Source of the DNA: Labrys monachus
Lineage (GTDB): Bacteria; Pseudomonadota; Alphaproteobacteria; Rhizobiales; Labraceae
Length of the DNA stretch: 64,000 nt
Assembly (NCBI RefSeq): GCF_030814655.1
Contig: NZ_JAUSVK010000001.1
Span: forward strand, 4,719,001-4,783,000
Reading direction: 5' to 3'
Below, piece by piece: positions 1-64,000 of this stretch; position 1 is the first letter of the stretch; every line of letters begins with the position of its first letter. A program made the translations under genes and the position numbers. Under the pieces are notes generated by a model. That model was given only the letters and a program-made list of their open reading frames with translations, was not told where the DNA came from and made no database searches.

Positions 1-87
1 CTGGCTGAAGCTTCCCTTAGGGAGATCGTCGCCCGTCCCTCGCTATCCCGCGACGTGGCCGATATCGCCGGCAGGGCTCTGGCATGA
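1..87 (+). CDS. C-terminal fragment of a gene, probably aminopeptidase N
   Basis: An open frame enters from the left edge and ends with TGA at 85-87, leaving 28 codons. The end of the peptide (pattern LSRDV..I..RALA) lines up by eye with the C-terminal helix of PepN-type M1 aminopeptidases, which end in a similar LS.DL.E.I..ALA pattern. That is the only evidence; the fragment has no catalytic residues. It could be the tail of another alpha-helical protein. Confidence 0.4.
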   Translation: MAEASLREIVARPSLSRDVADIAGRALA

Positions 88-515
88 TGACTGAAGGCGC
101 AAATCATCCCGGCCGTTTCAGTTTGAAGGGCCAGCGCCCGTCGCAATTTTATACGATGGAGTCCGATAAATATATTGCAATGACCAAATGCTCTCGGGTG
201 CAATACTCTCGATGCCGTCGTGATAGTCGGCGTCAGTAGCGGCGGCTGCCGGTACTCGAAGAGGACAGCCGGCAACGTCAATATGTTGAGGCGAAAGCAC
301 TTCGCACTGCAACATCTAGTCGTTGAACATTGTTTGGCCGCCGAATAGACGGGAATCGCACGTTTTTTGCCCGCGGCTAGACACAAATAATTAAAAAAGA
401 GTTCACGGCCGGTCTGGACAAATCAGCGCAACGTTGATTCTTATAGAGACACCAACGCGGGAGCTGTGGATGGCCACGCCCCGCTCTATCTCCAAGTAGC
501 TGGAAGGGCTGAGGA
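88..515. other. intergenic region, no gene seen
   Basis: This stretch of about 430 bases lies between the end of the left-edge gene and the PAS kinase. It is less GC-rich than its neighbours, especially at 150-420. No ORF with a good ribosome binding site was found on either strand. It should hold the promoter of the downstream kinase. Confidence 0.5.
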
Positions 516-2807
516 ATGGCGCGTGCAAACGCGACAGGAGCATTTTCGCGTGCGCCCGACATACGCGGCCATGCAAGAATGCTGATCTGCCCGACATATC
601 GCCGTCTGCTCAGCATGGAACCGCTGCTGCGCAAGACGGTGCCGATTCTCATCGTCGCCTTTCTGGTCACGATGGCGCTCGCCGCCTTCATCCAGGCGCG
701 CGACATGCGCAGCCGCATGATCGACGACGCTGGCGGCAATCTCGATTTGGTGGTCTCCGTCGCGGCCGCCAAGCTGAGCGCCATCGTCGCCCGGACCGGC
801 AAGGCCCCTGTCATGGCCGCGATCTCCGCGCCGGAATCGATCACGCTCGCCATCGTCACGCCGCAGGGCCGGCCGCTCGACCAGACCGGCCATGCCGGCG
901 ACCTCATCCGCGCCGTCGGCAGTCTCGCCAACGGCCAGACCCTCGTCACGCTCGACGGCGATCCGCTGCTCGCCTCGATCGGTAGCAGCGAAGGCTTCCG
1001 CATCATCGCCGCCGAGCCGCTCGGGGACATCCTCGCCCGCTGGTACACGCTCGTCGCCCTGCTCACCCTGTTCACCGTCACCACCGGCGGCGTCCTCCTC
1101 ATCCTGGGCTTCGCCTATTACTGGCAGGCGTCGCGGGCGAGGCGGGCGGACGATATCTACAACGCCGTGCGGGAGAGGCTCGAAACGGCGCTCAGCCGCG
1201 GCCGTTCGGGCCTGTGGGACTGGGACCTCGACGCCGGCCGGGTGTTCTGGTCGGATTCGATGTTCCAGCTGCTCGGCTACGAACCGCAGGACGATCTGCT
1301 CGTCCATGACGATATCGACCGCCTCATCCATGTCGACGACGGCGGGCTGCAATCGCTTTCGGCCGAGCTGCGCGCCAAGAATCCCCCCGTGCTGATCGAC
1401 CGGCGCTTCCGCATGCGCTGCGCCAATGGCGAGTGGATCTGCGTCCGGGCGCGGGGCGAACTGGTTTTCGGCCCGCGCGGCGGCAAAAGGCTCATCGGCA
1501 TCGTCGTCGACGAGACGGAGGAGCGCCGCTTCGCCGAGAAGACCCAACGCGCCGACCTGCGCCTGCGCGATGCGATCGAGGCGATCTCGGAGGCCTTCGT
1601 GCTGTGGGACGCCAACAACCGGCTCGTCATCTGCAATTCCAAGTTCCAGGCACTGCACGGCCTGTCCGACGACCTGACGAGGCCGGGCACGCATTACAGC
1701 GCCATCGTCGGCACCGGGGCCCAGCCGGTGGTGCGCACCAACATGCCGGCCGACGGACAGATCGAGCGTGGCGCGCGCACCTTCGAGGCGCAGCTTCAGG
1801 ACGGACGCTGGCTCACCATCAACGAGCGGCGCACCAAGGACGGCGGCTATGTCTCCGTCGGCACCGACATCTCCTCGCTGAAGGAGCAGCAGGCCAAGCT
1901 GCTCGACGGCGAGCGCAGCCTCATCGGCATGATCGCCGACCTCAAGCGCTCGCGCCAGGTGCTCGAACGCCAGGCCCAGGAACTGGCCGAGCTGGCCGAG
2001 AAATATGCCGAGGAGAAGATCAAGGCCGAATCCGCCAATCGCGCCAAGTCGGAATTCCTCGCCAATATGAGCCATGAGCTGCGCACGCCGCTCAATGCGA
2101 TCATCGGCTTCTCCGAGCTGATGGAGAGCGGCACCTTCGGCTCGCTGGGCCAGCCGCGCTATGTCGGCTATTGCCGCGACATCAACGACAGCGGCCGCTA
2201 TCTCCTCAATTTCGTCGACGACATCCTCGAAATGTCGAAGATCGAAGCGGGCGAGGTCGAGCTCCAGCGCGAGAACTTCGCCGTCGACCGCCTGCTGGCC
2301 GAATTGCTGCGCTCCGCACGCCCTGACATCGAGGCCAAAAGGCTCGTCGTCCACCCCGCCTGGCAGAACGGGGTCGACCTCGTCGCCGACAGGCGGGCCT
2401 TGCGGCTGATCCTGCGCAATCTCCTGTCCAACGCGGTCAAGTTCACGCCGGAGGGCGGCAAGATCGGCCTGCGCATCCGCCAGCGCAGCGGCAAGGTGGC
2501 GATCTATGTCGAGGATACCGGCATCGGCATTCCCGCCGGGGCGATCGGCAAGCTCGGCCGCCCCTTCGAACAGGTCCAGACCCAGTTCACCAAGACCCAT
2601 AAGGGATCGGGTCTCGGCCTTTCGATCGCCAAGTCGCTGGTCGAGCTCCATGGCGGCTCGATCCATATCCGCTCGGCGGTGAATGTCGGCACGGTGGTGA
2701 TGGTCGTCCTGCCGGCGCTCGGCGGGCAGCGGCAGGCGCCGAACATTCGGGAGCCGATGATGCGCGCGGGGCTGAGGCGCATACCGGCGACGGCCACGCT
2801 GCACTGA
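516..2807 (+). CDS. membrane PAS-domain sensor histidine kinase
   Basis: A 763-residue hybrid-free histidine kinase. It has a transmembrane helix near residues 36-58, a short extracytoplasmic segment, a second helix near 173-198, two PAS-like regions (about 220-340 and 350-460), a coiled coil, and a HisKA/HATPase core. The phosphoacceptor His is residue 520 in the motif SHELRTPLNAIIGFSE. The N box (LLSNAVKFTP), G1 (DTGIGI) and G2 (GSGLGLS) boxes are present. The start at 516 has AAGGG seven bases upstream; the next Met (615) has no such site, though it sits directly before the first membrane helix. No regulator gene is adjacent, so it acts as an orphan kinase. In other rhizobiales a similar kinase lies beside glnE. 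The ligand is unknown. Confidence 0.88.
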   Translation: MARANATGAFSRAPDIRGHARMLICPTYRRLLSMEPLLRKTVPILIVAFLVTMALAAFIQARDMRSRMIDDAGGNLDLVVSVAAAKLSAIVARTGKAPVMAAISAPESITLAIVTPQGRPLDQTGHAGDLIRAVGSLANGQTLVTLDGDPLLASIGSSEGFRIIAAEPLGDILARWYTLVALLTLFTVTTGGVLLILGFAYYWQASRARRADDIYNAVRERLETALSRGRSGLWDWDLDAGRVFWSDSMFQLLGYEPQDDLLVHDDIDRLIHVDDGGLQSLSAELRAKNPPVLIDRRFRMRCANGEWICVRARGELVFGPRGGKRLIGIVVDETEERRFAEKTQRADLRLRDAIEAISEAFVLWDANNRLVICNSKFQALHGLSDDLTRPGTHYSAIVGTGAQPVVRTNMPADGQIERGARTFEAQLQDGRWLTINERRTKDGGYVSVGTDISSLKEQQAKLLDGERSLIGMIADLKRSRQVLERQAQELAELAEKYAEEKIKAESANRAKSEFLANMSHELRTPLNAIIGFSELMESGTFGSLGQPRYVGYCRDINDSGRYLLNFVDDILEMSKIEAGEVELQRENFAVDRLLAELLRSARPDIEAKRLVVHPAWQNGVDLVADRRALRLILRNLLSNAVKFTPEGGKIGLRIRQRSGKVAIYVEDTGIGIPAGAIGKLGRPFEQVQTQFTKTHKGSGLGLSIAKSLVELHGGSIHIRSAVNVGTVVMVVLPALGGQRQAPNIREPMMRAGLRRIPATATLH

Positions 2808-2844
2808 GCGACGGCACGGAGGACACCGCGGGAACCGCCGCAGG

Positions 2845-3150
2845 CTACTCTTCCGGCTCGGTGGTGAACAGCAGCGGATAGCCCAGGCTTCGGGCCGCGT
2901 CCGTCGCGCGGGTCGCCTTGGTTTCGGCGATGTCCTTGGCGAAGACGGCGACGACGCACACGCCTTTCTGGTGAGCCGTCAGCATGACCCGATAGGCCTG
3001 CGATTCGTTCATCCTGAACTCGCCCTTCAGGATCTGGACCACGAATTCCCGCGGCGTGTAGTCGTCATTCACCAGGATGACCTTGTGAAGATGCGGACGC
3101 TGGATCTTGGCGAGGATCTTGGTGCGGGGATTGAGAGCAGTGTCACTCAT
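2845..3150 (-). CDS. clpS: ATP-dependent Clp protease adaptor ClpS (ClpS2-like)
   Basis: A 101-residue adaptor that hands N-degron substrates to ClpA for degradation by ClpAP. The ClpS core is clear: HKVILVNDDYTP near residues 22-33, the MLTAHQKG helix, and the closing FTTEPEE. Many ClpS proteins have NDD.T.MEFV; this one has NDDYTPREFV. No clpA gene is adjacent, and the C-terminal FTTEPEE recalls the second paralogue (ClpS2) of rhizobia; that subtype is inferred. The upstream in-frame extension to 3240 is rejected because the family starts near the chosen Met. It lies between the PAS kinase (convergent) and glnE (upstream, same strand). Confidence 0.88.
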   Translation of the reverse strand: MSDTALNPRTKILAKIQRPHLHKVILVNDDYTPREFVVQILKGEFRMNESQAYRVMLTAHQKGVCVVAVFAKDIAETKATRATDAARSLGYPLLFTTEPEE

Positions 3151-3268
3151 GGGCGGCAGACTCCCGATGACGGCTCGACATGGATGCATGGACGCAGTTT
3201 TCCCACGGCTGGCCGCCGACGTCCAGCGCCGTCGCTTCACCAGATGGTGATCGGCGATGGGGCAGCGC

Positions 3269-6166
3269 CTATCCGCCGCCGACGAGCCTTCGGAACAGGT
3301 CCCGCACCCGTGCCTGGTTCACCGCCACGACATTGCCGAGCTCGTCGAAATCGGCGCAGCCGGCGATGCGGCACAGCAGCACCTTGCCGGCATCGGAGGT
3401 CGCCTCGGGGTCGAGGTCGCCGCCGACGCAGAAGCGGATCACCTGCGACAAGGCGGTATAGAGCCGCCAGGCTTCCGAAAGGCGCGCATGGTCGCTCCTG
3501 GCCAGCACCCCGGCCGCCAACGCCCTGTCAAGCGCCCTGCCGGTGTTCGGATCCAGCGCCGAAGGATGATCCGTTGCATGCAGGAGCTGCAGCGCCTGGG
3601 CGATGAACTCGATGTCGATCAGCCCGCCCGGCGCGTTCTTCAGGTCCCACCGGCCGCGCCCGCCCTTCTCCTTTTCGAGCAGAGCGCGCATCTCGGCGAC
3701 GTCGGCCCGCACCTTGCCGGGATCCCGGCGGATCGACAGCACCTCGCGGATGACCGCCTCGACCTCCGAGCCGAGACTCGCATCGCCGGCGACCGGCCGC
3801 GCGCGGGTCATCGCCATATGCTCCCATGTCCAGGCCTCCTGGCGCTGGTAATGCCGGAAGCCGTCGACATGGATGGCGACCGGTCCCATCCGTCCGGAGG
3901 GGCGCAGGCGCATGTCGACGGAAAAGAGCGTGCCCTGCGCGGTGGGCGCCGACAGCGCCGCGATGAGCCGCTGCGTCAGCCGCGCGAACCAGGCGGCCGG
4001 CGCGATGGGACGCGCTCCGGCGGTCTCGACGGCATCCGGCGCGTGATCATAGAGAACGATGAGATCGAGATCCGAGGAGGCGGTCATCTCGCGCCCCCCC
4101 AGCTTGCCCATGCCGAGGACGCAGATGCGGGCCCCCGCCGGCTCGCCATGCGCCGCCCGCAGTTCGGCGGCGACGAGGTCGAGCAGGCTGCCGACCGTGG
4201 CGTCGGCGAGCGCGGAAATCTGGGCGCCGCAGTCCAGCGGATCGAGTTCGCCGGACAGGAGGCGCGCGCCCAGGACGAACAGGCGCTCGCGTGCGAAGAT
4301 GCGGGCGAGGTCGAGCTTGTCCTCGTAGCTCTCGCCGATGGCGAGCGTCGCCGCCAGGCGCCGGCCGATCCACCCGCTCTCGATGGTGCCTTCCACGCCG
4401 TGGTCGAGCAGGCCGTCGAGCGCATGCGGCCGGGTGACCAGCAGGTCGGCGAGCCTCGGCGCGACGCCGAGGATGCGGACGATGACGTCGAGCAGCCGGG
4501 TGTTGTTGCGCAGGATGGAAAAGAGCTGGAACCCCGAGGGCATGCGCGACAGGAGGCCGTCGAACACGATGAGCGCGCCGTCCGGGCGGCCTTCGCGCGC
4601 CAGAGCCTCCAGCAGGGCCGGCGTCAGCTCGGTCAGATCCTCGCGCGCCCGGGCCGAACGCATCGCCGGGTAGCGCCCGAAATGCCAGCCGCGTATCATC
4701 GCCGCGACCTGGGGCGGCGAGGCGAAGCCGAGGCGCTTCAAGGTCTCGAGCGTCTCCGGATCGTCGTCCTTGCCGGTGAAGACCAGGCTGCCGGCGGCGC
4801 TGTCGAGCGGCGGCGAGGCCTCGAACAGCCTCGCATAGTGCTTCTGCACCGTCTCCAGCCTCGCCAGCAGATCCTCCGACAGGCCGGCCACATCGGCATA
4901 GCCTGCGAAATGCGCGAAGCCCGTCAAGGCGGGCTCGTCCTTCGGAAGGCTGTGGGTCTGCTCGTCGGCGATCATCTGCAGGCGATGTTCGAGGCCGCGC
5001 AGGAAGACATAGGCCTCGGTCAGTTCCGCCCGCGCCCGCTCGGTGATCCATCCGGCCTCCTGCAGCCGCGACAGCATGGCGACGGTGCCGCGCCCGCGCA
5101 GGTCGGGATTGCGCCCCCCGGCGATCAATTGCTGCGTCTGCACGAAGAACTCGATCTCGCGGATGCCGCCGCGCCCGAGCTTGAGGTCGTGGCCCGCGAC
5201 GGCGATGACTTCGTGGCCCCTATGGGCATGGATCTGGCGCTTCATCGCGTGGACGTCGGCGATCGCCGCGTAGTCGAGGTGGCGGCGCCAGATGAAGGGT
5301 GTCAGCCCGGCGAGGAAACGTTCGCCGAGGCCGACATCGCCGGCGCAGGGACGCGCCTTGATCATCGCCGCCCTCTCCCAGTTCTGGCCGACGCTCTCGT
5401 AATAGGAGAAGGCCGCCGGCAGCGAGATCGCGACGGCGGTCGCCCCCGGATCGGGGCGCAGCCGCAGGTCGACGCGGAAGACGTAGCCGTCCGCGGTGCG
5501 CTCGGACAGGAGGCGGACCAGCGCCCGCGTCAGCCGCACGAAGAAGGTGGCGGGCTCGATGCCCTCCTTGAGCGTCGCAGCCTCCGCGTCGTACAGCACG
5601 ATGAGATCGATGTCGGAGGAATAGTTCAGCTCGCGGGCGCCCATCTTGCCCATGGCGAGGAGGACCAGGCCGCAGCTCCGCTCGGGCTGGGCGTTATCGG
5701 CCGGCACGAAGCGCCCGGCCTCGGCGGCCTCGCGCAGCAGGAAGCCGAGGGCGAGCCGCACGCTTTCCTCGGCGACGTCGGTCAGCGCACCGGTGACTGC
5801 GGTCAGGTCCCAGGCTCCCGACAGGTCGGCGATGCCGATCAGCAACGCCGCCTCCTGCTTGAGCAGGCGCAGGGCCTGCATTGCATCGGCGGCGGTGGCC
5901 GCCTCGCGGCATCGGTGGCCGGCGCTCGCCAAAGCCTTCGCCAGCACCGTCTCCGGTTCGCCGGCGAGGATGCGCTCGAGGCGGGCGGGATCGGCGAGGC
6001 ACAGCCCCCACAGGAAAGGCGAACCGGTCGCGATGCCCGCGAGCACGGCATGGCGTTCGCCGCCGCGAATCGCACCGGCGAGGACCGGCTGGGCAGCGGC
6101 GTCAAGACGGTCCAGGATGTCCGCGAATCGGGCCTCGGCGCGGCGTTCGTCTTCGATCGGAACCAT
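3269..6166 (-). CDS. glnE: bifunctional glutamine synthetase adenylyltransferase/deadenylase
   Basis: About 965 residues, the usual GlnE length. It attaches and removes AMP on glutamine synthetase according to PII status, tuning nitrogen assimilation. Two nucleotidyltransferase domains are visible: the N-terminal deadenylylase with the motif SSDIDLIVLYD and the C-terminal adenylylase with SSDLDLIVLYD, both with intact metal-binding Asp pairs, joined by helical regions. The start chosen is the Met at 6166, which has AAGGCGAG just upstream; an ATG at 6199 is in frame but lacks a ribosome binding site. It is divergent from the amidase-like gene with only about 68 bases between starts, so promoters must overlap coding sequence or lie upstream of the HtrA-kinase genes. 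Confidence 0.95.
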   Translation of the reverse strand: MVPIEDERRAEARFADILDRLDAAAQPVLAGAIRGGERHAVLAGIATGSPFLWGLCLADPARLERILAGEPETVLAKALASAGHRCREAATAADAMQALRLLKQEAALLIGIADLSGAWDLTAVTGALTDVAEESVRLALGFLLREAAEAGRFVPADNAQPERSCGLVLLAMGKMGARELNYSSDIDLIVLYDAEAATLKEGIEPATFFVRLTRALVRLLSERTADGYVFRVDLRLRPDPGATAVAISLPAAFSYYESVGQNWERAAMIKARPCAGDVGLGERFLAGLTPFIWRRHLDYAAIADVHAMKRQIHAHRGHEVIAVAGHDLKLGRGGIREIEFFVQTQQLIAGGRNPDLRGRGTVAMLSRLQEAGWITERARAELTEAYVFLRGLEHRLQMIADEQTHSLPKDEPALTGFAHFAGYADVAGLSEDLLARLETVQKHYARLFEASPPLDSAAGSLVFTGKDDDPETLETLKRLGFASPPQVAAMIRGWHFGRYPAMRSARAREDLTELTPALLEALAREGRPDGALIVFDGLLSRMPSGFQLFSILRNNTRLLDVIVRILGVAPRLADLLVTRPHALDGLLDHGVEGTIESGWIGRRLAATLAIGESYEDKLDLARIFARERLFVLGARLLSGELDPLDCGAQISALADATVGSLLDLVAAELRAAHGEPAGARICVLGMGKLGGREMTASSDLDLIVLYDHAPDAVETAGARPIAPAAWFARLTQRLIAALSAPTAQGTLFSVDMRLRPSGRMGPVAIHVDGFRHYQRQEAWTWEHMAMTRARPVAGDASLGSEVEAVIREVLSIRRDPGKVRADVAEMRALLEKEKGGRGRWDLKNAPGGLIDIEFIAQALQLLHATDHPSALDPNTGRALDRALAAGVLARSDHARLSEAWRLYTALSQVIRFCVGGDLDPEATSDAGKVLLCRIAGCADFDELGNVVAVNQARVRDLFRRLVGGG

Positions 6167-6234
6167 GTCTCGCCTTGGATCTGTTATTGTCTGCCGCATA
6201 GCATCAGACCGGCAAACTTATCGAAAGCACGCAT

Positions 6235-6852
6235 ATGCGCAAATGGATGCTGATCGGCGGCATTCTCGTGATTCTCGGGACGGGGGCGACCTTCGTCCTC
6301 CGGCACGGGTTCGAATGGCCCGGGAGCCCGTGGTCCAGGGGCACGGTGGTCGAAACGCTGGACGGCGTGCCGGTCTATGACAATGGGCCGATCGCCTCGC
6401 TCTCGCACGGGCACAGCTATGCGCCCGACGGCACTTATTTCGGCCTGAAGTGGCAACCGACCGAGTTCGTCGCGCGCTATCTCTACAGGGCACGCGGGCA
6501 TGTCATGCCTGTCGGCTCGGGCAGCCCGCTCAGCTTCTTCGACGACCAGACGCCCCAGGGCGCCGTCAACGAGCAGCGCGGCCTGGTCCAGTTCCGCCAG
6601 GGCGGCACCGAGCGCCCGCGCAAGGGCGATATCATCGTGCTCGGGAACGAGGGCGACGACGGGCAGGTCGGCATCGTCTCGGATGTCGGCGGCGACTTCG
6701 TCGAGATCGTGTGGCAGGATGCCACGCCGCCCCGGCTGCGCCTGCCCATGAGCACCGACGGCGGCTATCGGGTGACCTCGCCCCTGCCGGTGCTCGGCTG
6801 GCTTCGCGTGCCTTCGATGCGGGCCGAGGCGCGGCTGCGGCGGATCCTGTAG
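6235..6852 (+). CDS. membrane-anchored CHAP/Gsp-amidase-like protein, catalytic residues missing
   Basis: A 205-residue protein with an N-terminal membrane helix (residues 4-23) and a CHAP-like domain. The segment YFGLKWQPTEFVARYLY aligns with the glutathionylspermidine amidase motif (G.KWQCVEF.RR.L), but the nucleophile Cys is replaced by Pro. The second motif reads GDIIVLGNEGDDGQVGIV, where amidases have GHVA(I/V), so the catalytic His is Gln. Both substitutions are clear in the DNA. The domain is therefore probably a non-enzymatic binding module facing the periplasm. A GAAAG seven bases before the ATG supports the start. It stands alone between glnE (divergent) and a histidine kinase (convergent). 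The fold assignment is by motif only. Confidence 0.6.
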   Translation: MRKWMLIGGILVILGTGATFVLRHGFEWPGSPWSRGTVVETLDGVPVYDNGPIASLSHGHSYAPDGTYFGLKWQPTEFVARYLYRARGHVMPVGSGSPLSFFDDQTPQGAVNEQRGLVQFRQGGTERPRKGDIIVLGNEGDDGQVGIVSDVGGDFVEIVWQDATPPRLRLPMSTDGGYRVTSPLPVLGWLRVPSMRAEARLRRIL

Positions 6853-6872
6853 GATCGCCCGGGGCCGCCGGC

Positions 6873-8261
6873 TCACTGCCGGTCGGGCAGCTCCAGCACG
6901 ACCCTCAGCCCCGGCTGGTTGTCCTCCAGGCGGATGGTGCCGCCATGCAGCTTGACGGCGGCGGCGACGAGCGAAAGCCCCAGCCCCGAACCCGGGCGGG
7001 ACCGGCTCGATTCGAGCCGGACGAACCGCTCCAGCACGCGCTGGCGCTCGGAAGGGGCGATGCCCTCGCCGCGGTCGGCGACGCTCAACACGACGCGCCC
7101 CTCCCCTTTCGCCGCGGTGATCGTGACCTCGGCGCCGCCCTCTCCGCCCGGAGGCGCACCATGCTTGAGGGCGTTGTCGACGAGATTGGCGAGGGCCTGG
7201 CTGATCAACTCGCGGTTGCCGCGCAGGGACAGCGGCCGAACGGCGTCGACGCGGATCCGCGCACCGTTTTCCTCGGCGACCGGCTCGTAGAGCTCGGCGA
7301 GCGAATGGGCCGCTTCCGCGACGTCGAAATCGCTCATCGAGGTCTCGATGCGCCCCGCCTCGGCGCGGGCGATCATCAGGAGCGCATTGAAGGTACCGAT
7401 CAGCTTGTCCGACTCCTCGATCGTACGCTCCAGGGCCACACGATAGGTGTTTTCGTCGCGCGCGGTGCGAAGCGCCTCCTCGGCATGGTTGCGCAGCCGG
7501 GTGAGCGGGGTCTTGAGGTCGTGGGCGATATTGTCCGAGACTTCCTTCAGCCCCGCCATCAGTTCCTGGATGCGGTCGAGCATGGCGTTGGTCGTGACGG
7601 CAAGCCTGTCGATTTCGTCGTCGGTGCCGGCGAGCTTCAGCCGGCGCGTCAGGTCGCCCCCCATGATCGACCGGCTCGTGGCGTTGATGTCGTCGAGCCG
7701 GTGCAGCACGCGGCGCGCCACGAACCAGCCGCCGGCGACGCCCAGCAGCACGATCAGTCCGGCCGACCACAGCGCCGCGTTGAGCATGATCGAACGGACG
7801 CGGCTCTGCTCTTCGAGATCGACGCCGACCAGCAGCTTGTAGCCGCCCTGCAGCAGGAAGACCCTCACCAGCGCCATGCGCGCGCCGCTCGACGTCCCGT
7901 CGTCCCGGCTGTAGGGAATGCTGCTCCAGCCGGGCTTGTCGAGCACGCCGTCCGGCAATTCGCTGACATTGCCGGCGAGGGCCTCGTTGTCCGGCGTGGC
8001 GACGATGTAGAGGAGGGAGCCGGGCCTGCGCGCGCGCATCTCGATGGTGGCGGCCAGGCGCATCACCCCGCCCTGCTGGTATTCGTCGGCGAGGCTGGAG
8101 ATCTCCCCGTTGATCGAGGAGTTGATCTGCAGCCCGAGCAGGCGCTGCGCGTTCCAGAAGAAATAGCCGAGCAGCGAGGCGGCGAACAGCGTGAACACCA
8201 GGAGATAGGCGGCCATCAGCTTGAAGGCCGTGGTGCGGACGAGCTTACCGAGCGCCTGCAC
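6873..8261 (-). CDS. OmpR-system sensor histidine kinase
   Basis: A 462-residue membrane kinase: helix 1 near residues 16-35, a periplasmic sensor domain, helix 2 near 163-182, HAMP about 185-235, HisKA with His247 in AHDLKTPLTRLR, and a HATPase domain with NLVDNALKHG, DRGEGI and GSGLGLSL. The frame begins with GTG at 8261, inside the end of the response regulator gene, giving a 17-base overlap; an ATG at 8216 just before the first helix is the alternative. It phosphorylates the regulator encoded upstream. Gene order HtrA protease, regulator, kinase, glnE is conserved in several rhizobia, which suggests an envelope-stress role, but this is inferred from position. Confidence 0.88.
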   Translation of the reverse strand: MQALGKLVRTTAFKLMAAYLLVFTLFAASLLGYFFWNAQRLLGLQINSSINGEISSLADEYQQGGVMRLAATIEMRARRPGSLLYIVATPDNEALAGNVSELPDGVLDKPGWSSIPYSRDDGTSSGARMALVRVFLLQGGYKLLVGVDLEEQSRVRSIMLNAALWSAGLIVLLGVAGGWFVARRVLHRLDDINATSRSIMGGDLTRRLKLAGTDDEIDRLAVTTNAMLDRIQELMAGLKEVSDNIAHDLKTPLTRLRNHAEEALRTARDENTYRVALERTIEESDKLIGTFNALLMIARAEAGRIETSMSDFDVAEAAHSLAELYEPVAEENGARIRVDAVRPLSLRGNRELISQALANLVDNALKHGAPPGGEGGAEVTITAAKGEGRVVLSVADRGEGIAPSERQRVLERFVRLESSRSRPGSGLGLSLVAAAVKLHGGTIRLEDNQPGLRVVLELPDRQ

Positions 8262-8925
8262 GAATCATGTATCCCGCGCCCCGGACCGTATGCAGCAGCG
8301 GCTTGTCGAAGCCCTTGTCGAGCTTGGCGCGCAGCCGCGAGACATGGACGTCGATGACATTGGTGCCGGGATCGAAATGATAGTCCCAGACATGCTCGAG
8401 CAGCATGGTGCGCGTCACGACCTGGCCGGCATTCTTCATCAGATATTCGAGGAGGCGGAATTCGCGCGGCTGGAGGTCGATCTCCTCCCCGGCCCGCCTG
8501 ACGACATGCGACAGGCGGTCGAGCTCGAGGTCGCCGACCCTGTAGACCGTTTCCTCGCCCTTGCCGGGATGGCGGCGCGACAGCACTTCCACCCGGGCCA
8601 GCAATTCGGAAAAGGCATAGGGCTTGGGCAGGTAGTCGTCCCCGCCCGCCCGCAGCCCCTTCACCCGGTCGTCGACCTCGCCGAGCGCGGACAGGATGAG
8701 CGAGGGCGTCTGCGTCCCCTCCTGGCGCAGCCGGCTGATCATCGACAGGCCGTCGAGCTTGGGCAGCATGCGGTCGACGATGAGGACGTCATAGGGGCCG
8801 TCCTTGGCCATGGCGTAGCCGGTCAGGCCGTCCGCCGCATGGTCGGCGACATGGCCGGCCTCGGCAAAAGCCTTGACGAGATAGGACGCCGCGTCGCGGT
8901 CATCCTCGACGATGAGAATACGCAT
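8245..8925 (-). CDS. OmpR/PhoB-family response regulator
   Basis: A 226-residue regulator with a receiver domain (acidic pair in VEDD, phospho-acceptor Asp51 in VDRMLPKLDG, Lys in LPKPYAF) and a C-terminal winged-helix DNA-binding domain (REFRLLEYLMKNAGQVVTRTML). The start at 8925 is set by the canonical MRILIVEDD beginning; an in-frame extension to 8982 is not needed. It is co-transcribed with, and overlaps, the kinase downstream. A strong hairpin at 9040-9065 separates it from the HtrA protease, so it probably has its own promoter in the 8926-9118 gap. Confidence 0.93.
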   Translation of the reverse strand: MRILIVEDDRDAASYLVKAFAEAGHVADHAADGLTGYAMAKDGPYDVLIVDRMLPKLDGLSMISRLRQEGTQTPSLILSALGEVDDRVKGLRAGGDDYLPKPYAFSELLARVEVLSRRHPGKGEETVYRVGDLELDRLSHVVRRAGEEIDLQPREFRLLEYLMKNAGQVVTRTMLLEHVWDYHFDPGTNVIDVHVSRLRAKLDKGFDKPLLHTVRGAGYMIRAGAR

Positions 8926-9039
8926 CCTGGACGACTCGGTCGCATTCGAACTCGGGGGTGTATCCGACGAGACTTGCCACATTTTCGGGACACCTCAAAG
9001 AATTGCATTCCCATCCCCGGCGTCGGGACGGACGAAAGA

Positions 9040-9065
9040 GGCGAGGGATCCTGCGATCCCTCGCC
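9040..9065 (-). terminator. rho-independent terminator after the HtrA gene
   Basis: A perfect 11-base stem (GGCGAGGGATC with GATCCCTCGCC) around a CTGC loop, read on the minus strand and followed by TCTTTCGT. It lies 54 bases after the HtrA stop codon. The tail is only moderately T-rich, so termination may be partial. Confidence 0.6.
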
Positions 9066-9118
9066 GAGTACCGGACGCCCCTCGATGCGGGGGAAAAAGA
9101 GGCGCCCGAAGGGAGGGC

Positions 9119-10651
9119 CTACGCCTTGCCGACGGGAAGGGCGACGAAGTGGGTGCCGTCATCGTTGTGGATGCGCAGCAACACGGTCCGCTTGCTGTCG
9201 GCGCGCGCCTCGGAGAGGATCTGGCGCACTTCCTGCACGTTGCTCACCGGCTTGCCGGCCACGTCGAGGATGACGTCGCCCGGGCGCAGCGTTTCGGCGG
9301 CGGCGCCGTCCGGATCGACGTCCGTCACCACCACCCCGGCCTTGCCGGCACCTGCCACGGTCGCGGCCGGCGCAAGCTGCAGGCCCAGCCCGGCGACGGA
9401 GGCCCTGCCGCCGTCATCCTGCGTGCTGTCGGCTTCGGCCATCTGCTTGTCGCCGGGCAGCTTGGCGGTCTCGACCTTGACGCTTTCCTGCTTGCCGTTG
9501 TTCCAGACCGTCAGCTCGGCGGTCTCGCCGGGCTTGATGTCGGCGATGGCGCGGGCGAGTTCACGCGGATCCGCCACGCTCTTGCCGTTGACGGCCGTGA
9601 TGGCTTCGCCCGTCTGGAGCCCGGCCTTGGCGGCGGGCCCGTTCTTGGTCACCTCGGCGATCAGCGCGCCGGAAGCCGGCTTCAGGCCAATCGAATCCGC
9701 GATGTCCGGGGTGATCGGCTGGATCTGCACGCCGATATAGCCGCGCGTCACCTTGCCGTCCGCCTTGAGCTGCGAGACGACGCGGGCGACGGTCTCGGCC
9801 GGAATGGCGAAGCCGATGCCGATGCTGCCGCCGGACGGGGAATAGATCGCCGTGTTGACGCCGATCACCCGGCCGGAGAGATCGAAGGTCGGCCCGCCCG
9901 AATTGCCGCGGTTGACCGGCGCGTCGATCTGCAGGAAGTCGTTGTAGGTGCTGTTGTTGAGGTCGCGCCCGCGAGCCGAGACGATGCCGGCGGTCACCGT
10001 GCCGCCGAGACCGTAGGGATTGCCGACGGCCAGGACCCAGTCGCCGACCCGCGGCTCATGCTGCGATTCGAGCTCGACGAAGGGGAAGTTGCCGCCATCG
10101 TCCTTGACCTTGAGCAGCGCCAGGTCGGTCTTCGGATCGACGCCGATCACCTTGGCCGTGTAGGTCTTGCCGGCATCCGTCACCACGTCCACCTCGGTGG
10201 CGTGGTCCACGACGTGATTGTTGGTGACGATATAGCCGTCGGCCGAGATGAAGAAGCCCGAGCCGAGCGCCATGCCGAACTGCTTGCGCGGCCGGCCGTG
10301 CATGCCGTTGCCGGCCCCCGGACCGTTGAAGAAGAACTCGAAGGGATTGACGGGCGCGCCGTCGGCGCCCTGGTCGCCATTGCCATTGCCATCGTCTGCG
10401 GCGCTGGTCTCGGTCTTCACCTTGATGGAGACGACGGCGGGACGCACCTTCTGCACGATGTCGGCAAAGCCGAAGGGCTGCACCGCCGGTGCCGGCTGGC
10501 TCTGGGCGAAGGCGGGGGTGACGGAAGGAGCAATCACGAAATTGCCGACCATCGCGCCGGCGACGCCGAGGCCGAAGACGGCGGCCAGCAGGCTGTTGCG
10601 GTGACGGGAGAGAATGCCGGTCTTCTGGTTGGGATCGTTTTCAAAAGTCAT
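9119..10651 (-). CDS. degP: HtrA/DegP-family periplasmic serine endoprotease
   Basis: A 510-residue envelope protease/chaperone that removes misfolded periplasmic proteins. A membrane-spanning or signal segment at residues 20-49 ends in PAFAQ. The catalytic triad is visible: His146 (TNNHVV), Asp176 (DPKTDLALL) and Ser251 (GNSGGP). Two PDZ domains follow (about 310-400 and 420-510). The start at 10651 has GGAG seven bases upstream; the frame stays open to 10753 but lacks a site there. It is divergent from dps and sits upstream of a two-component pair that may sense envelope stress. Whether it is DegP or DegQ/MucD in detail cannot be told. Confidence 0.92.
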   Translation of the reverse strand: MTFENDPNQKTGILSRHRNSLLAAVFGLGVAGAMVGNFVIAPSVTPAFAQSQPAPAVQPFGFADIVQKVRPAVVSIKVKTETSAADDGNGNGDQGADGAPVNPFEFFFNGPGAGNGMHGRPRKQFGMALGSGFFISADGYIVTNNHVVDHATEVDVVTDAGKTYTAKVIGVDPKTDLALLKVKDDGGNFPFVELESQHEPRVGDWVLAVGNPYGLGGTVTAGIVSARGRDLNNSTYNDFLQIDAPVNRGNSGGPTFDLSGRVIGVNTAIYSPSGGSIGIGFAIPAETVARVVSQLKADGKVTRGYIGVQIQPITPDIADSIGLKPASGALIAEVTKNGPAAKAGLQTGEAITAVNGKSVADPRELARAIADIKPGETAELTVWNNGKQESVKVETAKLPGDKQMAEADSTQDDGGRASVAGLGLQLAPAATVAGAGKAGVVVTDVDPDGAAAETLRPGDVILDVAGKPVSNVQEVRQILSEARADSKRTVLLRIHNDDGTHFVALPVGKA

Positions 10652-10982
10652 TGCAAAGCTCCATACTGGCTGACCGTCCGGAACTCTCGAACGATCCATG
10701 GCCATTGACTCAGCGCATCGACGCTGTTGAGGGGACAATGCCCCTCCCAACATTACGGCGCATTTTCCGGGGGATTACTCTTTGGTAAGATCAACGGTAA
10801 AGCCGACGTCGCAGGCTTGAGGGAAATCTCCGGACGGGCACCCGCAACAGGCCTGCCGCCGCCACGGGGCGCGAGCCGTCGGCGCCGGCGAGGGATGTGG
10901 ATTGACATCGCCCACCAAACGGACCGAAATCCGCCGTCGATCATACACGACATTCGTGCCAAGAACGAAAGGGCTGACGATC

Positions 10983-11492
10983 ATGACGAAAGAGAAAAGC
11001 AAGGCGCTGAAGACGGCCAAGCTGCAAACGCCGACCAATCTGTCGTCGAACGCCACGAAGGACCTGTCCGGCGCCCTCACCGCACTGCTCGCCGACGTGT
11101 TCACGCTTTACCTGAAGACCAAGAACTTCCACTGGCACATGTCCGGGCCGCATTTCCGCGACTATCACCTCATGCTGGACGAACAGGGCGACCAGATCTT
11201 CGCCATGACCGATCCCCTCGCCGAGCGCGTGCGCAAGATCGGCGGCACGACGCTGCGCTCGATCGGCCATATCAGCCGCCTGCAGCGCCTGGCCGACAAT
11301 GACGCCGATTTCGTCACCGCCCCCGATATGCTCGCCGAGCTTCGGGACGACAATGAGCGCCTGACGGCCTCGATGCGCGAGACGCACGAATTGTGCGACG
11401 AGCACAAGGACGTCGCCACCGCCAGCCTGCTGGAGGTCTGGATCGACGAGGCGGAACGCCGGACCTGGTTCCTCTACGAAGCGGGACGGTAG
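10983..11492 (+). CDS. dps: Dps-family ferritin-like DNA-binding protein
   Basis: A 169-residue Dps protein that oxidises and stores iron using peroxide and protects DNA. The ferroxidase ligands expected at the subunit interface are all present: His50 and His62 with Asp66 on one side, Asp77 and Glu81 on the other (motifs NFHWHMSGPHF, HLMLDEQ, DPLAERV). The N-terminal tail is Lys-rich (MTKEKSKALKTAK), suited to binding DNA. GAAAGGG lies upstream of the chosen ATG. It is divergent from the HtrA gene across about 330 bases and convergent with ccmH. The usual regulators of dps (OxyR, stationary phase) are not identifiable here. Confidence 0.93.
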   Translation: MTKEKSKALKTAKLQTPTNLSSNATKDLSGALTALLADVFTLYLKTKNFHWHMSGPHFRDYHLMLDEQGDQIFAMTDPLAERVRKIGGTTLRSIGHISRLQRLADNDADFVTAPDMLAELRDDNERLTASMRETHELCDEHKDVATASLLEVWIDEAERRTWFLYEAGR

Positions 11493-11548
11493 ACAGACCG
11501 GGTTTGGTTTGAACGCCCTTTTTTGGCAGCGGGGCGCTGCCCCTCTAT

Positions 11549-11572
11549 CCTCTCCCCGCATGCGGGGAGAGG
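11549..11572. repeat. 24-base perfect palindrome between convergent dps and ccmH
   Basis: CCTCTCCCCGCA followed directly by its reverse complement TGCGGGGAGAGG. It has no T-run on either side. Its position between convergent genes and its composition resemble the short GC-rich repeated palindromes found in many alphaproteobacteria. It may act as a two-way transcription stop. Confidence 0.6.
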
Positions 11573-11636
11573 GGACATCGGCGTCGCGACGGATCCTGGG
11601 GAAGGCGGCATCGCGCGGATGGAAGATCGGCTCCGA

Positions 11637-12095
11637 TTATTCCTGCCGTTTCAGGATCTCCTCCACGCTCGCCCGTTCGGCCTCGGTGAGGCCTTCGGGC
11701 GTGCTCGGGCGGCGGGTGCGGGCGGCTATGACGATGCCGGCCCCACCGGCGAGGAGAAGCAGGAAGGGCGCCGTCCACAGGGCCACCGTGCGCCATTCCA
11801 GCGGCGGCTTCAGCAGGATGAAGTCGCCGTAGCGCGAGACCAGGAACGCCTTCACCGCGGCGTCGCTCTCGCCGGCCCGGATCCTGTCGCGGACCAGCAG
11901 GCGCAGGTCCTTGGCGAGCGGCGCGTCGGAATCGTCGATCGATTCGTTCTGGCACACCATGCAGCGCAGCTCGGCCGACAAGGCCCGCGCCCGTGCCTCC
12001 AGCGCGGGATCGGCCAGCATCTCGTCCGGCTGGACGGCGAGAGCCGGCAGCGCCAGGAGGACGAGGAGCAAGGCGGGGAGCAGCCGGCGCAGCAT
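11637..12095 (-). CDS. ccmH: cytochrome c maturation protein CcmH (CycL)
   Basis: A 152-residue thiol-disulfide protein that keeps apocytochrome c cysteines reduced for heme attachment. It has a signal peptide (residues 1-20, ending PALA), the CcmH redox motif LRCMVCQN (Cys45, Cys48) and a C-terminal membrane helix (about 106-126) followed by a cytoplasmic tail. This short form lacks the TPR domain, which here is a separate gene, ccmI. The start sits two bases after the ccmF stop, so the two are translated together. It is the last gene of the ccmI-ccmE-ccmF-ccmH operon. Confidence 0.95.
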   Translation of the reverse strand: MLRRLLPALLLVLLALPALAVQPDEMLADPALEARARALSAELRCMVCQNESIDDSDAPLAKDLRLLVRDRIRAGESDAAVKAFLVSRYGDFILLKPPLEWRTVALWTAPFLLLLAGGAGIVIAARTRRPSTPEGLTEAERASVEEILKRQE

Positions 12096-12097
12096 GG

Positions 12098-14086
12098 CTA
12101 TTCGGCCGGCTGCAAGCGCTGGGCGGCTGCCCGGCGCGCCGGCTTGGGGGCGCCGATGCGCAGCCGCCGGTCCGACAATGACAACGCGCCGCCGAAGGCC
12201 ATGGCGACGCAGCCCAGCCAGATCAGCGTCACCAGCGGCTTGTCGTAGAGGCGGGCGGCGATGGTGCCGTCGGGCGCCGTCTCGCCCAGCCCGATATAGA
12301 TCTGGTCGAACCACAGGGTCTTGATGCCGGTTTCGGTCTGCGGCGTCTGGCGCGCCGGATAGAAGCGCTTGGAGGCCTCCATCTGCGCCACGGCGACGCC
12401 GCCGCGCCGGATCACGAAGGTCGAGACGGTGGCGCTGAAGTTCGAGCCCTGCCGCGGGCTGGCACCGACATAGGTGGCCTCGTAGCGGCCGAAGGGCACG
12501 GTGTCGCCCGGCTTCATCGCCACGATCTTCTCGGATTGCCAGGCGGTGGCGGCGACGATGCCGAGCAGCGTCACGCCGACGCCGAAATGCGCCACGGCGG
12601 TGCCGAAGGCCGAACGCGGCAGGCCGGCCGCCCGGCGCAGGCTGGAGGCCGCCGGCTCGCGGAACAGCTTGACGCGCTCGGCGAGCTCGACCACCGCGCC
12701 GATCATGATGAAGGCGGCCAGGCCGGCGCCGACCGGGGCGAGGGCCGGCCCGCCGCGCTCGAGCCACAGGGTCAGCAGCCCCATCAGGATGGCGAGGCCG
12801 ACCGCGACGCCGAGACGCTGCGCGACGCCCTGCAGGTCGCCGCGTTTCCAGGCCAGGAACGGACCGAACGGCATCACCACCAGCATCGCCGCCATCAGCG
12901 GGCCGAAGGTGAGGTCGAAGAAGGGGGGCCCCACCGAAATCTTGCCGCCCGTCAGCGCCTCCAGCGCGAGGGGATAGAGGGTGCCGAAGAACACCGCCGA
13001 GCAGCTCACCGTCAGCAGGAGATTGTTGAGGATGAGGGCGCCCTCGCGCGAGACGGGGGCGAAGATGCCGCCCTGCTTCAGGGTCGACGCGCGCCAGGCG
13101 AAGAGCGACAGGCCGCCGCCGATGAACAGGACGAGGATGGCGAGGATGAAGACGCCGCGCCTGGGATCGGTGGCGAAGGCGTGCACGGAGGTCAGCACGC
13201 CCGAGCGCACCAGGAAGGTGCCGAGCAGCGACAGCGAGAAGGTGAGGATGGCGAGGAGGATGGTCCACACCTTCAGCGCGTTGCGCTTCTCCATCACCAG
13301 CGCGGAATGGAGCAGCGCGGTGCCGGCGAGCCAGGGCATCAGCGAGGCGTTCTCGACCGGATCCCAGAACCACCAGCCGCCCCAGCCGAGCTCGTAATAG
13401 GCCCAATAGGATCCCATCGCGATGCCGAGCGTCAGGAAGAGCCAGGCGATCAGGATCCAGGGCCGCACCCAGCGCGCCCAGGCGGCATCGATGCGGCCCT
13501 CGATCAAAGCGGCGGCGGCGAAGGCGAAGGCGATGGAGAAGCCGACATAGCCCAGATAGAGCAGCGGCGGATGGATGGCGAGGCCGATGTCCTGCAGCAC
13601 CGGGTTGAGGTCGTCGCCCTGCATCGGCGCCGGATCGAGGCGGGCGAAGGGATTAGAGGTGAGGAGGATGAACAGCAGGAAGGCGACGCTGATCCAGGCC
13701 TGCACCGCCAGCACCGTCGCCTTCATCGAGGGCGGCAGGTTGCGTCCGAAGGCGGCGACGAGCGCGCCGAAGACGGCGAGGATCGTCACCCACAGCAGCA
13801 TCGAGCCTTCATGGTTGCCCCAGACGCCCGTCACCTTGTAGAGCATCGGCTTGGCCGAATGGGAATTCTCGACGACGTTGACGAGCGAGAAATCCGAGGT
13901 GACGTGCGCATATACGAGCGCGGCGAAGGACAGGCCGATGAAGAGGAGCTGGAACAGCGCCGCCGAGGTGCCGACGCGCATCAGGCCGAGGTCGCCGGTC
14001 CGCGCCCCCCAGATCGGCAGCACCGACTGCAGGAGCGCGAGCGTCAGCGCCAGGATGAGAGCGTAATGTCCGGCCTCGGCGATCAT
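12098..14086 (-). CDS. ccmF: heme lyase CcmF (CycK)
   Basis: A 662-residue polytopic inner-membrane protein that takes heme from CcmE and joins it to the CXXCH site of apocytochromes c. The family signature is clear: the periplasmic tryptophan-rich loop YELGWGGWWFWDPVENASLMPW (WWD domain) in the first third, many membrane helices, and conserved His residues. Its ATG overlaps the ccmE stop by four bases (ATGA), and ccmH follows immediately. It forms the heme ligation complex with CcmH and CcmI. Confidence 0.96.
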   Translation of the reverse strand: MIAEAGHYALILALTLALLQSVLPIWGARTGDLGLMRVGTSAALFQLLFIGLSFAALVYAHVTSDFSLVNVVENSHSAKPMLYKVTGVWGNHEGSMLLWVTILAVFGALVAAFGRNLPPSMKATVLAVQAWISVAFLLFILLTSNPFARLDPAPMQGDDLNPVLQDIGLAIHPPLLYLGYVGFSIAFAFAAAALIEGRIDAAWARWVRPWILIAWLFLTLGIAMGSYWAYYELGWGGWWFWDPVENASLMPWLAGTALLHSALVMEKRNALKVWTILLAILTFSLSLLGTFLVRSGVLTSVHAFATDPRRGVFILAILVLFIGGGLSLFAWRASTLKQGGIFAPVSREGALILNNLLLTVSCSAVFFGTLYPLALEALTGGKISVGPPFFDLTFGPLMAAMLVVMPFGPFLAWKRGDLQGVAQRLGVAVGLAILMGLLTLWLERGGPALAPVGAGLAAFIMIGAVVELAERVKLFREPAASSLRRAAGLPRSAFGTAVAHFGVGVTLLGIVAATAWQSEKIVAMKPGDTVPFGRYEATYVGASPRQGSNFSATVSTFVIRRGGVAVAQMEASKRFYPARQTPQTETGIKTLWFDQIYIGLGETAPDGTIAARLYDKPLVTLIWLGCVAMAFGGALSLSDRRLRIGAPKPARRAAAQRLQPAE

Positions 14087-14538
14087 GGCTTCTTCCCATA
14101 GGCCCCGCCCTCGTCCCAGTGGCCCTGCGCCTTGAGCGCATCGGCCACCTCCTTGGGCATGTATTTCTCGTCGTGCTTGGCGAGGAGGACATCGGCGCGG
14201 AACACCCCCGCCCCGTCGACGACGCCTTCGGCGACGACGCCCTGTCCCTCGCGGAAAAGGTCCGGCACGATGCCGGAATAGGTCACCTTGATCGATTTGT
14301 TGGTGTCCGTCACGCTGAAGGTGATGGTGGAGGCGCCCTCATGCACCAGCGAGCCCTTTTCGACGAGGCCGCCGAGGCGCCAGCGCTGCGCCGGGTCGAC
14401 CGCCTTGCCGACGATGTCGCTCGGCGCGGCGAAATAGGACATGGAATTGCCCAGGCTCACCAGCACGAGCGTCACGGCCGCCGCGAGCACCACGCCCGCC
14501 GCGCCGATCATCGCCATCCGCCTGCCCTTGCGCGTCAC
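14083..14538 (-). CDS. ccmE: heme chaperone CcmE (CycJ)
   Basis: A 151-residue membrane-anchored periplasmic heme carrier. It has one N-terminal helix (residues 8-29), an OB-fold domain, and the covalent heme-binding motif LLAKHDEKYMP with His122 and Tyr126 (HxxxY). It accepts heme exported by the CcmABCD system and passes it to CcmF. The ccmABCD genes are not in this window. Start and stop both overlap neighbouring genes by four bases, showing tight translational coupling. Confidence 0.96.
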   Translation of the reverse strand: MTRKGRRMAMIGAAGVVLAAAVTLVLVSLGNSMSYFAAPSDIVGKAVDPAQRWRLGGLVEKGSLVHEGASTITFSVTDTNKSIKVTYSGIVPDLFREGQGVVAEGVVDGAGVFRADVLLAKHDEKYMPKEVADALKAQGHWDEGGAYGKKP

Positions 14539-15650
14539 AGCCCGAGAGCCCCCTGCAGATCGTCGAGCGCCTTCAGCGCGTCGGGCGAGGCGGCGAGAGC
14601 CTTGCGGGCATCCGCGAGCGCCGTCCGCGCCTGATCACTTTGTCCCAGCACGTTGTAGGCCTTGATCAACCTCATCCATTCCTCGGCTGTACCACCTTGC
14701 GACCGCAGCCGCGAGGCGAGACCGGACACCATGCCCTGGATCATTTTGGCGCGGTCGGCGGGCGTCATCGTCTCGGCCGCCGCCACGTCGCCCGGCGACG
14801 GTCCGGTCCCGGCCTGCGGCTCGCCGCCGATCCGGGCGATCTCCTTGCGCAGAAATGCGGCGGCCGCAGGGCCGGGAGGCGGCGTGGCGTCGAGCAAAGC
14901 CTGCCAGGCCGCGACCGCACCGGCCCTGTCGCCGTCCTGCTCCCTCGCCCGGCCGAGATAATAGCCGGCGCGGTCGTCGCCGGGATCGAGCCGCTGGGCC
15001 CGCTGGAAGGCCGCCTTGGCCTCGTCCGTGACCATGCCGCCGGCTTCGGCCACCAGCGCCTCGCCGAAATCGGATTCGCGCCTGGCGGTGGAGCCGAGCA
15101 GCCGCAGGGCGTTGGCATAGGCCTGGCGGGCGTCCTGCAGCCGGCCCTCCTTCAGGTAGATCGGCGCCAGCACCTCCCAGCCGCGGCCATCCTGCGGGTT
15201 CGCGGCCAGCATCGCCTCGACGCGGGCGACGAGCTCGTCCAGCGAGGCGTTTTCCACGGGTTCGGCGAGCCGGGCGGTCAAAGGCTGGTCCGGCAGAGCC
15301 GGCGACCCGAGATGGAGATAGAAACCGAGGCCGCCGAGGGGGACGGCGACCAGGATGACGAGCGAGGCGAGACGATGGCGCCGGGCCGAGAAGGCGCCGG
15401 CCGCGGGAGCGCTCTTCGCTGCGGCGTCCGCCTCGATCAGCCGGCGCGACACCTCGACGCGGGCGGCCTGCGCTTCCGTCGGGGCGATGATCCCGCGCGC
15501 CTGGTCCCGCTCGATCTCGGCGAGCTGGTCCGTGTAGATGGCGATGTCGGAGGCCTGCGCGCTCACGCCGCCGTCGCGCCGCGCGAGCGGCCACAGCAGG
15601 GCCAGGGCGGCGATGCCGGTCATGCCGGCCAGAGCGAACCACAAGAACAT
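14535..15650 (-). CDS. ccmI: cytochrome c maturation TPR protein CcmI (CycH)
   Basis: A 371-residue apocytochrome c chaperone. Two membrane helices (about residues 2-21 and 92-113) flank a cytoplasmic segment, followed by a periplasmic TPR region (about 140-280) that binds the C-terminal helix of apocytochromes. The IYTDQLAEIERDQARGII stretch is typical of the family. It is the first gene of the ccm operon, and its last codons overlap the start of ccmE. The gap from 15651 to 15785 should hold the operon promoter. Confidence 0.92.
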   Translation of the reverse strand: MFLWFALAGMTGIAALALLWPLARRDGGVSAQASDIAIYTDQLAEIERDQARGIIAPTEAQAARVEVSRRLIEADAAAKSAPAAGAFSARRHRLASLVILVAVPLGGLGFYLHLGSPALPDQPLTARLAEPVENASLDELVARVEAMLAANPQDGRGWEVLAPIYLKEGRLQDARQAYANALRLLGSTARRESDFGEALVAEAGGMVTDEAKAAFQRAQRLDPGDDRAGYYLGRAREQDGDRAGAVAAWQALLDATPPPGPAAAAFLRKEIARIGGEPQAGTGPSPGDVAAAETMTPADRAKMIQGMVSGLASRLRSQGGTAEEWMRLIKAYNVLGQSDQARTALADARKALAASPDALKALDDLQGALGL

Positions 15651-15785
15651 TCAGCTTCTCTCGCGCCGGCAGGCCGTCAGGCGCCCGTCAGCGATGGACC
15701 ATGACGCATAAACCCGCCGGAGGCGGTATCTATTCACACCCGGTGGACCGCGGCGGACCGACGGCCAGGCAGCCCCGACGAGGGA

Positions 15786-16175
15786 TCAGGAATTTCGCCA
15801 GCTGCCGTCCGCCTGCCGGCACGCCGTGGCCCGCGCCACGCTCGGCACGCCTTCGACATAGACCGTCTGGGTATAGGGGCGGCACGGCATGCCGTTCTGG
15901 TTCGAAAGCGGCCCCGCCACCACGGCGCCGTGGCGCTGGGCGCTTTCGTCGCTCGTCCAGTTGACGCTCTGGCCGGCCTTGCCGTCGAGGGCGCTGAGAC
16001 GCGCCTGTTCGGCGCGCACGCGGTCGGAATGGTCGAGACCGGCGAGGATCGGGCTGTCGCTGAGCACCGGTCCCGTCGCCAATGCCGGGGTGACGGCACC
16101 GCTGCTCGTCTGGCAGCCGGCGAGCGGCAATGCAAGCAGAACAAGACCAATCAAAGGCATGCCCGATTTCGTCAT
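15786..16175 (-). CDS. small lipoprotein, surface-antigen-like
   Basis: A 129-residue predicted lipoprotein: signal helix and lipobox LAGC with the modified Cys at residue 21. The C-terminal half (GQSVNWTSDESAQRHGAVV and a pair of cysteines in CRPY and ACRQADG) resembles the C-terminal domain of 17-kDa surface antigen-type proteins of alphaproteobacteria. GAGGATCAC precedes the ATG. It stands alone between ccmI and the FeuQ-like kinase, all on the same strand. The role is unknown; an outer-membrane or cell-envelope location is likely. Confidence 0.65.
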   Translation of the reverse strand: MTKSGMPLIGLVLLALPLAGCQTSSGAVTPALATGPVLSDSPILAGLDHSDRVRAEQARLSALDGKAGQSVNWTSDESAQRHGAVVAGPLSNQNGMPCRPYTQTVYVEGVPSVARATACRQADGSWRNS

Positions 16176-16276
16176 GTGATCCTCGCGCTCCTGGACGGGG
16201 ATGTCCTAAGCTTCCCTGGATGGGAGAACAATATCGGCGCGAGCCTTACACGCAAATCGCCGCTGCGCCAACCTCG

Positions 16277-17665
16277 TCACGCCTGCGCGAGGGCGACGGC
16301 GCCCTGCAGCGCCGGCAGTTCGAGGACGGCTCTCAACCCGCCGAGCGGCGCCTCGTCGAGGATGAGATGCCCGCCATAGAGGGAGACGAGATCCTGCACG
16401 ATGGCCAGGCCGAGGCCCGTGCCCGGCTTCGTCTCGTCGAGCCGCGTGCCGCGCTGGCCCGCTTCCACCCGTTTTTCCGCCGACAGCCCCGGCCCGTCAT
16501 CGTCGATGGTGAGCCGTACGAAGGCCGCGCCGGTGCGCTGGAACAGTTCTGCATGGACGTCGACGCTCCCGATGGCCCATTTGCAGGCATTGTCGACGAG
16601 GTTGCCGACCATCTCCTCGATGTCCTGCTTCTCGCCGCGAAAACGCAGGGAGGGATCGACATGGCTGGCGATCTTCAGCCGCTTGACCGCGTAGATCTTC
16701 TCCATCGCCCGCACCAGCCCGTCGACGATCGGGGCGATCTCGGTGACCGTCCCCACCACGCTCACCGCCGCGGCGATGCGGGCGCGCTGGAGATGATGGT
16801 CGATCTGGGTGCGCATCACCGTCACCTGGCGCCGCACCTGCTCGGACAACGGCCCCGGCGGCGCCGAGGCGGCTTCGTTGGCGATGACCGAAAGCGGGGT
16901 CTTCAACGCATGGGCGAGGTTGCCGACATGGGTGCGCGCCCGCTCGACCACCTCGCGGTTGGCATCGACCAGCGCATCGAGCTCCCGCGCGAGCGGGACG
17001 ATCTCGTCCGGCAGGTCCGGCGGCAGCTTGGCGGCCTGGCCGGCCCGCATCTGGGCGAGCACGGCGCTCATGCGGGTGAGCGGGCGCAGCCCGAAGCGCA
17101 CCTGCAGCAGGATCGAGGCGACCAGCCCGACGCCCAGCAGGGAGAAGGTCAGCAACAGGGCATATTGGAAATCGGCAATCTCGGCGTCGATCTCGTCCGC
17201 CGGCCCCGACACGATCACGCGGAAGCGGCCGTCCTCGCCGAGGTCGATCAGGCGCTCCACCGCGCGCAGCCGGAGGTCTTCCGGGCCCTTGATGTAGGCT
17301 TCGCGGACGCCGCCCGGCTCGGCGGGAACGCCGAGGTCGGCCAGGCTGGGCAGCGTGGCCTCGAACAATGACTTGGAACCGTTGGATTCCGGCTTGTCGA
17401 GGCGGGTGATCTGCCAATACCAGCCCGACAGCGGCAGCTCGAACCGCGGCTCCCCGAGCGCACCGGGCGCGGTCCTGTCCCCCATGTCGGCGCCGGCGAT
17501 GTCGGCGACCAGCGTCTTCAGATAGACGTGGAGGCGCTCGTCGAAGGCGCGTTCGGTGGCGTGCTGGTAGAAGGAGACGAGGATGATGCCGGCGACGAGG
17601 AGCACGATCACCACCCACGCCGCGGCCGCGACGAACAGGCGGAAAGCCAGCGAGCGGGTCGTCAT
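16277..17665 (-). CDS. feuQ: PhoQ/FeuQ-like sensor histidine kinase
   Basis: A 462-residue inner-membrane kinase with helices near residues 11-31 and 168-188, a periplasmic sensor between them, HAMP, and a kinase core. The phosphoacceptor motif is AHALKTPLSV (His252), the PhoQ-type variant in which the residue after His is not acidic. HATPase boxes are NLVDNACKWA, DDGPGL and GTGLGLAI. Its ATG overlaps the response regulator stop by four bases. Similarity in layout and motif to FeuQ of Sinorhizobium and Rhizobium (a kinase controlling cyclic glucan export and osmoadaptation) supports the name, but orthology is inferred by eye. Confidence 0.72.
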   Translation of the reverse strand: MTTRSLAFRLFVAAAAWVVIVLLVAGIILVSFYQHATERAFDERLHVYLKTLVADIAGADMGDRTAPGALGEPRFELPLSGWYWQITRLDKPESNGSKSLFEATLPSLADLGVPAEPGGVREAYIKGPEDLRLRAVERLIDLGEDGRFRVIVSGPADEIDAEIADFQYALLLTFSLLGVGLVASILLQVRFGLRPLTRMSAVLAQMRAGQAAKLPPDLPDEIVPLARELDALVDANREVVERARTHVGNLAHALKTPLSVIANEAASAPPGPLSEQVRRQVTVMRTQIDHHLQRARIAAAVSVVGTVTEIAPIVDGLVRAMEKIYAVKRLKIASHVDPSLRFRGEKQDIEEMVGNLVDNACKWAIGSVDVHAELFQRTGAAFVRLTIDDDGPGLSAEKRVEAGQRGTRLDETKPGTGLGLAIVQDLVSLYGGHLILDEAPLGGLRAVLELPALQGAVALAQA

Positions 17666-18336
17666 ACGCGCAGGGCGTCGGGCGGGGTGAGGATGTAGCC
17701 CATGCCGCGCACCGTCTGGATCACGTCGACGCCAAGTTTCTTGCGCAGGCGGCCGACGAAAACCTCGATCGTGTTGGAATCGCGGTCGAAATCCTGGTCG
17801 TAGAGATGCTCCACCAGTTCCGTGCGCGAGACCACGCGCCCGCTGTAATGCATGAGGTAGGCGAGCAGGCGGTATTCGTGGGAGGTGAGCTTGACCGGGT
17901 TGCCGTCGACGACCACGCGGCCGGCCCGGGCATCGAGCCGCACCGGCCCGCAGACGAGCTCGTTGGTGGCATGGCCGGTGGTGCGCCGGATGAGGGCCCG
18001 CAGGCGGGCCAGCACCTCCTCCATGTGGAACGGCTTGGCGACATAGTCGTCCGCGCCGGAATCGAAGCCCATGACCTTGTCGGACCAGCGGTCGCGCGCC
18101 GTGAGGATGAGCACGGGCATCACCTTGCCGCCGCGCCGCCAGCGGTCGAGCACAGCGATGCCGTCGAGCTTCGGCAGGCCGACATCGAGGATCACCGCGT
18201 CATAGGGCTCGGTGTCGCCGAGGAAATGCCCCTCTTCCCCGTCGAAGGCGCGGTCGACGGCGTAGCCGGCATCCTCGAGCGCCTTGACGATCTGCCGGTT
18301 GAGATCCTGGTCGTCCTCGACCACGAGAAGCCGCAT
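17662..18336 (-). CDS. feuP: OmpR-family response regulator, FeuP-like
   Basis: A 224-residue regulator with a receiver (VVEDD, phospho-Asp51 in LDVGLPKLDG, Lys in AKPFHMEE) and a winged-helix domain (SHEYRLLAYLMHYSGRVVSRTEL, YDQDFDRDSNTIEVFVGRLR). The DFDRDSNTIEVF stretch is characteristic of the FeuP/PhoP-like group of rhizobia. The start is fixed by the canonical MRLLVVEDD opening; upstream codons to 18456 are not used. It is translated with the kinase and follows the small PepSY gene by eight bases, giving a three-gene operon. Confidence 0.78.
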   Translation of the reverse strand: MRLLVVEDDQDLNRQIVKALEDAGYAVDRAFDGEEGHFLGDTEPYDAVILDVGLPKLDGIAVLDRWRRGGKVMPVLILTARDRWSDKVMGFDSGADDYVAKPFHMEEVLARLRALIRRTTGHATNELVCGPVRLDARAGRVVVDGNPVKLTSHEYRLLAYLMHYSGRVVSRTELVEHLYDQDFDRDSNTIEVFVGRLRKKLGVDVIQTVRGMGYILTPPDALRV

Positions 18337-18344
18337 CGAAACAC

Positions 18345-18641
18345 CTATTTTACGCTGACGACTTCGCCCGTTCGGGCATCGATCGTAACCCTGACAACGC
18401 GGCCATCCGTCCTGAGAAATGTGACGACATAGCGGTAGTTGCCGGTCGATCCACACAAACTTCCGGCGATCATCTCACCCTTGGTCGCTCCCCGGGCAGC
18501 GCCGAGCGCGGACATCAGCGGCACGATCGTTCCGGCCTGCACGAGGGCGCGCGCCTGGCCGAGACCGACGCAGGCCGCTCCCGCCGCGGACGCGTCCATG
18601 CCCAGCGCCCCCGCCACCAGCAAAGCAGCCAACCGTCCCAT
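18345..18641 (-). CDS. small secreted PepSY-like protein, candidate FeuN-type regulator
   Basis: A 98-residue periplasmic protein: signal peptide ending ASAAGA, a pair of Cys, and a C-terminal PepSY-like strand pattern (YRYVVTFLRTDGRVVRVTIDARTGEVVSV). GGAAAGG six bases before the ATG at 18641 supports this start over the in-frame ATG at 18674. It is the first gene of a set with the FeuP and FeuQ homologues, eight bases from the regulator. In S. meliloti a small periplasmic inhibitor, FeuN, is encoded with feuP and feuQ; position, size and export match, but sequence homology is not shown. It may hold the kinase inactive until a signal displaces it. Confidence 0.65.
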   Translation of the reverse strand: MGRLAALLVAGALGMDASAAGAACVGLGQARALVQAGTIVPLMSALGAARGATKGEMIAGSLCGSTGNYRYVVTFLRTDGRVVRVTIDARTGEVVSVK

Positions 18642-18874
18642 CGTCGCCTTTCCGTAGCGGCTCGAGAAAACCACCTGCGCTTTCCACCGATCAAGATCGC
18701 CCCATCATCGGGCCAAGGCACTGAACCGGGCATGAACGGCGCCGGAAGCCTACCGCGGAACGCGGCCATCCGCCAGGAGACGGGCCTTGGGAGACGGGTC
18801 TTCGGCGGCAGGAGCGTCCGGGCGGGACCATCATACGGATTGACACGATCCCGTGAAACCACCAAAGCGGCGTG

Positions 18875-19606
18875 ATGATGCTCTCGCGCAGCTTCCCCCT
18901 GGCCCTGCTCGCCTTCCTGCTCGCCTGCTGGCCCGCCCGGGCCATCGTCGGCGGCGCGCCCGCCGGCGACGACATGGCCCGGCATGTGGTGATGATCGTC
19001 AGCGATCGCGGCAGCTTCTGCTCCGCCAGCGTAATCGCGCCGGACCTGCTCCTCACCGCCGGGCATTGCGTGCGCAAGGGGGCCGATTACCGCCTGCTGA
19101 CCTACGCGGCCGGCCGGCCGGTGCTGGCCCCGCTCGGACGGATCGCCATCCACCCGCAATTCGACGCCGCGGCCTATGACAGACGCCGCTTCACCATCGA
19201 CATCGCCCTCGTCCGCCTGGAGGCCCCGCTCGACGGCTATGTCCCGCTGCCGCTGGCCGCGGAGGCGGGCGCGGCGGGCGAGCCCTACCGGATCGCCGGT
19301 TTCGGGCTGTCGTCCCCGGATGAAGGCAAGTCCGGCGGCGTCCTGCGCGAGGCGACGCTGCCCGGCGTGGCCCCGCTCTCGCGCATCCAGCTTCGCCTGC
19401 AGGAGGCCGAGGGCGTCGCCGGCTCCTGCCAGGGCGATTCGGGCGGTCCCGTCCTGCACCGGGGCCGGCTCGTCGGCGTCCTCGCCTCCGCGCTCGGTCC
19501 GAATCGCGGCAGGGGATGCGGCGGCCTGACCGGCGTCGCGCTGATAGGCACCGCCCTGCCCTGGATCCGCGAGACTGCCGCGGCCATGGGCATCTCCCTG
19601 CCGTAG
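18875..19606 (+). CDS. secreted trypsin-like serine protease (S1)
   Basis: About 243 residues with a signal peptide ending PARA, then IVGGAPAG, which resembles the activated N-terminus of trypsins. The triad is intact: His in LTAGHC, Asp in DIALVRL, Ser in CQGDSGGPV, with cysteines placed for disulfides. The frame also has a GTG three bases earlier. It is the first of two tandem S1 proteases that differ in sequence but share layout. Expected to act in the periplasm or outside the cell. The divergent gap to the PepSY gene (18642-18874) should hold both promoters. Confidence 0.85.
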   Translation: MMLSRSFPLALLAFLLACWPARAIVGGAPAGDDMARHVVMIVSDRGSFCSASVIAPDLLLTAGHCVRKGADYRLLTYAAGRPVLAPLGRIAIHPQFDAAAYDRRRFTIDIALVRLEAPLDGYVPLPLAAEAGAAGEPYRIAGFGLSSPDEGKSGGVLREATLPGVAPLSRIQLRLQEAEGVAGSCQGDSGGPVLHRGRLVGVLASALGPNRGRGCGGLTGVALIGTALPWIRETAAAMGISLP

Positions 19607-19673
19607 CGACAGTTTTTTCGGCCCGACCTTGCCTGCGAGTTGGCTTTGCCGCCAAATGCTCTACACGTGAGCC

Positions 19674-20471
19674 ATGATGAAGCTTCATGCCGCTCTCGCC
19701 GCAATGGCAACGATCCTCGCCCTCGTCCTGGCGTCGCCGGCCCTGGCGATCAAGGGAGGCCGCCTTTCGAGCGCCCCCGACGGCGTCAGGCGCCATGTCG
19801 TGCAGATCATCGGGCCGGGCGGCTCCAAATGCAGCGGCACGGTGGTCTCGCGCCGTCTCGTGCTGACCGCGGCCCACTGCTTTCTCGGCGGCCATGGCGA
19901 CTATCGCATCCGCGCGCTGGATCCGCAGTTCCGCTTCCATTACGCCGAGGGCACGCAGGTCGCGATCCATCCCGATTTCGACGTCAACGCGCTCGGCACC
20001 AATGCTCCGATCAACGATGTCGCGCTCATCCGCGCCGACCACGATTTCCCCTCATGGCTGGTGCCGGTGCGGCTCGCTTCGCGCATCGGCAATGACGGCG
20101 CCTTCGTCGACGTGCTGGTAGCCGGCTTCGGCATGAGCCGCGACCGCGACCTCGGCACGGCCGGCAAGCTGCGCGAGCGCCATTTCGACATGCTCGACGA
20201 ACTCGACCCGCGCTCGCACCTCTTCTTCCTGATCGACCACAAGGCGAGCAAGCGCCGGGCCCAGGACAACGGCATCTGCCGGGGCGATTCCGGCGGTCCC
20301 GTCTTCCAGCGCGACGGCCAGGGCTATGTGATGGTCGGCGTGATCTCGGCGGTGATGGGCGGCAGGGGCCGGGACTGCGGCGCGGTGACCGAGGTGACCG
20401 CCGTCTCCTCCTACCGCTACTTCATCGAGCACATGGCCGACGCGGCGGGGGCGCCGGTCCGGTTCCAGTAG
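19674..20471 (+). CDS. secreted trypsin-like serine protease (S1)
   Basis: A 265-residue secreted protease: signal peptide ending SPALA, then IKGGR at the expected mature N-terminus. Triad: His in LTAAHC, Asp in NDVALIR, Ser in CRGDSGGPV. The two cysteine pairs around His and Ser match those of the upstream protease, so the pair probably arose by duplication followed by divergence. The gap between them is 67 bases. Substrate unknown. Convergent with the YcgN gene. Confidence 0.87.
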   Translation: MMKLHAALAAMATILALVLASPALAIKGGRLSSAPDGVRRHVVQIIGPGGSKCSGTVVSRRLVLTAAHCFLGGHGDYRIRALDPQFRFHYAEGTQVAIHPDFDVNALGTNAPINDVALIRADHDFPSWLVPVRLASRIGNDGAFVDVLVAGFGMSRDRDLGTAGKLRERHFDMLDELDPRSHLFFLIDHKASKRRAQDNGICRGDSGGPVFQRDGQGYVMVGVISAVMGGRGRDCGAVTEVTAVSSYRYFIEHMADAAGAPVRFQ

Positions 20472-20505
20472 GCAGAGGGCACGGCCCGCCGAGCGGCGGC
20501 CTGCG

Positions 20506-21000
20506 CTATTTCCGGCGTCCGGCCTTCGGCACGCGCACGGGCCAGCGCACCACGTGCTGCTCCCATTCGCCCTCGCCTACCTGCCTGTCATTGGCCTTCA
20601 CCTTGCCGCGCACCGAGATCTGCGCGCTGTGCACGGTCGAGGGGTCTCCCGAGACGAGGGGATGCCACCAATACAGGTCTTCGCCGTCGGCGACGAGGCG
20701 ATAGGCGCAGGTCGGCGGCAGCCAGTCGATCGTCCGCACGAGGTCCGGCGTCAGCGTGACGCAATCGGGGACGTGGCGCTTGCGGTTCTCATAGTCGGAG
20801 CACTGGCCGCTCTGGCATTCGAGCATGAAGCAGGCGACATCGGTGAAATAGGTGTTGCCGGTGTCCTCCTCTTCGAGCTTGACGAGGCAGCAGCGCCCGC
20901 AGCCGTCGCACAGGCTCTCCCATTCGTCGGCTGAAAGCGCTTCGAGGGCCTTCGCCTTCCAGAACGGGAGGGGGCTGTCACTGTCGGATCCGTCGGTCAT
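20506..21000 (-). CDS. YcgN/UPF0260-family cysteine cluster protein
   Basis: A 164-residue cytoplasmic protein with the family's cysteine pattern: [16 protein letters not shown], then [24 protein letters not shown]. These Cys are thought to bind zinc or an iron-sulfur cluster (YkgJ-type). The role is unknown in the family. Its ATG overlaps the guanine deaminase stop by four bases, so the two are co-translated; the pairing may be incidental. Confidence 0.88.
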
Positions 21001-22340
21001 GGCCGATGGGCATAGCGGAATTGTTCCCCATCGCCAAATCCCTCGCGATCATAGACCTTGTCGCCGGCGACATAGGTCGCCCGCACCACGCGGTCGTCGC
21101 CGATGGTCATGAGCGCGAAGAGCTTGTCGTGAACGGTCCGGGCGGCGGCGAGGCGGAACGCGACGAGCGGCGTCGCCTTGAGGTCGAGCACGGCGATGTC
21201 CGCCTCCCGCCCCGGCTCGAGCGTGCCGATCCTGTCTTCGAGGCGCAGGGCCTCGGCGCCGCCGCGGGTCGCCAAATAGAAGCCCTGCAGCCCCGTCAGC
21301 CGCGTGCCGTTCATCGCCGAGACCTTGTAGGCTTCGTTCAGCGTCTGCAGCTGCGACAGGCTGGTGCCGCCTCCGACATCGGTCCCGAGCCCGGTTCGGA
21401 CCGGCCGTTCGGCCTGCTTGGCGTCGAAGACGCGAAAAAGGCCGGAGCCGAGAAAGAGGTTGGACGTCGGGCAATGCGCCAGGGCCGAACCGGTGCGGTG
21501 GCACAGGCAGAAATCATCCTCGTCGAAATGGACGGCGTGGGCGAAGATGGCCCGGGGGCCGGTCAGCCCCGCATGGTCGTAGACGTCGAGATAGGATTTG
21601 CGCTCGGGAAACAGCGCTTCGACCCAGGCGATCTCGTCCCGGTTCTCGGCGATGTGGGTCTGCATGTGGACGCCGGGATATTCGCGCCACAGCCTGCCGG
21701 CGGCGGCGAGCTGCGCGTCGCTGGAGGTCGGCGCGAAGCGCGGCGTCACCGCGTAGAGCTGGCGTCCCCTGCCGTGCCAGCGCTCGATCAGTGCCTTCGA
21801 TTCGGCATAGCCGCTTTCCGGCGTGTCCCGCAGCCCCTCGGGGGCGTGTCGGTCCATCAGCACCTTGCCGGCGATCATGCGGGTGTTGAACCGTTCCGAT
21901 TCCGCGAAGAAGGCTTCGACCGATTGCGGGTGGACGGTGCAGAACACGCTCGCGGTCGTCGTCCCCGCACGCAGCAATTCGCGCAGGAAGAGCCGGGCGA
22001 CCCTGCGCGAATAGGCCTCGTCGGCGAATTTCATCTCGGCCGGAAAGGTGTAGCGGTCGAGCCATTCCAGCAATTGCGTGCCGAAGGCGCCGATCACCTC
22101 CATCTGCGGGAAATGCACATGCGTATCGACGAAGCCGGCGCAGATGATGGCGTCCGGGTAATGGTCGACAGGCATGCCGGCGGGCAGCCGTGCCGGATCA
22201 TAATCCTCGACGGAGACGATCCGCCCCGCCTCGATCACCACAAGCGCATCGTCGCGATAGGCCAGCGCCGCCTCGGGTTCCACGAGGAAGGGGTCATCGA
22301 CGAAACTGATGGCGGCGCCCCTGATCGCGCGGACCGACAT
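20997..22340 (-). CDS. guaD: guanine deaminase
   Basis: A 447-residue amidohydrolase converting guanine to xanthine in purine breakdown. The zinc ligands and signature appear in order: DTHVHFPQ, then [11 protein letters not shown], then [10 protein letters not shown], then GTDVGGG. Residues around [14 protein letters not shown] are typical of GuaD. The start at 22340 has GGAG eight bases upstream; an in-frame extension to 22418 is less likely. It is divergent from the penicillin-binding protein. No xanthine dehydrogenase or other purine genes lie nearby. Confidence 0.93.
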
Positions 22341-22569
22341 GCCAAACTCCCTGCGCCTGTGGTGATGCCTGCTCTCCGGCAGCAGGCCCTTGCGGGGACA
22401 ACAGCAAATTGGCCGCACCGGTGCAATGCCCGGCCCGAGGACCCTCTCGGCCGCGCAGCAATCGTAAAGGATAGCACCGGCTTCCCGGACAGCCGCGAGG
22501 CCGACCCTTTCGGGACGGCGCGATGAAGGCTACACTGCCGGCCAAGACGCCTCCTGCCGAAGCTCTCCC

Positions 22570-24744
22570 GTGCCCGACCACGAGCCCAGATCCCCCTTCC
22601 GCGAGCGGCTGAGCCGACAGGCCCTGAGGCTGGATTCATGGCTCGACAACGCCGTCTTCGTCACGCTGAGGTCGCTGCGCCGGTCGTCCGAATGGGTCTC
22701 GGACTTCTCCAACCGCTTCCATGTCACCGGATGGCGGCGGCTGCTGGTCGAGGTCGGCTGCGAGAGCCTGACCCTCGGCGTCGCCATCCTGTTCGCGGCG
22801 CTGATCCTCGCCATGCCGGCGATGACGGAGACCGGCAAGGACTGGCTGCGGCGTGCCGACATCGCCGTCACCTTCGAGGACCGCTACGGCACCGTCATCG
22901 GCCAGCGCGGCATCCGCAGCAATGACAGCGTCGAGCTCGCCGACATGCCCGACTACGTCGTCAAGGCGGTGCTGGCGACCGAGGACCGCCGCTTCTATGA
23001 CCATTTCGGCATCGACGTCATCGGCACCTTCCGGGCGCTGACGGTCAACAGCCAGGCCAACGGCGTGGTGCAGGGCGGCTCCTCCATCACCCAGCAGCTC
23101 GCCAAGAACCTGTTCCTGTCCAACCAGCGCACCGTGGAGCGCAAGATCCGCGAGGCCTATCTCGCACTGTGGCTCGAAGGGCACCTGACCAAGGACGAGA
23201 TCCTCAAGCTCTATCTCGACCGCGCCTATATGGGCGGCGGCGCCTTCGGCATCGAGGCGGCCTCGCAGTATTATTTCGGCAAATCGGTCCGCGACGTCTC
23301 GCTGGCCGAGGCGGCGATGCTCGCCGGCCTGTTCAAGGCGCCGACCAAATATGCGCCGACCAACAATCTGGCGGCCGCGCGCGGGCGGGCGAATCAGGTG
23401 CTGAGCAACCTGGTCGATGCCGGCTTCATGACCGAGGGGCAGGTCTCCGGCGCCCGGCGCAACCCCGCCACGCCCGTCGACCGGGCCCGGGAGAAAGCGC
23501 CGGACTATTATCTCGACTGGGCCTATGGCGAGATCGCCGACATGGCCGACGACGGCGACCTCGGCGACCAATCCGTGTTTGTGGTGCGCACCGCGCTGGA
23601 TCCCGCTGTCCAGAGCGCCGCCGAGAACACGCTCGAATCGGTGCTGCGCCAATATGGCCAGGACTATGAAGCCCATCAGGGCGCCATCGTCATCATGGAT
23701 CCGGAGGGCTCGGTGCGCGCCATGGTCGGCGGGCGCGACTACAGCCAGAGCCAGTTCAACCGTGCCACCGATGCACAGCGCCAGCCCGGCTCCTCCTTCA
23801 AGCCCTTCGTCTACACCACCGCCCTCATGAACGGCTTCACGCCGCAGTCGGTCGTGGTGGATTCGCCCGTCTGCATCAAGAACTGGTGCCCGCAGAACTT
23901 CGAGCGCCGGTTCGAAGGGCCGGTGACGCTGACGCAGGCGCTCACCCATTCGATCAACGTCATTCCCGTCAAGCTGTCGCTGGCCCTCAGCAAGAATGCG
24001 GTCGACGGCCGCCGCATGATCATCGACACGGCGCATATGATGGGCATCGAATCGGAGCTCAAGGAGTCCTGGGCGCTGCCGATCGGGGTGGAGGCGGTCA
24101 ACCTGCTCGAGATGACCGGCGCCTATGGCGTCTTCGCCTCCGGCGGGCACAAGGCGCGCCCCCACGCGGCGATGGAGATCCGCAATGCCAAGGGGGGCCT
24201 CCTCTATGCGTTCGATGCGGCGCGGGAGAACCCGGTCGTCATCGCCCCCCCCATCGTCGAAGAAATGAACGGCATGCTGAACAGCGTGGTTGAGAACGGC
24301 ACGGGGCGGCGGGCGCAGCTGCCTGGCATCAAGGTGGCGGGCAAGACCGGCACCACCAATGCCTACCGCGACGCCTGGTTCATCGGCTTCACCGGCAATT
24401 TCGTCGGCGGCGTCTGGTTCGGCAACGACAATTTCCAGCCCAGCAACAAGATGACGGGCGGCTCCCTGCCGGCGATGACCTGGCAGCAGGTGATGAGCGT
24501 GGCGCATCAGGGCGTCGAGCTGCGCTCCATTCCCGGCGTCGCGCCCTTTCCTGCCGACCAGCAGCCGAAGGCGGCCGGCGGCACGGCGGATGGCGGCGCT
24601 TCCGCCGCCGGCGCGCCGTTCGCGTCGATGCTGCTGCCGCGCAACGCCGTCGCCGTGCTGCACGACATAGGCTCGCTCGTCGATGCCGCCCGCGCCGCGG
24701 CACCGCGCCAGGCGGCGCTGCCGCGGCGGTCGGTGGCGGAATGA
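22570..24744 (+). CDS. class A penicillin-binding protein (transglycosylase/transpeptidase)
   Basis: A 724-residue PBP1-type enzyme. After a cytoplasmic segment and one membrane helix (about residues 69-88) comes the GT51 transglycosylase domain (EDRRFYDHFGID, GGSSITQQLAKN, KILE-like region) and a transpeptidase domain with Ser408-x-x-Lys411 (GSSFKPF), SIN (HSINV) and KTGTTN. It polymerises and cross-links peptidoglycan. The frame begins with GTG at 22570; no clear ribosome binding site is visible. The C-terminus is Ala-rich and low complexity. It overlaps the DUF1214 gene by four bases, an arrangement seen in related bacteria. Confidence 0.93.
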   Translation: MPDHEPRSPFRERLSRQALRLDSWLDNAVFVTLRSLRRSSEWVSDFSNRFHVTGWRRLLVEVGCESLTLGVAILFAALILAMPAMTETGKDWLRRADIAVTFEDRYGTVIGQRGIRSNDSVELADMPDYVVKAVLATEDRRFYDHFGIDVIGTFRALTVNSQANGVVQGGSSITQQLAKNLFLSNQRTVERKIREAYLALWLEGHLTKDEILKLYLDRAYMGGGAFGIEAASQYYFGKSVRDVSLAEAAMLAGLFKAPTKYAPTNNLAAARGRANQVLSNLVDAGFMTEGQVSGARRNPATPVDRAREKAPDYYLDWAYGEIADMADDGDLGDQSVFVVRTALDPAVQSAAENTLESVLRQYGQDYEAHQGAIVIMDPEGSVRAMVGGRDYSQSQFNRATDAQRQPGSSFKPFVYTTALMNGFTPQSVVVDSPVCIKNWCPQNFERRFEGPVTLTQALTHSINVIPVKLSLALSKNAVDGRRMIIDTAHMMGIESELKESWALPIGVEAVNLLEMTGAYGVFASGGHKARPHAAMEIRNAKGGLLYAFDAARENPVVIAPPIVEEMNGMLNSVVENGTGRRAQLPGIKVAGKTGTTNAYRDAWFIGFTGNFVGGVWFGNDNFQPSNKMTGGSLPAMTWQQVMSVAHQGVELRSIPGVAPFPADQQPKAAGGTADGGASAAGAPFASMLLPRNAVAVLHDIGSLVDAARAAAPRQAALPRRSVAE

Positions 24745-25343
24745 TATCTCTGCGCGACCTCGCGGGGCTGGTCTGGGCATTGATCGTGGCGGCAGCCCTC
24801 GGCCTCGGCCTCACCTGGTGGACGACCAGCGAGCGTTTCCGGCCGGGATCGCTGCGCATCGGATCCTGGACGGCGTGGCCCCTGCCCGACCCGCAGGACG
24901 CCGACCGCTACATCCGAGCGCGCATCGCCCGCTCCGGCGACCTGCCGCTCGGTCCGGGCGAGGGCCTGGCCTTCACGGCGCTCGCCGATTCGGACGGCGT
25001 TCCCCTCGACGGTCGCTGCCGCTACCGCATCGTCCCCATCCTGCCGCCGGCGCGGTGGTGGACGCTCGCCATCTATGACGGTGCCGGCCGGACGATCGCC
25101 AATCCGAGCGCGCGCCACGGCTTCATCAGCTCCGCCGTGCTGCGCGGACCGGGAGGCGTGGCGGCGGTGACCGTCGCGCCGGACGTCCAGCCGGGCAATT
25201 GGCTGCCGAGCGCTCCCGGGCCGTTCCGCCTCGTTCTGCGCCTCTATGACAGCCCGATCTCCGGCGGATGGGCCCTGAGCGAGCGGAGCGAACGCGTCAA
25301 TGTCAGCATGCCCGAGATCCGCCGGGACGAGTGCCTTTCATGA
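24741..25343 (+). CDS. DUF1214-domain membrane-anchored protein
   Basis: A 200-residue protein with an N-terminal helix (residues 7-26) and a beta-rich DUF1214 domain (YRIVPILPPARWWTLAIYD, then NPSARHGF and the C-terminal LVLRLYDSP). Faces the periplasm. Function unknown. It is the middle gene of an overlapping trio: penicillin-binding protein, DUF1214, DUF1254. In other bacteria DUF1254 and DUF1214 are fused in one protein, so the two products here probably form a complex. Confidence 0.8.
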   Translation: MISLRDLAGLVWALIVAAALGLGLTWWTTSERFRPGSLRIGSWTAWPLPDPQDADRYIRARIARSGDLPLGPGEGLAFTALADSDGVPLDGRCRYRIVPILPPARWWTLAIYDGAGRTIANPSARHGFISSAVLRGPGGVAAVTVAPDVQPGNWLPSAPGPFRLVLRLYDSPISGGWALSERSERVNVSMPEIRRDECLS

Positions 25344-25882
25344 TGCGCTGGCTGTTGTGGAGCGTGGCGGGCCTCCTCATGGGGCTGGCGGTACACCTGA
25401 TCACCATCATCGTCCTGCCGGGGCTCGGCGCGCGTTCCGGCTTCCAGCGCGCGGCGGCGGTGGCCCCGCTCGGCCGCTTCGTGGTGCTGACGGCCGACAA
25501 GACGCCCCTGCCCTATCCGGATCCGGGCGTCGTCACCGCGCTTTGCCGCTATGATCTCGCCGCCGGCGCCGTCCGCCTGCACGTGCCGGGCGGGATGAGC
25601 TTCGTCTCCGTCTCGCTCTACACTCCGGACGGCCTGGCCTATTATTCCCTGACCGACCGGGCGGCGGCGGGCGATGCGATCGACCTCACGCTGTTCACCC
25701 CGGCCCTGCTCGCCGAGACGCGGTCGCGCGAAGGTGCCGACACGCCCGGCTCCCTCAGGGTGGAAGCCCCGCAGGGCAACGGCATGGTCTCGCTGAGGGC
25801 CCTCGTCACCGAACCGGGCCGGCTGCCGGAGGTCGAGCGCCAGCTCGAGACGGCGACCTGCGCGACGGCGGCGGGCGGCTGA
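25340..25882 (+). CDS. DUF1254-domain membrane-anchored protein
   Basis: A 180-residue protein with an N-terminal helix (about residues 4-25) and a DUF1254-like domain (DPGVVTALCRYDLAAGAVRLHVPG, SVSLYTPDGLAYYSLTDR). The start ATG overlaps the stop of the DUF1214 gene by four bases; an in-frame extension to 25268 lies wholly inside that gene. Probably acts with the DUF1214 product at the outer face of the inner membrane. Function unknown. Confidence 0.8.
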   Translation: MMRWLLWSVAGLLMGLAVHLITIIVLPGLGARSGFQRAAAVAPLGRFVVLTADKTPLPYPDPGVVTALCRYDLAAGAVRLHVPGGMSFVSVSLYTPDGLAYYSLTDRAAAGDAIDLTLFTPALLAETRSREGADTPGSLRVEAPQGNGMVSLRALVTEPGRLPEVERQLETATCATAAGG

Positions 25883-25951
25883 ACCGCCGATGCGCGCAAA
25901 CGCCCGCCGATCGCCCGGCACGATCTGCTTGGCGGGAGGATAGGCCGTCGC

Positions 25952-28156
25952 TCACGCCGGCATGCCCGGTTCGAACGCGACGAGCTCGGCGACGATCGTA
26001 CCCCGGCTGAATTGCACATCCCATGCGACAGGGCCCTTCAGCGCTGCGATCCGGGCCTTGATGCTTACCGGCCCGTCATCCACAGGCGCCATCACGCGCG
26101 ATTCAACGAGCATCTCCCGGGAGGCGTCGTCCGAAATTGCCGTGCAGCGGAGCTGCAGCTTGAGCGGAGCACGCGACAGATAGGGAAGAATTGCAGCGCC
26201 GACGAAATCGCCCCAGGTGACCGGAGGCGGGGAGTATCGATCGTTCCAGGTCAATCCCGGGGTTGCGCAGTACGGAATGATCGGCAGGCCCATCGACCAC
26301 AGCAGCAGCAGAAGGCCGGGACGGCCCTCGATCTCGTGCACGCGCAGGCCGTCGACATCGGCACGCATCACCAGCCGGCCGCCTCGTCCGTCGGTTACGC
26401 AGTGATTTCCGGCCGGATCCAGCGTCGTCGACAGATATTCGCTGGGAGAAAATCGTGCAAAACGCGCCGGAATACGGCCGGTGGACGTGACGCGCCAAAG
26501 CGCCACGCCCGGGGCGAGGCCGGAAGCGAGGCTAAAACCGGCGGGAACGCGCAATGCGGCGCGCACCCATTGTCCCGCCTCGGGAACGCCGCCCTGAATC
26601 CATATCGGAGAGGCATCCGGGCCGGTCGCCACCAGCAGGTAATTGGCCAGCTTGAACGGCAGTGTCGGCGCGCCGGCCAGCGGGCCGGCTTGCACATGCA
26701 TATGGAGGTGAGGCGTGGGACTGCGGCCGGAATTCCCGACCGAGGCGAGTTCCTGGCCGACCGCGACGCGCTGTCCGGGACCAACGACGATCGATCCCCT
26801 GCCGAGATGGGCCAACATCAGCCAGAAGCCCTGATCCATGCGAATGACGACGTGATTGCCCCAATTCTGGCTGTAATTGCTGACGCCGATCGGGTTGTCG
26901 TCGATGCCGTCGCATATGAGCTCGACCACACCGGCGACGGGACAATAAACACGCGCCCCATATATTCCGTGGGGTGCGCCTCCATCGTGGGGGAACTCGA
27001 AGTCGAGGCCGTGCGACCATGCCCCGCGGTGGCTGAGCGGTCCGCCGAAGCTTTGACCGATCATGAGCGTCCCCGACAGCGGCACGGCGACGAGCGGTTC
27101 CGGCGCTCCGAATCGAGCCTCGGCCAGCATCGCCCGCTTCCATGCATATTCGGGCGGCAGATCCCGCCTCTGCGAGGTGACGACGGCATGCGGCACCGAA
27201 CGGGCCGAGAGCGCGAGGATGGCGACCCAAATCGTTATCAGGGCCGGGAGGGGCTGAAACGCCCATCCGGTCCCCCCAAATCCGGTCTGCGTCACCAGCG
27301 TGAGAATGGAGGCACTCACGCCGGCAAGGGCGGAGATGAACAGGGTCGTCCATCCCGGCAGATAGATGACCGCACCCAACAGCATGCCGGCGATGAAGCC
27401 ATTATGGGCCGATATCAGCCACATCCACTGAAAACCGAAGCCCGAGAGCAATTCGGCGGTCAGGACAGTGAAGATCCAGCCGACGATTCCGCTCAGCACC
27501 ATCGTTCGAGACCACAGCATCATCGCCGCCAGCACGAGCAGCCCCGTGACCGGACGCGGCGAGAAAAGGATCATGCCCATGGAGCGTAGAAACGAGTCGA
27601 GCCAACCTGTCGCTCCGATGGGAAAAGGCCAAACGACATCGCTCAGCGACGCGGCCTGCGCCCAATAAGGCAGGATCGTGAGGAGGATGCCGAAGACGAT
27701 GGCGAAGGCGGCGGAAAGCGGCGGCACCGGGGCGTGCACGAGCACCCGCGCCAGCGCCGCGGCCACCACCGCCGCCGCTCCGGAGGCAAGCAGGATGAAC
27801 AGCACCGCCACGTGAAGCGGCTGCCCCATCGGCGCCACGAGCCACGCGGCAGCGATCCCTGCAAGGATGCCGTTCGCGCGCACCGCCCCCTGCAGCCCCG
27901 GGTCTGCGCTTCCGATGGACCGAAGAAAAGCCTCGGCCATCAAAAGACCGAGAAGCGCCCCGATGAGGTGAGCCGGCTCGACCGCGGCTGCCGCCAGCAC
28001 GACGAGTCCCGCTCGGGGACTTCCGATCATCAGGATGCCGCCAAAGGCGCTGCCGAGTCTCTCGATCGGATGGTGCCGGCTCTCTTTTCGTTCGGTGACG
28101 AGGCGAGGCAAGCCCAGACGAGCGTTATGCCACCGCAACCGTACCCAATCGCGCAT
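25952..28156 (-). CDS. urea-transporter-like membrane domain fused to an M23 peptidase
   Basis: About 734 residues. The first 330 form a multi-helix membrane domain with the internal repeat of urea transporters: NGILAGIAAAW and NGFIAGMLLG half-signatures. The next 170 form a LytM/M23 metallopeptidase domain with zinc ligands His382 and Asp385 (WSHGLDFEF) and the HxH pair near 483-485 (HLHMHV), all intact. The last 200 or so are beta-rich and unassigned. The start chosen gives a TAATG coupling to the decarboxylase stop; an ATG 48 bases earlier is possible. It is the last gene of the PqqD/ATP-grasp/decarboxylase operon and may export or trim the product. Function is inferred only. Confidence 0.82.
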   Translation of the reverse strand: MRDWVRLRWHNARLGLPRLVTERKESRHHPIERLGSAFGGILMIGSPRAGLVVLAAAAVEPAHLIGALLGLLMAEAFLRSIGSADPGLQGAVRANGILAGIAAAWLVAPMGQPLHVAVLFILLASGAAAVVAAALARVLVHAPVPPLSAAFAIVFGILLTILPYWAQAASLSDVVWPFPIGATGWLDSFLRSMGMILFSPRPVTGLLVLAAMMLWSRTMVLSGIVGWIFTVLTAELLSGFGFQWMWLISAHNGFIAGMLLGAVIYLPGWTTLFISALAGVSASILTLVTQTGFGGTGWAFQPLPALITIWVAILALSARSVPHAVVTSQRRDLPPEYAWKRAMLAEARFGAPEPLVAVPLSGTLMIGQSFGGPLSHRGAWSHGLDFEFPHDGGAPHGIYGARVYCPVAGVVELICDGIDDNPIGVSNYSQNWGNHVVIRMDQGFWLMLAHLGRGSIVVGPGQRVAVGQELASVGNSGRSPTPHLHMHVQAGPLAGAPTLPFKLANYLLVATGPDASPIWIQGGVPEAGQWVRAALRVPAGFSLASGLAPGVALWRVTSTGRIPARFARFSPSEYLSTTLDPAGNHCVTDGRGGRLVMRADVDGLRVHEIEGRPGLLLLLWSMGLPIIPYCATPGLTWNDRYSPPPVTWGDFVGAAILPYLSRAPLKLQLRCTAISDDASREMLVESRVMAPVDDGPVSIKARIAALKGPVAWDVQFSRGTIVAELVAFEPGMPA

Positions 28157-29580
28157 TACAGAGACGATTCGCGTCGAACCAGCCGTGTCGGAACCATCTC
28201 GCAACTTTCGACATCCACCAATTCTTCACGTTTGCGGATCACCTCGGCGCGGCCATCGACGCCGATCAGCACGACGGCGGGCCGGAAAGCGATGAACTGC
28301 ATCGACTGGGTGACGTTGTAGGCACCCACCGGATGCAGGACGAGCCGATCTTCAACCTCGAGAGGAGGCAGATCCACCGACTCACGGATCACATCGATGT
28401 TCATGCACAGGCAGCCATATAATCTGACCGCGTTGGGCGGCAGATTGCTCGCACGGGCCGGCGTGACGCCGATGCGATACCAGGCGGCGGTATAGAGCAG
28501 GTTGATGCCGGCATCGACGACGTAGCCCCCGCGGGCATGTTCCCCGAGCACGAGGCTCGCTTTGGCATTGACCGCCGACAGATCCGTAGCGCCGGCGCGG
28601 TCCGCGCCCTTGACCGCGACGACGGACGTAATCAGCCAGCCCGCTTCGTCCACCAGATGGCGCCCGCTTTCCAGGCGCAACTGGGGCCGGCGCGCGCGCG
28701 GGAGCTTGTTGAGCACCCCGGCGATCGCTGCCGCGTAGGCCTCGATCGAGGGCACCGAATAGTCGGGCAGGCCATGCAGAACGCTGTTGGAGGGAAATCC
28801 GCCGCCGAGATTGATGCACGGCACCAGGTGATCGGTCTGCGCCTCGATATGGTCCCTCAACGCCAGAATACGGTCTGCGGTGACCGCATATGCCTTCGGG
28901 TCCAAAATGTAGGTGCCGATATGGGAATGAAGCGTGTGCAGCTTCAGGCGGGGATTGGAGATGATCCGCTGGGCCGCTCTCCTTGCTTCGCCATTGCCGA
29001 GCGCGAAGCCAAATTTCGACCACACGGGAGCGAGTCCCGTATCGACCCAGATGCGAATGCCGACGTTTACGGGCTCGGCCCTCTCGGCGACGATGGCTTC
29101 GATGAGTCCCAGCTCATCCCAATTGTCAATCTGAACGACGGCGCCTTCGGACAAGGCGCGCTCCAGACTGTGGCGCGGCTTGTGCGGACCGTTGTAGATG
29201 ATGCTGCGCCCGGGGATCCCGGCCCTGCGCGCTTTCTGGTACTCGAAATCCGAAACGACTTCGGCGATCCATCCCTCCTCATGCAGGACGTTGCAGATCG
29301 CGCCGAGATAATTGGTCTTGTACGACCACGCAAAGACCGTGTTGGGATAGACGCTTTCAAAGGCCTTGCGCGCGCGGCGGGCGGAGTCCCGCAACACCCT
29401 TTCGGAGAAAACGAAGAGCGGCGATCCGAATTTTTCGACGAGGCCTTCGACGCTCACGCCTTCGATGCGGTCGGTATGTGTCGTCCGCAGTCCGTGCGAG
29501 AGCGAATTGCGGGCAGCAGATGCCTCTCCCGAGCGGCCGAGTTCGCTGGTGATCACCGGCGGGGAGTATGGGGCAGTCAT
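28156..29580 (-). CDS. fold-type III PLP-dependent decarboxylase (ornithine/diaminopimelate decarboxylase-like)
   Basis: A 474-residue enzyme of the alanine-racemase-fold decarboxylases. Motifs in order: the PLP lysine Lys88 (WSYKTN), HSHIGTYI, the phosphate-binding NLGGGFPS, LESGRHLVDEAG (EPGR-like), GCLCMNIDVI (the Cys-x-x-x-Asp site) and GAYNVTQSMQF. It is not the housekeeping lysA, to judge by context and the divergent EPGR motif. The start at 29580 overlaps the ATP-grasp stop by four bases; the frame stays open to 29880 but that extension lies inside the neighbour. Substrate unknown: a basic amino acid, or the C-terminus of a peptide, are both possible. Confidence 0.85.
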   Translation of the reverse strand: MTAPYSPPVITSELGRSGEASAARNSLSHGLRTTHTDRIEGVSVEGLVEKFGSPLFVFSERVLRDSARRARKAFESVYPNTVFAWSYKTNYLGAICNVLHEEGWIAEVVSDFEYQKARRAGIPGRSIIYNGPHKPRHSLERALSEGAVVQIDNWDELGLIEAIVAERAEPVNVGIRIWVDTGLAPVWSKFGFALGNGEARRAAQRIISNPRLKLHTLHSHIGTYILDPKAYAVTADRILALRDHIEAQTDHLVPCINLGGGFPSNSVLHGLPDYSVPSIEAYAAAIAGVLNKLPRARRPQLRLESGRHLVDEAGWLITSVVAVKGADRAGATDLSAVNAKASLVLGEHARGGYVVDAGINLLYTAAWYRIGVTPARASNLPPNAVRLYGCLCMNIDVIRESVDLPPLEVEDRLVLHPVGAYNVTQSMQFIAFRPAVVLIGVDGRAEVIRKREELVDVESCEMVPTRLVRRESSL

Positions 29581-30659
29581 TCCGCGGCCTCCGAGCGATC
29601 CAGTGCCTGGTCGCGCATGAGCGTTCCGGTTACCGACAATTCGGCGAGATCGGTGATGTCGCCCACCAGATCGACGCAATGACGAACGAACATGCGTCCC
29701 GCGCTGCAGGTCTGCAGAGGAGTCTCCGGTAGCGAAGCTGCACGCTCGACGAGCGCGGCGGGCAGGTTGCAGCCGAGCTGAGATGGAAAATCGATCCAGG
29801 CAGGAAAACGAGGGTTCATTTCGATCAACGAATAGCCCCGCCGGCCCTTGATGAATTCGAGTTCGAAAGGACCATTCCACCGCAGGGCCGCGATGATACG
29901 TTTCACGGTATCGTTGAGCTGCGGATCGCTTACGACGATGCCCGAGAAAGCCTTGCCGGCCTTCGTCAAGAGCATTTTGCGAATCGAGCAGGAACCGACG
30001 ATGTCCCCCTGTCCGTTACCGAACCCGGCGACATCATATTCTTCCCCGTCGATGATTTCCTGCACCAGGACCGGGCCGCCCCAGACTTCGGTGAGCTGAT
30101 GGAAGGCGAAGGCGACCTCTGCCGGCGAAGAGACCCGACGTGCATCATAAAAGCGCCCTTTGAGGAACAAGGGGTAGCCTATCTCTGCGCCGGCCGAATA
30201 GGCGGCGGACAAACTGGGAGCGACTATCGTACGCGGCGCGCCGACGCCCGCCTCCGAAGCGAGCCGGGACAGGTTCTCCTTGGAACGTCGCTCGAAGGAT
30301 TGCTTGGTCGGCAACGTCACTTTTATCCGGCGGCGCCAGAACTCCTTGGCCAGTTTGAAATAATTGGGAATTTCGGCGTCGAGGCAGGGAATGATCATGT
30401 CCAGACGCTGGATTTGTCGGATCTCATCGATGCGATCGATGAGCGCGCCTTCTCCGGCTGCCGGGAAAGGCAGCGAGAACGCCACGTCGACATTGTCCAT
30501 ATCCATACTGAAGAGGCCGCTCTCCAACGGATCGTATGAAAGGCCGACGATCCTCGCGCCTGGATAGATACGACGAATGCTGCGGATGACGGCAGAGCCC
30601 GGCTGCGGGTTGTCGCCGCGATGGAGGCCACTGACGGCAATAGCCGGAAACTTTGGCAT
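29577..30659 (-). CDS. ATP-grasp ligase
   Basis: A 360-residue carboxylate-amine ligase. It has a Rossmann-like N-terminal domain (AVSGLHRGD), a central ATP-grasp lysine region (IGYPLFLKGRF, VQEIIDGEEYDVAG) and the metal-binding FELEFI and LIEMNPRFPAW segments that place Glu and Asn on magnesium. It activates a carboxylate as an acyl phosphate and joins it to an amine. A strong ribosome binding site (GGTAGGGAAG) precedes the ATG. Situated between the PqqD-like gene (10 bases upstream) and the decarboxylase (overlapping), it probably builds an amide in the cluster's product. Confidence 0.87.
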   Translation of the reverse strand: MPKFPAIAVSGLHRGDNPQPGSAVIRSIRRIYPGARIVGLSYDPLESGLFSMDMDNVDVAFSLPFPAAGEGALIDRIDEIRQIQRLDMIIPCLDAEIPNYFKLAKEFWRRRIKVTLPTKQSFERRSKENLSRLASEAGVGAPRTIVAPSLSAAYSAGAEIGYPLFLKGRFYDARRVSSPAEVAFAFHQLTEVWGGPVLVQEIIDGEEYDVAGFGNGQGDIVGSCSIRKMLLTKAGKAFSGIVVSDPQLNDTVKRIIAALRWNGPFELEFIKGRRGYSLIEMNPRFPAWIDFPSQLGCNLPAALVERAASLPETPLQTCSAGRMFVRHCVDLVGDITDLAELSVTGTLMRDQALDRSEAAE

Positions 30660-30669
30660 CTTCCCTACC

Positions 30670-31134
30670 TTAATTCACAGCCGATACGGTTGAGTTTCGT
30701 CCATGCCGGGCCCCAGCCGGCGCCTCCGCCCGGGGCACGGCGCGCTGCGGCGAACCGTTCGCCGCACTCCCGCGTCGTGCGGCGCCAGATCTCTTGAGGG
30801 AGCCACTTGCTTCCCGAGCGGGCAGCCCAACCATCGACATGTCGTTCAAGAAAAGCTCGACGTCGCGCTCTGCAATGGCGCGTCCGACACCATACCGCTC
30901 AGTATAACGCACCACGATCTCGTTTATTGGGGCGTTTACCTTCAGTTGACTGAGTATGAAGGACGCCGTCTCGCTGGCACGATGAAACTTCCCGGTTATA
31001 GTATCAAATATAAATCTGTTCTTGATTATAAGAACATGTGAAAAATCCGGGCTGGGGGGAATATCAAAGACGACCTTTTCCCCCTGTCTTTCTCTCGCCC
31101 CCGAGCGACGTCTTGTCTCTTTTTCCCGCATCAT
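30670..31134 (-). CDS. PqqD-like protein, probable peptide-recognition (RRE) domain
   Basis: A 154-residue protein whose residues 20-100 match the PqqD fold: a beta-hairpin (FIFDTITGKFHRAS), helices, and a winged-helix third part (ERYGVGRAIAERDVELFLNDMSMVGL). PqqD-like domains bind leader peptides of ribosomal peptide products. The C-terminal 50 residues are Ala/Arg/Ser-rich and look disordered. Two Met codons stand at the start and no strong ribosome binding site precedes them. It is the first clear gene of the operon and lies 45 bases after a candidate small peptide ORF. The recognition role is inferred from the fold. Confidence 0.72.
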   Translation of the reverse strand: MMREKETRRRSGARERQGEKVVFDIPPSPDFSHVLIIKNRFIFDTITGKFHRASETASFILSQLKVNAPINEIVVRYTERYGVGRAIAERDVELFLNDMSMVGLPAREASGSLKRSGAARRGSAANGSPQRAVPRAEAPAGARHGRNSTVSAVN

Positions 31135-31143
31135 AATGTAGTT

Positions 31144-31181
31144 CTGCCCTCTTTTTCAGTAAACCTGCCCCTTTTCAGTTA
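31144..31181. repeat. two imperfect direct repeats before the PqqD-like gene
   Basis: CTGCCCTCTTTTTCAGTAA starts at 31144 and CTGCCCCTTTTCAGTTA at 31165, 21 bases apart, which is two helical turns. They lie 10-47 bases upstream of the PqqD-like start. They could bind a regulator or be a translational element. Confidence 0.45.
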
Positions 31182-31289
31182 GACAACATCATTCACCGCC
31201 GGCCACCCCCATGTATACATCAGAACGTCCCACCAATTCAACAAATACGCTCCCCCGAGCGCGAAGGATTTAGCATAGCTAAATTTCAG
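31179..31289 (-). CDS. candidate small Trp/Tyr-rich peptide (possible precursor), non-ATG start
   Basis: A 36-residue reading frame starting at CTG (31287-31289), ending TAA. The Shine-Dalgarno AAGGAGGAGG lies six bases upstream, the strongest in this region. The peptide opens with KFSYAKSFALGG, has an NWWD motif, then YTWGWP, and ends NDVV; four Trp and three Tyr in 36 residues. TTG codons inside the frame (GGGGGAG upstream) or an internal ATG at 31220 would give 13-21 residue versions. It ends 45 bases before the PqqD-like gene, where a precursor would be expected. CTG starts are rare, so this may be chance. Confidence 0.35.
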   Translation of the reverse strand: MKFSYAKSFALGGAYLLNWWDVLMYTWGWPAVNDVV

Positions 31290-31305
31290 CTATAGCCTCC
31301 TCCTT
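31275..31305 (-). promoter_or_regulatory. ribosome binding site and inverted repeat at the head of the PqqD operon
   Basis: On the minus strand AAGGAGGAGG (31296-31305) is followed by ATAGCT-GAAATTT-AGCTAT (31275-31293), a 6-base stem that encloses the CTG start of the candidate peptide. A second short repeat, TTTAGC-ATA-GCTAAA, spans 31269-31283. The hairpin could control translation, or the palindrome could be an operator. A TTGACA hexamer lies at 31324-31329 on the minus strand, but no good -10 follows at the usual distance. Confidence 0.4.
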
Positions 31306-31329
31306 CTTCCATAATGGCCACTCTGTCAA

Positions 31330-32662
31330 CGATTTAAATCAAAGATGACAGGACGGTGCACAGAGAGACTCAGAAAGCCTCTCTCGTTGTTATAATTTTG
31401 GTTTTCAGGCCTGCCGCTACTGTGGAGCCGGAGGCAAATTGCCGATGGGCGCGTGTTTTGAGAGGTTCCCCAAAAGACGAAGACAACTGCAGGAGGGGGA
31501 TCAAAGGCAAACGCTGCACGGAAAGATTGCCGGCTCCCACGCCTTGCGGCAAGCCGTACTCAGGATAGTGGAGCCGTTGCAGTGCCGGTAGGAAATCCCA
31601 CAGTGAACTACGGTGGCGCACGACGTAGATGACAGAGGCGCCCGACGTAATTGATAGACGACGCTCACCGCACCCTCTCGCTTCGAGCTCCAGTTTAGAG
31701 CCTACGGCTCGTATCGCAATTCTGGCAGATTAAACGGCTGTATTTCTGTATTACTTCCGCACTTGAACATACGGGGCGCGTCCCCCGCCGAAGCCCATGG
31801 CACATTTTTCAGGGCGATCATCCCGCGGCACCGGCAATTTCGGAATATCCAGCGCGCGCTCGTGACGGGCCGTCTTCCCGACCCCCGGGCCGCCGCCGTC
31901 GACCGCCCGCAGAAGCGGCACGCGCGTCGCTGTGCCGCAGTTCCTGAATGCCGCATCGGTTCCCTCCCGCATCCGCGCGATGACAGACCCGACAGACCTC
32001 GCCGCTGAAACCCATGGCGGGCATTGCGGCAGGTCCGTCGGGAGATGGCACCGGCCCGGGAATGTCGAGCAGGTTCCGCACGCCATGACTTCCTCGGGCT
32101 CTCCGGCGGCGGCTCCAGGAGCCTTGTGCACCGCCCCCCCCCAAGACGCCGGTAGGCGGGTATTCCAACCATAGAGCGGCGCGTATCTTCGGAATAATCG
32201 AGTCGTTCTTCTGCGCCGCAAAAGACGTTCCTTGCAGAGGGGATGCACGACCTCAATCGGAGTGCGAAAAAAGCGGAGAGCGGAGCTTCGCAATCGATTC
32301 TCTGATGGGGAAGCGACCTGATCTCGGCCGGCCCCCAGACTCTATGTCTTCCCCGCCGGGCGGCTCGGACATCACCTCACCGAATCGATACCGATGTCTG
32401 CGGCGGGTACGGCGCCGACCTCGCCGGTCAGGTCCACGTCGCGCGTCCCGCGAAATCACAAGGCATGCGACCTGAACCGGTCGTCATCGAGACGCCGCAA
32501 ACAAGCTGGGCAGCTTCGGGCGTATCCCGCCATTTTCCTGGTCCGCCGCCGCTCCGCGCGTCTCCGATGATCCCCGGCAATCGCGTGCCCGAGAACGCCG
32601 GCGATGAGGACGAGCCTGAGCAACTCGGGCTCGATTCCATTTTATCGGACTGTGGAACTCAT
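31330..32662. other. long gene-poor region of mixed composition
   Basis: About 1.3 kb without a convincing gene. The first 400 bases are AT-rich; 31750-32640 is GC-rich. Overlapping open frames exist on both strands (for example 31702-32256 and 31751-32293, minus), but none has a ribosome binding site, recognisable motif or consistent third-position GC. Cys-rich translations around 31950-32090 hint at a decayed gene but nothing nameable. This looks like eroded DNA beside the accessory operon. Confidence 0.5.
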
Positions 32663-33187
32663 CTATTGAGCCAGTCCACGCGCTTCTATCGCCATTTTAT
32701 TCACGACAGGAGAGGCATGATCTCCCAGACTTACCAAATTAACGTCCCCCTTGATCACCTGATCGACGAATCCATCGACCGTACTCTTCGTGACCTTGGT
32801 CCAATAAGCGGCTCCGTCAGAATACCACTCGTTGCATGTCCAGTGGGCTTCGGTCTTGAGGGCCCCGGAGTAATGCCATATATTCTTCATACAGAATTTA
32901 TAGTCTTTTACCTTCCAGGTCCCAAAGGCATACCCCCTTCCGTCCTTGCTATACCCCAGGACGTCGCCGTTTGATTTGAAATAGAGAACGGCATTTGGAT
33001 AGGATATCGTATTTCCGGCGTATATGTCGAAGGTTTCCTCTTGCGTAAGAGCCCGAACATTGTCGAATACCTCCTCTCTCGTAAGTTCGGGGATATCGGA
33101 TGAAAAAGAAGAGTCAGTTCCAGCTCTGGCATTACCCGGCAACACTAGAGCCAAAATTAGGACAGCCGCAGAGTTTAGCACCCTCAT
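32663..33187 (-). CDS. small secreted protein, DUF995-like, unusually AT-rich
   Basis: A 174-residue protein with a signal peptide (MRVLNSAAVLILALVLPGNARA). The mature part has a repeated ALTQEETFDIYAGNTISYP pattern followed by YFKSNGDVLGYSKDGRGYAFGTWKV and two Cys, resembling DUF995 proteins of rhizobia by eye. The start at 33187 has AAGG eight bases upstream; ATGs at 33202 and 33211 are alternatives. The gene is much more AT-rich than the rest of the window, with many A/T third positions, suggesting recent arrival. It stands alone in gene-poor DNA. Function unknown. Confidence 0.6.
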   Translation of the reverse strand: MRVLNSAAVLILALVLPGNARAGTDSSFSSDIPELTREEVFDNVRALTQEETFDIYAGNTISYPNAVLYFKSNGDVLGYSKDGRGYAFGTWKVKDYKFCMKNIWHYSGALKTEAHWTCNEWYSDGAAYWTKVTKSTVDGFVDQVIKGDVNLVSLGDHASPVVNKMAIEARGLAQ

Positions 33188-34020
33188 GAATATCGCCTTC
33201 ATTCCTATCATGTTTGGATTTGTGTATTGATCGTCGGATCAATTCCATTTTTCTGGAACACCGACTAACTCATATACCGCGTTGACGTTATTCAATTCCA
33301 AAATTTGAATCAATAGCACATTGCATCGCCGTCGAATGTCCGCGGTCAAATACTGACAGGTAATTTTCGTCCGAGTCCGACCGAGACACGCGGGGGGCCT
33401 CGGATTCGGCAACCGGCCGAGGCTGCCACGCCGTCGGTCTTCTCGGCGCGATCCTGAGGGGACCGACAGGCCCATCGGCCGAAGGGAGCGGCGTCTTCCT
33501 CGCTCTTCGGCGCGCTCGGGCGATGATGGTCGGTGGAGGATGATATCTCGTCGGCGAAATCCCGCCGGTCGTCCTGCCCCGCCGGAGAGGCCTTGTTCGC
33601 GCCAACCTCGGGCCGGAACGACAAGGGCCGCGATTATCGCGTGGCTTTCAAAAGCGGCGTGCAGGGCATCGGGCTTCGCGCTTCCCGGCGGCGGGCCGGG
33701 GAATTCACGTGCGTCAGACACACCGCCCGCTCGAGCATGCGCCCGGCGCTTCGCTGATGCCGGACGAGAGGGGCGACGGCACCATCCTGATCAAGGTCGC
33801 TGCGCGTGGCGCCGCGACGGAATGATGACGATCCGGCACCGGCCCCTCAGGCCGCTTCGTCGAGGTGACGGAGACGCTGCCGGTGACTTCGAGTTCTCGC
33901 TTCCGGCGCTACCAGAGGCCGTGAAACGCATCCGAATTGACGTTTCGGCATTTGCCGCAGGCCCTCGCCGAGAGAGGCGGCGGCCTCATGCGCGACACCA
34001 CCCGGCGGAGAGCCATTCGG
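33188..34020. other. gene-poor region, no confident gene
   Basis: About 830 bases between the AT-rich secreted-protein gene and a small conserved ORF. Open frames on both strands (33239-33721 minus, 33540-34118 plus) are low-complexity Arg/Pro-rich translations with no ribosome binding site. They are likely chance frames in GC-rich DNA. Composition shifts from AT-rich below 33350 to GC-rich above it. Confidence 0.5.
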
Positions 34021-34209
34021 TCAGGCCTTGCCGCGGCGCTTGCCGCCCGTCGACCCGCGGCGCTGGGGCCGGCTCGCCTGTTCGCCCTCGCCGTGCCGCT
34101 CGATGCGGACACCGGTGAAGAAGAGGATCTCCGCGCTCTTTTCGCGGCCTTCGCGGCCCGATTGCGGTCGGGAGTTCGGCTGTTTCGGAAAGTGCAGAAT
34201 GACGCTCAT
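34021..34209 (-). CDS. small conserved hypothetical protein
   Basis: A 62-residue protein: MSVILHFPK opening, a central EILFFTGVRIERH segment, and a strongly basic Arg/Lys/Gly-rich tail. I recall short ORFs with the EILFFTGVRYER motif and basic tail from other rhizobiales, so I treat it as real rather than chance. An AGG nine bases upstream is a modest ribosome binding site. The basic tail could bind nucleic acid. Function unknown. Confidence 0.6.
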   Translation of the reverse strand: MSVILHFPKQPNSRPQSGREGREKSAEILFFTGVRIERHGEGEQASRPQRRGSTGGKRRGKA

Positions 34210-34396
34210 TTGGGGACCTGCCAGCGGATTGCACCAGAACGGATGACTCCGAATGCGTTCGATACCGGTCATATACAGGTAAGGAAGATTAACGCACCGT
34301 GTACAACCGCACCAGACACGAACGGGCGTCATCGGATCGTGAGCTGTCCGCGTGCCCTTGCGCACGGGGCCGTCGCCTGCCGGGGCCGCAGCCGCC

Positions 34397-34744
34397 TCAG
34401 CCCTCGGCGAGGTCCAGGAAATGGCGCCCCCGCTTGTCCTCCGCCTCGATCACCCACAGGTCGGGATCGAAGCGGAACTCGCGCTGCAGCCGCGTCTCCG
34501 CGTCAAGCGGCGTCGCGCCCGGTGGTGTCAGGCGGATGAAGCGCCGCTCGTCGTCGCCCGCCCCGATGAGGGATTGCGGTGCCGGGCCGTAGAGCGCCGC
34601 GGTGCCGTCGAGATGGTCGACCTTGATGAACACCGTTCCGGCGTCCTCCGCGCCGCGATGGCGCAGGACCGCATAGGCGCCCTCGACCATGGCGCGCCGC
34701 AGATAGGCGGCGACGAAGATGCTCGATTTCAGCCGGGCGCTCAT
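34397..34744 (-). CDS. DUF1491-family protein
   Basis: A 115-residue cytoplasmic protein matching the DUF1491 pattern: L.SSIFVAAYLRRAMVEGAYAVLRHRGAEDAGTVFIKVDHLDG, then LYGPAPQS and a C-terminal FDPDLWVIEAEDKRG. Found almost only in alphaproteobacteria; function unknown. Its ATG overlaps the stop of the peptidoglycan-binding gene by four bases, making it the third gene of an operon with that gene and a DivJ-like kinase. Confidence 0.88.
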   Translation of the reverse strand: MSARLKSSIFVAAYLRRAMVEGAYAVLRHRGAEDAGTVFIKVDHLDGTAALYGPAPQSLIGAGDDERRFIRLTPPGATPLDAETRLQREFRFDPDLWVIEAEDKRGRHFLDLAEG

Positions 34745-35562
34745 TCGATCCGCGAGCCGGTGACCAGGGCGAGCTCCCGCAGCAGGCGCGGCGAGATCTG
34801 CCCGGTGACGGGCAGGCCGCGGTCCTTCTCGAAGCGGCCGATGGCGTTGCGGGTGTCGCCGCCGAGGATGCCGTCCAGCTTGAGCGGGCCGTAGCCCTGC
34901 TTGGCCAGCGCCTTCTCGACAGCGAGGATGCGTTTGTCCGACGACGTCGCCGCCGCTCCGGCGGCATTCCCCTTGATCAGGGCGGCGATGGGATCGGCCG
35001 GCTCGGGCCGGGCGGCGGGGAGCGCGCCCTGCGGCGGCACGATCGGCACGGATCGCGCGAGGATCCGTGCGAGCAGATCCGCGCTCGGCTGCCCGTCGAC
35101 GGCGAGGCCGTTGTGCTGCTGGAAGGAGCGGATGGCGGCATTGGTCTTCGGCCCGAGCATGCCGTCGGCCTGGCCGTCATAGAGTCCGCGCTCGGCCAGG
35201 GCGGCCTGGATGCTCCGCAGGACCGATGCCCCGTCCGCCGCCTGCTGATCGGCGAGCGCAGCGGCCTGCCCCTGATCGGCCGCCGCGGCGCTGTCGGCGC
35301 GAGCCGGCGAGGACGGCGCCGCGCCCCCCTGCTGCTGCGCCCGCTGCTCGGCGAGGAACGGCGCCGAGGCATGGTTGACCGTCTGCAGGGCGAGAGCGTT
35401 CACCAGAATGGCCGTGCCGAAACCCACCATGGCGACGAGGCCGACGACCTCGGCCGGACGCTGCAGGACGAATCGCAAGGTGCCGACGAGGCGCGAGGGC
35501 ACCTCCTCCATGGTATCCGACAGCAGAAAATCGCGATCGGAGCGGGCCAACGCTTCACGCAC
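34741..35562 (-). CDS. membrane protein with two peptidoglycan-binding domains
   Basis: A 273-residue protein with one membrane helix (about residues 37-58), an Ala/Gln-rich linker, and two PG_binding_1 domains: ALAERGLYDGQADGMLGPKTNAAIRSFQ and ALAKQGYGPLKLDGILGGDTRNAIGRFE. The start chosen is GTG at 35562, with GGGGAAG upstream, overlapping the kinase stop by eight bases; an ATG 48 bases later is possible. It probably anchors to the cell wall. Co-translation with a DivJ-like kinase hints at a link between cell-cycle signalling and wall growth, but this is inferred. Confidence 0.8.
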   Translation of the reverse strand: MREALARSDRDFLLSDTMEEVPSRLVGTLRFVLQRPAEVVGLVAMVGFGTAILVNALALQTVNHASAPFLAEQRAQQQGGAAPSSPARADSAAAADQGQAAALADQQAADGASVLRSIQAALAERGLYDGQADGMLGPKTNAAIRSFQQHNGLAVDGQPSADLLARILARSVPIVPPQGALPAARPEPADPIAALIKGNAAGAAATSSDKRILAVEKALAKQGYGPLKLDGILGGDTRNAIGRFEKDRGLPVTGQISPRLLRELALVTGSRIE

Positions 35563-37384
35563 GTTTCTTCCCCAATTCTTCGACGGTAACAAAATGATCC
35601 TGCGCCACCGGGCGAAGCGGCAGCGTCTCGATGATTGCGCCGCCCGCGAAGGCGCGGCGCGAGGCTTCGTTCTCGCAATCCATCGGCAGGAGCACGGTGA
35701 CCGTGGTGCCCTGCCCGACGAGGCTTTCGACCTCCATGCGCCCGCCATGGAGCTGGGCCAACCCCTTGACGACGGAGAGGCCGAGCCCCGTGCCCTCATA
35801 GGTGCGCTCGTAATCCTTGGACGGCTTGCCGGCGGTCGACTGGAAGAAGGCTTCGCCGAGGCGCGGAACATCCTCCCGGGCGACGCCGACGCCGTCATCG
35901 GCCACGAAGAGGGCGACACCGTGCTTTTCCTGCCGGGCGCCGATGGTGACGTGCCCGCCCCGCTTGGTGAATTTGAGCGCGTTCGACATCAGGTTGAGGT
36001 AGATCTGCCGGCAGGCCCGCTTGTCGGCGATGATCGGCGGCATGTCAGGGTTCATGGCCATTTCGAGGGAGATGCCCAGTTCCTGCGCCTTGAGCAGCAG
36101 GATGTTGCGGCAGTTCTCGACGAGATCGCGCAGCGAGAAGGATTCGGCCACCAGTTCGAAACTGCCGCTCTCGATCTTCGACATGTCGAGGATGCCGTTG
36201 ACCATGGACAGGAGATGGTGGCCGCTGTCGTGGATCAGGCCGGCATATTCGTGCCGCCGCTCGGCCGACAGCCGCATCATCTCCTCGTTGAGCATCAGTT
36301 CCGAAAAGCCGATGATGGCGTTCAGCGGCGTGCGCAATTCATGGCTCATCGTCGCCAGGAAGCGGCTCTTGGCTGCATTGGCCTTCTCCGCCTCGATCTT
36401 GGCGTCGATGAGCTGGTGCTCATAGGCCTTGCGGTCGGTGATGTCCTGCATCACCGCCACCGTCTGGCGCTCGTCGTCCTCGCCGAGCGGGCGGCAGCGC
36501 ATCTCGACCCACAGGAAGGTCGGCGCGCCCTCGCCCTTGCGGCGCAGCCGGAACTCGACGACGGAGCCCAGCCCGTCCATTTCCGCGCTGGAGAGGGCCG
36601 AGAGATAGGCCGGGCGGTCGGCGATGTGGACATGGTCGAACAGTCCCTGGCCGAGGAGGTCGGCCGGCTCGACGCCGAGCAGGGCCTGGGAAGCCGGCGA
36701 GGCGTAGACCACCTGCCCGCGCTTGCCGTGGCGGGTCACGAGGTCGCTGATGTTCTCCGCCAGCAGGGTGTAGCGCGCCTCGCCCGACTTGACGAGTTGG
36801 CGGTCGTAGCGGCGAAGGCGCAACTCGACGAGCACGATGGCGCCGGCGGCGTTGATCGCCAGCAGCGCGCCGAGGCCGTCGAGCAGGCGCCCGGCGGCGG
36901 AGGCGGGAGGCTGGATCGGATGGCCGGACAGCAGGATGGCGATGGCGGCCGCGCTCGCCAGCATCGCGGCGCGCACCACGATGTTGCGGGCTCCCGTGAG
37001 CATGGCGACGAGGGGCACCGTCATCAGCGTGACCAGCGCCAGGCCGGCATGCCCTCCCTCCTGCCATCCCGTCAGGATCGAGAAGCCGCACAGCGCGAGA
37101 GCGGCGAGCAGGGCCGCGACGTCGAGGCGCCCCGTCGTCGACAGCCGCCACACGATGCCGAGCAGCGACGCGGACAGCATCATCAGCGTGCCGGCCGCCA
37201 TGTTCGGGCCGCCATAGATCGCCAGGAAGGGCGGTACGAGGAGCAGTCCGGACAAGGCCGTGGCCAGGAGCATGGCGATGAAGGCGCCGTGCCGCGCCCC
37301 CGTCGAGGGGTCAGCCTTGGCCGAGCCGTGGACCAACCGTTCCACGGACGCCTTTGCAGAAATGAACCAATCAAACTGACGCAA
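35555..37384 (-). CDS. multi-pass PAS sensor histidine kinase, DivJ-like
   Basis: A 609-residue kinase with about five or six N-terminal membrane helices (residues 30-185), a PAS domain (about 200-325) and a HisKA/HATPase core with SHELRTPLNAIIGFSELM, NLMSNALKFT, DDGVGV and GTGLGLSV. The HisKA pattern is that of the PleC/DivJ/PdhS group. The multi-pass N-terminus, and the neighbouring peptidoglycan-binding and DUF1491 genes, fit DivJ, the kinase for DivK in alphaproteobacterial cell-cycle control. The assignment rests on layout and neighbours. No divK is in the window. Confidence 0.78.
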   Translation of the reverse strand: MRQFDWFISAKASVERLVHGSAKADPSTGARHGAFIAMLLATALSGLLLVPPFLAIYGGPNMAAGTLMMLSASLLGIVWRLSTTGRLDVAALLAALALCGFSILTGWQEGGHAGLALVTLMTVPLVAMLTGARNIVVRAAMLASAAAIAILLSGHPIQPPASAAGRLLDGLGALLAINAAGAIVLVELRLRRYDRQLVKSGEARYTLLAENISDLVTRHGKRGQVVYASPASQALLGVEPADLLGQGLFDHVHIADRPAYLSALSSAEMDGLGSVVEFRLRRKGEGAPTFLWVEMRCRPLGEDDERQTVAVMQDITDRKAYEHQLIDAKIEAEKANAAKSRFLATMSHELRTPLNAIIGFSELMLNEEMMRLSAERRHEYAGLIHDSGHHLLSMVNGILDMSKIESGSFELVAESFSLRDLVENCRNILLLKAQELGISLEMAMNPDMPPIIADKRACRQIYLNLMSNALKFTKRGGHVTIGARQEKHGVALFVADDGVGVAREDVPRLGEAFFQSTAGKPSKDYERTYEGTGLGLSVVKGLAQLHGGRMEVESLVGQGTTVTVLLPMDCENEASRRAFAGGAIIETLPLRPVAQDHFVTVEELGKKRA

Positions 37385-37710
37385 CGCCCCGGCACGGCCT
37401 ACTGGGCCGCGCTCCCTACCATGACTGAGGGACCATGGCAGGGGCTCTTTAAATGAAACCTAAGAGAACAGGCCCGCAACGGCGTTCCTCCCCGCAAAAG
37501 CGGCGGAGTGGGCCGCAACCCACGAACATGGTGAACGAAACCTCAATCGCAGCCGATGCGGGCGCCCTCGTCCCTGCAAATCCGCCGCCGACGGCCCGCG
37601 GTTAACCATTTCTTCACTTTGGGAGCGCCCGCGGCGGGGCACGCGCGCGCCTATGCTAGACTGAGTGTTATCGCAGATCCTGGCACAGGCCCGTCCGTGG
37701 AGCGTCCGGC
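37385..37710. other. divergent promoter region
   Basis: About 325 bases between the DivJ-like kinase and the DUF5330 gene, transcribed apart. A lower-GC stretch at 37595-37620 (AACCATTTCTTCAC) may contain a promoter. No ORF was found convincing. Confidence 0.4.
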
Positions 37711-38007
37711 GTGTTCTTCATCTTCCGCATGATCTTCTGGATGATCGTCGTCATGCTGGTGCTGCCGTCGCCGCGGACGACGTCGGACCGGCGGGAGGAA
37801 CTGTCCGTGCATGCCCTGGCGTCGCAGGCGGCCGCCGCCGCGACCTCCTACTGCGTTGCGAATGCCCAGACCTGCATGGCGGGCCTGGAGACGGTCCGCT
37901 CGCTCGCCGCCCCGCCCGACAAGGCGGTCCAGCGCGATGCCAGGCCGCGGGACGGGGCGCCCTCCCCGGCGATCGCCCTTCCGCCGCCTCGCCCTGTCAT
38001 TCCCTGA
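37711..38007 (+). CDS. DUF5330-like small membrane protein
   Basis: A 98-residue protein with an N-terminal helix (FFIFRMIFWMIVVMLVLP) and a pair of Cys in the mature part (TSYCVANAQTCMAGLE). It resembles the DUF5330 family, which lies next to sufE in many rhizobia. The start is GTG with GGAG nine bases upstream. Likely located in the periplasm. Function unknown. Confidence 0.65.
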   Translation: MFFIFRMIFWMIVVMLVLPSPRTTSDRREELSVHALASQAAAAATSYCVANAQTCMAGLETVRSLAAPPDKAVQRDARPRDGAPSPAIALPPPRPVIP

Positions 38008-38081
38008 GAAGCCGGCATGCCCCGGCAACAAGTTCCCGGCCCCCTTTGTCTTCGGGACGGCACAGCCCTATATGCATCGCC

Positions 38082-38516
38082 ATGAGCACGACCGACATTA
38101 GCGACATCATCGAAAACTTCGACGTCCTCGACGATTGGGAAGACCGCTACCGCTACCTGATCGAACTCGGCCGCACGCTGGAGCCGCTGCCCGAGGAGGC
38201 TCGCATTCCTGCCAACAAGGTGCAGGGCTGCGTCAGCCAGGTCTGGCTGGTGACACGCTGGCAGGACCGCCGCGCCTCCTTCGTCTGCGACAGCGACGCC
38301 CATATCGTGCGGGGCCTGCTCGCCATCCTCGTGTCGGTCTATGCCGGGCACACCGCTTCCGAAATCCTGGACATCGACGCCCTCGCGGTGTTCCGGCAAT
38401 TGCAGCTCCAGGAGCATCTGACGCCGCAACGCTCCAACGGGCTCAGATCCTTCGTCGACCGCATCCGCAGCGACGCCCGCCAGATGCTGGCGCGAGGCGA
38501 AGCCCAGGGCGCCTAG
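38082..38516 (+). CDS. sufE: sulfur acceptor protein SufE
   Basis: A 144-residue SufE. It takes persulfide sulfur from the cysteine desulfurase SufS and stimulates Fe-S cluster assembly. The acceptor Cys50 sits in the signature NKVQGCVSQVW, and the N-terminal LDDWEDRYRYLIELG and later VYAGHT match the family. The sufBCDS operon is not nearby, as is common for the stand-alone SufE of rhizobia. The start is set by homology; the longer frame upstream to 37665 belongs to another reading. Confidence 0.92.
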   Translation: MSTTDISDIIENFDVLDDWEDRYRYLIELGRTLEPLPEEARIPANKVQGCVSQVWLVTRWQDRRASFVCDSDAHIVRGLLAILVSVYAGHTASEILDIDALAVFRQLQLQEHLTPQRSNGLRSFVDRIRSDARQMLARGEAQGA

Positions 38517-38654
38517 ACGCGAGGGTTCAGATACGGCAGGGTAGACTTTCCGTATCGACTTGGCGTCGACTCGCGCGCCGAAAACTATAGTTGCAGAGGG
38601 AGATCTGTTCTTCTCCAGGTAGCATCGGCGTCGATTTCATCGTTCTCCGACGCC

Positions 38655-38682
38655 AAAAAGCCGAACGCTCCGCGTCCGGCTT
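38655..38682 (-). terminator. rho-independent terminator of mucR
   Basis: On the minus strand AAGCCG-G-ACGC-GGA-GCGT-T-CGGCTT followed by TTT. It is a nearly perfect stem of 11 pairs including one G-T pair, 25 bases after the mucR stop codon. Confidence 0.75.
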
Positions 38683-38707
38683 GGATGGCGTCATCGCCCG
38701 CGGCGGC

Positions 38708-39127
38708 TCACCGCCCTTTCCGACGACGCTGCTGGCCGAGCCCCATCTGCTTGGCGAGGTTCGAGCGAGCCTGTGCATAATTCGGGGCGACCATGGGATA
38801 ATCTGCAGGAAGACCCCATTTCTCCCGGTATTCCTCCGGCGAGATATTATACTGGGTCCGCAGGTGACGCTTCAACGACTTGAACTTCTTGCCATCCTCG
38901 AGGCAGATGATGTAGTCCGGCGTGACCGACTTCTTGACGGGAACCGCAGGCTTCGGCGCCTCGGCCGGCATTTCCTGGACACCGCTGGTAATACGTTGCA
39001 GAGCGCCATGCACCTCGTTGATCAAGCCGGGCAAATCCGACGCCGCAACTGAATTGTTGCTGACATAGGCCGACACGATATCTGCCGCTAGCTCGATAAA
39101 GTTGGCGTTGAGTGATCCATCGCTCAT
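38708..39127 (-). CDS. mucR: MucR/Ros-family transcriptional regulator with reduced zinc-binding site
   Basis: A 139-residue regulator of the Ros/MucR family, which silences AT-rich promoters for exopolysaccharide, motility and cell-cycle genes. The DNA-binding region DYIICLEDGKKFKSLKRHLRTQYN is plain, as is PADYPMVAPNYA. In Ros the zinc ligands are Cys, Cys, His, His; here the second Cys is Asp78 and the last His position is Tyr93 with Gln92 beside it, so only Cys75 and His88 remain. Similar zinc-free homologues are known in Mesorhizobium and still bind DNA. A 650-base AT-rich upstream region may hold its own operators, since MucR proteins autoregulate. Confidence 0.9.
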   Translation of the reverse strand: MSDGSLNANFIELAADIVSAYVSNNSVAASDLPGLINEVHGALQRITSGVQEMPAEAPKPAVPVKKSVTPDYIICLEDGKKFKSLKRHLRTQYNISPEEYREKWGLPADYPMVAPNYAQARSNLAKQMGLGQQRRRKGR

Positions 39128-39776
39128 GGGGAAATCGGCTTTCTTTCTCGGTCTGATTTAACTTAATTTGAACCCGAGGCCGCATCACCACTACATTCCT
39201 CGACAGCAGTGAGTGCCATAATTCGTCTCGCAAAACTAGAATCACGAATTCCGAACTGAGCCCCGATCTAGGCTTCCAAGATTTATCAATCAAGGTCTTT
39301 CGAAAGACAAGGCCTAATTTCACATTCAAACAATCCTGTTTACTGCTGCAAAAGCATCGTCCGCTTATGTAAGCCACAAAGCTGTCACGAGGCGCCTTTT
39401 CCCTTCGCGAGCGGATCACAGGCGCTCGACAGCCCTCGGGCTTGTCAATATTGATTCTAAACAGCCCCCGGCGCTAAAGAAGATACAAAATCTGCGATTT
39501 TTGAGTAATTTATGGGAAGAAAACTGCGGTTCCCGTTACGCATCCTGATGGAAGGAAAAGCACGCTTCCGCTGCGACACGCCCGTGATTTTCACAAAATT
39601 ACAATGTATTTTCAAAATCGGCGGGATTGTCGCGCACGGAGAATTGTATGGGCCGCCTCGGCACCCTATCTATAGGAACATCCAGCAAAGCCGCGGACGC
39701 TGACAGCATGAATCACCGCAGGGGCTGATTTGTTGAAGTGTAGAAGCGCTTTGCGGCGAAATATGGGGATCCCATC
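39128..39776. other. AT-rich intergenic region between mucR and msrB
   Basis: About 650 bases, markedly AT-rich from 39150 to 39640, with no convincing gene. It contains a perfect 14-base palindrome GTCTTTCGAAAGAC (39295-39308) and a short stem AAAATC-TGC-GATTTT at 39487-39501 followed by T residues. Two reading frames on either strand lack ribosome binding sites. It likely holds the divergent mucR and msrB promoters and MucR binding sites. Confidence 0.5.
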
Positions 39777-40184
39777 GTGCAGGACAGGAAAATCACCAAG
39801 TCGGACGCCGAGTGGCGGGCGCAGCTGAGCCCGGAGCAATATCGAATCACGCGCGAGCACGGCACCGAGCGGGCCTTCACCGGGCCTTTCTGGAATTCGA
39901 AGGACAGGGGCACCTATTCCTGCGTCTGCTGCGGGGAGGACCTCTTCCGCTCCGACACGAAATTCGATTCCGGCTGCGGGTGGCCGAGCTATTTCGAGCC
40001 GGTTCGCCCTGATGCGGTCGTGGAACTGGAGGACCGGGCCTTCGGCATGCGTCGGATCGAGATCCGCTGTGCCGCCTGCGACGCCCATCTCGGCCATGTC
40101 TTTCCTGACGGGCCGAAGCCGACGGGGCTGCGCTACTGCATCAACGGCCACTCGATGACCTTCACGCCCGACGGCGCCGCGTAA
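39777..40184 (+). CDS. msrB: peptide-methionine (R)-S-oxide reductase
   Basis: A 135-residue MsrB that reduces the R form of methionine sulfoxide in proteins. The structural zinc is bound by two CxxC pairs (Cys49/Cys52 and Cys98/Cys101). The catalytic Cys121 is in RYCINGHSM, and GCGWPSYF and HLGHVF are typical. The start is GTG at 39777 with GGGGA eight bases upstream. No msrA is nearby. Confidence 0.94.
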
Positions 40185-40341
40185 CCGGCGGCGGGCAAGA
40201 CCTGCCGGGCGGGACGAGGTCGATCGCCGAAACGGCCGCCCCGCCCGCAGGCCGTGCTTCTGCGGCCCGGCGACGAGCCCGGATCTCCCGGTGCCTCGCC
40301 GGGCCTCGCGTCTCCACTCACTCCAGGACCGATTCCGCACC

Positions 40342-42453
40342 ATGCCTTTTCCGACATCGCTCCCCGCTCCCCTCGCCGAAAAGCGGCCGACCCGCCGCGT
40401 CGTCCACGGCATTGCGCTGGAGGACGACTATGCCTGGCTGCGGGCCGACAATTGGCAGGAGGTCCTGCGCGACGGCACCACGCTGCCGGACGACATCCGC
40501 AAGCATCTGGAAGCGGAAAACCGCTATGCGGAAGCGATGCTGGCGCCGGGAGCGGCGCTGCGCGCCGCTCTGTTCGAGGAACTGAAAGGCCGCATCAAGG
40601 CCGACGACGCCTCGGTTCCGGCACCGGACGGGCCCTATGACTATTACTCGCGCTTCCGCGCGGGCGGGCAGCACCGCATCCATTGCCGCCGCCCGCGGGG
40701 CGGCGGGGACGACGCGGAGGTCGTCCTGCTCGACGGCGATGCGCTTGCCGAAGGAAAGAGCTTCTTCAGCCTCGGCGGCCTGGCCCCTTCGCCGGACCAT
40801 CGCCTGATCGCCTGGAGCAGCGACGACACCGGCTCCGAATTCTACCGCGCCCGCGTCCTGGACACGCAGACCGGCGAGAACCTCGCCGACGACGTGCCCG
40901 ATACGGGTGGCGGCGTGGTCTGGCGTACCGACGGGGCCGCCTTCCTCTATGTGCGGGTCGATGCCAATCATCGTCCCTCCAGCGTGTGGGAACATCGCCT
41001 CGGCACCTCCGCAGGCGAGGACCGCCTCGTCTATGACGAGCCCGATGCGGGCATGTTCGTGGGTCTGTCGCAGACGCAGTCGCGCCGCTTCGCCGTGATC
41101 TCCGTCCACGACCATGAAACGTCCGAAGCGCGGCTGATCGACCTCGCCTCGCCGGGCGGCGAGCCCCTCCTGATCGAGCCGCGCGAACAAGGCATCGAAT
41201 ATGAGGTCGAGCACCGGCCCGGGCCCGGCGGCGAGGATCGGCTCTTCATCCTCACCAATGCGGACGGCGCCGAGGATTTCAAGATCGTCACCGCTCCCCT
41301 CGCCTCCCCGGGGCGGGCGGGGTGGAAGGATCTCATCGTCCACAAGCCGGGCCGTCTGGTGCTGAGCATGGCCGTCTTTTCCGCCTGGCTCGTCAGGCTG
41401 GAGCGGGAGGAGGGCCTGCCGCGCATCGTGATCCGCGCCCTCGGCGACGACGCCGAGCACGCCATCGCCTTCGACGAGGCCGCCTATGCGCTGGCACTCG
41501 ATGCGGGCGCGGAATTCGACACCGACATGATCCGCTTCGTCTATTCCTCGATGACGACGCCGGCGGAGACGTGGGACTACGACATGGCGACGCAGACGCG
41601 GACCCTGCGCAAGCGCCAGGACGTGCCCAGCGGCCACGACAGATCCCTCTATGTGACGCGCCGCGTCTTCGCGCCGGCCGCCGACGGGGAGACCGTTCCC
41701 GTCACCCTGCTTCACCGCCGGACGACGCCGCTCGACGGATCCGCCCCGCTCCTGCTCTACGGCTACGGCGCCTACGGCATTTCGATGCCGGCCCAGTTCT
41801 CGACCAACGCGCTGTCGCTGGTCGATCGAGGCTTCGTCTACGCCATCGCCCATATTCGCGGCGGCACCGAGAAGGGGCGACGCTGGTATCGGGAGGGCAA
41901 GCTCGCCCTCAAGCCGAACAGCTTCCGCGACTTCATCGCCGCCGGCGAATTCCTCGCCCGGGAGAAGGTGACCGCGCGCGGACGCATCGTCGCCCATGGC
42001 GGCTCGGCGGGCGGCATGCTGATGGGGGCGGTCGCCAACATGGCGCCGGATCTCTTCGGCGCGATCGTCGCCGAGGTGCCCTTCGTCGACGTACTCGTCA
42101 CCATGCTCGACGACACCCTGCCGCTGACGCCGCCCGAATGGCAGGAATGGGGCAATCCCATCGAGGACGAGGCGGCGTTCAGGACGATCCTCTCCTACAG
42201 CCCGATCGAGAATGTCGCCGCCCGGACGTATCCGCCGATGCTCGTCCTCGCCGGCCTCAGCGATCCGCGCGTGACCTATTGGGAACCCGCCAAATGGGTC
42301 GCCCGCCTGCGGGAAAAGAAGGCGGGAGACAATCCGGTGATCTTCCGGATCAACATGGAATCAGGCCATGGCGGCGCCTCCGGGCGGTTCGAACGCCTGC
42401 GGGAGGTGGCGCTCGTCCAGGCCTTCGCGCTGCAGGCCGTGGACGCGGCATAG
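40342..42453 (+). CDS. ptrB: oligopeptidase B (S9A prolyl oligopeptidase family)
   Basis: A 703-residue serine peptidase that cuts short peptides after Arg or Lys. An N-terminal beta-propeller gates a C-terminal alpha/beta hydrolase domain. The nucleophile Ser is in GGSAGGMLMG, the acid in GLSDPRVTYWEP, and the catalytic His in ESGHGGASGRF. The pattern YGYGAYGISM is typical of the family. The start at 40342 begins MPFPTSLPAPLAEKRPTRR, the usual position. It follows msrB on the same strand with a 158-base gap. Confidence 0.92.
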   Translation: MPFPTSLPAPLAEKRPTRRVVHGIALEDDYAWLRADNWQEVLRDGTTLPDDIRKHLEAENRYAEAMLAPGAALRAALFEELKGRIKADDASVPAPDGPYDYYSRFRAGGQHRIHCRRPRGGGDDAEVVLLDGDALAEGKSFFSLGGLAPSPDHRLIAWSSDDTGSEFYRARVLDTQTGENLADDVPDTGGGVVWRTDGAAFLYVRVDANHRPSSVWEHRLGTSAGEDRLVYDEPDAGMFVGLSQTQSRRFAVISVHDHETSEARLIDLASPGGEPLLIEPREQGIEYEVEHRPGPGGEDRLFILTNADGAEDFKIVTAPLASPGRAGWKDLIVHKPGRLVLSMAVFSAWLVRLEREEGLPRIVIRALGDDAEHAIAFDEAAYALALDAGAEFDTDMIRFVYSSMTTPAETWDYDMATQTRTLRKRQDVPSGHDRSLYVTRRVFAPAADGETVPVTLLHRRTTPLDGSAPLLLYGYGAYGISMPAQFSTNALSLVDRGFVYAIAHIRGGTEKGRRWYREGKLALKPNSFRDFIAAGEFLAREKVTARGRIVAHGGSAGGMLMGAVANMAPDLFGAIVAEVPFVDVLVTMLDDTLPLTPPEWQEWGNPIEDEAAFRTILSYSPIENVAARTYPPMLVLAGLSDPRVTYWEPAKWVARLREKKAGDNPVIFRINMESGHGGASGRFERLREVALVQAFALQAVDAA

Positions 42454-42760
42454 ATCCCGTGCGGCGGGGTCTCAGAGGGTGGCGGGCAGAACGGGCGCAC
42501 TGCCGCCGGACCGTGTCCGGGCGGGAAATCCGCCCTCCCCGGCGATGGCCTGGGAACTTCGAGGAAGCCGGCGCGTTGGGAAAATCAGGCCCGGATCGAG
42601 CCGGGAGGGCCATGCGTCGGCCCCCCACTTTTCGCCCGCATAGCCCACCAAAATGGTTCCCTTCTTCGGCCAACGCGCTTAAGTTTCGCCGCCGATGGCT
42701 GCTTTCAGCCTTCCCGCCCATCCGTTTTACGGGCGCTCATGCCACTTCAAGAGGAACGCC
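42454..42760. other. intergenic region upstream of the superoxide dismutase gene
   Basis: About 300 bases. No terminator after ptrB was found. The 42640-42700 segment, with lower GC, may contain the sod promoter. No gene seen. Confidence 0.4.
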
Positions 42761-43360
42761 ATGTCCTTCACGCTTCCCGATTTGCCCTATTCCTATGATG
42801 CGCTTGCCCCCTACATGTCGCGCGAGACGCTGGAATATCATCACGACAAGCATCACCTCGCCTATGTGAACAACGGCAACAACCTGATCAAAGGCACGGA
42901 GTGGGAAGGCAAGAGCCTGGAGGAGATCGTCAAGGGTTCGTTCGGCAAGAATGCCGGCCTCTTCAACAATGCCGGCCAGCACTACAACCATCTCCATTTC
43001 TGGAAGTGGCTGAAGCCGAACGGCGGCGGCGCCATCCCGGGCGAGCTTGAAAAGGCCATCGTCGACGGGTTCGGTTCGGTGGAGAAGGCCAAGGAAGATT
43101 TCATCCAGGCCGGCGTCACGCAGTTCGGCTCCGGCTGGGCGTGGCTGGCGGTCAAGGACGGCAAGGTCATCGTCGTCAAGACCCCGAACGGCGAGAGCCC
43201 GCTGGTGCACGGCGCCGCGCCGATCCTCGGCGTCGACGTCTGGGAGCACTCCTACTACATCGATTATCGCAACCGGCGCCCCGACTACCTCAAGGCCTTC
43301 GTCGAGAACCTCGTCAATTGGGAGTATGTGGCGGAATTGTACGGCGCCGCGACCAAATAA
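42761..43360 (+). CDS. sodB: superoxide dismutase (Fe/Mn family, probably Fe)
   Basis: A 199-residue cytoplasmic superoxide dismutase. Metal ligands are His27 (ETLEYHHDKHH), His77 (QHYNHLHFW), and Asp and His in DVWEHSYYIDY. The AGQHYNHLHFWKWLKPNGGG segment, with Gln before the second His in the active-site position, fits the iron-preferring group of rhizobia, though metal choice is not certain. GAGGAACGCC precedes the ATG at 42761. A terminator hairpin follows at 43389. Confidence 0.93.
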   Translation: MSFTLPDLPYSYDALAPYMSRETLEYHHDKHHLAYVNNGNNLIKGTEWEGKSLEEIVKGSFGKNAGLFNNAGQHYNHLHFWKWLKPNGGGAIPGELEKAIVDGFGSVEKAKEDFIQAGVTQFGSGWAWLAVKDGKVIVVKTPNGESPLVHGAAPILGVDVWEHSYYIDYRNRRPDYLKAFVENLVNWEYVAELYGAATK

Positions 43361-43388
43361 GCAGAGCGGCCGCTCTGTCCGATCCGCG

Positions 43389-43421
43389 AAGGCGGGGCCC
43401 TGCGGCTCCGCCTTTGTCTTG
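43389..43421 (+). terminator. rho-independent terminator of the superoxide dismutase gene
   Basis: AAGGCGG-g-GCC-CTGC-GGC-t-CCGCCTT followed by TGTCTTG. It has ten base pairs with one G-T or bulge step and a moderately T-rich tail. It starts 29 bases after the stop codon. Confidence 0.65.
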
Positions 43422-43654
43422 TCTCCGCCGCCCTTCGGAGCGGCGACGTCTTCAAGCCGCCGCTGCATTATTCCTTCGAGGAGCAGAGCTCGCTCCGGCC
43501 GGCGATCGCGCAGGGATTGTACCTCTGGCACGGGGGATCGCGGGGATTGCCGGAATACGCCGGAAAAGGGCCTGGCCCAAGCCTGCTACGCATGGCTCGG
43601 ATAGCAGCCATGCAAACTAAGCATTTGTTTATTGTGCGGCGCACACTAAACTAA

Positions 43655-43757
43655 GCCTTGTCAGACGGCGCGGATTTGTTCCCCGTCTGATAGCCCTCCT
43701 TGGGCGTTTCCTCCCTAGACTTGGGCCGCAGCGCAAGCTGCGGCCTCTTTCTTTTTC
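43655..43757 (+). ncRNA. candidate AbcR (alpha-r15)-like trans-acting small RNA
   Basis: Between two genes, and closed by a strong terminator, lies a sequence with two hairpins joined by a single-stranded CCTCC-rich stretch. Hairpin 1 is TCAGACGG/CCGTCTGA (43661-43690). The linker contains CCCTCCTTGGGCG and CCTCCCTAGACTTG, both anti-Shine-Dalgarno-like. This layout and the sequence around the second motif resemble AbcR RNAs of rhizobia, which repress ABC-transporter mRNAs. The 5' end is a guess. sodB has its own terminator upstream, so this needs a separate promoter. Not verified against Rfam. Confidence 0.5.
43724..43757 (+). terminator. strong rho-independent terminator (end of the candidate small RNA)
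   Basis: A perfect 9-base stem GGCCGCAGC/GCTGCGGCC closed by a GCAA tetraloop and followed by TCTTTCTTTTTC. It is the best terminator in the window. It does not belong to sodB, which has its own. Confidence 0.8.
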
Positions 43758-43947
43758 AGGGACGCCCCCCCGGCGCGTGCCGGATGAACGGTTGTAGCGC
43801 AGGTCCGGGCCGCTGGCCACCCCGCATATTCGCCGGGGCTGCAGGAGACGCATGCCCCCCTGCGAGGGCCTCCCGGCTTGCGCTTTGGGCTGTCAAGCAG
43901 CTGCAAAGCCGCGTATCAGGGCGCAAATCATCTGGCGGATTGCTGTC

Positions 43948-45468
43948 TTGCTGAAAAACATCCTTTCCATCGGCGCCTGGACCATGGTCTCCCGCGTGAC
44001 CGGCTTCGCCCGCGACGCCATGATGGCCGCCATCCTCGGTTCCGGCCCCGCCGCCGAGGCTTTCATCGTCGCCTTCCGCCTCCCGAATCACTTCCGCGCC
44101 ATTTTCGGCGAGGGAGCGTTCAACGCCGCCTTCGTGCCGGCCTATGCGAGAGTGCACGAGCAGAGCGGCAATGCCGCGGCGAGACTGTTCCTGGGGCGCA
44201 TCGTGTCGCTGCTGCTGATCTCCCAGGTGATCCTGCTCGGCCTCGCGCTCCTCTTCATGCCGCAGCTGGTCGCGCTGCTCGCACCCGGCTTCGAAGGCGA
44301 GCGCCTCGCTCTGTCGGTCACGCTCACCCGCATCACCTTTCCCTACCTGCTGCTCATCACCCTGGCGACGCTTTACGGCGGCGTCCTCAACGCCTCCGGG
44401 CGCTTCACCGCGGCGGCCGCCGCGCCGGCCCTGCTCAACGTGGCGATGATCGGCACGCTGGCCTGCGCCTGGGTGTTCCCGACGGCCGCCCATGCCGCGG
44501 CCTGGGGCGTCACGATCTCCGGCGTGCTGCAGCTGGCGGTCATGCTCTGGGCGGCCAAGCGCGCCCATGTGCTCGCCAAGCCGGAGCCCGTGCATTTCGA
44601 CGCGCCGGTCAAGGGCTTCTTCTCCGCGCTCGGCCCGGCCACCATCGGCTCGATGGGCGTGCAGATCGCGCTCTTCGCCGATACGATCATCGCATCCGTC
44701 CTGTCGGCCGGCGCCGTCGCCGCCCTCTATTATGCCGACCGCATCAACCAGCTGCCGCTCGGGATCATCGGCATTGCGGCCGGCACCGTGCTGCTGCCGG
44801 AAATGAGCCGCCTCGTCGCCGCCGGGCGGACGGACGACGCCCATGCCGCCCAGCGGCGCACCATATTCCTCACCTGGCTGATGGCCGCCCCCTTCCTGGC
44901 GGGCTTCATCACCGTGCCCGACCTCATCATGCGCGCCCTGTTCATGCGGGGGGCCTTCACCGCCCAGTCGGCCGATGCCGCGGCGGCGGCCCTCTACGCC
45001 TATGGCATCGGCCTGCCCGCCGTGGTGCTGATCCGCTCGGCGGTGGCGAGCTTCTATTCCCGCGGAGACACCAAGACGCCGCTCTGGGCCTCGCTCAGCG
45101 CCGTCGCCGTCAACGTGGTGTTCAAGGTCCTGCTCATGGGTCCGCTGCAGCAGGCCGGTCTCGCCTTCGCGACATCGATCGGCGCGTGGATCAATCTCGG
45201 CATCCTCGTCGTGCTCGCCACCCGGCGCGGCTACATGGTGCTCGACCGGCGCTTCTGGTCGATGCAGCTCGGGATCGCGGTCGCCACCCTTCTCATGGGC
45301 GTCGCCATGTCCTTCGCCGAATCGAGGCTGACGCCGCTCATCGCCTGGCTGCCGCGCGGACAGGAAGTCGGGCTCCTCGCCTTGGTCGGCGTCGTCGGCT
45401 CGGTCGTCTATGTCGGGACGACCTTCGCCTTCTTCCGCGCGCTCGGCATTCGCCTCGGGCGGCGATAG
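43948..45468 (+). CDS. murJ: lipid II flippase MurJ
   Basis: A 506-residue polytopic membrane protein (about 14 helices) of the MOP superfamily that flips the peptidoglycan precursor lipid II. The N-terminus LKNILSIGAWTMVSRVTGFARD, FRLPNHFRAIFGEGAFNAAFVP and YYADRINQLPLGIIGIA are diagnostic. The start chosen is TTG at 43948 (giving MLKNIL, the family's usual beginning) with GGCGGA nine bases upstream; the frame also stays open to 43852 but that extension is Cys/Ala-rich and non-conserved. It stands alone between the candidate small RNA and a convergent alcohol dehydrogenase. Confidence 0.94.
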   Translation: MLKNILSIGAWTMVSRVTGFARDAMMAAILGSGPAAEAFIVAFRLPNHFRAIFGEGAFNAAFVPAYARVHEQSGNAAARLFLGRIVSLLLISQVILLGLALLFMPQLVALLAPGFEGERLALSVTLTRITFPYLLLITLATLYGGVLNASGRFTAAAAAPALLNVAMIGTLACAWVFPTAAHAAAWGVTISGVLQLAVMLWAAKRAHVLAKPEPVHFDAPVKGFFSALGPATIGSMGVQIALFADTIIASVLSAGAVAALYYADRINQLPLGIIGIAAGTVLLPEMSRLVAAGRTDDAHAAQRRTIFLTWLMAAPFLAGFITVPDLIMRALFMRGAFTAQSADAAAAALYAYGIGLPAVVLIRSAVASFYSRGDTKTPLWASLSAVAVNVVFKVLLMGPLQQAGLAFATSIGAWINLGILVVLATRRGYMVLDRRFWSMQLGIAVATLLMGVAMSFAESRLTPLIAWLPRGQEVGLLALVGVVGSVVYVGTTFAFFRALGIRLGRR

Positions 45469-45501
45469 CGGGGCGGAAAGCGGCCCGATGCCGCAGCGCC
45501 G

Positions 45502-46542
45502 TCAGAAGCCGGTGATGACGCTGATGCCGATGCCGTCGAAACTGTCCATCCGCATAAGCGCGGCCGGCGCGTCGGCGAGGCCGATCCGCTTGCCCACCAG
45601 CCTGTGCGGCGAGAGCTTGCCGGCCTGGATCATGTCGAGCATGGCCTGGTAGCGGAACGCCTGCATGCCGTGACTGCCGAGGATCTGCAGCTCATAGGCG
45701 ATCACCCTGTCCATCGGCAGCGGCGGGCGGGCGTGATCGCCGAGCATGAGGCCGATCTGGACATGGCGGCCGCGACGGCGCAGCCCGGCGATCGAGTTGA
45801 AGCAGGTCGTCGTATGGCCGAGCGCGTCGATCGAGACATGGGCGCCGCCGCCGGTGAGGTCCCTCACAGCAGCCACCACATCGGCGGTCCGGGAGGCATC
45901 GATGGTCGCAACCGCGCCGATCGAGCCCGCGAAGGCCAGCTTGTCCTCGGCCAGGTCGATGGCGATCACATTGCCGCCCATGGCGCTGGCGATCATGACG
46001 GCCGAAAGGCCGACCCCGCCGCAGCCGTGGACCGCGACCCATTCGCCCGGCGCGACGCGGCCGAGATCGGCGACGGCGCGGAAGGACGTCGCGAAGCGGC
46101 ATCCGAGGCTCGCCGCGGTGACGAAATCGAGCGCCTCCGGCAGCCTCACCAGATTGACGTCGGCGAAATCGATCGCGACGTAATCGGCGAAGGATCCCCA
46201 GGCCGTGAATCCCGGCTGGAACTGGTTCTCGCAGACCTGGTGATTGCCGGATGCGCATTCGGGGCAATGGCCGCAGCCCGCCACGAAGGGCATGGTGACG
46301 CGATCGCCGACCCGCCAGCGCCGGACATGGCCGCCGACGGCCGCGACGGTGCCGGCCAGCTCATGCCCCGGCACATGCGGCAGCACGATGTCGGCATCAT
46401 GCCCCATCCAGCCGTGCCAGTCGCTGCGGCACAGCCCCGTCGCCTCGACCTTGACGACGACGCCTTCCGCCGATGGCTGCGGATCGGGGACGGTCCGGAC
46501 GGACGGCGTCTGGCGGAACTGCTCGAAGAGGATGGCCTTCAT
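45502..46542 (-). CDS. zinc-dependent alcohol dehydrogenase (MDR family)
   Basis: A 346-residue medium-chain dehydrogenase. Catalytic zinc ligands are in GLCRSDWH and PGHELAG; structural zinc cysteines are in [15 protein letters not shown]. The NAD(P)-binding [10 protein letters not shown] motif is intact. Substrate unknown; the sequence resembles secondary alcohol or formaldehyde-independent dehydrogenases of the tdh/adh group. It lies 16 bases from the upstream M20 peptidase on the same strand, so the two may be co-transcribed. Confidence 0.88.
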
Positions 46543-46558
46543 GCGCGGCTTTCCGTCT

Positions 46559-47944
46559 TCACCGGGCGAGGGCGTCGAGGATGCGCACCCAGGAGCGGAT
46601 GCCCTTGTGGAAGCTGCGCAGGTCGTATTTCTCGTTGGGCGAATGGATCTGGTCGTCCTCCAGGCCGAAGCCGATCAGGAGCGAATCGATGCCGAGGATG
46701 CGCTGGAGATCCCCGACCACCGGGATCGAACCGCCGGCTCCGATCACCGGCGCGGTGCGGCCCCATTCCTCCGCCAGCGCCCGGCGCGCCTTCGTCAGCG
46801 GCGGGCTGTCGGCGGGCACGGCGATGGCAGGGCTGGCGCCATGGGACTGGAAGACGGCGTGGCAGTCTTCGGGCAGGCGGGCGGAAACGAACTGCCGGAA
46901 CGCGGCCTGGACCCGCGCCGGATCCTGCCCGCCGACCAGGCGGAACGAAACCTTGGCCGACGCCTGCGCCGGGATCACCGTCTTCGCTCCCTCGCCCGTA
47001 TAGCCGCCGACGATGCCGTTGACGTCGCAGGTCGGCCTGACGGTGATCTGCTCGAGCACCGTCCGGTCCTTTTCGCCCGCCGGCACCTTCAGCCCGACGT
47101 CGCCGAGGAACTCGGCCCCGTCGAAGTTCAGCGCATCCCATTCCGCCTTCACGTCGGCGGGAAGGTCCTGGACGCCGTCATAGAAGCCGGGCAGCGTGAC
47201 GCGGCCCTCGTCGTCGTGCAGAGCGGCAAGGATCTTCGCCAGCACGCGGATGGGGTTCTGCGCCGCACCGCCATAGGAGCCGGAATGCAGATCCCGGCTC
47301 GCCGCCTTGATGGTGACCTCCTCATAGACGATGCCGCGCAGCATGGTGGTGACGGCCGGGGTCTCGCGATCCCACATGCCGGTATCGCAGACGAGGCAGA
47401 AATCCGCCTTCAGCTCGTCGCGGTTGGCGGTGAGGAAGGGCACGAGACTGCGCGAGGACGATTCTTCCTCGCCTTCCAGGAAGATGGTCACGTCGACCGG
47501 CAATTGCCCATCGGCGGCGATGAGCGCACGGCAAGCCTCGATGAAGGTCATCACCTGGCCCTTGTCGTCCGAAGCGCCGCGCCCGACGATGATCTCGCCA
47601 TGCGGCCCGCTCGCACGGATGGGCTCGAACGGCCTGGATGTCCACAGGTCGAGCGGATCCGGCGGCTGCACGTCGTAGTGGCCGTAGAACAGCACATGGG
47701 GAACGCCCTGCCTGCCCGTGCGCCGGTGGCCGACCACCATCGGATGGCCGATCGTCTCGCGCGGCGAAGCGTCGAAACCGAGTTCGCGCAGCGTCGATGC
47801 GGCCCATTCGGCCGCGCGGCGGCAGTCGCCGTCATACGCGCTGTCGGCGGAAATCGAGGGGATGCGGAGGAACTCGAACAAGCGGTCGAGACTTGCATCG
47901 AGCGCCGTATCGGCGGCGTCGAGCGCGTTCTGGATCTGGGACAT
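46559..47944 (-). CDS. M20-family dipeptidase/metallopeptidase
   Basis: A 461-residue co-catalytic zinc peptidase. Metal ligands are visible: His and Asp in [12 protein letters not shown], the bridging Asp and Glu in GASDDKGQ and EGEEESSS, and Asp in CDTGMWD. A lid/dimerisation domain occupies the middle. It most resembles M20 dipeptidases of the carnosinase (CNDP-like) group. It probably breaks down short peptides taken up from outside. The alcohol dehydrogenase gene follows with a 16-base gap. Confidence 0.9.
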
Positions 47945-48189
47945 GGGCCTGACTATCGGATACGGAGAGGCGGCAGGCTAGAACATGATCCGCGAAAGTG
48001 AAAGCCCGTCCCTGCCCGAGACATGGTGCGACGACCCCTTACGCCGGACGCACCGTCAACGGGGCGCTCCGTCGCGAAAAAGCAACTTTCCTGCCCGAGT
48101 GGTGCCGTTATTGCGGATTACGGGCTCCATTCGGTCGGATGTAGCGTATGGAAAGGGCCGCCTTGCACGCTGCCGGACTTGGTAAACCG

Positions 48190-48648
48190 TCAATTCGCGA
48201 CCTTCTGAGTCCGGGCCGACAGGCGGGCGCGCTGGATCAGCGAGGCCGCGCGGCGATAGATCTGCCGCGGCGACACCGGTCCGGTCAGCACAGCTTCGAA
48301 GCCCGCATGGGTCGCCATCAGTTCCGCCGCCCGGCTCGGCTGCTCGGCCACCAGAAGGACGGGCACGTCGCGGATCTGGTCGCCGCCGCCGCGGGACAGC
48401 GCCTCCATCAGGGCGAAGGCCTCTTCGAGGGCCGGCAACGCCATGACGATGCAGGATGGCGCCGCCACGCTCACCGCCTCCAGCGTCTCGGCACGCGAAG
48501 CCGCGACTCTCACCTTGGTCATGCCGAAATCCAGAAGTGCCTCGCGCCAGTTGAACGCGACATCTTCATTCGGCTGAACCAGTAAAATATCAGCCTGCTG
48601 AATTATCTTTCCGCCTGCCTTTACGGGTACAACCGAGGTTCCATCCAT
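48190..48648 (-). CDS. degenerate receiver-domain protein (pseudo-receiver)
   Basis: A 152-residue protein whose residues 18-140 have a receiver-like fold: ADILLVQPNEDVAFNWREALLDFG, SCIVMALPALEEAF, VPVLLVAEQP, VLTGPVSPRQIY. The phospho-acceptor Asp is missing (Met-Ala at that place), the acidic pair is weakened, and the Lys before Pro is Gly. It should not be phosphorylated in the usual way. The ATG at 48648 has GGAG 12 bases upstream; a TTG 18 bases earlier is an alternative. No kinase is adjacent. The upstream 48649-48844 gap is AT-rich. It may be a protein-protein interaction module. Confidence 0.7.
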   Translation of the reverse strand: MDGTSVVPVKAGGKIIQQADILLVQPNEDVAFNWREALLDFGMTKVRVAASRAETLEAVSVAAPSCIVMALPALEEAFALMEALSRGGGDQIRDVPVLLVAEQPSRAAELMATHAGFEAVLTGPVSPRQIYRRAASLIQRARLSARTQKVAN

Positions 48649-48844
48649 GATATCTCGATACTCCAATGGCTTAACTGCGATGCCCCATGACAGAAAGCAA
48701 CCACGACGTCTCTATCGTGGAACTACTCCACTAATTTGTCGTGAAATGCAACATAAAAGTTTCAAGTAATTGTCATACAAATTTTGTCTCTACGAATTGT
48801 GGCAATATATTGATATACTAGACCTACGGCATCCGGGAATACCG

Positions 48845-50317
48845 TCATCCACGCGACCTCCCGCCTAGTATACCTCGCAGGATCGCCTGCGTTATCTCGC
48901 GTCCGGCTGTGGTTGCAATCGTGCGCGAAACCGATCGGATCACGGCCTGCGTCGTGGTCATGCGGCCGCCCGATCCGCTGCCGAAAATGGTATCGAGAAT
49001 CCCGCCGCCCTTTTGCCCCGGCGCAGGTGCGGCGTCCTGCGCCACGCGGCGCTGGAGCATCTCGAAGGCCGAATCGCGGTCGATCGCCTGCTCATACTTG
49101 CCGCGCAGGGGCGAGGCCTGCATCACCGTCTGCCGCTCGGCCGGCGTGATCGTGCCGACGCGCGCGGAAGGCGGCAGGACCAGCGCACGCTGCACCATGG
49201 CGGGGACGCCGTTGCCCTCCAGGAAGGAAACCAGAGCCTCGCCCTTGCCGAGCTCGGAGATCGCCCGCGCCGTGTCGATGCCGGGATTGGGGCGGAACGT
49301 GTCGGCCGCGGCCTTCACCGCCTTCTGGTCTCGCGGCGTGTAGGCGCGCAGGGCGTGCTGCACCCGGTTGCCGAGCTGCCCCAGCACGGTATCGGGCACA
49401 TCGAGCGGATTCTGGGTGATGAAGTAGATGCCGATGCCCTTGGAGCGGATGAGGCGGACGACCTGCTCGATCTTCTGGAGCAGGGCGGGCGGCGCGTCGG
49501 CGAACAGGAGATGGGCTTCGTCGAAGAAGAAGACGAGCCGCGGCTTGTCGACGTCGCCGACCTCGGGCAGCTGCTCGAACAGTTCCGACATCAGCCAGAG
49601 CAGAAAGGTGGCATAGAGCTGCGGCGCCATCATCAGCTTGTCGGCAGCCAATATGTTGATCGTGCCGCGGCCCTCGCGGTCGATCCGGCCGATATCGGCG
49701 AGGTCGAGGGCCGGTTCGCCGAAGAATTTGCCGCCGCCCTGCTGCTCCAGCACGAGGAGCTGGCGCTGGATGGTGCCGACGGTCGCCTTCGAGACGTTGC
49801 CATAGGTCTTCACCAGGTCGGCAGCGCGTTCGGCCATGTCGGCGAGCAAGGCGCGAAGGTCCTTGAGGTCCAGCAGCAGCAGGCCCTGCTCGTCCGCCAG
49901 CCTGAAGGCGACGTTGAGCACGCCCGCCTGCACGTCGTTGAGCTGCAGCATGCGCGACAGGAGGAGCGGTCCGAGATCGGTTATCGTCGCCCGGATCGGT
50001 GCTCCCTGCTCGCCGAACACGTCCCAGAACTGGACCGGGAATTCGTCGGGTCGATAGGCGATGCCGACATCCGCCGCACGCTTGAGGAGGAAGTCCTCGC
50101 CCCGGCCCGGCTGGCTCAGGCCGGCGAGATCCCCCTTGACGTCGGCCGCGAAGACCGGAACGCCCCGGGCCGAGAAGCCTTCCGCCAGCACCTGCAGCGT
50201 GACGGTCTTGCCGGTGCCGGTGGCGCCGGTGATCAGGCCGTGCCGGTTGCCGAATGCGAGATCCAGATATTCGGGCTTGGAGCTCTTTGCGACAAAAATC
50301 CTCGTCTGGTCTTCCAT
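48845..50317 (-). CDS. HerA-like/DUF853 ATPase
   Basis: A 490-residue P-loop ATPase of the DUF853 (YjgR) family. Walker A is GATGTGKT (residues 31-38), Walker B is LVFFFDEAHLLF, and FITQNPLDVPDTVLGQLGNRVQHALRAYTP is a clear family signature. Related to the HerA/FtsK ATPases, but the role of DUF853 proteins is unknown. The C-terminal GILDTIFGSGSGGR is Gly-rich and probably flexible. The start has GAG close upstream. It is alone on its strand. Confidence 0.88.
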   Translation of the reverse strand: MEDQTRIFVAKSSKPEYLDLAFGNRHGLITGATGTGKTVTLQVLAEGFSARGVPVFAADVKGDLAGLSQPGRGEDFLLKRAADVGIAYRPDEFPVQFWDVFGEQGAPIRATITDLGPLLLSRMLQLNDVQAGVLNVAFRLADEQGLLLLDLKDLRALLADMAERAADLVKTYGNVSKATVGTIQRQLLVLEQQGGGKFFGEPALDLADIGRIDREGRGTINILAADKLMMAPQLYATFLLWLMSELFEQLPEVGDVDKPRLVFFFDEAHLLFADAPPALLQKIEQVVRLIRSKGIGIYFITQNPLDVPDTVLGQLGNRVQHALRAYTPRDQKAVKAAADTFRPNPGIDTARAISELGKGEALVSFLEGNGVPAMVQRALVLPPSARVGTITPAERQTVMQASPLRGKYEQAIDRDSAFEMLQRRVAQDAAPAPGQKGGGILDTIFGSGSGGRMTTTQAVIRSVSRTIATTAGREITQAILRGILGGRSRG

Positions 50318-50556
50318 CTCGGCGATACCTGCCCTGTTTCAACGCTTGTGTGAGCATAGACGCGGCGGCCATCCATCACCATACCGGTGTACAGCCGGCG
50401 TGGCCCGATCACAGGCGCCACCGGCATTGAATTGCCCGGGGACGCCGCTCCGGCCTTGATCTCGACGTTGAAATGCGAAAAGACAAGGGTGGAGCTGCCT
50501 CGGCGTGACGTTCGTCGGGGTGCGCGCGTGTGTGACGGCGTCAGGGAGAATGCGCA

Positions 50557-50949
50557 ATGGAAGAATTGATCGCCCTACTGTCCTCCAAGGTCGGCATCAG
50601 CCCGGATGTCGCCACGCAGGCGGTCGGGGCCATTCTCGCCTTTCTCGAGCGCGAGGGTCCCGCCGACGCCGTGTCCAAGCTGGTCGATTCCATCACAGGC
50701 GCCCGCGACATCACCAATGAGGCGATCAATGCGCAGAGCGGCGGCTTCATGGGCATGCTGGCCGGCATGGTGGGCCATGTGGGCGGGGGAATCGCCGGAC
50801 TGGGCGGGCAGTTGATGGCGATGGGGCTGGACCTCAACCAGATCCAGGCCATCGGCCGGGAATTGTTCGCCTTCGCCGAAAGGGAAGCGGGCCCTGAAGT
50901 GGTCGGCAAGATCGTCCGCGAGATCCCCGAGCTCGGGCAGTTCGTCTGA
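50557..50949 (+). CDS. conserved hypothetical helical protein
   Basis: A 130-residue protein I do not recognise with certainty. It has helical N- and C-terminal parts (EELIALLSSKVGISPDVATQAVGAILAFLEREG) and a Gly/Met-rich middle (GGFMGMLAGMVGHVGGGIAGLGG). The layout recalls small DUF2267- or DUF2780-like proteins. No signal peptide or Cys. GGGAG precedes the ATG. Codon use matches the neighbours, so it is likely real. It is divergent from the DUF853 ATPase across about 240 bases. Confidence 0.65.
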   Translation: MEELIALLSSKVGISPDVATQAVGAILAFLEREGPADAVSKLVDSITGARDITNEAINAQSGGFMGMLAGMVGHVGGGIAGLGGQLMAMGLDLNQIQAIGRELFAFAEREAGPEVVGKIVREIPELGQFV

Positions 50950-51099
50950 GTGCAGACGCGGGAAGCGCCGAGATCCCTCGTCTCCGTCGCGTGCGAAAGC
51001 TTCCCTTGTCCCGGCGCCCGTGATCGCCCGTTCTGAAACCCGGCGCCTGCGGCGAGGGCGCGAGCCGACCGGGGATCGATCCCGCAAGGCCGCGCCTGC

Positions 51100-52140
51100 T
51101 CAGTCGTCGGCGTTGTCGAGCGCCCGGGCGATGACGGCGCGCAGCTCGACGCGGCTCATGAAGATGTCGTGGTTGATGATGCCGGAGGTGTAATCCGTGG
51201 CGTCGACGACCTTGACGCCGGTCTGGTCGAGCTCCGCGCGGTCGCTCAGTCCGACGCGGGGCACGCCGCCTGCCAGCTTCGTCGACAATTCGAGCGCCCG
51301 GTCATTGGCCGAGACGATCACGGTCATCTTCGACGACAGGAGCGGCAGGCGCTTGATCTGGCGCTTGAACAAGTCGACGTCCACGTCCGGATTGGCGAGG
51401 ATGATGGCCCCGAAGCGGCCCGAGAGCGTGCCATCCGAGCGATCCGACAGCGAGCGCAGCGCCTCGAGCGCCACCATGCCGCCCATCGAATGGGCGAGGA
51501 TGTTGATGCGGCCCACCTTGGGATCCTTGGCGAGGGCGGTGAGCGTGTCTTCGAGCGCGTCGCGCGACCACAGGGCGCTGTCGCGATCGGTCATGTAATC
51601 GAGAAAGGCCGCGCGCGAGGGCCAGGCGAACAGGATCGGCACGCCGGAGAACTTGATGCCCGCCACCAGCTTGGCATAGCTGGTCGCCGCGCTGTCGAAG
51701 GTCTCGTTGTAGCCGTGCACATAGACGAGCACGTCGCGGCCCTCAGCCTGGGTCGCCAGAGCGGTGGCGGGCTGGTCGCCGCCGAGCTTGCTCACGCCGG
51801 CGACCGACCAGTCCGAGGAGGCGATCGGGTTCACGCTGGCGAGCAGGGTGTTCGAGGGCGGATAGAGCACGAGGCGCGCGGCCGTCGGCTCGGAAGCCCG
51901 CCCCGTATCGAACCAGGGCTCGGCGTCGCCCGTGCTCTTGCGGGTCGTCATCATCAGCATGGTGATGCCGCCCCGCCAGATGCCGAGCGGCGTGGTCGCA
52001 GCCGCCCTGTCCGGCGCCGCGGCTGTGGTCAGCACCGGCTTCAGCGGCGCGTCGGTCGCCCCGGTGTCGTCATCGATGCCGACGCAGCCCGTCAGGGCCA
52101 GGGCCGACAATACCAAAGCGAAGAGCGAGGCGGCTCTCAT
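51100..52140 (-). CDS. lipoprotein alpha/beta hydrolase (DUF900)
   Basis: A 346-residue predicted lipoprotein (lipobox LTGC at about residue 16-19) with a DUF900 alpha/beta-hydrolase domain. The motifs VYVHGYNETFDSA, the nucleophile elbow LAHSMGGMVAL and a C-terminal INHDIFMS are typical; the Ser and His look intact. Substrate unknown (esterase or lipase of the envelope). The start chosen at 52140 begins the signal peptide; a GTG at 52170 extends the frame by ten codons. It is convergent with the hypothetical gene and on the same strand as gabD. Confidence 0.82.
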   Translation of the reverse strand: MRAASLFALVLSALALTGCVGIDDDTGATDAPLKPVLTTAAAPDRAAATTPLGIWRGGITMLMMTTRKSTGDAEPWFDTGRASEPTAARLVLYPPSNTLLASVNPIASSDWSVAGVSKLGGDQPATALATQAEGRDVLVYVHGYNETFDSAATSYAKLVAGIKFSGVPILFAWPSRAAFLDYMTDRDSALWSRDALEDTLTALAKDPKVGRINILAHSMGGMVALEALRSLSDRSDGTLSGRFGAIILANPDVDVDLFKRQIKRLPLLSSKMTVIVSANDRALELSTKLAGGVPRVGLSDRAELDQTGVKVVDATDYTSGIINHDIFMSRVELRAVIARALDNADD

Positions 52141-52355
52141 TCCGTGACCAATCCCTTTGCTGCGCCGCACTCAATGCAGCCGAAGTGGTGAATAGCCAGT
52201 GAACAGGCGAAAATGAGGCGCGGGCCGGCAGGGCCGAGGAAATCGGCTTTTCCGCCGCGTTTTCCCGGCCCCCGGCAAAAATGTCACGATCCCCGCCCGT
52301 CGAGCGCGGCGCCCGGAAGGAAGCGCCGCGCCGGCGGGGAAGCAGCGGACGGCCG

Positions 52356-53819
52356 TCAGGCCAGTCCGCCCATGCAGACATATTTGCTGTCGAGATAATC
52401 CTCGATACCGTATTTGGAGCCTTCCTTGCCCATGCCGGATTCCTTGACGCCGCCGAAGGGGGCGACTTCGGTGGTGATCAGGCCTTCATTGACGCCGACC
52501 ATGCCGTATTTGAGCGCCTCGGAGACGCGGAAAGCCCTGGCGAGATCCCGCGTGTAGAAATAGGAGGCGAGGCCGAATTCGGTATCGTTCGCCATCCTCA
52601 CCGCTTCTTCCTCCGTCTCGAACCTGAACACCGGCGAAAGCGGGCCGAAGGTCTCGTCGCGGGCGACGATCATGTCCGGCGTCACGCCGGTCATCACCGT
52701 CGGCTCGAAGAAGGTGCCGCCGAGCTTGTGCCGCTTGCCGCCGGCCACCACCTTGGCGCCCTTGGAGATGGCGTCGGCGAGATGCTCCTCGACCTTGGCC
52801 ACCGCCTTCTCGTCGATCAGTGGCCCCTGCTGCACGCCGGCATCGAGGCCGTTGCCGACCTTGAGCGCATTGGAGGCGGCGACGAGCTTCTCGACGAAGC
52901 GGTCATGAATGCCCGACTGCACCAGGAAGCGGTTGGTGCACACGCAGGTCTGGCCGGAATTGCGGTATTTGGCGATCATCGCGCCTTCGATGGCCCGGTC
53001 GACGTCGGCGTCGTCGAACACGATGAAGGGGGCGTTGCCGCCGAGTTCCATCGAGACCTTCTTCAGCGTCTTCGCCGACTGCTCCACCAGCAGCTTGCCG
53101 ATCGGCGTCGAGCCGGTGAAGGTGATCTTGCGCACGGCGGGGTTCGAGGTCAGCTCGCCGCCGATGGCGCTGGCCGAGCCGGTGAGCACGTTGACGACGC
53201 CGGCGGGAATGCCGGCCATCTCGCACAGAGCTCCCCAGGCGAGCCCGGAATAGGGCGTCTGCGCCGCCGGCTTGATGACGATGGTGCAGCCTGCCGCCAG
53301 GGCCGGGCCGAGCTTGCGCGCGATCATCGAGGAGGGAAAGTTCCACGGCGTGATGGCGCCGACGACGCCGACCGGCTCCTTCGTCACCAGAATGCGGCGG
53401 CCCGGCCATGGGGAGGGAATCACGTCGCCATAGACGCGCTGGGCTTCCTCGGCGAACCAGCGCACATAGGCGGCCGAGAACATCACCTCGCCCTTCGCCT
53501 CCGCGAGGGATTTGCCCTGTTCCACCGTCAGGAGCACGCCGAGCGCCTCGCTGTTGGCTTCGACGATATCCGCCAGCCTGTGCAGGATCTTCGCCCGTTC
53601 CTTGGCGGTGCGCGCCCGCCAGGCGGGGAAGGCGGCATCGGCTGCCGCGATGGCGCGGGCGGTCTCGGCCTGGCCGCAATCCGGCACTGTGCCGAGCAGT
53701 TCGCCCGTGGCGGGATTGGTCACCGGGGTCGTCCTGCCGCTGTCGGCGGCGATCCATTGTCCGTCGAAATAGGCGGCTTCACGTTTGAATTCGAGTTTCT
53801 GCGACTGCTTGTCCAACAT
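52356..53819 (-). CDS. gabD: NADP-dependent succinate-semialdehyde dehydrogenase
   Basis: A 487-residue aldehyde dehydrogenase oxidising succinate semialdehyde in GABA breakdown. The catalytic Cys is in GQTCVCTNR and the general base Glu in MELGGNAPFIVF; TPWNFPSSMIARK and FTGSTPIGKLL form the cofactor site. The CVC pair around the catalytic Cys is typical of GabD. No GABA aminotransferase gene is nearby. A good site (GGAGAGG) precedes the ATG at 53819. It is divergent from the asparaginase gene across 180 bases. Confidence 0.9.
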   Translation of the reverse strand: MLDKQSQKLEFKREAAYFDGQWIAADSGRTTPVTNPATGELLGTVPDCGQAETARAIAAADAAFPAWRARTAKERAKILHRLADIVEANSEALGVLLTVEQGKSLAEAKGEVMFSAAYVRWFAEEAQRVYGDVIPSPWPGRRILVTKEPVGVVGAITPWNFPSSMIARKLGPALAAGCTIVIKPAAQTPYSGLAWGALCEMAGIPAGVVNVLTGSASAIGGELTSNPAVRKITFTGSTPIGKLLVEQSAKTLKKVSMELGGNAPFIVFDDADVDRAIEGAMIAKYRNSGQTCVCTNRFLVQSGIHDRFVEKLVAASNALKVGNGLDAGVQQGPLIDEKAVAKVEEHLADAISKGAKVVAGGKRHKLGGTFFEPTVMTGVTPDMIVARDETFGPLSPVFRFETEEEAVRMANDTEFGLASYFYTRDLARAFRVSEALKYGMVGVNEGLITTEVAPFGGVKESGMGKEGSKYGIEDYLDSKYVCMGGLA

Positions 53820-54000
53820 GAGTCCTCTCCCGCACGGTTTCGATCAGGTCTGCCGCCGCCACGCGGCGCGCTGCACAAATAGGCATTCGGCCGGCGGCAG
53901 GCAATGTTCTTTGCCGGGACATCCCTTGTCCCCGCTGTTCTTCGTCCTCGCCTGGCCCCGGTCTTCGGGGTAGACAGCGAAAAGTTCAGCAGGTGATCCC

Positions 54001-55005
54001 ATGACCAATCCCGTTCTCGCCGAATTGTTGCGCGGCGATCTCGTCGAAAGCCGGCACAGCGGCGCAATCGCGGTGTCCGATCCCGACGGCCGCCTGGTGC
54101 TGTCGCTCGGCGACGTCACGCGGCCGATCTATCCGCGCTCGGCGGTGAAGGCCTTCCAGGCGCTCCCGCTCCTCGAATCCGGTGCCGCCGACCGCCTCGG
54201 CCTCACCGATGCGGAAATCGCACTGGCGGTATCCTCGCATGGCGGCGAAGCCCGACACGTCGAGGTCGCCACGGCCATGCTGGCCAAGGCGGGACGGGAC
54301 GTGAGAACGCTCGAATGCGGGGTGCATGCGCCGAGCACCCGCAAGGCCGCCGACGCCCTGGTCCGAGCCGGCCAAAAGCCCTCGGCCCTCCACAACAACT
54401 GCTCGGGCAAGCATGCCGGCTTCATCTGCCTCGCCTGCGCCGAGGGCGTCGAGCCGGAGGGCTATGTCCGCCGGTCCCATCCGGTCATGCGGGCGGTGAT
54501 GGGCGCCGTCGCCGACATGTCCGGCGCGGCCCTGGAGGGCGCCGGCGTCGGCACCGACGGCTGTTCGATTCCGACCCAGGCGGCGCCCCTCGCAGGGATC
54601 GCACGCGGCTTCGCGCGCCTTGGGACCGGGCTTCATCTCGGCCCCGAGCGGGCCCGGGCGGCGGCCCGCATCCGCCGCGCCGTCGCGGCCGACCCCTTCC
54701 TCGTGGCCGGGACGGGGCGCTTCTGCACCGCCATCATGGCGATCTTCGGCGAGCGGGTGTTCGTGAAGACCGGCGCGGAAGGCGTGTTCTGCGCCTGTTT
54801 CCCGGAACTCGGCTACGGCGTCGCCCTCAAATGCGACGACGGCGCCACCCGTGCCGCCGAAGTGATGATGGCGAACGTGATCGCACGCTTCCTGCCGCTG
54901 TCGGAAAACGAGAGCGAGGCGCTGCGACCCTTCCTCGCCCCGATCCAGAAGAACTGGAACGGCATCGAGGTCGGGCTGCTGAGGGCGGCGGGGGCGATGG
55001 GTTAG
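54001..55005 (+). CDS. L-asparaginase of the ReAV (class 3) type
   Basis: A 334-residue enzyme hydrolysing asparagine to aspartate and ammonia. It belongs to the Asparaginase_II group of Rhizobium etli ReAV, not to the E. coli types. The residues known from that enzyme are all here with an offset of one near the N-terminus: Ser47-Ala-Val-Lys50, Ser79, Cys134 and Lys137 in NNCSGKHAG, Cys188 in TDGCSIPT, and a Lys near 256 (VFVKTGAEG). Ser and Lys form two Ser-Lys pairs; Cys and Lys bind a zinc. The gene stands alone, followed by an inverted repeat at 55035. Confidence 0.87.
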   Translation: MTNPVLAELLRGDLVESRHSGAIAVSDPDGRLVLSLGDVTRPIYPRSAVKAFQALPLLESGAADRLGLTDAEIALAVSSHGGEARHVEVATAMLAKAGRDVRTLECGVHAPSTRKAADALVRAGQKPSALHNNCSGKHAGFICLACAEGVEPEGYVRRSHPVMRAVMGAVADMSGAALEGAGVGTDGCSIPTQAAPLAGIARGFARLGTGLHLGPERARAAARIRRAVAADPFLVAGTGRFCTAIMAIFGERVFVKTGAEGVFCACFPELGYGVALKCDDGATRAAEVMMANVIARFLPLSENESEALRPFLAPIQKNWNGIEVGLLRAAGAMG

Positions 55006-55034
55006 GCGCGACGGCGGCATTCGAGGGAACGGCG

Positions 55035-55122
55035 CGGATGGAAGGTCGATCGCCGATCGACCTCTTCTTTGCCGCAAGTTCTGTGTTTCCAAGGGTCGAT
55101 CGGTGATCGACCCTCCATCCGC
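55035..55122. repeat. 88-base inverted-repeat element with two hairpins
   Basis: GCGGATGGA (55035-55043) at the left edge is the reverse complement of TCCATCCGC (55114-55122) at the right edge. Inside are two perfect hairpins: GGTCGATC-GCC-GATCGACC (55044-55062, followed by TCTTCTTT) and GGGTCGATC-GGT-GATCGACCC (55093-55113). The whole element fills the space between convergent genes and resembles a BIME/MITE-type palindromic repeat. It can also serve as a terminator for the asparaginase gene. Confidence 0.65.
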
Positions 55123-55123
55123 C

Positions 55124-56140
55124 TCAAACCACGCTGAAGCGGTACTGCGTCTCGTGGTGATAGACCTCGCCGGGACGGACGATCGACGAGGGGAAATGCG
55201 CCTTGTTGACCGCGTCGGGAAAGTTCTGCGTCTCCAGGCAGAAGGCGGCGTAGGCGCCGTATGTGGCGCCGCCGAGGCCGGGCACCGGTACGTTGAGCTT
55301 GGCGGCATCGTAAAGCTGCACGCCGGGCTGGGTCGTCCAGGTCTCGAGGCTGACGCCGCTCTTGGGCGACCAGGCGCGGGCGGCGCGAGCGAGCACGCCG
55401 CTGCTGCGCAGCACGAGATTGCCGTCATATCGGAACGGGCCGTCCGGCGTGTCGAGGCGCAGCGGACGGTCGGACCGGAAATCCCAGGGCGTGCCGGCGA
55501 CCGACAGGATCTCGCCGGTGGGGATGAGGTCGGCATCGGTCGGGGTGTAGAAATCGGCCTCGATCTGCATGTGCTGGTCGAGCACGTCCGGCGAGCCGTC
55601 GAGATTGAAGTAGGAATGCTGGGCGAGATTGACGGGCGTCGCCTTGTCGGTGGTCGCGGTGTAGATCACCTGCAGCGTCGCCGGCTCGAGCAGGCGATAG
55701 GTGCAGGTGGTCACGACGCGGCCGGGAAAGCCCATGTCGCCGTCCTCGGAGACGAGGACGAAGGTGGCCGAACGCTCGTCGGATTGCGCCAGCGACCAGA
55801 CGCGCTTGCCGAAGCCGGTGGCGCCGCCATGCAGGGTGTGCGGCCCGCCATGGCTCTTGGAGAGGTCATAGGTCACGCCATCGAGCGTGAAGCGGCCCTG
55901 GCCGATGCGGTTGGCGACGCGGCCGGGATTGGCGCCGAAATGCGGCGAATAGGCGGGATAATCCTCGAATTTCTCAAATCCCAGCACGACGCGCTGCGGG
56001 CCGGCCTTGGAGGGGACGTGCAGGTCGCGCACCGCGCCGCCATAGCTGATGATCCTCGCTTCGGCGCCGGCGTCGGAGCGCAGCGTGACCTCGAGCACAT
56101 CGGCGCCGCCGAACGTGCCGAACAGGACAGGCTTGGACAT
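55124..56140 (-). CDS. galM: aldose 1-epimerase
   Basis: A 338-residue mutarotase that interconverts alpha and beta anomers of sugars. The family motifs are GPHTLHGGATGFGKRVW (catalytic His), NLAQHSYFNLDG (second His) and the C-terminal FCLETQNFPDAVN (Glu), all intact. The start at 56140 has GAGGAAGT upstream; the frame extends to 56188 without a ribosome binding site. It lies 78 bases from cdsA on the same strand, so it may be transcribed with the lipid genes, but no functional link is evident. Confidence 0.93.
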   Translation of the reverse strand: MSKPVLFGTFGGADVLEVTLRSDAGAEARIISYGGAVRDLHVPSKAGPQRVVLGFEKFEDYPAYSPHFGANPGRVANRIGQGRFTLDGVTYDLSKSHGGPHTLHGGATGFGKRVWSLAQSDERSATFVLVSEDGDMGFPGRVVTTCTYRLLEPATLQVIYTATTDKATPVNLAQHSYFNLDGSPDVLDQHMQIEADFYTPTDADLIPTGEILSVAGTPWDFRSDRPLRLDTPDGPFRYDGNLVLRSSGVLARAARAWSPKSGVSLETWTTQPGVQLYDAAKLNVPVPGLGGATYGAYAAFCLETQNFPDAVNKAHFPSSIVRPGEVYHHETQYRFSVV

Positions 56141-56218
56141 GGGACTTCCTCGGATTGGACATGAAAGAGCGGGAACGCAGATCCGCACCGCCGCGCATGC
56201 GACGACGGCCTTTCCCTC

Positions 56219-57157
56219 TTATACGGTCCACCCGTAGCGCACCAAGTGAAAGAAGATCGGCGCGGCGAACACGACGGAATCGAGACGGTCCAGCATGCCG
56301 CCATGGCCCTCGATCAGCCTCCCCCAATCCTTGACGCCGCGGTCGCGCTTGATCGCCGACATCACCAGGCCGCCGAGGAAGCCCATCAATGCGACGACGA
56401 GCGCCGCCAGGCCTGCCTGGAGGAAACCGAACGGCGTGATCCACCACAGGCAGGCACCGAGCAGGGTAGCGCTCGCAATGCCGCCGACCAGGCCCTCCCA
56501 GGTCTTGGACGGCGAGAGCCTCGGCGCCACCTTGTGCCGGCCGAAGAGCTTGCCCCAGACATATTGCAGCACGTCGCTCGACTGGACGACGATGACGAGG
56601 AAGGCGATCAGCAGGAGGTTGCGGCCCTCGAAGCCAGGAATGTCCAGGGTGATGAGGGCCGGGACATGCGACAGGCAGAAGATCGCGATCATCATGCCCC
56701 ATTGCATCTCGGCGATGCGGGTCATGAAGCGCGCGGTATCGCCGCGCAACGCGACCAGGATGGGCATGAACAGGAAGGCGTAGACGGGGATGAAGATCGA
56801 ATAGAGGCCATACCAGTCGATCCAGATCAGATAATATTGGACCGGCAGGACCACGAAGAACATCGCGAACAGGCTGTAATGGTCGCCCCGCCTCGTCGGC
56901 GTCAGGGTGACGAATTCCCGCAGGGCGAAGAAGGAGGCAAGGGCGAAGAGGATGATCACCCCCGGCTTTCCGGCCAGGAAGGACAGCCCGATCAGCACCA
57001 CCATCACCCACCAGGCGCGGATGCGGGCGTTCAGATTGTCGATCGCCGCACTGCCCTCCGGCCCGGCGCGCCGTCCGAGAATCCAGCCCACGAGGGAAGC
57101 CAGCACCAGGACGCCGAGGATGCCGCCGAACAGGGCTATGGCCGGATGGTCCGACAT
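56219..57157 (-). CDS. phosphatidate cytidylyltransferase (CdsA-like)
   Basis: A 312-residue multi-helix membrane enzyme making CDP-diacylglycerol from phosphatidic acid and CTP. The CDP-signature SAIKRDRGVKDWGRLIEGHGGMLDRLDS is complete near the C-terminus, and about seven to eight helices precede it. The ATG overlaps the PlsC stop by one base (TGATG). Being in an operon with a second acyltransferase and a CDP-alcohol transferase, it is likely the CdsA of a special phospholipid pathway rather than the housekeeping copy, though that is inferred. Confidence 0.88.
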   Translation of the reverse strand: MSDHPAIALFGGILGVLVLASLVGWILGRRAGPEGSAAIDNLNARIRAWWVMVVLIGLSFLAGKPGVIILFALASFFALREFVTLTPTRRGDHYSLFAMFFVVLPVQYYLIWIDWYGLYSIFIPVYAFLFMPILVALRGDTARFMTRIAEMQWGMMIAIFCLSHVPALITLDIPGFEGRNLLLIAFLVIVVQSSDVLQYVWGKLFGRHKVAPRLSPSKTWEGLVGGIASATLLGACLWWITPFGFLQAGLAALVVALMGFLGGLVMSAIKRDRGVKDWGRLIEGHGGMLDRLDSVVFAAPIFFHLVRYGWTV

Positions 57158-57822
57158 CACCGCCCCTCCCCTTCGCCGGGCCGCAAGGCGAGAAGGGCCT
57201 CCTGGCTGCGGTCGAGGAAGGCCTGGCGATCCTCGCCCGGTTCGAAGCGCAGCGGCGTCCCGAAGGTCACCGTGCACAGGAACGGCACGGGCAGGAACTC
57301 GCCCTTCGGCATGACGCGGTTGAGGTTGTCGATCCAGACGGGCACGAGATCGACGCCGGGCCGGCGTTTCGCCAGCCAGTAGAGGCCCGATTTGAACGGC
57401 AGCAGCGGCCGGTCCGTCGTGTTGCGCGTGCCCTCCGGGAACAGGATCAGCGACGATCCCGCCTCGATCGCCGCGCCCATATGGCCGATCGGATCGGCGC
57501 TGCGGGTGACGTTGTCCCGGTCGATCAGCACCGCGTCGAAGACATCGCGGCCGAGGAACCGCCTGACGATCCCCGCGCTCCAATAGTCCCTGGCGGCGAC
57601 GGGCCGCGTCCTGGCCCGAAGGCCGGCGGGAAACACCGTCCAGATCAGGATGAAGTCGCCATGGCTCGCATGGTTGGCAAAATAGATCCGCGGTTCCGGC
57701 GACGGCGTGCAGCCCTGCCAATTGCCCCTGACGCCGGTGACGATGCGGGCGAGCGCGATGGTCATGAGCCCGACCACCCGCCCCGGCAGCGAACGGCTCC
57801 TGCGCGGTGGCGCTGCGCTCAT
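57157..57822 (-). CDS. 1-acyl-sn-glycerol-3-phosphate acyltransferase (PlsC family)
   Basis: A 221-residue membrane acyltransferase. Motif I is NHASHGDFIL (His-x4-Asp) and motif III is LFPEGTRN; both are intact. It acylates lysophosphatidic acid. The start at 57822 was chosen because the stop of the small upstream ORF overlaps it (TGATG). The frame extends to 58056 in an Arg-rich, unlikely segment. Sits between the small ORF and cdsA. Confidence 0.86.
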   Translation of the reverse strand: MSAAPPRRSRSLPGRVVGLMTIALARIVTGVRGNWQGCTPSPEPRIYFANHASHGDFILIWTVFPAGLRARTRPVAARDYWSAGIVRRFLGRDVFDAVLIDRDNVTRSADPIGHMGAAIEAGSSLILFPEGTRNTTDRPLLPFKSGLYWLAKRRPGVDLVPVWIDNLNRVMPKGEFLPVPFLCTVTFGTPLRFEPGEDRQAFLDRSQEALLALRPGEGEGR

Positions 57823-58007
57823 CACGGCATCTCCGCGAGCGGCAGCCGGATGAGGCCGACGGCAAGCAGCCCGATCGGCTGCGGCAGCGCCGTGAAAGCA
57901 CCGGCGATGGTGACGCCGCGCGATGGCATCTCCAGCGTTCGGCCCTGCCGCGGGAGCGGCGTCGGGACGGCGGCGACCGCCGCCGGATTTTCCTGTGTCT
58001 CGGTCAT
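57822..58007 (-). CDS. small hypothetical protein in the lipid operon
   Basis: A 61-residue product (MTETQENPAAVAAVP opening) with a hydrophobic C-terminal half (GVTIAGAFTALPQPIGLLAVGLIRLPLAE). AAAGG six bases before the ATG and TGATG coupling to plsC suggest it is translated. It may be a small membrane partner of the lipid enzymes, or only a leader that couples translation. No known family. Confidence 0.5.
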   Translation of the reverse strand: MTETQENPAAVAAVPTPLPRQGRTLEMPSRGVTIAGAFTALPQPIGLLAVGLIRLPLAEMP

Positions 58008-58063
58008 GCCCCGCCTTTAGCCGCCGACCTCGGCGTCGCTCTGCGCGCTTTCGCACCGACGCT

Positions 58064-58684
58064 TCATGATACCGGCCGGTCGCGAACCTCGCGCAGCCCC
58101 TTATGGACCCGGTTGGCGACGGTGAGAACGAGCAGGAGCGCCACCACCGGCATCAGCCAGCCGAACCAGCCCGGCAAGGGCGCGCCGAGACCGATCCAGA
58201 GCCCGAGCGCACCGAAGACGAAGGCCCTGTCGCTCTTGCCGAGCGGGCCGTCATAGCGGCGGGACGCCCCGACCGCCGGCCCCATGACGCCGGCAAATTC
58301 GGTGATGACGGCGAGGACGATCACGACGCCGGTCCAGAACGCACCGAACACCGGCAGCACCGCGAAAGGCAGGATGAGCGCCGTATCCGAAACCACGTCG
58401 GCGATCTCGTTGAGATAGGCGCCGATCAGGCTCTTCTGTCCGAACTCCCGCGCCAGCATGCCGTCGACGGCGTTGAGGGCCATGCGGATGAAGAGCCAGA
58501 CCGGCAGGAGCAGATACGTGATTCGCAGATCGGCAAGCGCGGCGACGCCGAGGCCGACGATCAAGGAGCCCATGGCTGCCGCCAAGGTCACCCGGTTGGC
58601 CGTGATGCCGCGGGCGGCCATGCGCTCCACGGTGGGGCGCAGCAGGGCCTGGAACCGCGGCTTGAGGGCATAGAGGCTCATCAT
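58064..58684 (-). CDS. CDP-alcohol phosphatidyltransferase family protein with altered motif
   Basis: A 206-residue protein of about five to six membrane helices. The CDP-alcohol motif is D-x2-D-G-x2-A-R-x8-9-G-x3-D-x3-D; here it reads NAVDGMLAREFGQKSLIGAYLNEIAD. The first and third Asp are Asn (Asn71, Asn92), the others (Asp74, Asp96) remain. The change should weaken binding of one of the two metals. It is the first gene of an operon with a small ORF, PlsC and CdsA. The start at 58684 is the first of two adjacent Met codons. Substrate alcohol unknown. Confidence 0.82.
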   Translation of the reverse strand: MMSLYALKPRFQALLRPTVERMAARGITANRVTLAAAMGSLIVGLGVAALADLRITYLLLPVWLFIRMALNAVDGMLAREFGQKSLIGAYLNEIADVVSDTALILPFAVLPVFGAFWTGVVIVLAVITEFAGVMGPAVGASRRYDGPLGKSDRAFVFGALGLWIGLGAPLPGWFGWLMPVVALLLVLTVANRVHKGLREVRDRPVS

Positions 58685-58935
58685 GCTTCCCTGGAAGACA
58701 AGGTGGGGAGACCCGGCGATCATGGCCGCGGCTGTCCTCCAAAAGCAATGACTTCGCGCACGGCGAGCCCCCCACGACGCAGCGCAGTCGGCCATCGCCA
58801 TGGCGATACGATCATACGGCCGATGCGATTGCACCCGTCGAGCGGCGCATCATCGTCACCGCACGATTGTCTTGACGGCAGGCTCCGGTATGAATGCTGG
58901 CACGCGAGCATCAGACACGTCGAGGAAACGAGCCC

Positions 58936-60072
58936 ATGGCCATCATCAACTACATCACGACCGTCCAGTTCGGTTTCGGCTCGCTCGCGCTCCTGCGCGG
59001 CGAATGCGAGCGCCTCGGCATCACACGGGCGCTCGTCGTCACCGACCGCGGCGTGCGGGCCGCCGGCCTGGTGGATCGCGTCCTCGCCGTGATGGGCGAT
59101 TTCGCAGCGGCGGTGTTCGAGGACACGCCGTCCAACCCGACCGAGGCCGCCGTGCGCGCCGGCCTGGAGGCCTACCGGGCCGCCGGCTGCAACGGCATCG
59201 TCGCCTTCGGCGGCGGCTCGCCCATCGATCTCGCCAAGGGCGTCGCGCTCGCCGCGACACATGACGGGCCGCTGCTCGGCTACGCCGCGATCGAGGGCGG
59301 CACGGCCCGCATCACCGCCCGGGTCGCGCCGGTGATCGCCATCCCCACCACGGCCGGAACCGGCAGCGAAGTCGGCCGCGGCGCCATCATCATCCTCGAC
59401 GACGGCCGCAAGCTCGGCCTGCTCTCGCCGCATCTGGTGCCCAAGCTCGCGATCTGCGATCCCGAGCTCACTTTCGGCCTGCCGCCGCTCCTGACCGCCG
59501 CGACCGGCATGGACGCGATCTGCCATTGCATCGAGACCTTCCTCGCCCCGGCCTTCAACCCGCCGGCCGACGGCATCGCCATCGACGGGCTGACGCGGGG
59601 CTGGGCGCATATCGAGACGGCCACTCGCCATCCGATGGACCGGGATGCCCGCCTCAACATGATGAGCGCCTCGATGCAGGGCGCCATGGCGTTCCAGAAG
59701 GGCCTCGGCTGCGTGCACAGCCTGAGCCACGCCATCGGTGGGCTGCTGCCGCGGCTTCACCACGGCACGCTCAACGCCGTTCTCCTGCCCGCCGTGCTCG
59801 CCTTCAACGCGGAGGCCGAGACGGTCAAGGCCGAAGGGCGCATGGCCCGCCTCGCCCAGGCCATGGGCATCACCAATCCCGGCGGCATCGGCGATGCCAT
59901 CAAGGCCCTCAACCGGCGGCTCGGCCTTCCCGCCGGCCTGGCCGAAATGGGCGTCGAAGCGGCGCTCCATCCCCGCATCATCGAGCGCGCGCTGGCCGAC
60001 CACGCCCATCGCACCAATCCGCGCGAGGCCAGCGCCGAGGACTATCGGGCCATGCTGGAGGCCTCGGCCTGA
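58936..60072 (+). CDS. iron-containing (group III) alcohol dehydrogenase
   Basis: A 378-residue enzyme of the Fe-ADH family. The NAD-binding region [15 protein letters not shown] and the metal site TTAGTGSEV, with ligand His in [21 protein letters not shown] and [12 protein letters not shown], are complete. The start at 58936 has GAGGAAACG upstream. Substrate unknown; relatives act on 1,3-propanediol, butanol, lactaldehyde or 4-hydroxybutyrate. Stands alone between the lipid operon and a convergent methyltransferase. Confidence 0.9.
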
Positions 60073-60120
60073 GCCTGCGCCGCGACCAAGGCGGCCGCGC
60101 CGCCATCCGGCAGCGCCCGC

Positions 60121-60930
60121 CTATAGCGGTTTGGTCGCAGACATCACCGTGGCCTGCAGCGGGATGAGGGCCGGGCCGGCGCCGAAGGCGTCGCGGAACG
60201 CCTCCGCAAGCGCCGTCGCCACCGTCTCGGGCTCGACACTGCCGCGGGCGCGGATCTGGTCGAACAGGGGGCTCCCGAAGATGAGCCCGCGCGCCAGAAT
60301 CCCCGCGTCCGGGACCTGCTTTTCCTTCCGGAGCACGACGGCCTCGATATCGGCGAAGCCTGCCGCGATCAGCGAGTCCCGCGCCGGCTCGAAGGCATAG
60401 CCGAACGGCACGCGCTGGAACTGCGGCGGATCCTCGGGAAAGAAGCGCTCGATCACCTCCTGCGCGATGCGGCCGACGGGATTGCAGCGATGCGAATCCC
60501 ACATGCTGAACATGTAACGGCCGCCCGGCGCGAGCACGCGATGGACCTCCCGGTACGACTTGTCCTTGTCCGGGAAGAACATCACGCCGAACTGGCAGAC
60601 CACGGCGTCGAAGCTGCCGTCGGCGAAGGGAAGCGCCGTCGCGTCGACCGTCTGGAATTCGACCGGCTCCCCGGCCCCGAACTTGGCCTGTGCGACCTCC
60701 AGCATCGGCGCGTTGAGGTCCGTCGCCACCAGTCGCGACTCCGGCGGCAGGCGATCGCGCAGGCACCGTGTGACGATCCCGGTTCCCGCCGCCGTTTCCA
60801 GCACGCGCGCCGGGCGGAAAGCCGCCACCCGCCGGGCGACATCGTCGGCATAATCGACGAAGATCACCGGGCCCATGCAGTCATCGTAGAACCGGGGTAT
60901 GCTGCCGACGAAATCCGAGATGTCGCTCAT
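60121..60930 (-). CDS. class I SAM-dependent methyltransferase
   Basis: A 269-residue Rossmann-fold methyltransferase. Motif I is VLETAAGTGIVTR, motif II is ATDLNAPML, and the DAVVCQFGVMFF region with HRVLAPGGRYMFSMWD are typical of the UbiE/Methyltransf_11 group. Start at 60930 with GGAGG eight bases upstream; the GTG three bases earlier is not needed. Substrate unknown. Convergent with the iron alcohol dehydrogenase and downstream of the GlgX-MalQ gene on the same strand. Confidence 0.87.
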   Translation of the reverse strand: MSDISDFVGSIPRFYDDCMGPVIFVDYADDVARRVAAFRPARVLETAAGTGIVTRCLRDRLPPESRLVATDLNAPMLEVAQAKFGAGEPVEFQTVDATALPFADGSFDAVVCQFGVMFFPDKDKSYREVHRVLAPGGRYMFSMWDSHRCNPVGRIAQEVIERFFPEDPPQFQRVPFGYAFEPARDSLIAAGFADIEAVVLRKEKQVPDAGILARGLIFGSPLFDQIRARGSVEPETVATALAEAFRDAFGAGPALIPLQATVMSATKPL

Positions 60931-61040
60931 CACCGTCCTCCCGCCATCGAGGGCTGATCATGGCGCGTCTCGCGGCCGGTTGCGAGCGGAGATTGCATCC
61001 CCGCCGGGTCCGGCGAAAGAACGCTTCTGCGCCACCGGAC

Positions 61041-64000
61041 CTAGCGTCCCTCCCGCTTCATCGCAGCGAAGACCGCATGGGCCTCCTCCGTCTCGAGCAT
61101 CGCATCCGCATCGAGGGCCAGACGCCGGCGCCAGTTCGGATATTCGGTATCCGTGCCCGGCAGGTTGACCGGGTCGGTCTCGCCGGCGAGATCCTCGACC
61201 TGCGCCACCACCAGCCCCGAGGGCGCGCGGGCGAGGAAGCCGTGCACCGCGCCGACGAAATCGGGCGTCAGCTCGTCGCCGGCTGCGCCGACCGCCTCGG
61301 CGAGGGCGGCCTTGTCCGCCTGCCGCCCGGCAACGGCATCCGCGGGCAGGGTGCGTCCGAGCGAGCGGTTCAGCTCGATATCGGTTCCGTTCCACCAGCC
61401 GCGCAGCGTCGCGAGGTCATGCGTGGCGACGCAGGCGAGCGACCGCGCCGGATAGGCCTCCGGCGGACGGAAACGCCTGCCGTCGCGCTCGAAGAACAGC
61501 ACCCGGTAGGAATAGAGCGCGGCTTCGTCGAGGCGTTCGCGAAAGCCCTCGGGCACGGTGCCGAGGTCCTCGCCCACCACCATGCAGCGCGCCTTCGCGC
61601 TCTCCTCGGCGAGGACGGCGAGCATCGCCTCCAGCGGATAGCGCAGATAGGCGCCCTCGCTGGCGCGAGCTCCGTCCGGCACGACGAAGAGCCGGGTCAG
61701 CGCCATGACGTGGTCGACGCGCAGGGCGCCGGCATGGCGCATATTGGCGGCGAGGAGGTCGCGGTAGTGGCCGAAATCGCTCTGCTGCAGGGCGATGGGA
61801 TCGAGCGGCGGAATGTTCCAGATCTGCCCCTCCGCCGAAAAGGGATCGGGCGGCGCGCCGACCGTCACCCCCTTGAGGAAGGCTCCCGGGGCGCTCCACA
61901 CCTCAGCACCGTCCGGCGCGGCACCGACGGCGATGTCGCGGCAGAAGCCGATTTCGAGGCCGCTGTCGCCGGCCCGGGCGAGCTGTTCCTCGGCTAGGAA
62001 CTGCAGGTAGCAGGCGAAGGCGATCTCGGCCCTGAGATCCGGTCCCGCCCCGTCCGGCAGCGGCCCGGTGCGGAAGGCCGTCGAGCCCGAGGCCTGTTCC
62101 AGCGCCTGGAAATGCGCGAAGCGGGCGAGGGCCTCGCCCCCCCTCAGCCGGAAGGCTTCGAAGGCCGCTTGGCGCGCCGGCTGCGCGGCCAGCCCGGCGA
62201 AAGCTGCCGACAGCACCGCGCGCTTGAGCGCCCATACCGCGGGCCAGTCGATCAGCCGGGCCGCCCGCAGGCGCGGCAGGTCGGCGCTGACGGCGGCGAT
62301 CGCGCCCGCATCGACCTCCGGCACCGCCTCGAGATCGATCATGGCGGGGTCGAGGAAGCGGCGGTCGGAAGGCTGGTAGGGGCTGGTCCGGCCGCGATCG
62401 GAGGCAAACAAGGCATGGAAGGGATTGAGCGCCAGGACGCCCGCCCCCTTGGCGGCGGCGGCCCGCGCCAGTTCGGCCAGCGTGGTGAAGTCGCCCACGC
62501 CCTGGTCTCCCGGCCGGCGCAGGGTATAGAGCTGCGCCGACAGGCCGAAGCGGCGGCCGCCCCCCGCCAGGACCGGCGGAAGATAAGCCCGGCCCGCCGG
62601 CCGGGCCACCTTCCCCTGCCGCATGAGCCGCAGGCGATCGAGGCTCTCGCGGGCCTGGGCGAGGGAGGTGTGGGGCAGGCCCATGGCGGCGAGCAGCGCG
62701 CGCTTGGTTTCCGGGGAGACCAGCGTATGCCGGCCGGAGACTTCCCACCATTCCGGCGCGATGCCGGCGAGATCGGCGAGGCGGTCGATCATGGCCGGGG
62801 GAGCGGCGCCGTCCCTGCGGGGGCCAGGCCCGGCTTCGGCGACGAACACGCCGACCGAGCGCGGTGCCAGTTCCATCATGTCGAAGGAAGCGTACCAGGC
62901 CTGGGGCGCGAAGGCTTGGTTCTCGTCGCTCACATGGGCGAGACGCCAGCGCTGGCCAGGACCGAGATCCGGCAGCCGCGCCTGGAGCGGCGTGCCGCCC
63001 GCATGGAACCAGATGACGACGCGGCTGCCGTCGGCTCCCACCAGGGACATGCCGAGGCTGCGGCGGCCCGGATCGTTCCAGTCGCGGTCCTGCAGGACGG
63101 CTCCGTCGGTTCCGAGCCATGCGACGTCCGGCTCGCCCGAAATGCCCTTCGCGCCGGTCAGAAAGCTGTCGCCGGCGATCAGCTTGTGTGTCTTGCGCAG
63201 GGCGATGAGGCTGGCGACGAACTGCATGCGGGACGTGTCGGCGTTCGCCCAGTCGATCCAGGTCGTGGCGTTGTCCTGCGCATAGGCATTGTTGTTGCCG
63301 CCCTGCGTACGGCCGAGTTCGTCCCCCATGGAGAGCATGGGGGTGCCGCGCGAGAGGAGCAGCGTCGCCAGCATGGCCCGGCAATGCGCGTGCCGCAGGG
63401 CGATGATCTCCGGCGCCCGGCTTGCGCCCTCGACGCCCTCGTTCCAGCTGATCTCCCCGCCATGCCCGTCGCGGTTCTGCTCGCCATTGGCCTCGTTGTG
63501 CTTGGTCGCGAAGGCGACGGCATCGGCGAGGGTGAAGCCGTCATGCGCCGCGATGAAATTGATGCCGTCCGCCGGCCGGCGCTGCGCCGGATCGAACAGG
63601 TCGGAAGAACCGGCGAGGCGCGTCGCCAGGGCGCCGATGCCGCCATCCCCGCGCCAGAAGCGCCGGACGTCGTCGCGATAGCGGTCGTTCCATTCGCCCC
63701 AGCCCCGCGGGAACTGGCCGAGCCGGTAGCCGCCGGGCCCGATATCCCAGGGTTCGGCGATCATCAGCCGGCTGCCGAGCAGCGGGTCCTGCCGGATGGC
63801 CGCGAAGAGCGGCGCCTCGGCATCGAAGCCGCGCGCCGTGCGGCCGAGCACCGGGGCGAGATCGAAGCGGAAGCCGTCGAAGCCGCCCTCCTCGGCCCAG
63901 TGGCGCAGGGCGTCGGTCACGAGGCGGATCGTCACCGGCCGGTCGAGGGCGAGCGTATGCCCGCAGCCGGTGTCGTTGACGTAGAAGCGCGGATTGTCGG
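61041..64000 (-). CDS. glycogen debranching enzyme GlgX fused to 4-alpha-glucanotransferase MalQ (partial)
   Basis: About 986 residues are inside the window; the frame runs off the right edge without a start, so the N-terminus is missing. The first part is GlgX: YVNDTGCGHTL, the nucleophile Asp in DGFRFDLAPVLG, the acid Glu in MIAEPWDIG and Asp in AAHDGFTLAD. The second part, from about 62.6 kb downward, is MalQ: LNPFHALFASDR, RVDHVMAL (nucleophile Asp), GEDLGTVPEG (acid Glu) and THDLATLRGWW (Asp). Both active sites look intact. It would debranch glycogen and rearrange the maltodextrin released in one polypeptide. Continuity through the junction near 62.6 kb is clear. Confidence 0.9.
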   Translation of the reverse strand, partial: DNPRFYVNDTGCGHTLALDRPVTIRLVTDALRHWAEEGGFDGFRFDLAPVLGRTARGFDAEAPLFAAIRQDPLLGSRLMIAEPWDIGPGGYRLGQFPRGWGEWNDRYRDDVRRFWRGDGGIGALATRLAGSSDLFDPAQRRPADGINFIAAHDGFTLADAVAFATKHNEANGEQNRDGHGGEISWNEGVEGASRAPEIIALRHAHCRAMLATLLLSRGTPMLSMGDELGRTQGGNNNAYAQDNATTWIDWANADTSRMQFVASLIALRKTHKLIAGDSFLTGAKGISGEPDVAWLGTDGAVLQDRDWNDPGRRSLGMSLVGADGSRVVIWFHAGGTPLQARLPDLGPGQRWRLAHVSDENQAFAPQAWYASFDMMELAPRSVGVFVAEAGPGPRRDGAAPPAMIDRLADLAGIAPEWWEVSGRHTLVSPETKRALLAAMGLPHTSLAQARESLDRLRLMRQGKVARPAGRAYLPPVLAGGGRRFGLSAQLYTLRRPGDQGVGDFTTLAELARAAAAKGAGVLALNPFHALFASDRGRTSPYQPSDRRFLDPAMIDLEAVPEVDAGAIAAVSADLPRLRAARLIDWPAVWALKRAVLSAAFAGLAAQPARQAAFEAFRLRGGEALARFAHFQALEQASGSTAFRTGPLPDGAGPDLRAEIAFACYLQFLAEEQLARAGDSGLEIGFCRDIAVGAAPDGAEVWSAPGAFLKGVTVGAPPDPFSAEGQIWNIPPLDPIALQQSDFGHYRDLLAANMRHAGALRVDHVMALTRLFVVPDGARASEGAYLRYPLEAMLAVLAEESAKARCMVVGEDLGTVPEGFRERLDEAALYSYRVLFFERDGRRFRPPEAYPARSLACVATHDLATLRGWWNGTDIELNRSLGRTLPADAVAGRQADKAALAEAVGAAGDELTPDFVGAVHGFLARAPSGLVVAQVEDLAGETDPVNLPGTDTEYPNWRRRLALDADAMLETEEAHAVFAAMKREGR

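Follow-up and report, generated by a model that had tools for sequence, protein, structure and literature searches.

A recurring operon in Labrys monachus in which a PqqD-like protein accompanies a decarboxylase with a leader-like N-terminal tail

The decarboxylase of a four-gene operon found in Labrys monachus and in other genomes carries, in its N-terminal tail, a motif that in lasso peptides serves to attach the leader to a PqqD-like element (RiPP recognition element, RRE). The motif, [Y/W]xxPx[L/I/F], was present in each of the 39 operon decarboxylases whose tail could be read, and a PqqD gene was found in the examined stretch for 36 of them. That the operon is biosynthetic and re-uses the RiPP leader/RRE pair for enzyme docking, the ligation occurring first and the decarboxylation second, is a reading based on computation that we regard as evenly balanced.

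Operon organization and recurrence

The window, a stretch of 64,000 nucleotides, contained four genes on the minus strand whose junctions were, in order, a 10-base gap, ATGA and TAATG. The first encodes a PqqD-like protein of 154 aa (30670..31134; Pfam PqqD, E=2.1e-8) and the second an ATP-grasp ligase-like protein of 360 aa in the CarB-like/PRK12767 group (29577..30659). The third gene product is a type III (alanine-racemase fold) PLP decarboxylase of 474 aa (28156..29580), its start taken as the ATG overlapping the ATP-grasp stop, with the longest open frame beginning at 29880. The fourth, a urea-transporter/M23 fusion protein of 734 aa (25952..28156, longest frame from 28204), consists of a urea-transporter-like membrane domain (about 27212-28048; Pfam UT, 5e-20), an M23/LytM domain (about 26687-27031; Pfam Peptidase_M23, 3.5e-12) and a C-terminal region. 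Gene calls, protein families and the recurrence of the gene order confirmed the four-gene operon, with these junctions, that had been proposed in the initial annotation. Scans of the operon gave 3 promoter hits, 1.6 being expected, and 5 terminator hits, 5.2 being expected, and these were set aside.

Urea-transporter/M23 loci were examined in 32 of the 34 non-window genomes, G446 and G486, with fragmentary UT matches, being left out. All four genes were present in the same order at 27 of the 32 loci, while three loci were cut by contig ends and two were without the other three genes. The operon is more than a chance grouping, since the same gene order is found in distant genomes, and these complete loci dispose of the earlier reservation that the four genes might not co-occur elsewhere. 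The protein distances of the four genes were correlated (Spearman 0.66-0.95; 31 loci and the window, with L091, L100 and L104 dropped). L002, a duplicate of L035 with identical contig coordinates and scores, was left out of the counts. At L076 and L078, the UT-M23 gene was instead accompanied by a C45/AAT acyltransferase and an Orn/Lys/Arg decarboxylase with a different fold; L076 also had a PRK06524 ATP-grasp-type protein nearby.

The operon is held in an insertion of about 8 kb (25900..34020, no strand assigned) that was missing from the matching site in all four sister genomes, where the site is about 0.4-1 kb long. The match of the flanks to these genomes ended at about 25849 and resumed at about 34021-34088. 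The GC content per 1-kb window was 0.60-0.665 in the operon and 0.55-0.60 in the adjoining 31-34 kb, compared with mostly 0.66-0.72, and some lower values, elsewhere in the window. The accessory island that had been suspected was thus borne out by its absence from the sister genomes. A tRNA at the insertion was considered and rejected, none being found in the 64,000 nucleotides.

Two pairs of neighbors were considered as fixed parts of the operon and rejected. Genes for SBP_bac_5 and dienelactone-hydrolase-like proteins, whose families were scanned in L034 and L038, adjoin the operon in two arrangements at all six named alphaproteobacterial loci, but the best binding-protein match of the window genome was only 27% identical. 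Neither a protein of about 300 aa with no family match, which looks like an outer-membrane barrel, nor a TPR protein was present at the window's operon; many loci from other classes have them downstream.

The decarboxylase tail

In the window, the motif reads YSPPVI and occupies decarboxylase residues 5-10 (29551..29568, minus strand) in a tail that extends from residue 1 to about residue 50 (about 29431-29580, minus strand). Over the 39 tails, the motif was located 41-48 residues ahead of the decarboxylase fold. When the tails were shuffled (2000 rounds), a mean of 1.6 and a maximum of 8 of the 39 had the motif, and it occurred in the first 60 residues of one of 39 ATP-grasp proteins and three of 39 UT proteins. 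None of 30 LysA proteins had it, nor did a LysA-like protein or an FslC-like decarboxylase that lacks both PqqD and ATP-grasp genes (0/32), and it was likewise absent from a second PqqD-less homologue in a TIR/AAA/WD40 context (0/2, only two such homologues being compared). In this sample, the motif is restricted to the operon decarboxylases. The motif is a short one, and relatedness among the sequences has to be kept in mind: the 41 tails form 29 groups at 85% identity, 27 of them with the motif. For the tail count, L161, L162 and L160 stood in for L106, L109 and L118, which are shorter stretches from the same genomes, and L079 and L104, with unreadable decarboxylase starts, were omitted. L039 retained the tail though PqqD was missing and the start of its ATP-grasp gene looks broken. 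Residues 1-35 of the decarboxylase model had a pLDDT below 50, which is weak evidence of disorder because the model was poor overall (mean pLDDT 61.9).

The PqqD-like protein

The PqqD-like protein matched the profiles of TfuB1 (1.3e-9) and TbiB1 (1.3e-6). Its AlphaFold2 model showed three strands followed by three helices, the RRE fold comprising approximately residues 34-104 (about 30823-31035, minus strand), and the top Foldseek matches were 5v1u, 6jx3 and 5v1v, so that by both sequence and fold the nearest solved relatives were leader-bound lasso RREs. An Ala/Arg-rich C-terminal extension of the window protein was not present in five other copies (alignment A2). Two features associated with discrete lasso-type RREs were found, 1) a PqqD/wHTH-like fold related to leader-binding domains and 2) a ligand encoded alongside, all 39 readable tails conforming to the pattern [Y/W]xxPx[L/V/I/F/A] that defines the RRE ligand in PMC13381572.

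The pocket positions described for LppB and PbaB1 in that source were carried onto the PqqD copies by hand via a profile alignment, L106 and L109 being used here. In this mapping, Phe was at the pocket divider in 36 of 37 copies, Asn or Ser at the Pro-kink position in all 37 and Asp at the Tyr-binding position in 26. The Asp partner was present for 10 of the 11 Tyr-type tails and missing from 9 of the 25 Trp-type copies and one of the 11 Tyr-type ones. The other mapped positions varied, and many copies had Ala, Pro, Ser, Lys, Gln or Val at the equivalent of LppB L83. The likeness to the lasso RREs (B1: TfuB1/FusB1, TbiB1, PbaB1) encompasses the fold, the nearest solved relatives, the key pocket residues and the ligand motif, whereas the operon has no lasso peptidase or cyclase, no precursor was found and the motif is on the tail of an enzyme.

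Of the 27 complete loci, 15 had PqqD as the end of a 262-276 aa protein, with a TetR-like front in the four that were scanned. TetR_N and PqqD matched a single protein in L066 (1.2e-6 and 1.2e-8), L069 (5e-6 and 5.3e-9), L082 (2.1e-9 and 4.4e-4, the PqqD match lying below Pfam's cut-off) and L075 (1.6e-4, below the cut-off, and 1.2e-7). A near-identical palindrome of the TGAAAGTAAATACTCTCA type was located within 50 bases upstream of the annotated start of the long protein in nine of the 15 loci and at none of the five short-PqqD loci scanned. Given the fusion and the palindrome, the RRE of this TetR-fused lineage may act in regulation, and the recurrence of the palindrome lowered our estimate for docking and raised that for a sensor. 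A sensor RRE, which would report on the decarboxylase and regulate transcription and need not exclude docking, is a serious rival but nevertheless unlikely, as the window copy, the other alphaproteobacterial copies and several from other lineages are small PqqD proteins without a DNA-binding domain; moreover, the palindromes taken singly are no stronger than in shuffled versions of the same sequence, and the genomes are related.

Search for a precursor peptide

A conserved small ORF was sought at 24 loci in 1.5 kb upstream and 2.5 kb downstream of the operon (less in four stretches at contig ends), and none was found except for frames through a conserved upstream DNA element. There were 116 small ORFs common to three or more other loci, 103 of which overlapped larger ORFs with homologues in other loci; 11 of the other 13 were frames through the upstream element in related loci. 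The first pass covered the 60 best-shared small ORFs and was repeated with a mask. On these grounds a precursor gene concealed beside the operon was rejected, the reach of the scan being the flanks, with distant precursors outside it. The lasso leader-peptidase family PF13471 was absent from 21 of the 25 genomes with RRE, ligase and decarboxylase genes, the window genome included; G297 had a weak second match about 14 kb from the operon on the same contig. The peptide recognition suggested in the initial annotation therefore needs revision: a separate peptide substrate was not supported at the 24 loci, and the leader-like sequence that is conserved here belongs to the decarboxylase itself, in its tail.

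A true RiPP pathway, in which the RRE presents a ribosomal precursor encoded elsewhere, the ATP-grasp protein and the decarboxylase modify it, the M23 domain removes its leader and the decarboxylase tail copies that leader for docking, would accommodate the RiPP-like set of RRE, ATP-grasp, decarboxylase and peptidase genes. MccE, a decarboxylase from the same clade, acts on the peptide antibiotic microcin C, according to PMC8503589. Such a pathway is quite unlikely, however, in view of the small ORFs accounted for by larger ORFs or the upstream element and the scarcity of PF13471. Still less probable is a decarboxylase that is itself modified, the RRE presenting the tail as a leader and the ATP-grasp protein tuning the enzyme by adding an amino acid to the segment behind: the leader-then-core order follows RiPP logic, an NKFG segment occurs in many lineages and 18 and 19 of the 27 representatives with the motif have N and K, respectively, at offsets 14 and 15 behind it, but the segment is not found in the window and six named alphaproteobacterial copies, and we know of no metabolic enzyme modified by an RRE-presented tail and ATP-grasp addition of an amino acid.

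The decarboxylase and the ligase

Pfam identified the N and C domains of Orn/DAP/Arg decarboxylases in the third protein. Its profile score was 223 bits for FigC and 157.6 for DAP decarboxylase, and a C-M-x-x-D motif was common to it and FigC. As judged by sequence, the nearest solved relative is the N-citrylornithine decarboxylase FigC/FslC; the protein reached 191 of the 500 bits of the curated FslC cut-off (NF041039), which was exceeded in none of 150 genomes. It is not the cell's LysA, having scored 194 bits against a curated cut-off of 297.9 (TIGR01048), and a separate LysA is encoded at C1:6520377-6521603. The Pfam ATP-grasp and CarB-like NCBIfam matches of the second protein were all under their cut-offs, and it was 43-46% identical to five alphaproteobacterial operon copies. 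These families fit the amide formation and decarboxylation that had been suggested at the outset.

Two known systems are comparable. In butirosin biosynthesis (BtrJ/BtrK/BtrI), an ATP-grasp protein, BtrJ, is likewise combined with an AR-fold decarboxylase acting on a conjugated substrate; the small partner there is the acyl carrier protein BtrI, whereas here it is an RRE. In the Francisella rhizoferrin pathway (FigA/FslA and FigC/FslC), a ligase also precedes a decarboxylase of the same subfamily with the C-M-x-x-D motif, but FigA/FslA is an NIS synthetase rather than ATP-grasp-like and the operon decarboxylase is under the FslC cut-off. PMC7857480 indicates that FigA and FigC alone suffice for rhizoferrin. 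On profile scores and one motif, the operon enzyme is a candidate member of the clade of AR-fold decarboxylases FigC, SbnH, AcsE, MccE and BtrK, whose substrates are conjugated as described in PMC7857480 and PMC8503589.

The urea-transporter/M23 fusion

The fourth protein has the same domain families as the SLC14/UT urea channels and the M23 endopeptidases, but here a single chain combines the two and belongs to a proposed biosynthetic operon. Among the papers listed in the literature search, no title concerned such a fusion. In 40 aligned sequences, the window's included, D385, H450, H483 and H485 were invariant and position 382 was His in 30 and Tyr in 10; these five would be the metal and catalytic positions of M23 enzymes. 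One relative has an NAD-dependent SIR2 domain in the M23 position, which points to the cytoplasmic side. The export with cleavage that had been envisaged is consequently unproven, the hydropathy and charge profile computed for the UT domain being too crude to decide sidedness.

Discussion

The recurring operon, the tail motif and its restriction in the sample, the RRE fold and the key pocket residues were computed, and to these the docking model adds the physical docking, reaction order, substrates and transport role that we infer. The PqqD-like RRE would bind the N-terminal tail of the decarboxylase in trans and probably brings the enzyme to the ATP-grasp ligase, which would form an amide on an amino acid. 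By analogy with Francisella rhizoferrin, the FigC-like decarboxylase would then take the carboxyl group off the ligated conjugate as the second step. The UT-type membrane protein would move or sense a small polar product, and the fused M23 domain would cleave an amide bond. We place just short of an even chance on the broader proposal that a leader/RRE module has moved into small-molecule metabolism, a discrete RRE assembling a tagged enzyme with a ligase to give an amide-linked, decarboxylated product across many Pseudomonadota.

The earlier statement that no characterised pathway has this exact set agrees with the open-access full texts, in which no described pathway with it was found. RREs serve as a class-independent marker for the discovery of ribosomal peptide natural products, and if the ligand of some is instead a tag carried by a metabolic enzyme, RRE-based genome mining would misread such loci. 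If true, the use of a leader as a docking tag would explain part of the discrete RREs reported by RRE-Finder without lasso machinery, and so simple a peptide/RRE pair would provide a natural scaffold with which to link enzymes. The operon would also represent an unexplored, widely distributed amide-forming pathway linked to an unusual urea-channel/hydrolase fusion.

Operon organization and insertion

The genes for the PqqD-like protein, the ATP-grasp ligase, the type III PLP decarboxylase and the fusion of a urea transporter (UT) with an M23 peptidase fill 25952-31134 on the minus strand, and their junctions were a 10-base gap, ATGA and TAATG, as the initial annotation gave them. For the last two genes, decarboxylase and fusion, the longest open frame begins further upstream than the overlapping start; the overlapping starts give proteins of 474 and 734 residues, respectively, in agreement with the relatives.

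The Labrys monachus genome is a single contig of 6.92 Mb and is the only one of five genomes of the genus with the ATP-grasp gene at E ≤ 1e-30. The genes flanking the operon on both sides were conserved in the four other genomes, where they are 2.4-4.2 kb apart compared with 10.0 kb here, and alignment located the extra DNA at approximately 25.9-34.0 kb, a region of reduced GC content. The restriction to one genome, the wider spacing and the lower GC content support the earlier suggestion of an accessory island. The part of the insertion at 31135-34020 is gene-poor and low in GC, and includes a DUF995 protein (32663-33211).

Recurrence of the gene set

A search of named genomes with the ATP-grasp pair, using narrow patterns, gave six loci from Alphaproteobacteria (Pararhodobacter MAG, Rhodobiaceae MAG, Roseovarius MAG, Alkalilacustris brevis, Rhodobacteraceae MAG and Salinihabitans flavidus). 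Five have all four genes in order; the exception, L039, was without PqqD and the start of its ATP-grasp gene looks interrupted. A SBP_bac_5 binding protein and a dienelactone-hydrolase-like gene adjoin the operon in all six (L034-L039), in two arrangements, the binding protein of L034 being weakly NikA/GsiB/CntA-like.

The fusion-protein profile matched 35 of 398 Pseudomonadota genomes at E ≤ 1e-30. The four genes co-occur elsewhere, as the reading in the initial annotation required: they were present in the same order in 27 of the 32 fetched fusion-protein loci, the window not counted and one locus split over contig ends (L104) included. Three of the other five were cut by contig ends and two (L076 and L078) had the fusion protein only. 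Within the window's class the set is rare, with a decarboxylase match at E ≤ 1e-75 in 4/385 genomes including the window's own, and in one of these (L092) the partner genes are absent. The survey covers Pseudomonadota genomes, many of them fragmentary, and the named-genome scan. Pairwise distances of the four proteins correlated (Spearman 0.66-0.95, 31 loci and the window), a value to which shared genome ancestry contributes. Downstream of the fusion gene, many loci from classes other than the window's (L066, L069 and L075 among them) have a protein of ~300 residues with no family match and a TPR protein.

In open-access full text, neither PqqD combined with ATP-grasp and a urea transporter nor a RiPP recognition element (RRE) with a decarboxylase and ATP-grasp was found, so that within this literature the claim that no characterised pathway has this set held. 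The RRE-Finder paper (PMC7470986) describes many matches to the discrete lasso RRE model without lasso enzymes, perhaps DNA-binding proteins or unknown classes, and putative RREs without known RiPP enzymes also appear in PMC12710340.

The PqqD-like protein and the decarboxylase tail

Among solved structures, the PqqD profile matched TfuB1, TbiB1 and 9x90_B alone at E ≤ 1, the last a lasso PqqD-family chaperone, PbaB1 according to the accession list of PMC13381572. The AlphaFold2 model was confident over the domain, and all six of its Foldseek matches at E ≤ 0.001 were chains of TbiB1 or TfuB1 from structures that include leader peptides. PMC13381572 gives the motif of the leaders bound by these lasso RREs as [Y/W]xxPx[L/V/I/F/A].

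The same motif was found on the N-terminal tail ahead of the fold in the operon decarboxylases, as YSPPVI in the window and, for example, as YQGPTI, YESPRI, WSKPTL, WQKPTL, YQKPEI and WEPPMI elsewhere. It was present in 39/39 operon decarboxylases with a readable tail, 41-48 residues from the fold, with a second match closer to the fold in L091. Among 27 motif-bearing representatives at 85% identity, the first position was W (18) or Y (9), the P was invariant and the last position was I (15), L (11) or F (1). Shuffled tails gave a mean of 1.6 matches in 39 (maximum 8), and the N-terminal 60 residues of the longest frames gave 1/39 for ATP-grasp and 3/39 for the fusion protein. None of 32 comparison sequences had the motif (30 LysA tails, the LysA-like L129 and the FslC-like L092, which is without PqqD and ATP-grasp), nor did the PqqD-less homologue L160, which scored 349 bits with the operon profile. 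With two cases such natural losses are few, and both point in the expected direction. In L160 (8128-14689, G333 C72), this relative of the decarboxylase has a WD40 protein, an AAA ATPase and a TIR-domain protein as neighbours in a row, an arrangement resembling a conflict or defence system with a decarboxylase fold among its parts.

The pocket residues described for LppB and PbaB1 in PMC13381572 were transferred manually to 37 PqqD proteins by way of the profile alignment. At the position of the pocket-dividing Phe, 36 have F and one has Y; at that of the Asn holding the kink at Pro, 31 have N and 6 have S; and at that of the Asp that bonds Tyr, 26 have D. This Asp accompanied 10 of 11 Tyr-type tails and 16 of 25 Trp-type tails, a pairing confounded by ancestry because the losses fall mostly within one WEPP-like group. 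The remaining positions were variable and the LppB L83 position was often not a large hydrophobic residue, which counts against a fully lasso-like pocket.

A conserved precursor gene was not seen among 1467 small ORFs around 24 loci. Of these, 116 recur in at least three other loci. Most of them (103) overlap larger ORFs that themselves have homologues in other loci; 11 of the remaining 13 read through a single conserved upstream DNA element in related loci, and the last 2 are long frames that look antisense.

Variant loci and the membrane protein

PqqD, ATP-grasp and decarboxylase occur together in three loci that have no UT-M23 gene. In L091 (6117-11600, G661 C245), PqqD is followed by a protein of 713 residues containing a tandem pair of ATP-grasp copies, the decarboxylase and a UT fused to SIR2 in place of M23; the UT-M23 gene was absent from the 10.6 kb examined downstream in L161 and from the 3 kb up to the contig end in L162. 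The core may thus be three genes: the RRE, ligase and decarboxylase are linked to one another more closely than to the membrane protein.

D385, H450, H483 and H485 were invariant in 40/40 aligned fusion sequences, and H382 was Tyr in 10. The initial annotation had proposed export with cleavage, which was not established. SIR2 enzymes are NAD-dependent, and the fusion of UT to SIR2 in L091 is therefore an argument for a cytoplasmic position of the fused domain; the charges along the UT domain did not decide the membrane side. M23 enzymes usually act outside.

Chemistry of the ligase and decarboxylase

The decarboxylase profile scored 223 bits with FigC (7kh2), 157.6 with M. jannaschii DAP decarboxylase and 106 with BtrK. 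FigC, like the operon decarboxylase, has Met after the catalytic Cys (C-M-x-x-D), whereas the M. jannaschii enzyme has Glu; Met occupied this position in 39/40 motif matches of the decarboxylase set. FigC, SbnH and AcsE decarboxylate citryl conjugates, and MccE and BtrK other conjugates, according to PMC7857480 and PMC8503589. Because the FigC-type relatives act on conjugates, the likeliest order, by analogy, would be ligation and then decarboxylation.

In L076 (1410-10542, G336 C22) and L078 (8483-17736, G359 C20), the UT-M23 gene lies near an Orn/Lys/Arg decarboxylase that differs in fold from the operon enzyme, a 500-residue protein and a C45/AAT acyltransferase. In L076 the 500-residue protein matched PRK06524, a family of the biotin-carboxylase type and thus ATP-grasp, at a score under the threshold for that family; the counterpart in L078 begins almost identically. 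This replacement supports a product in which a decarboxylated amino acid forms an amide, but names no compound. A homologue of the ~300-residue protein seen downstream of other fusion genes is also found in both loci.

Regulation in the long-PqqD lineage

Among the 27 complete loci, 15 have PqqD as the final domain of a protein of 262-276 residues, and TetR_N preceded it in all four such proteins scanned, once below Pfam's cut-off. The conserved upstream DNA element met in the small-ORF comparison is, in 9/15 of these loci (L066, L069, L070, L071, L075, L077, L096, L097 and L099), a palindrome of the type TGAAAGTAAATACTCTCA that precedes the TetR-PqqD gene and is a candidate operator. Because of the TetR_N domain in front of PqqD and the upstream palindrome, an autoregulated TetR-RRE is likely in this lineage, and it may report on the decarboxylase that it would dock.
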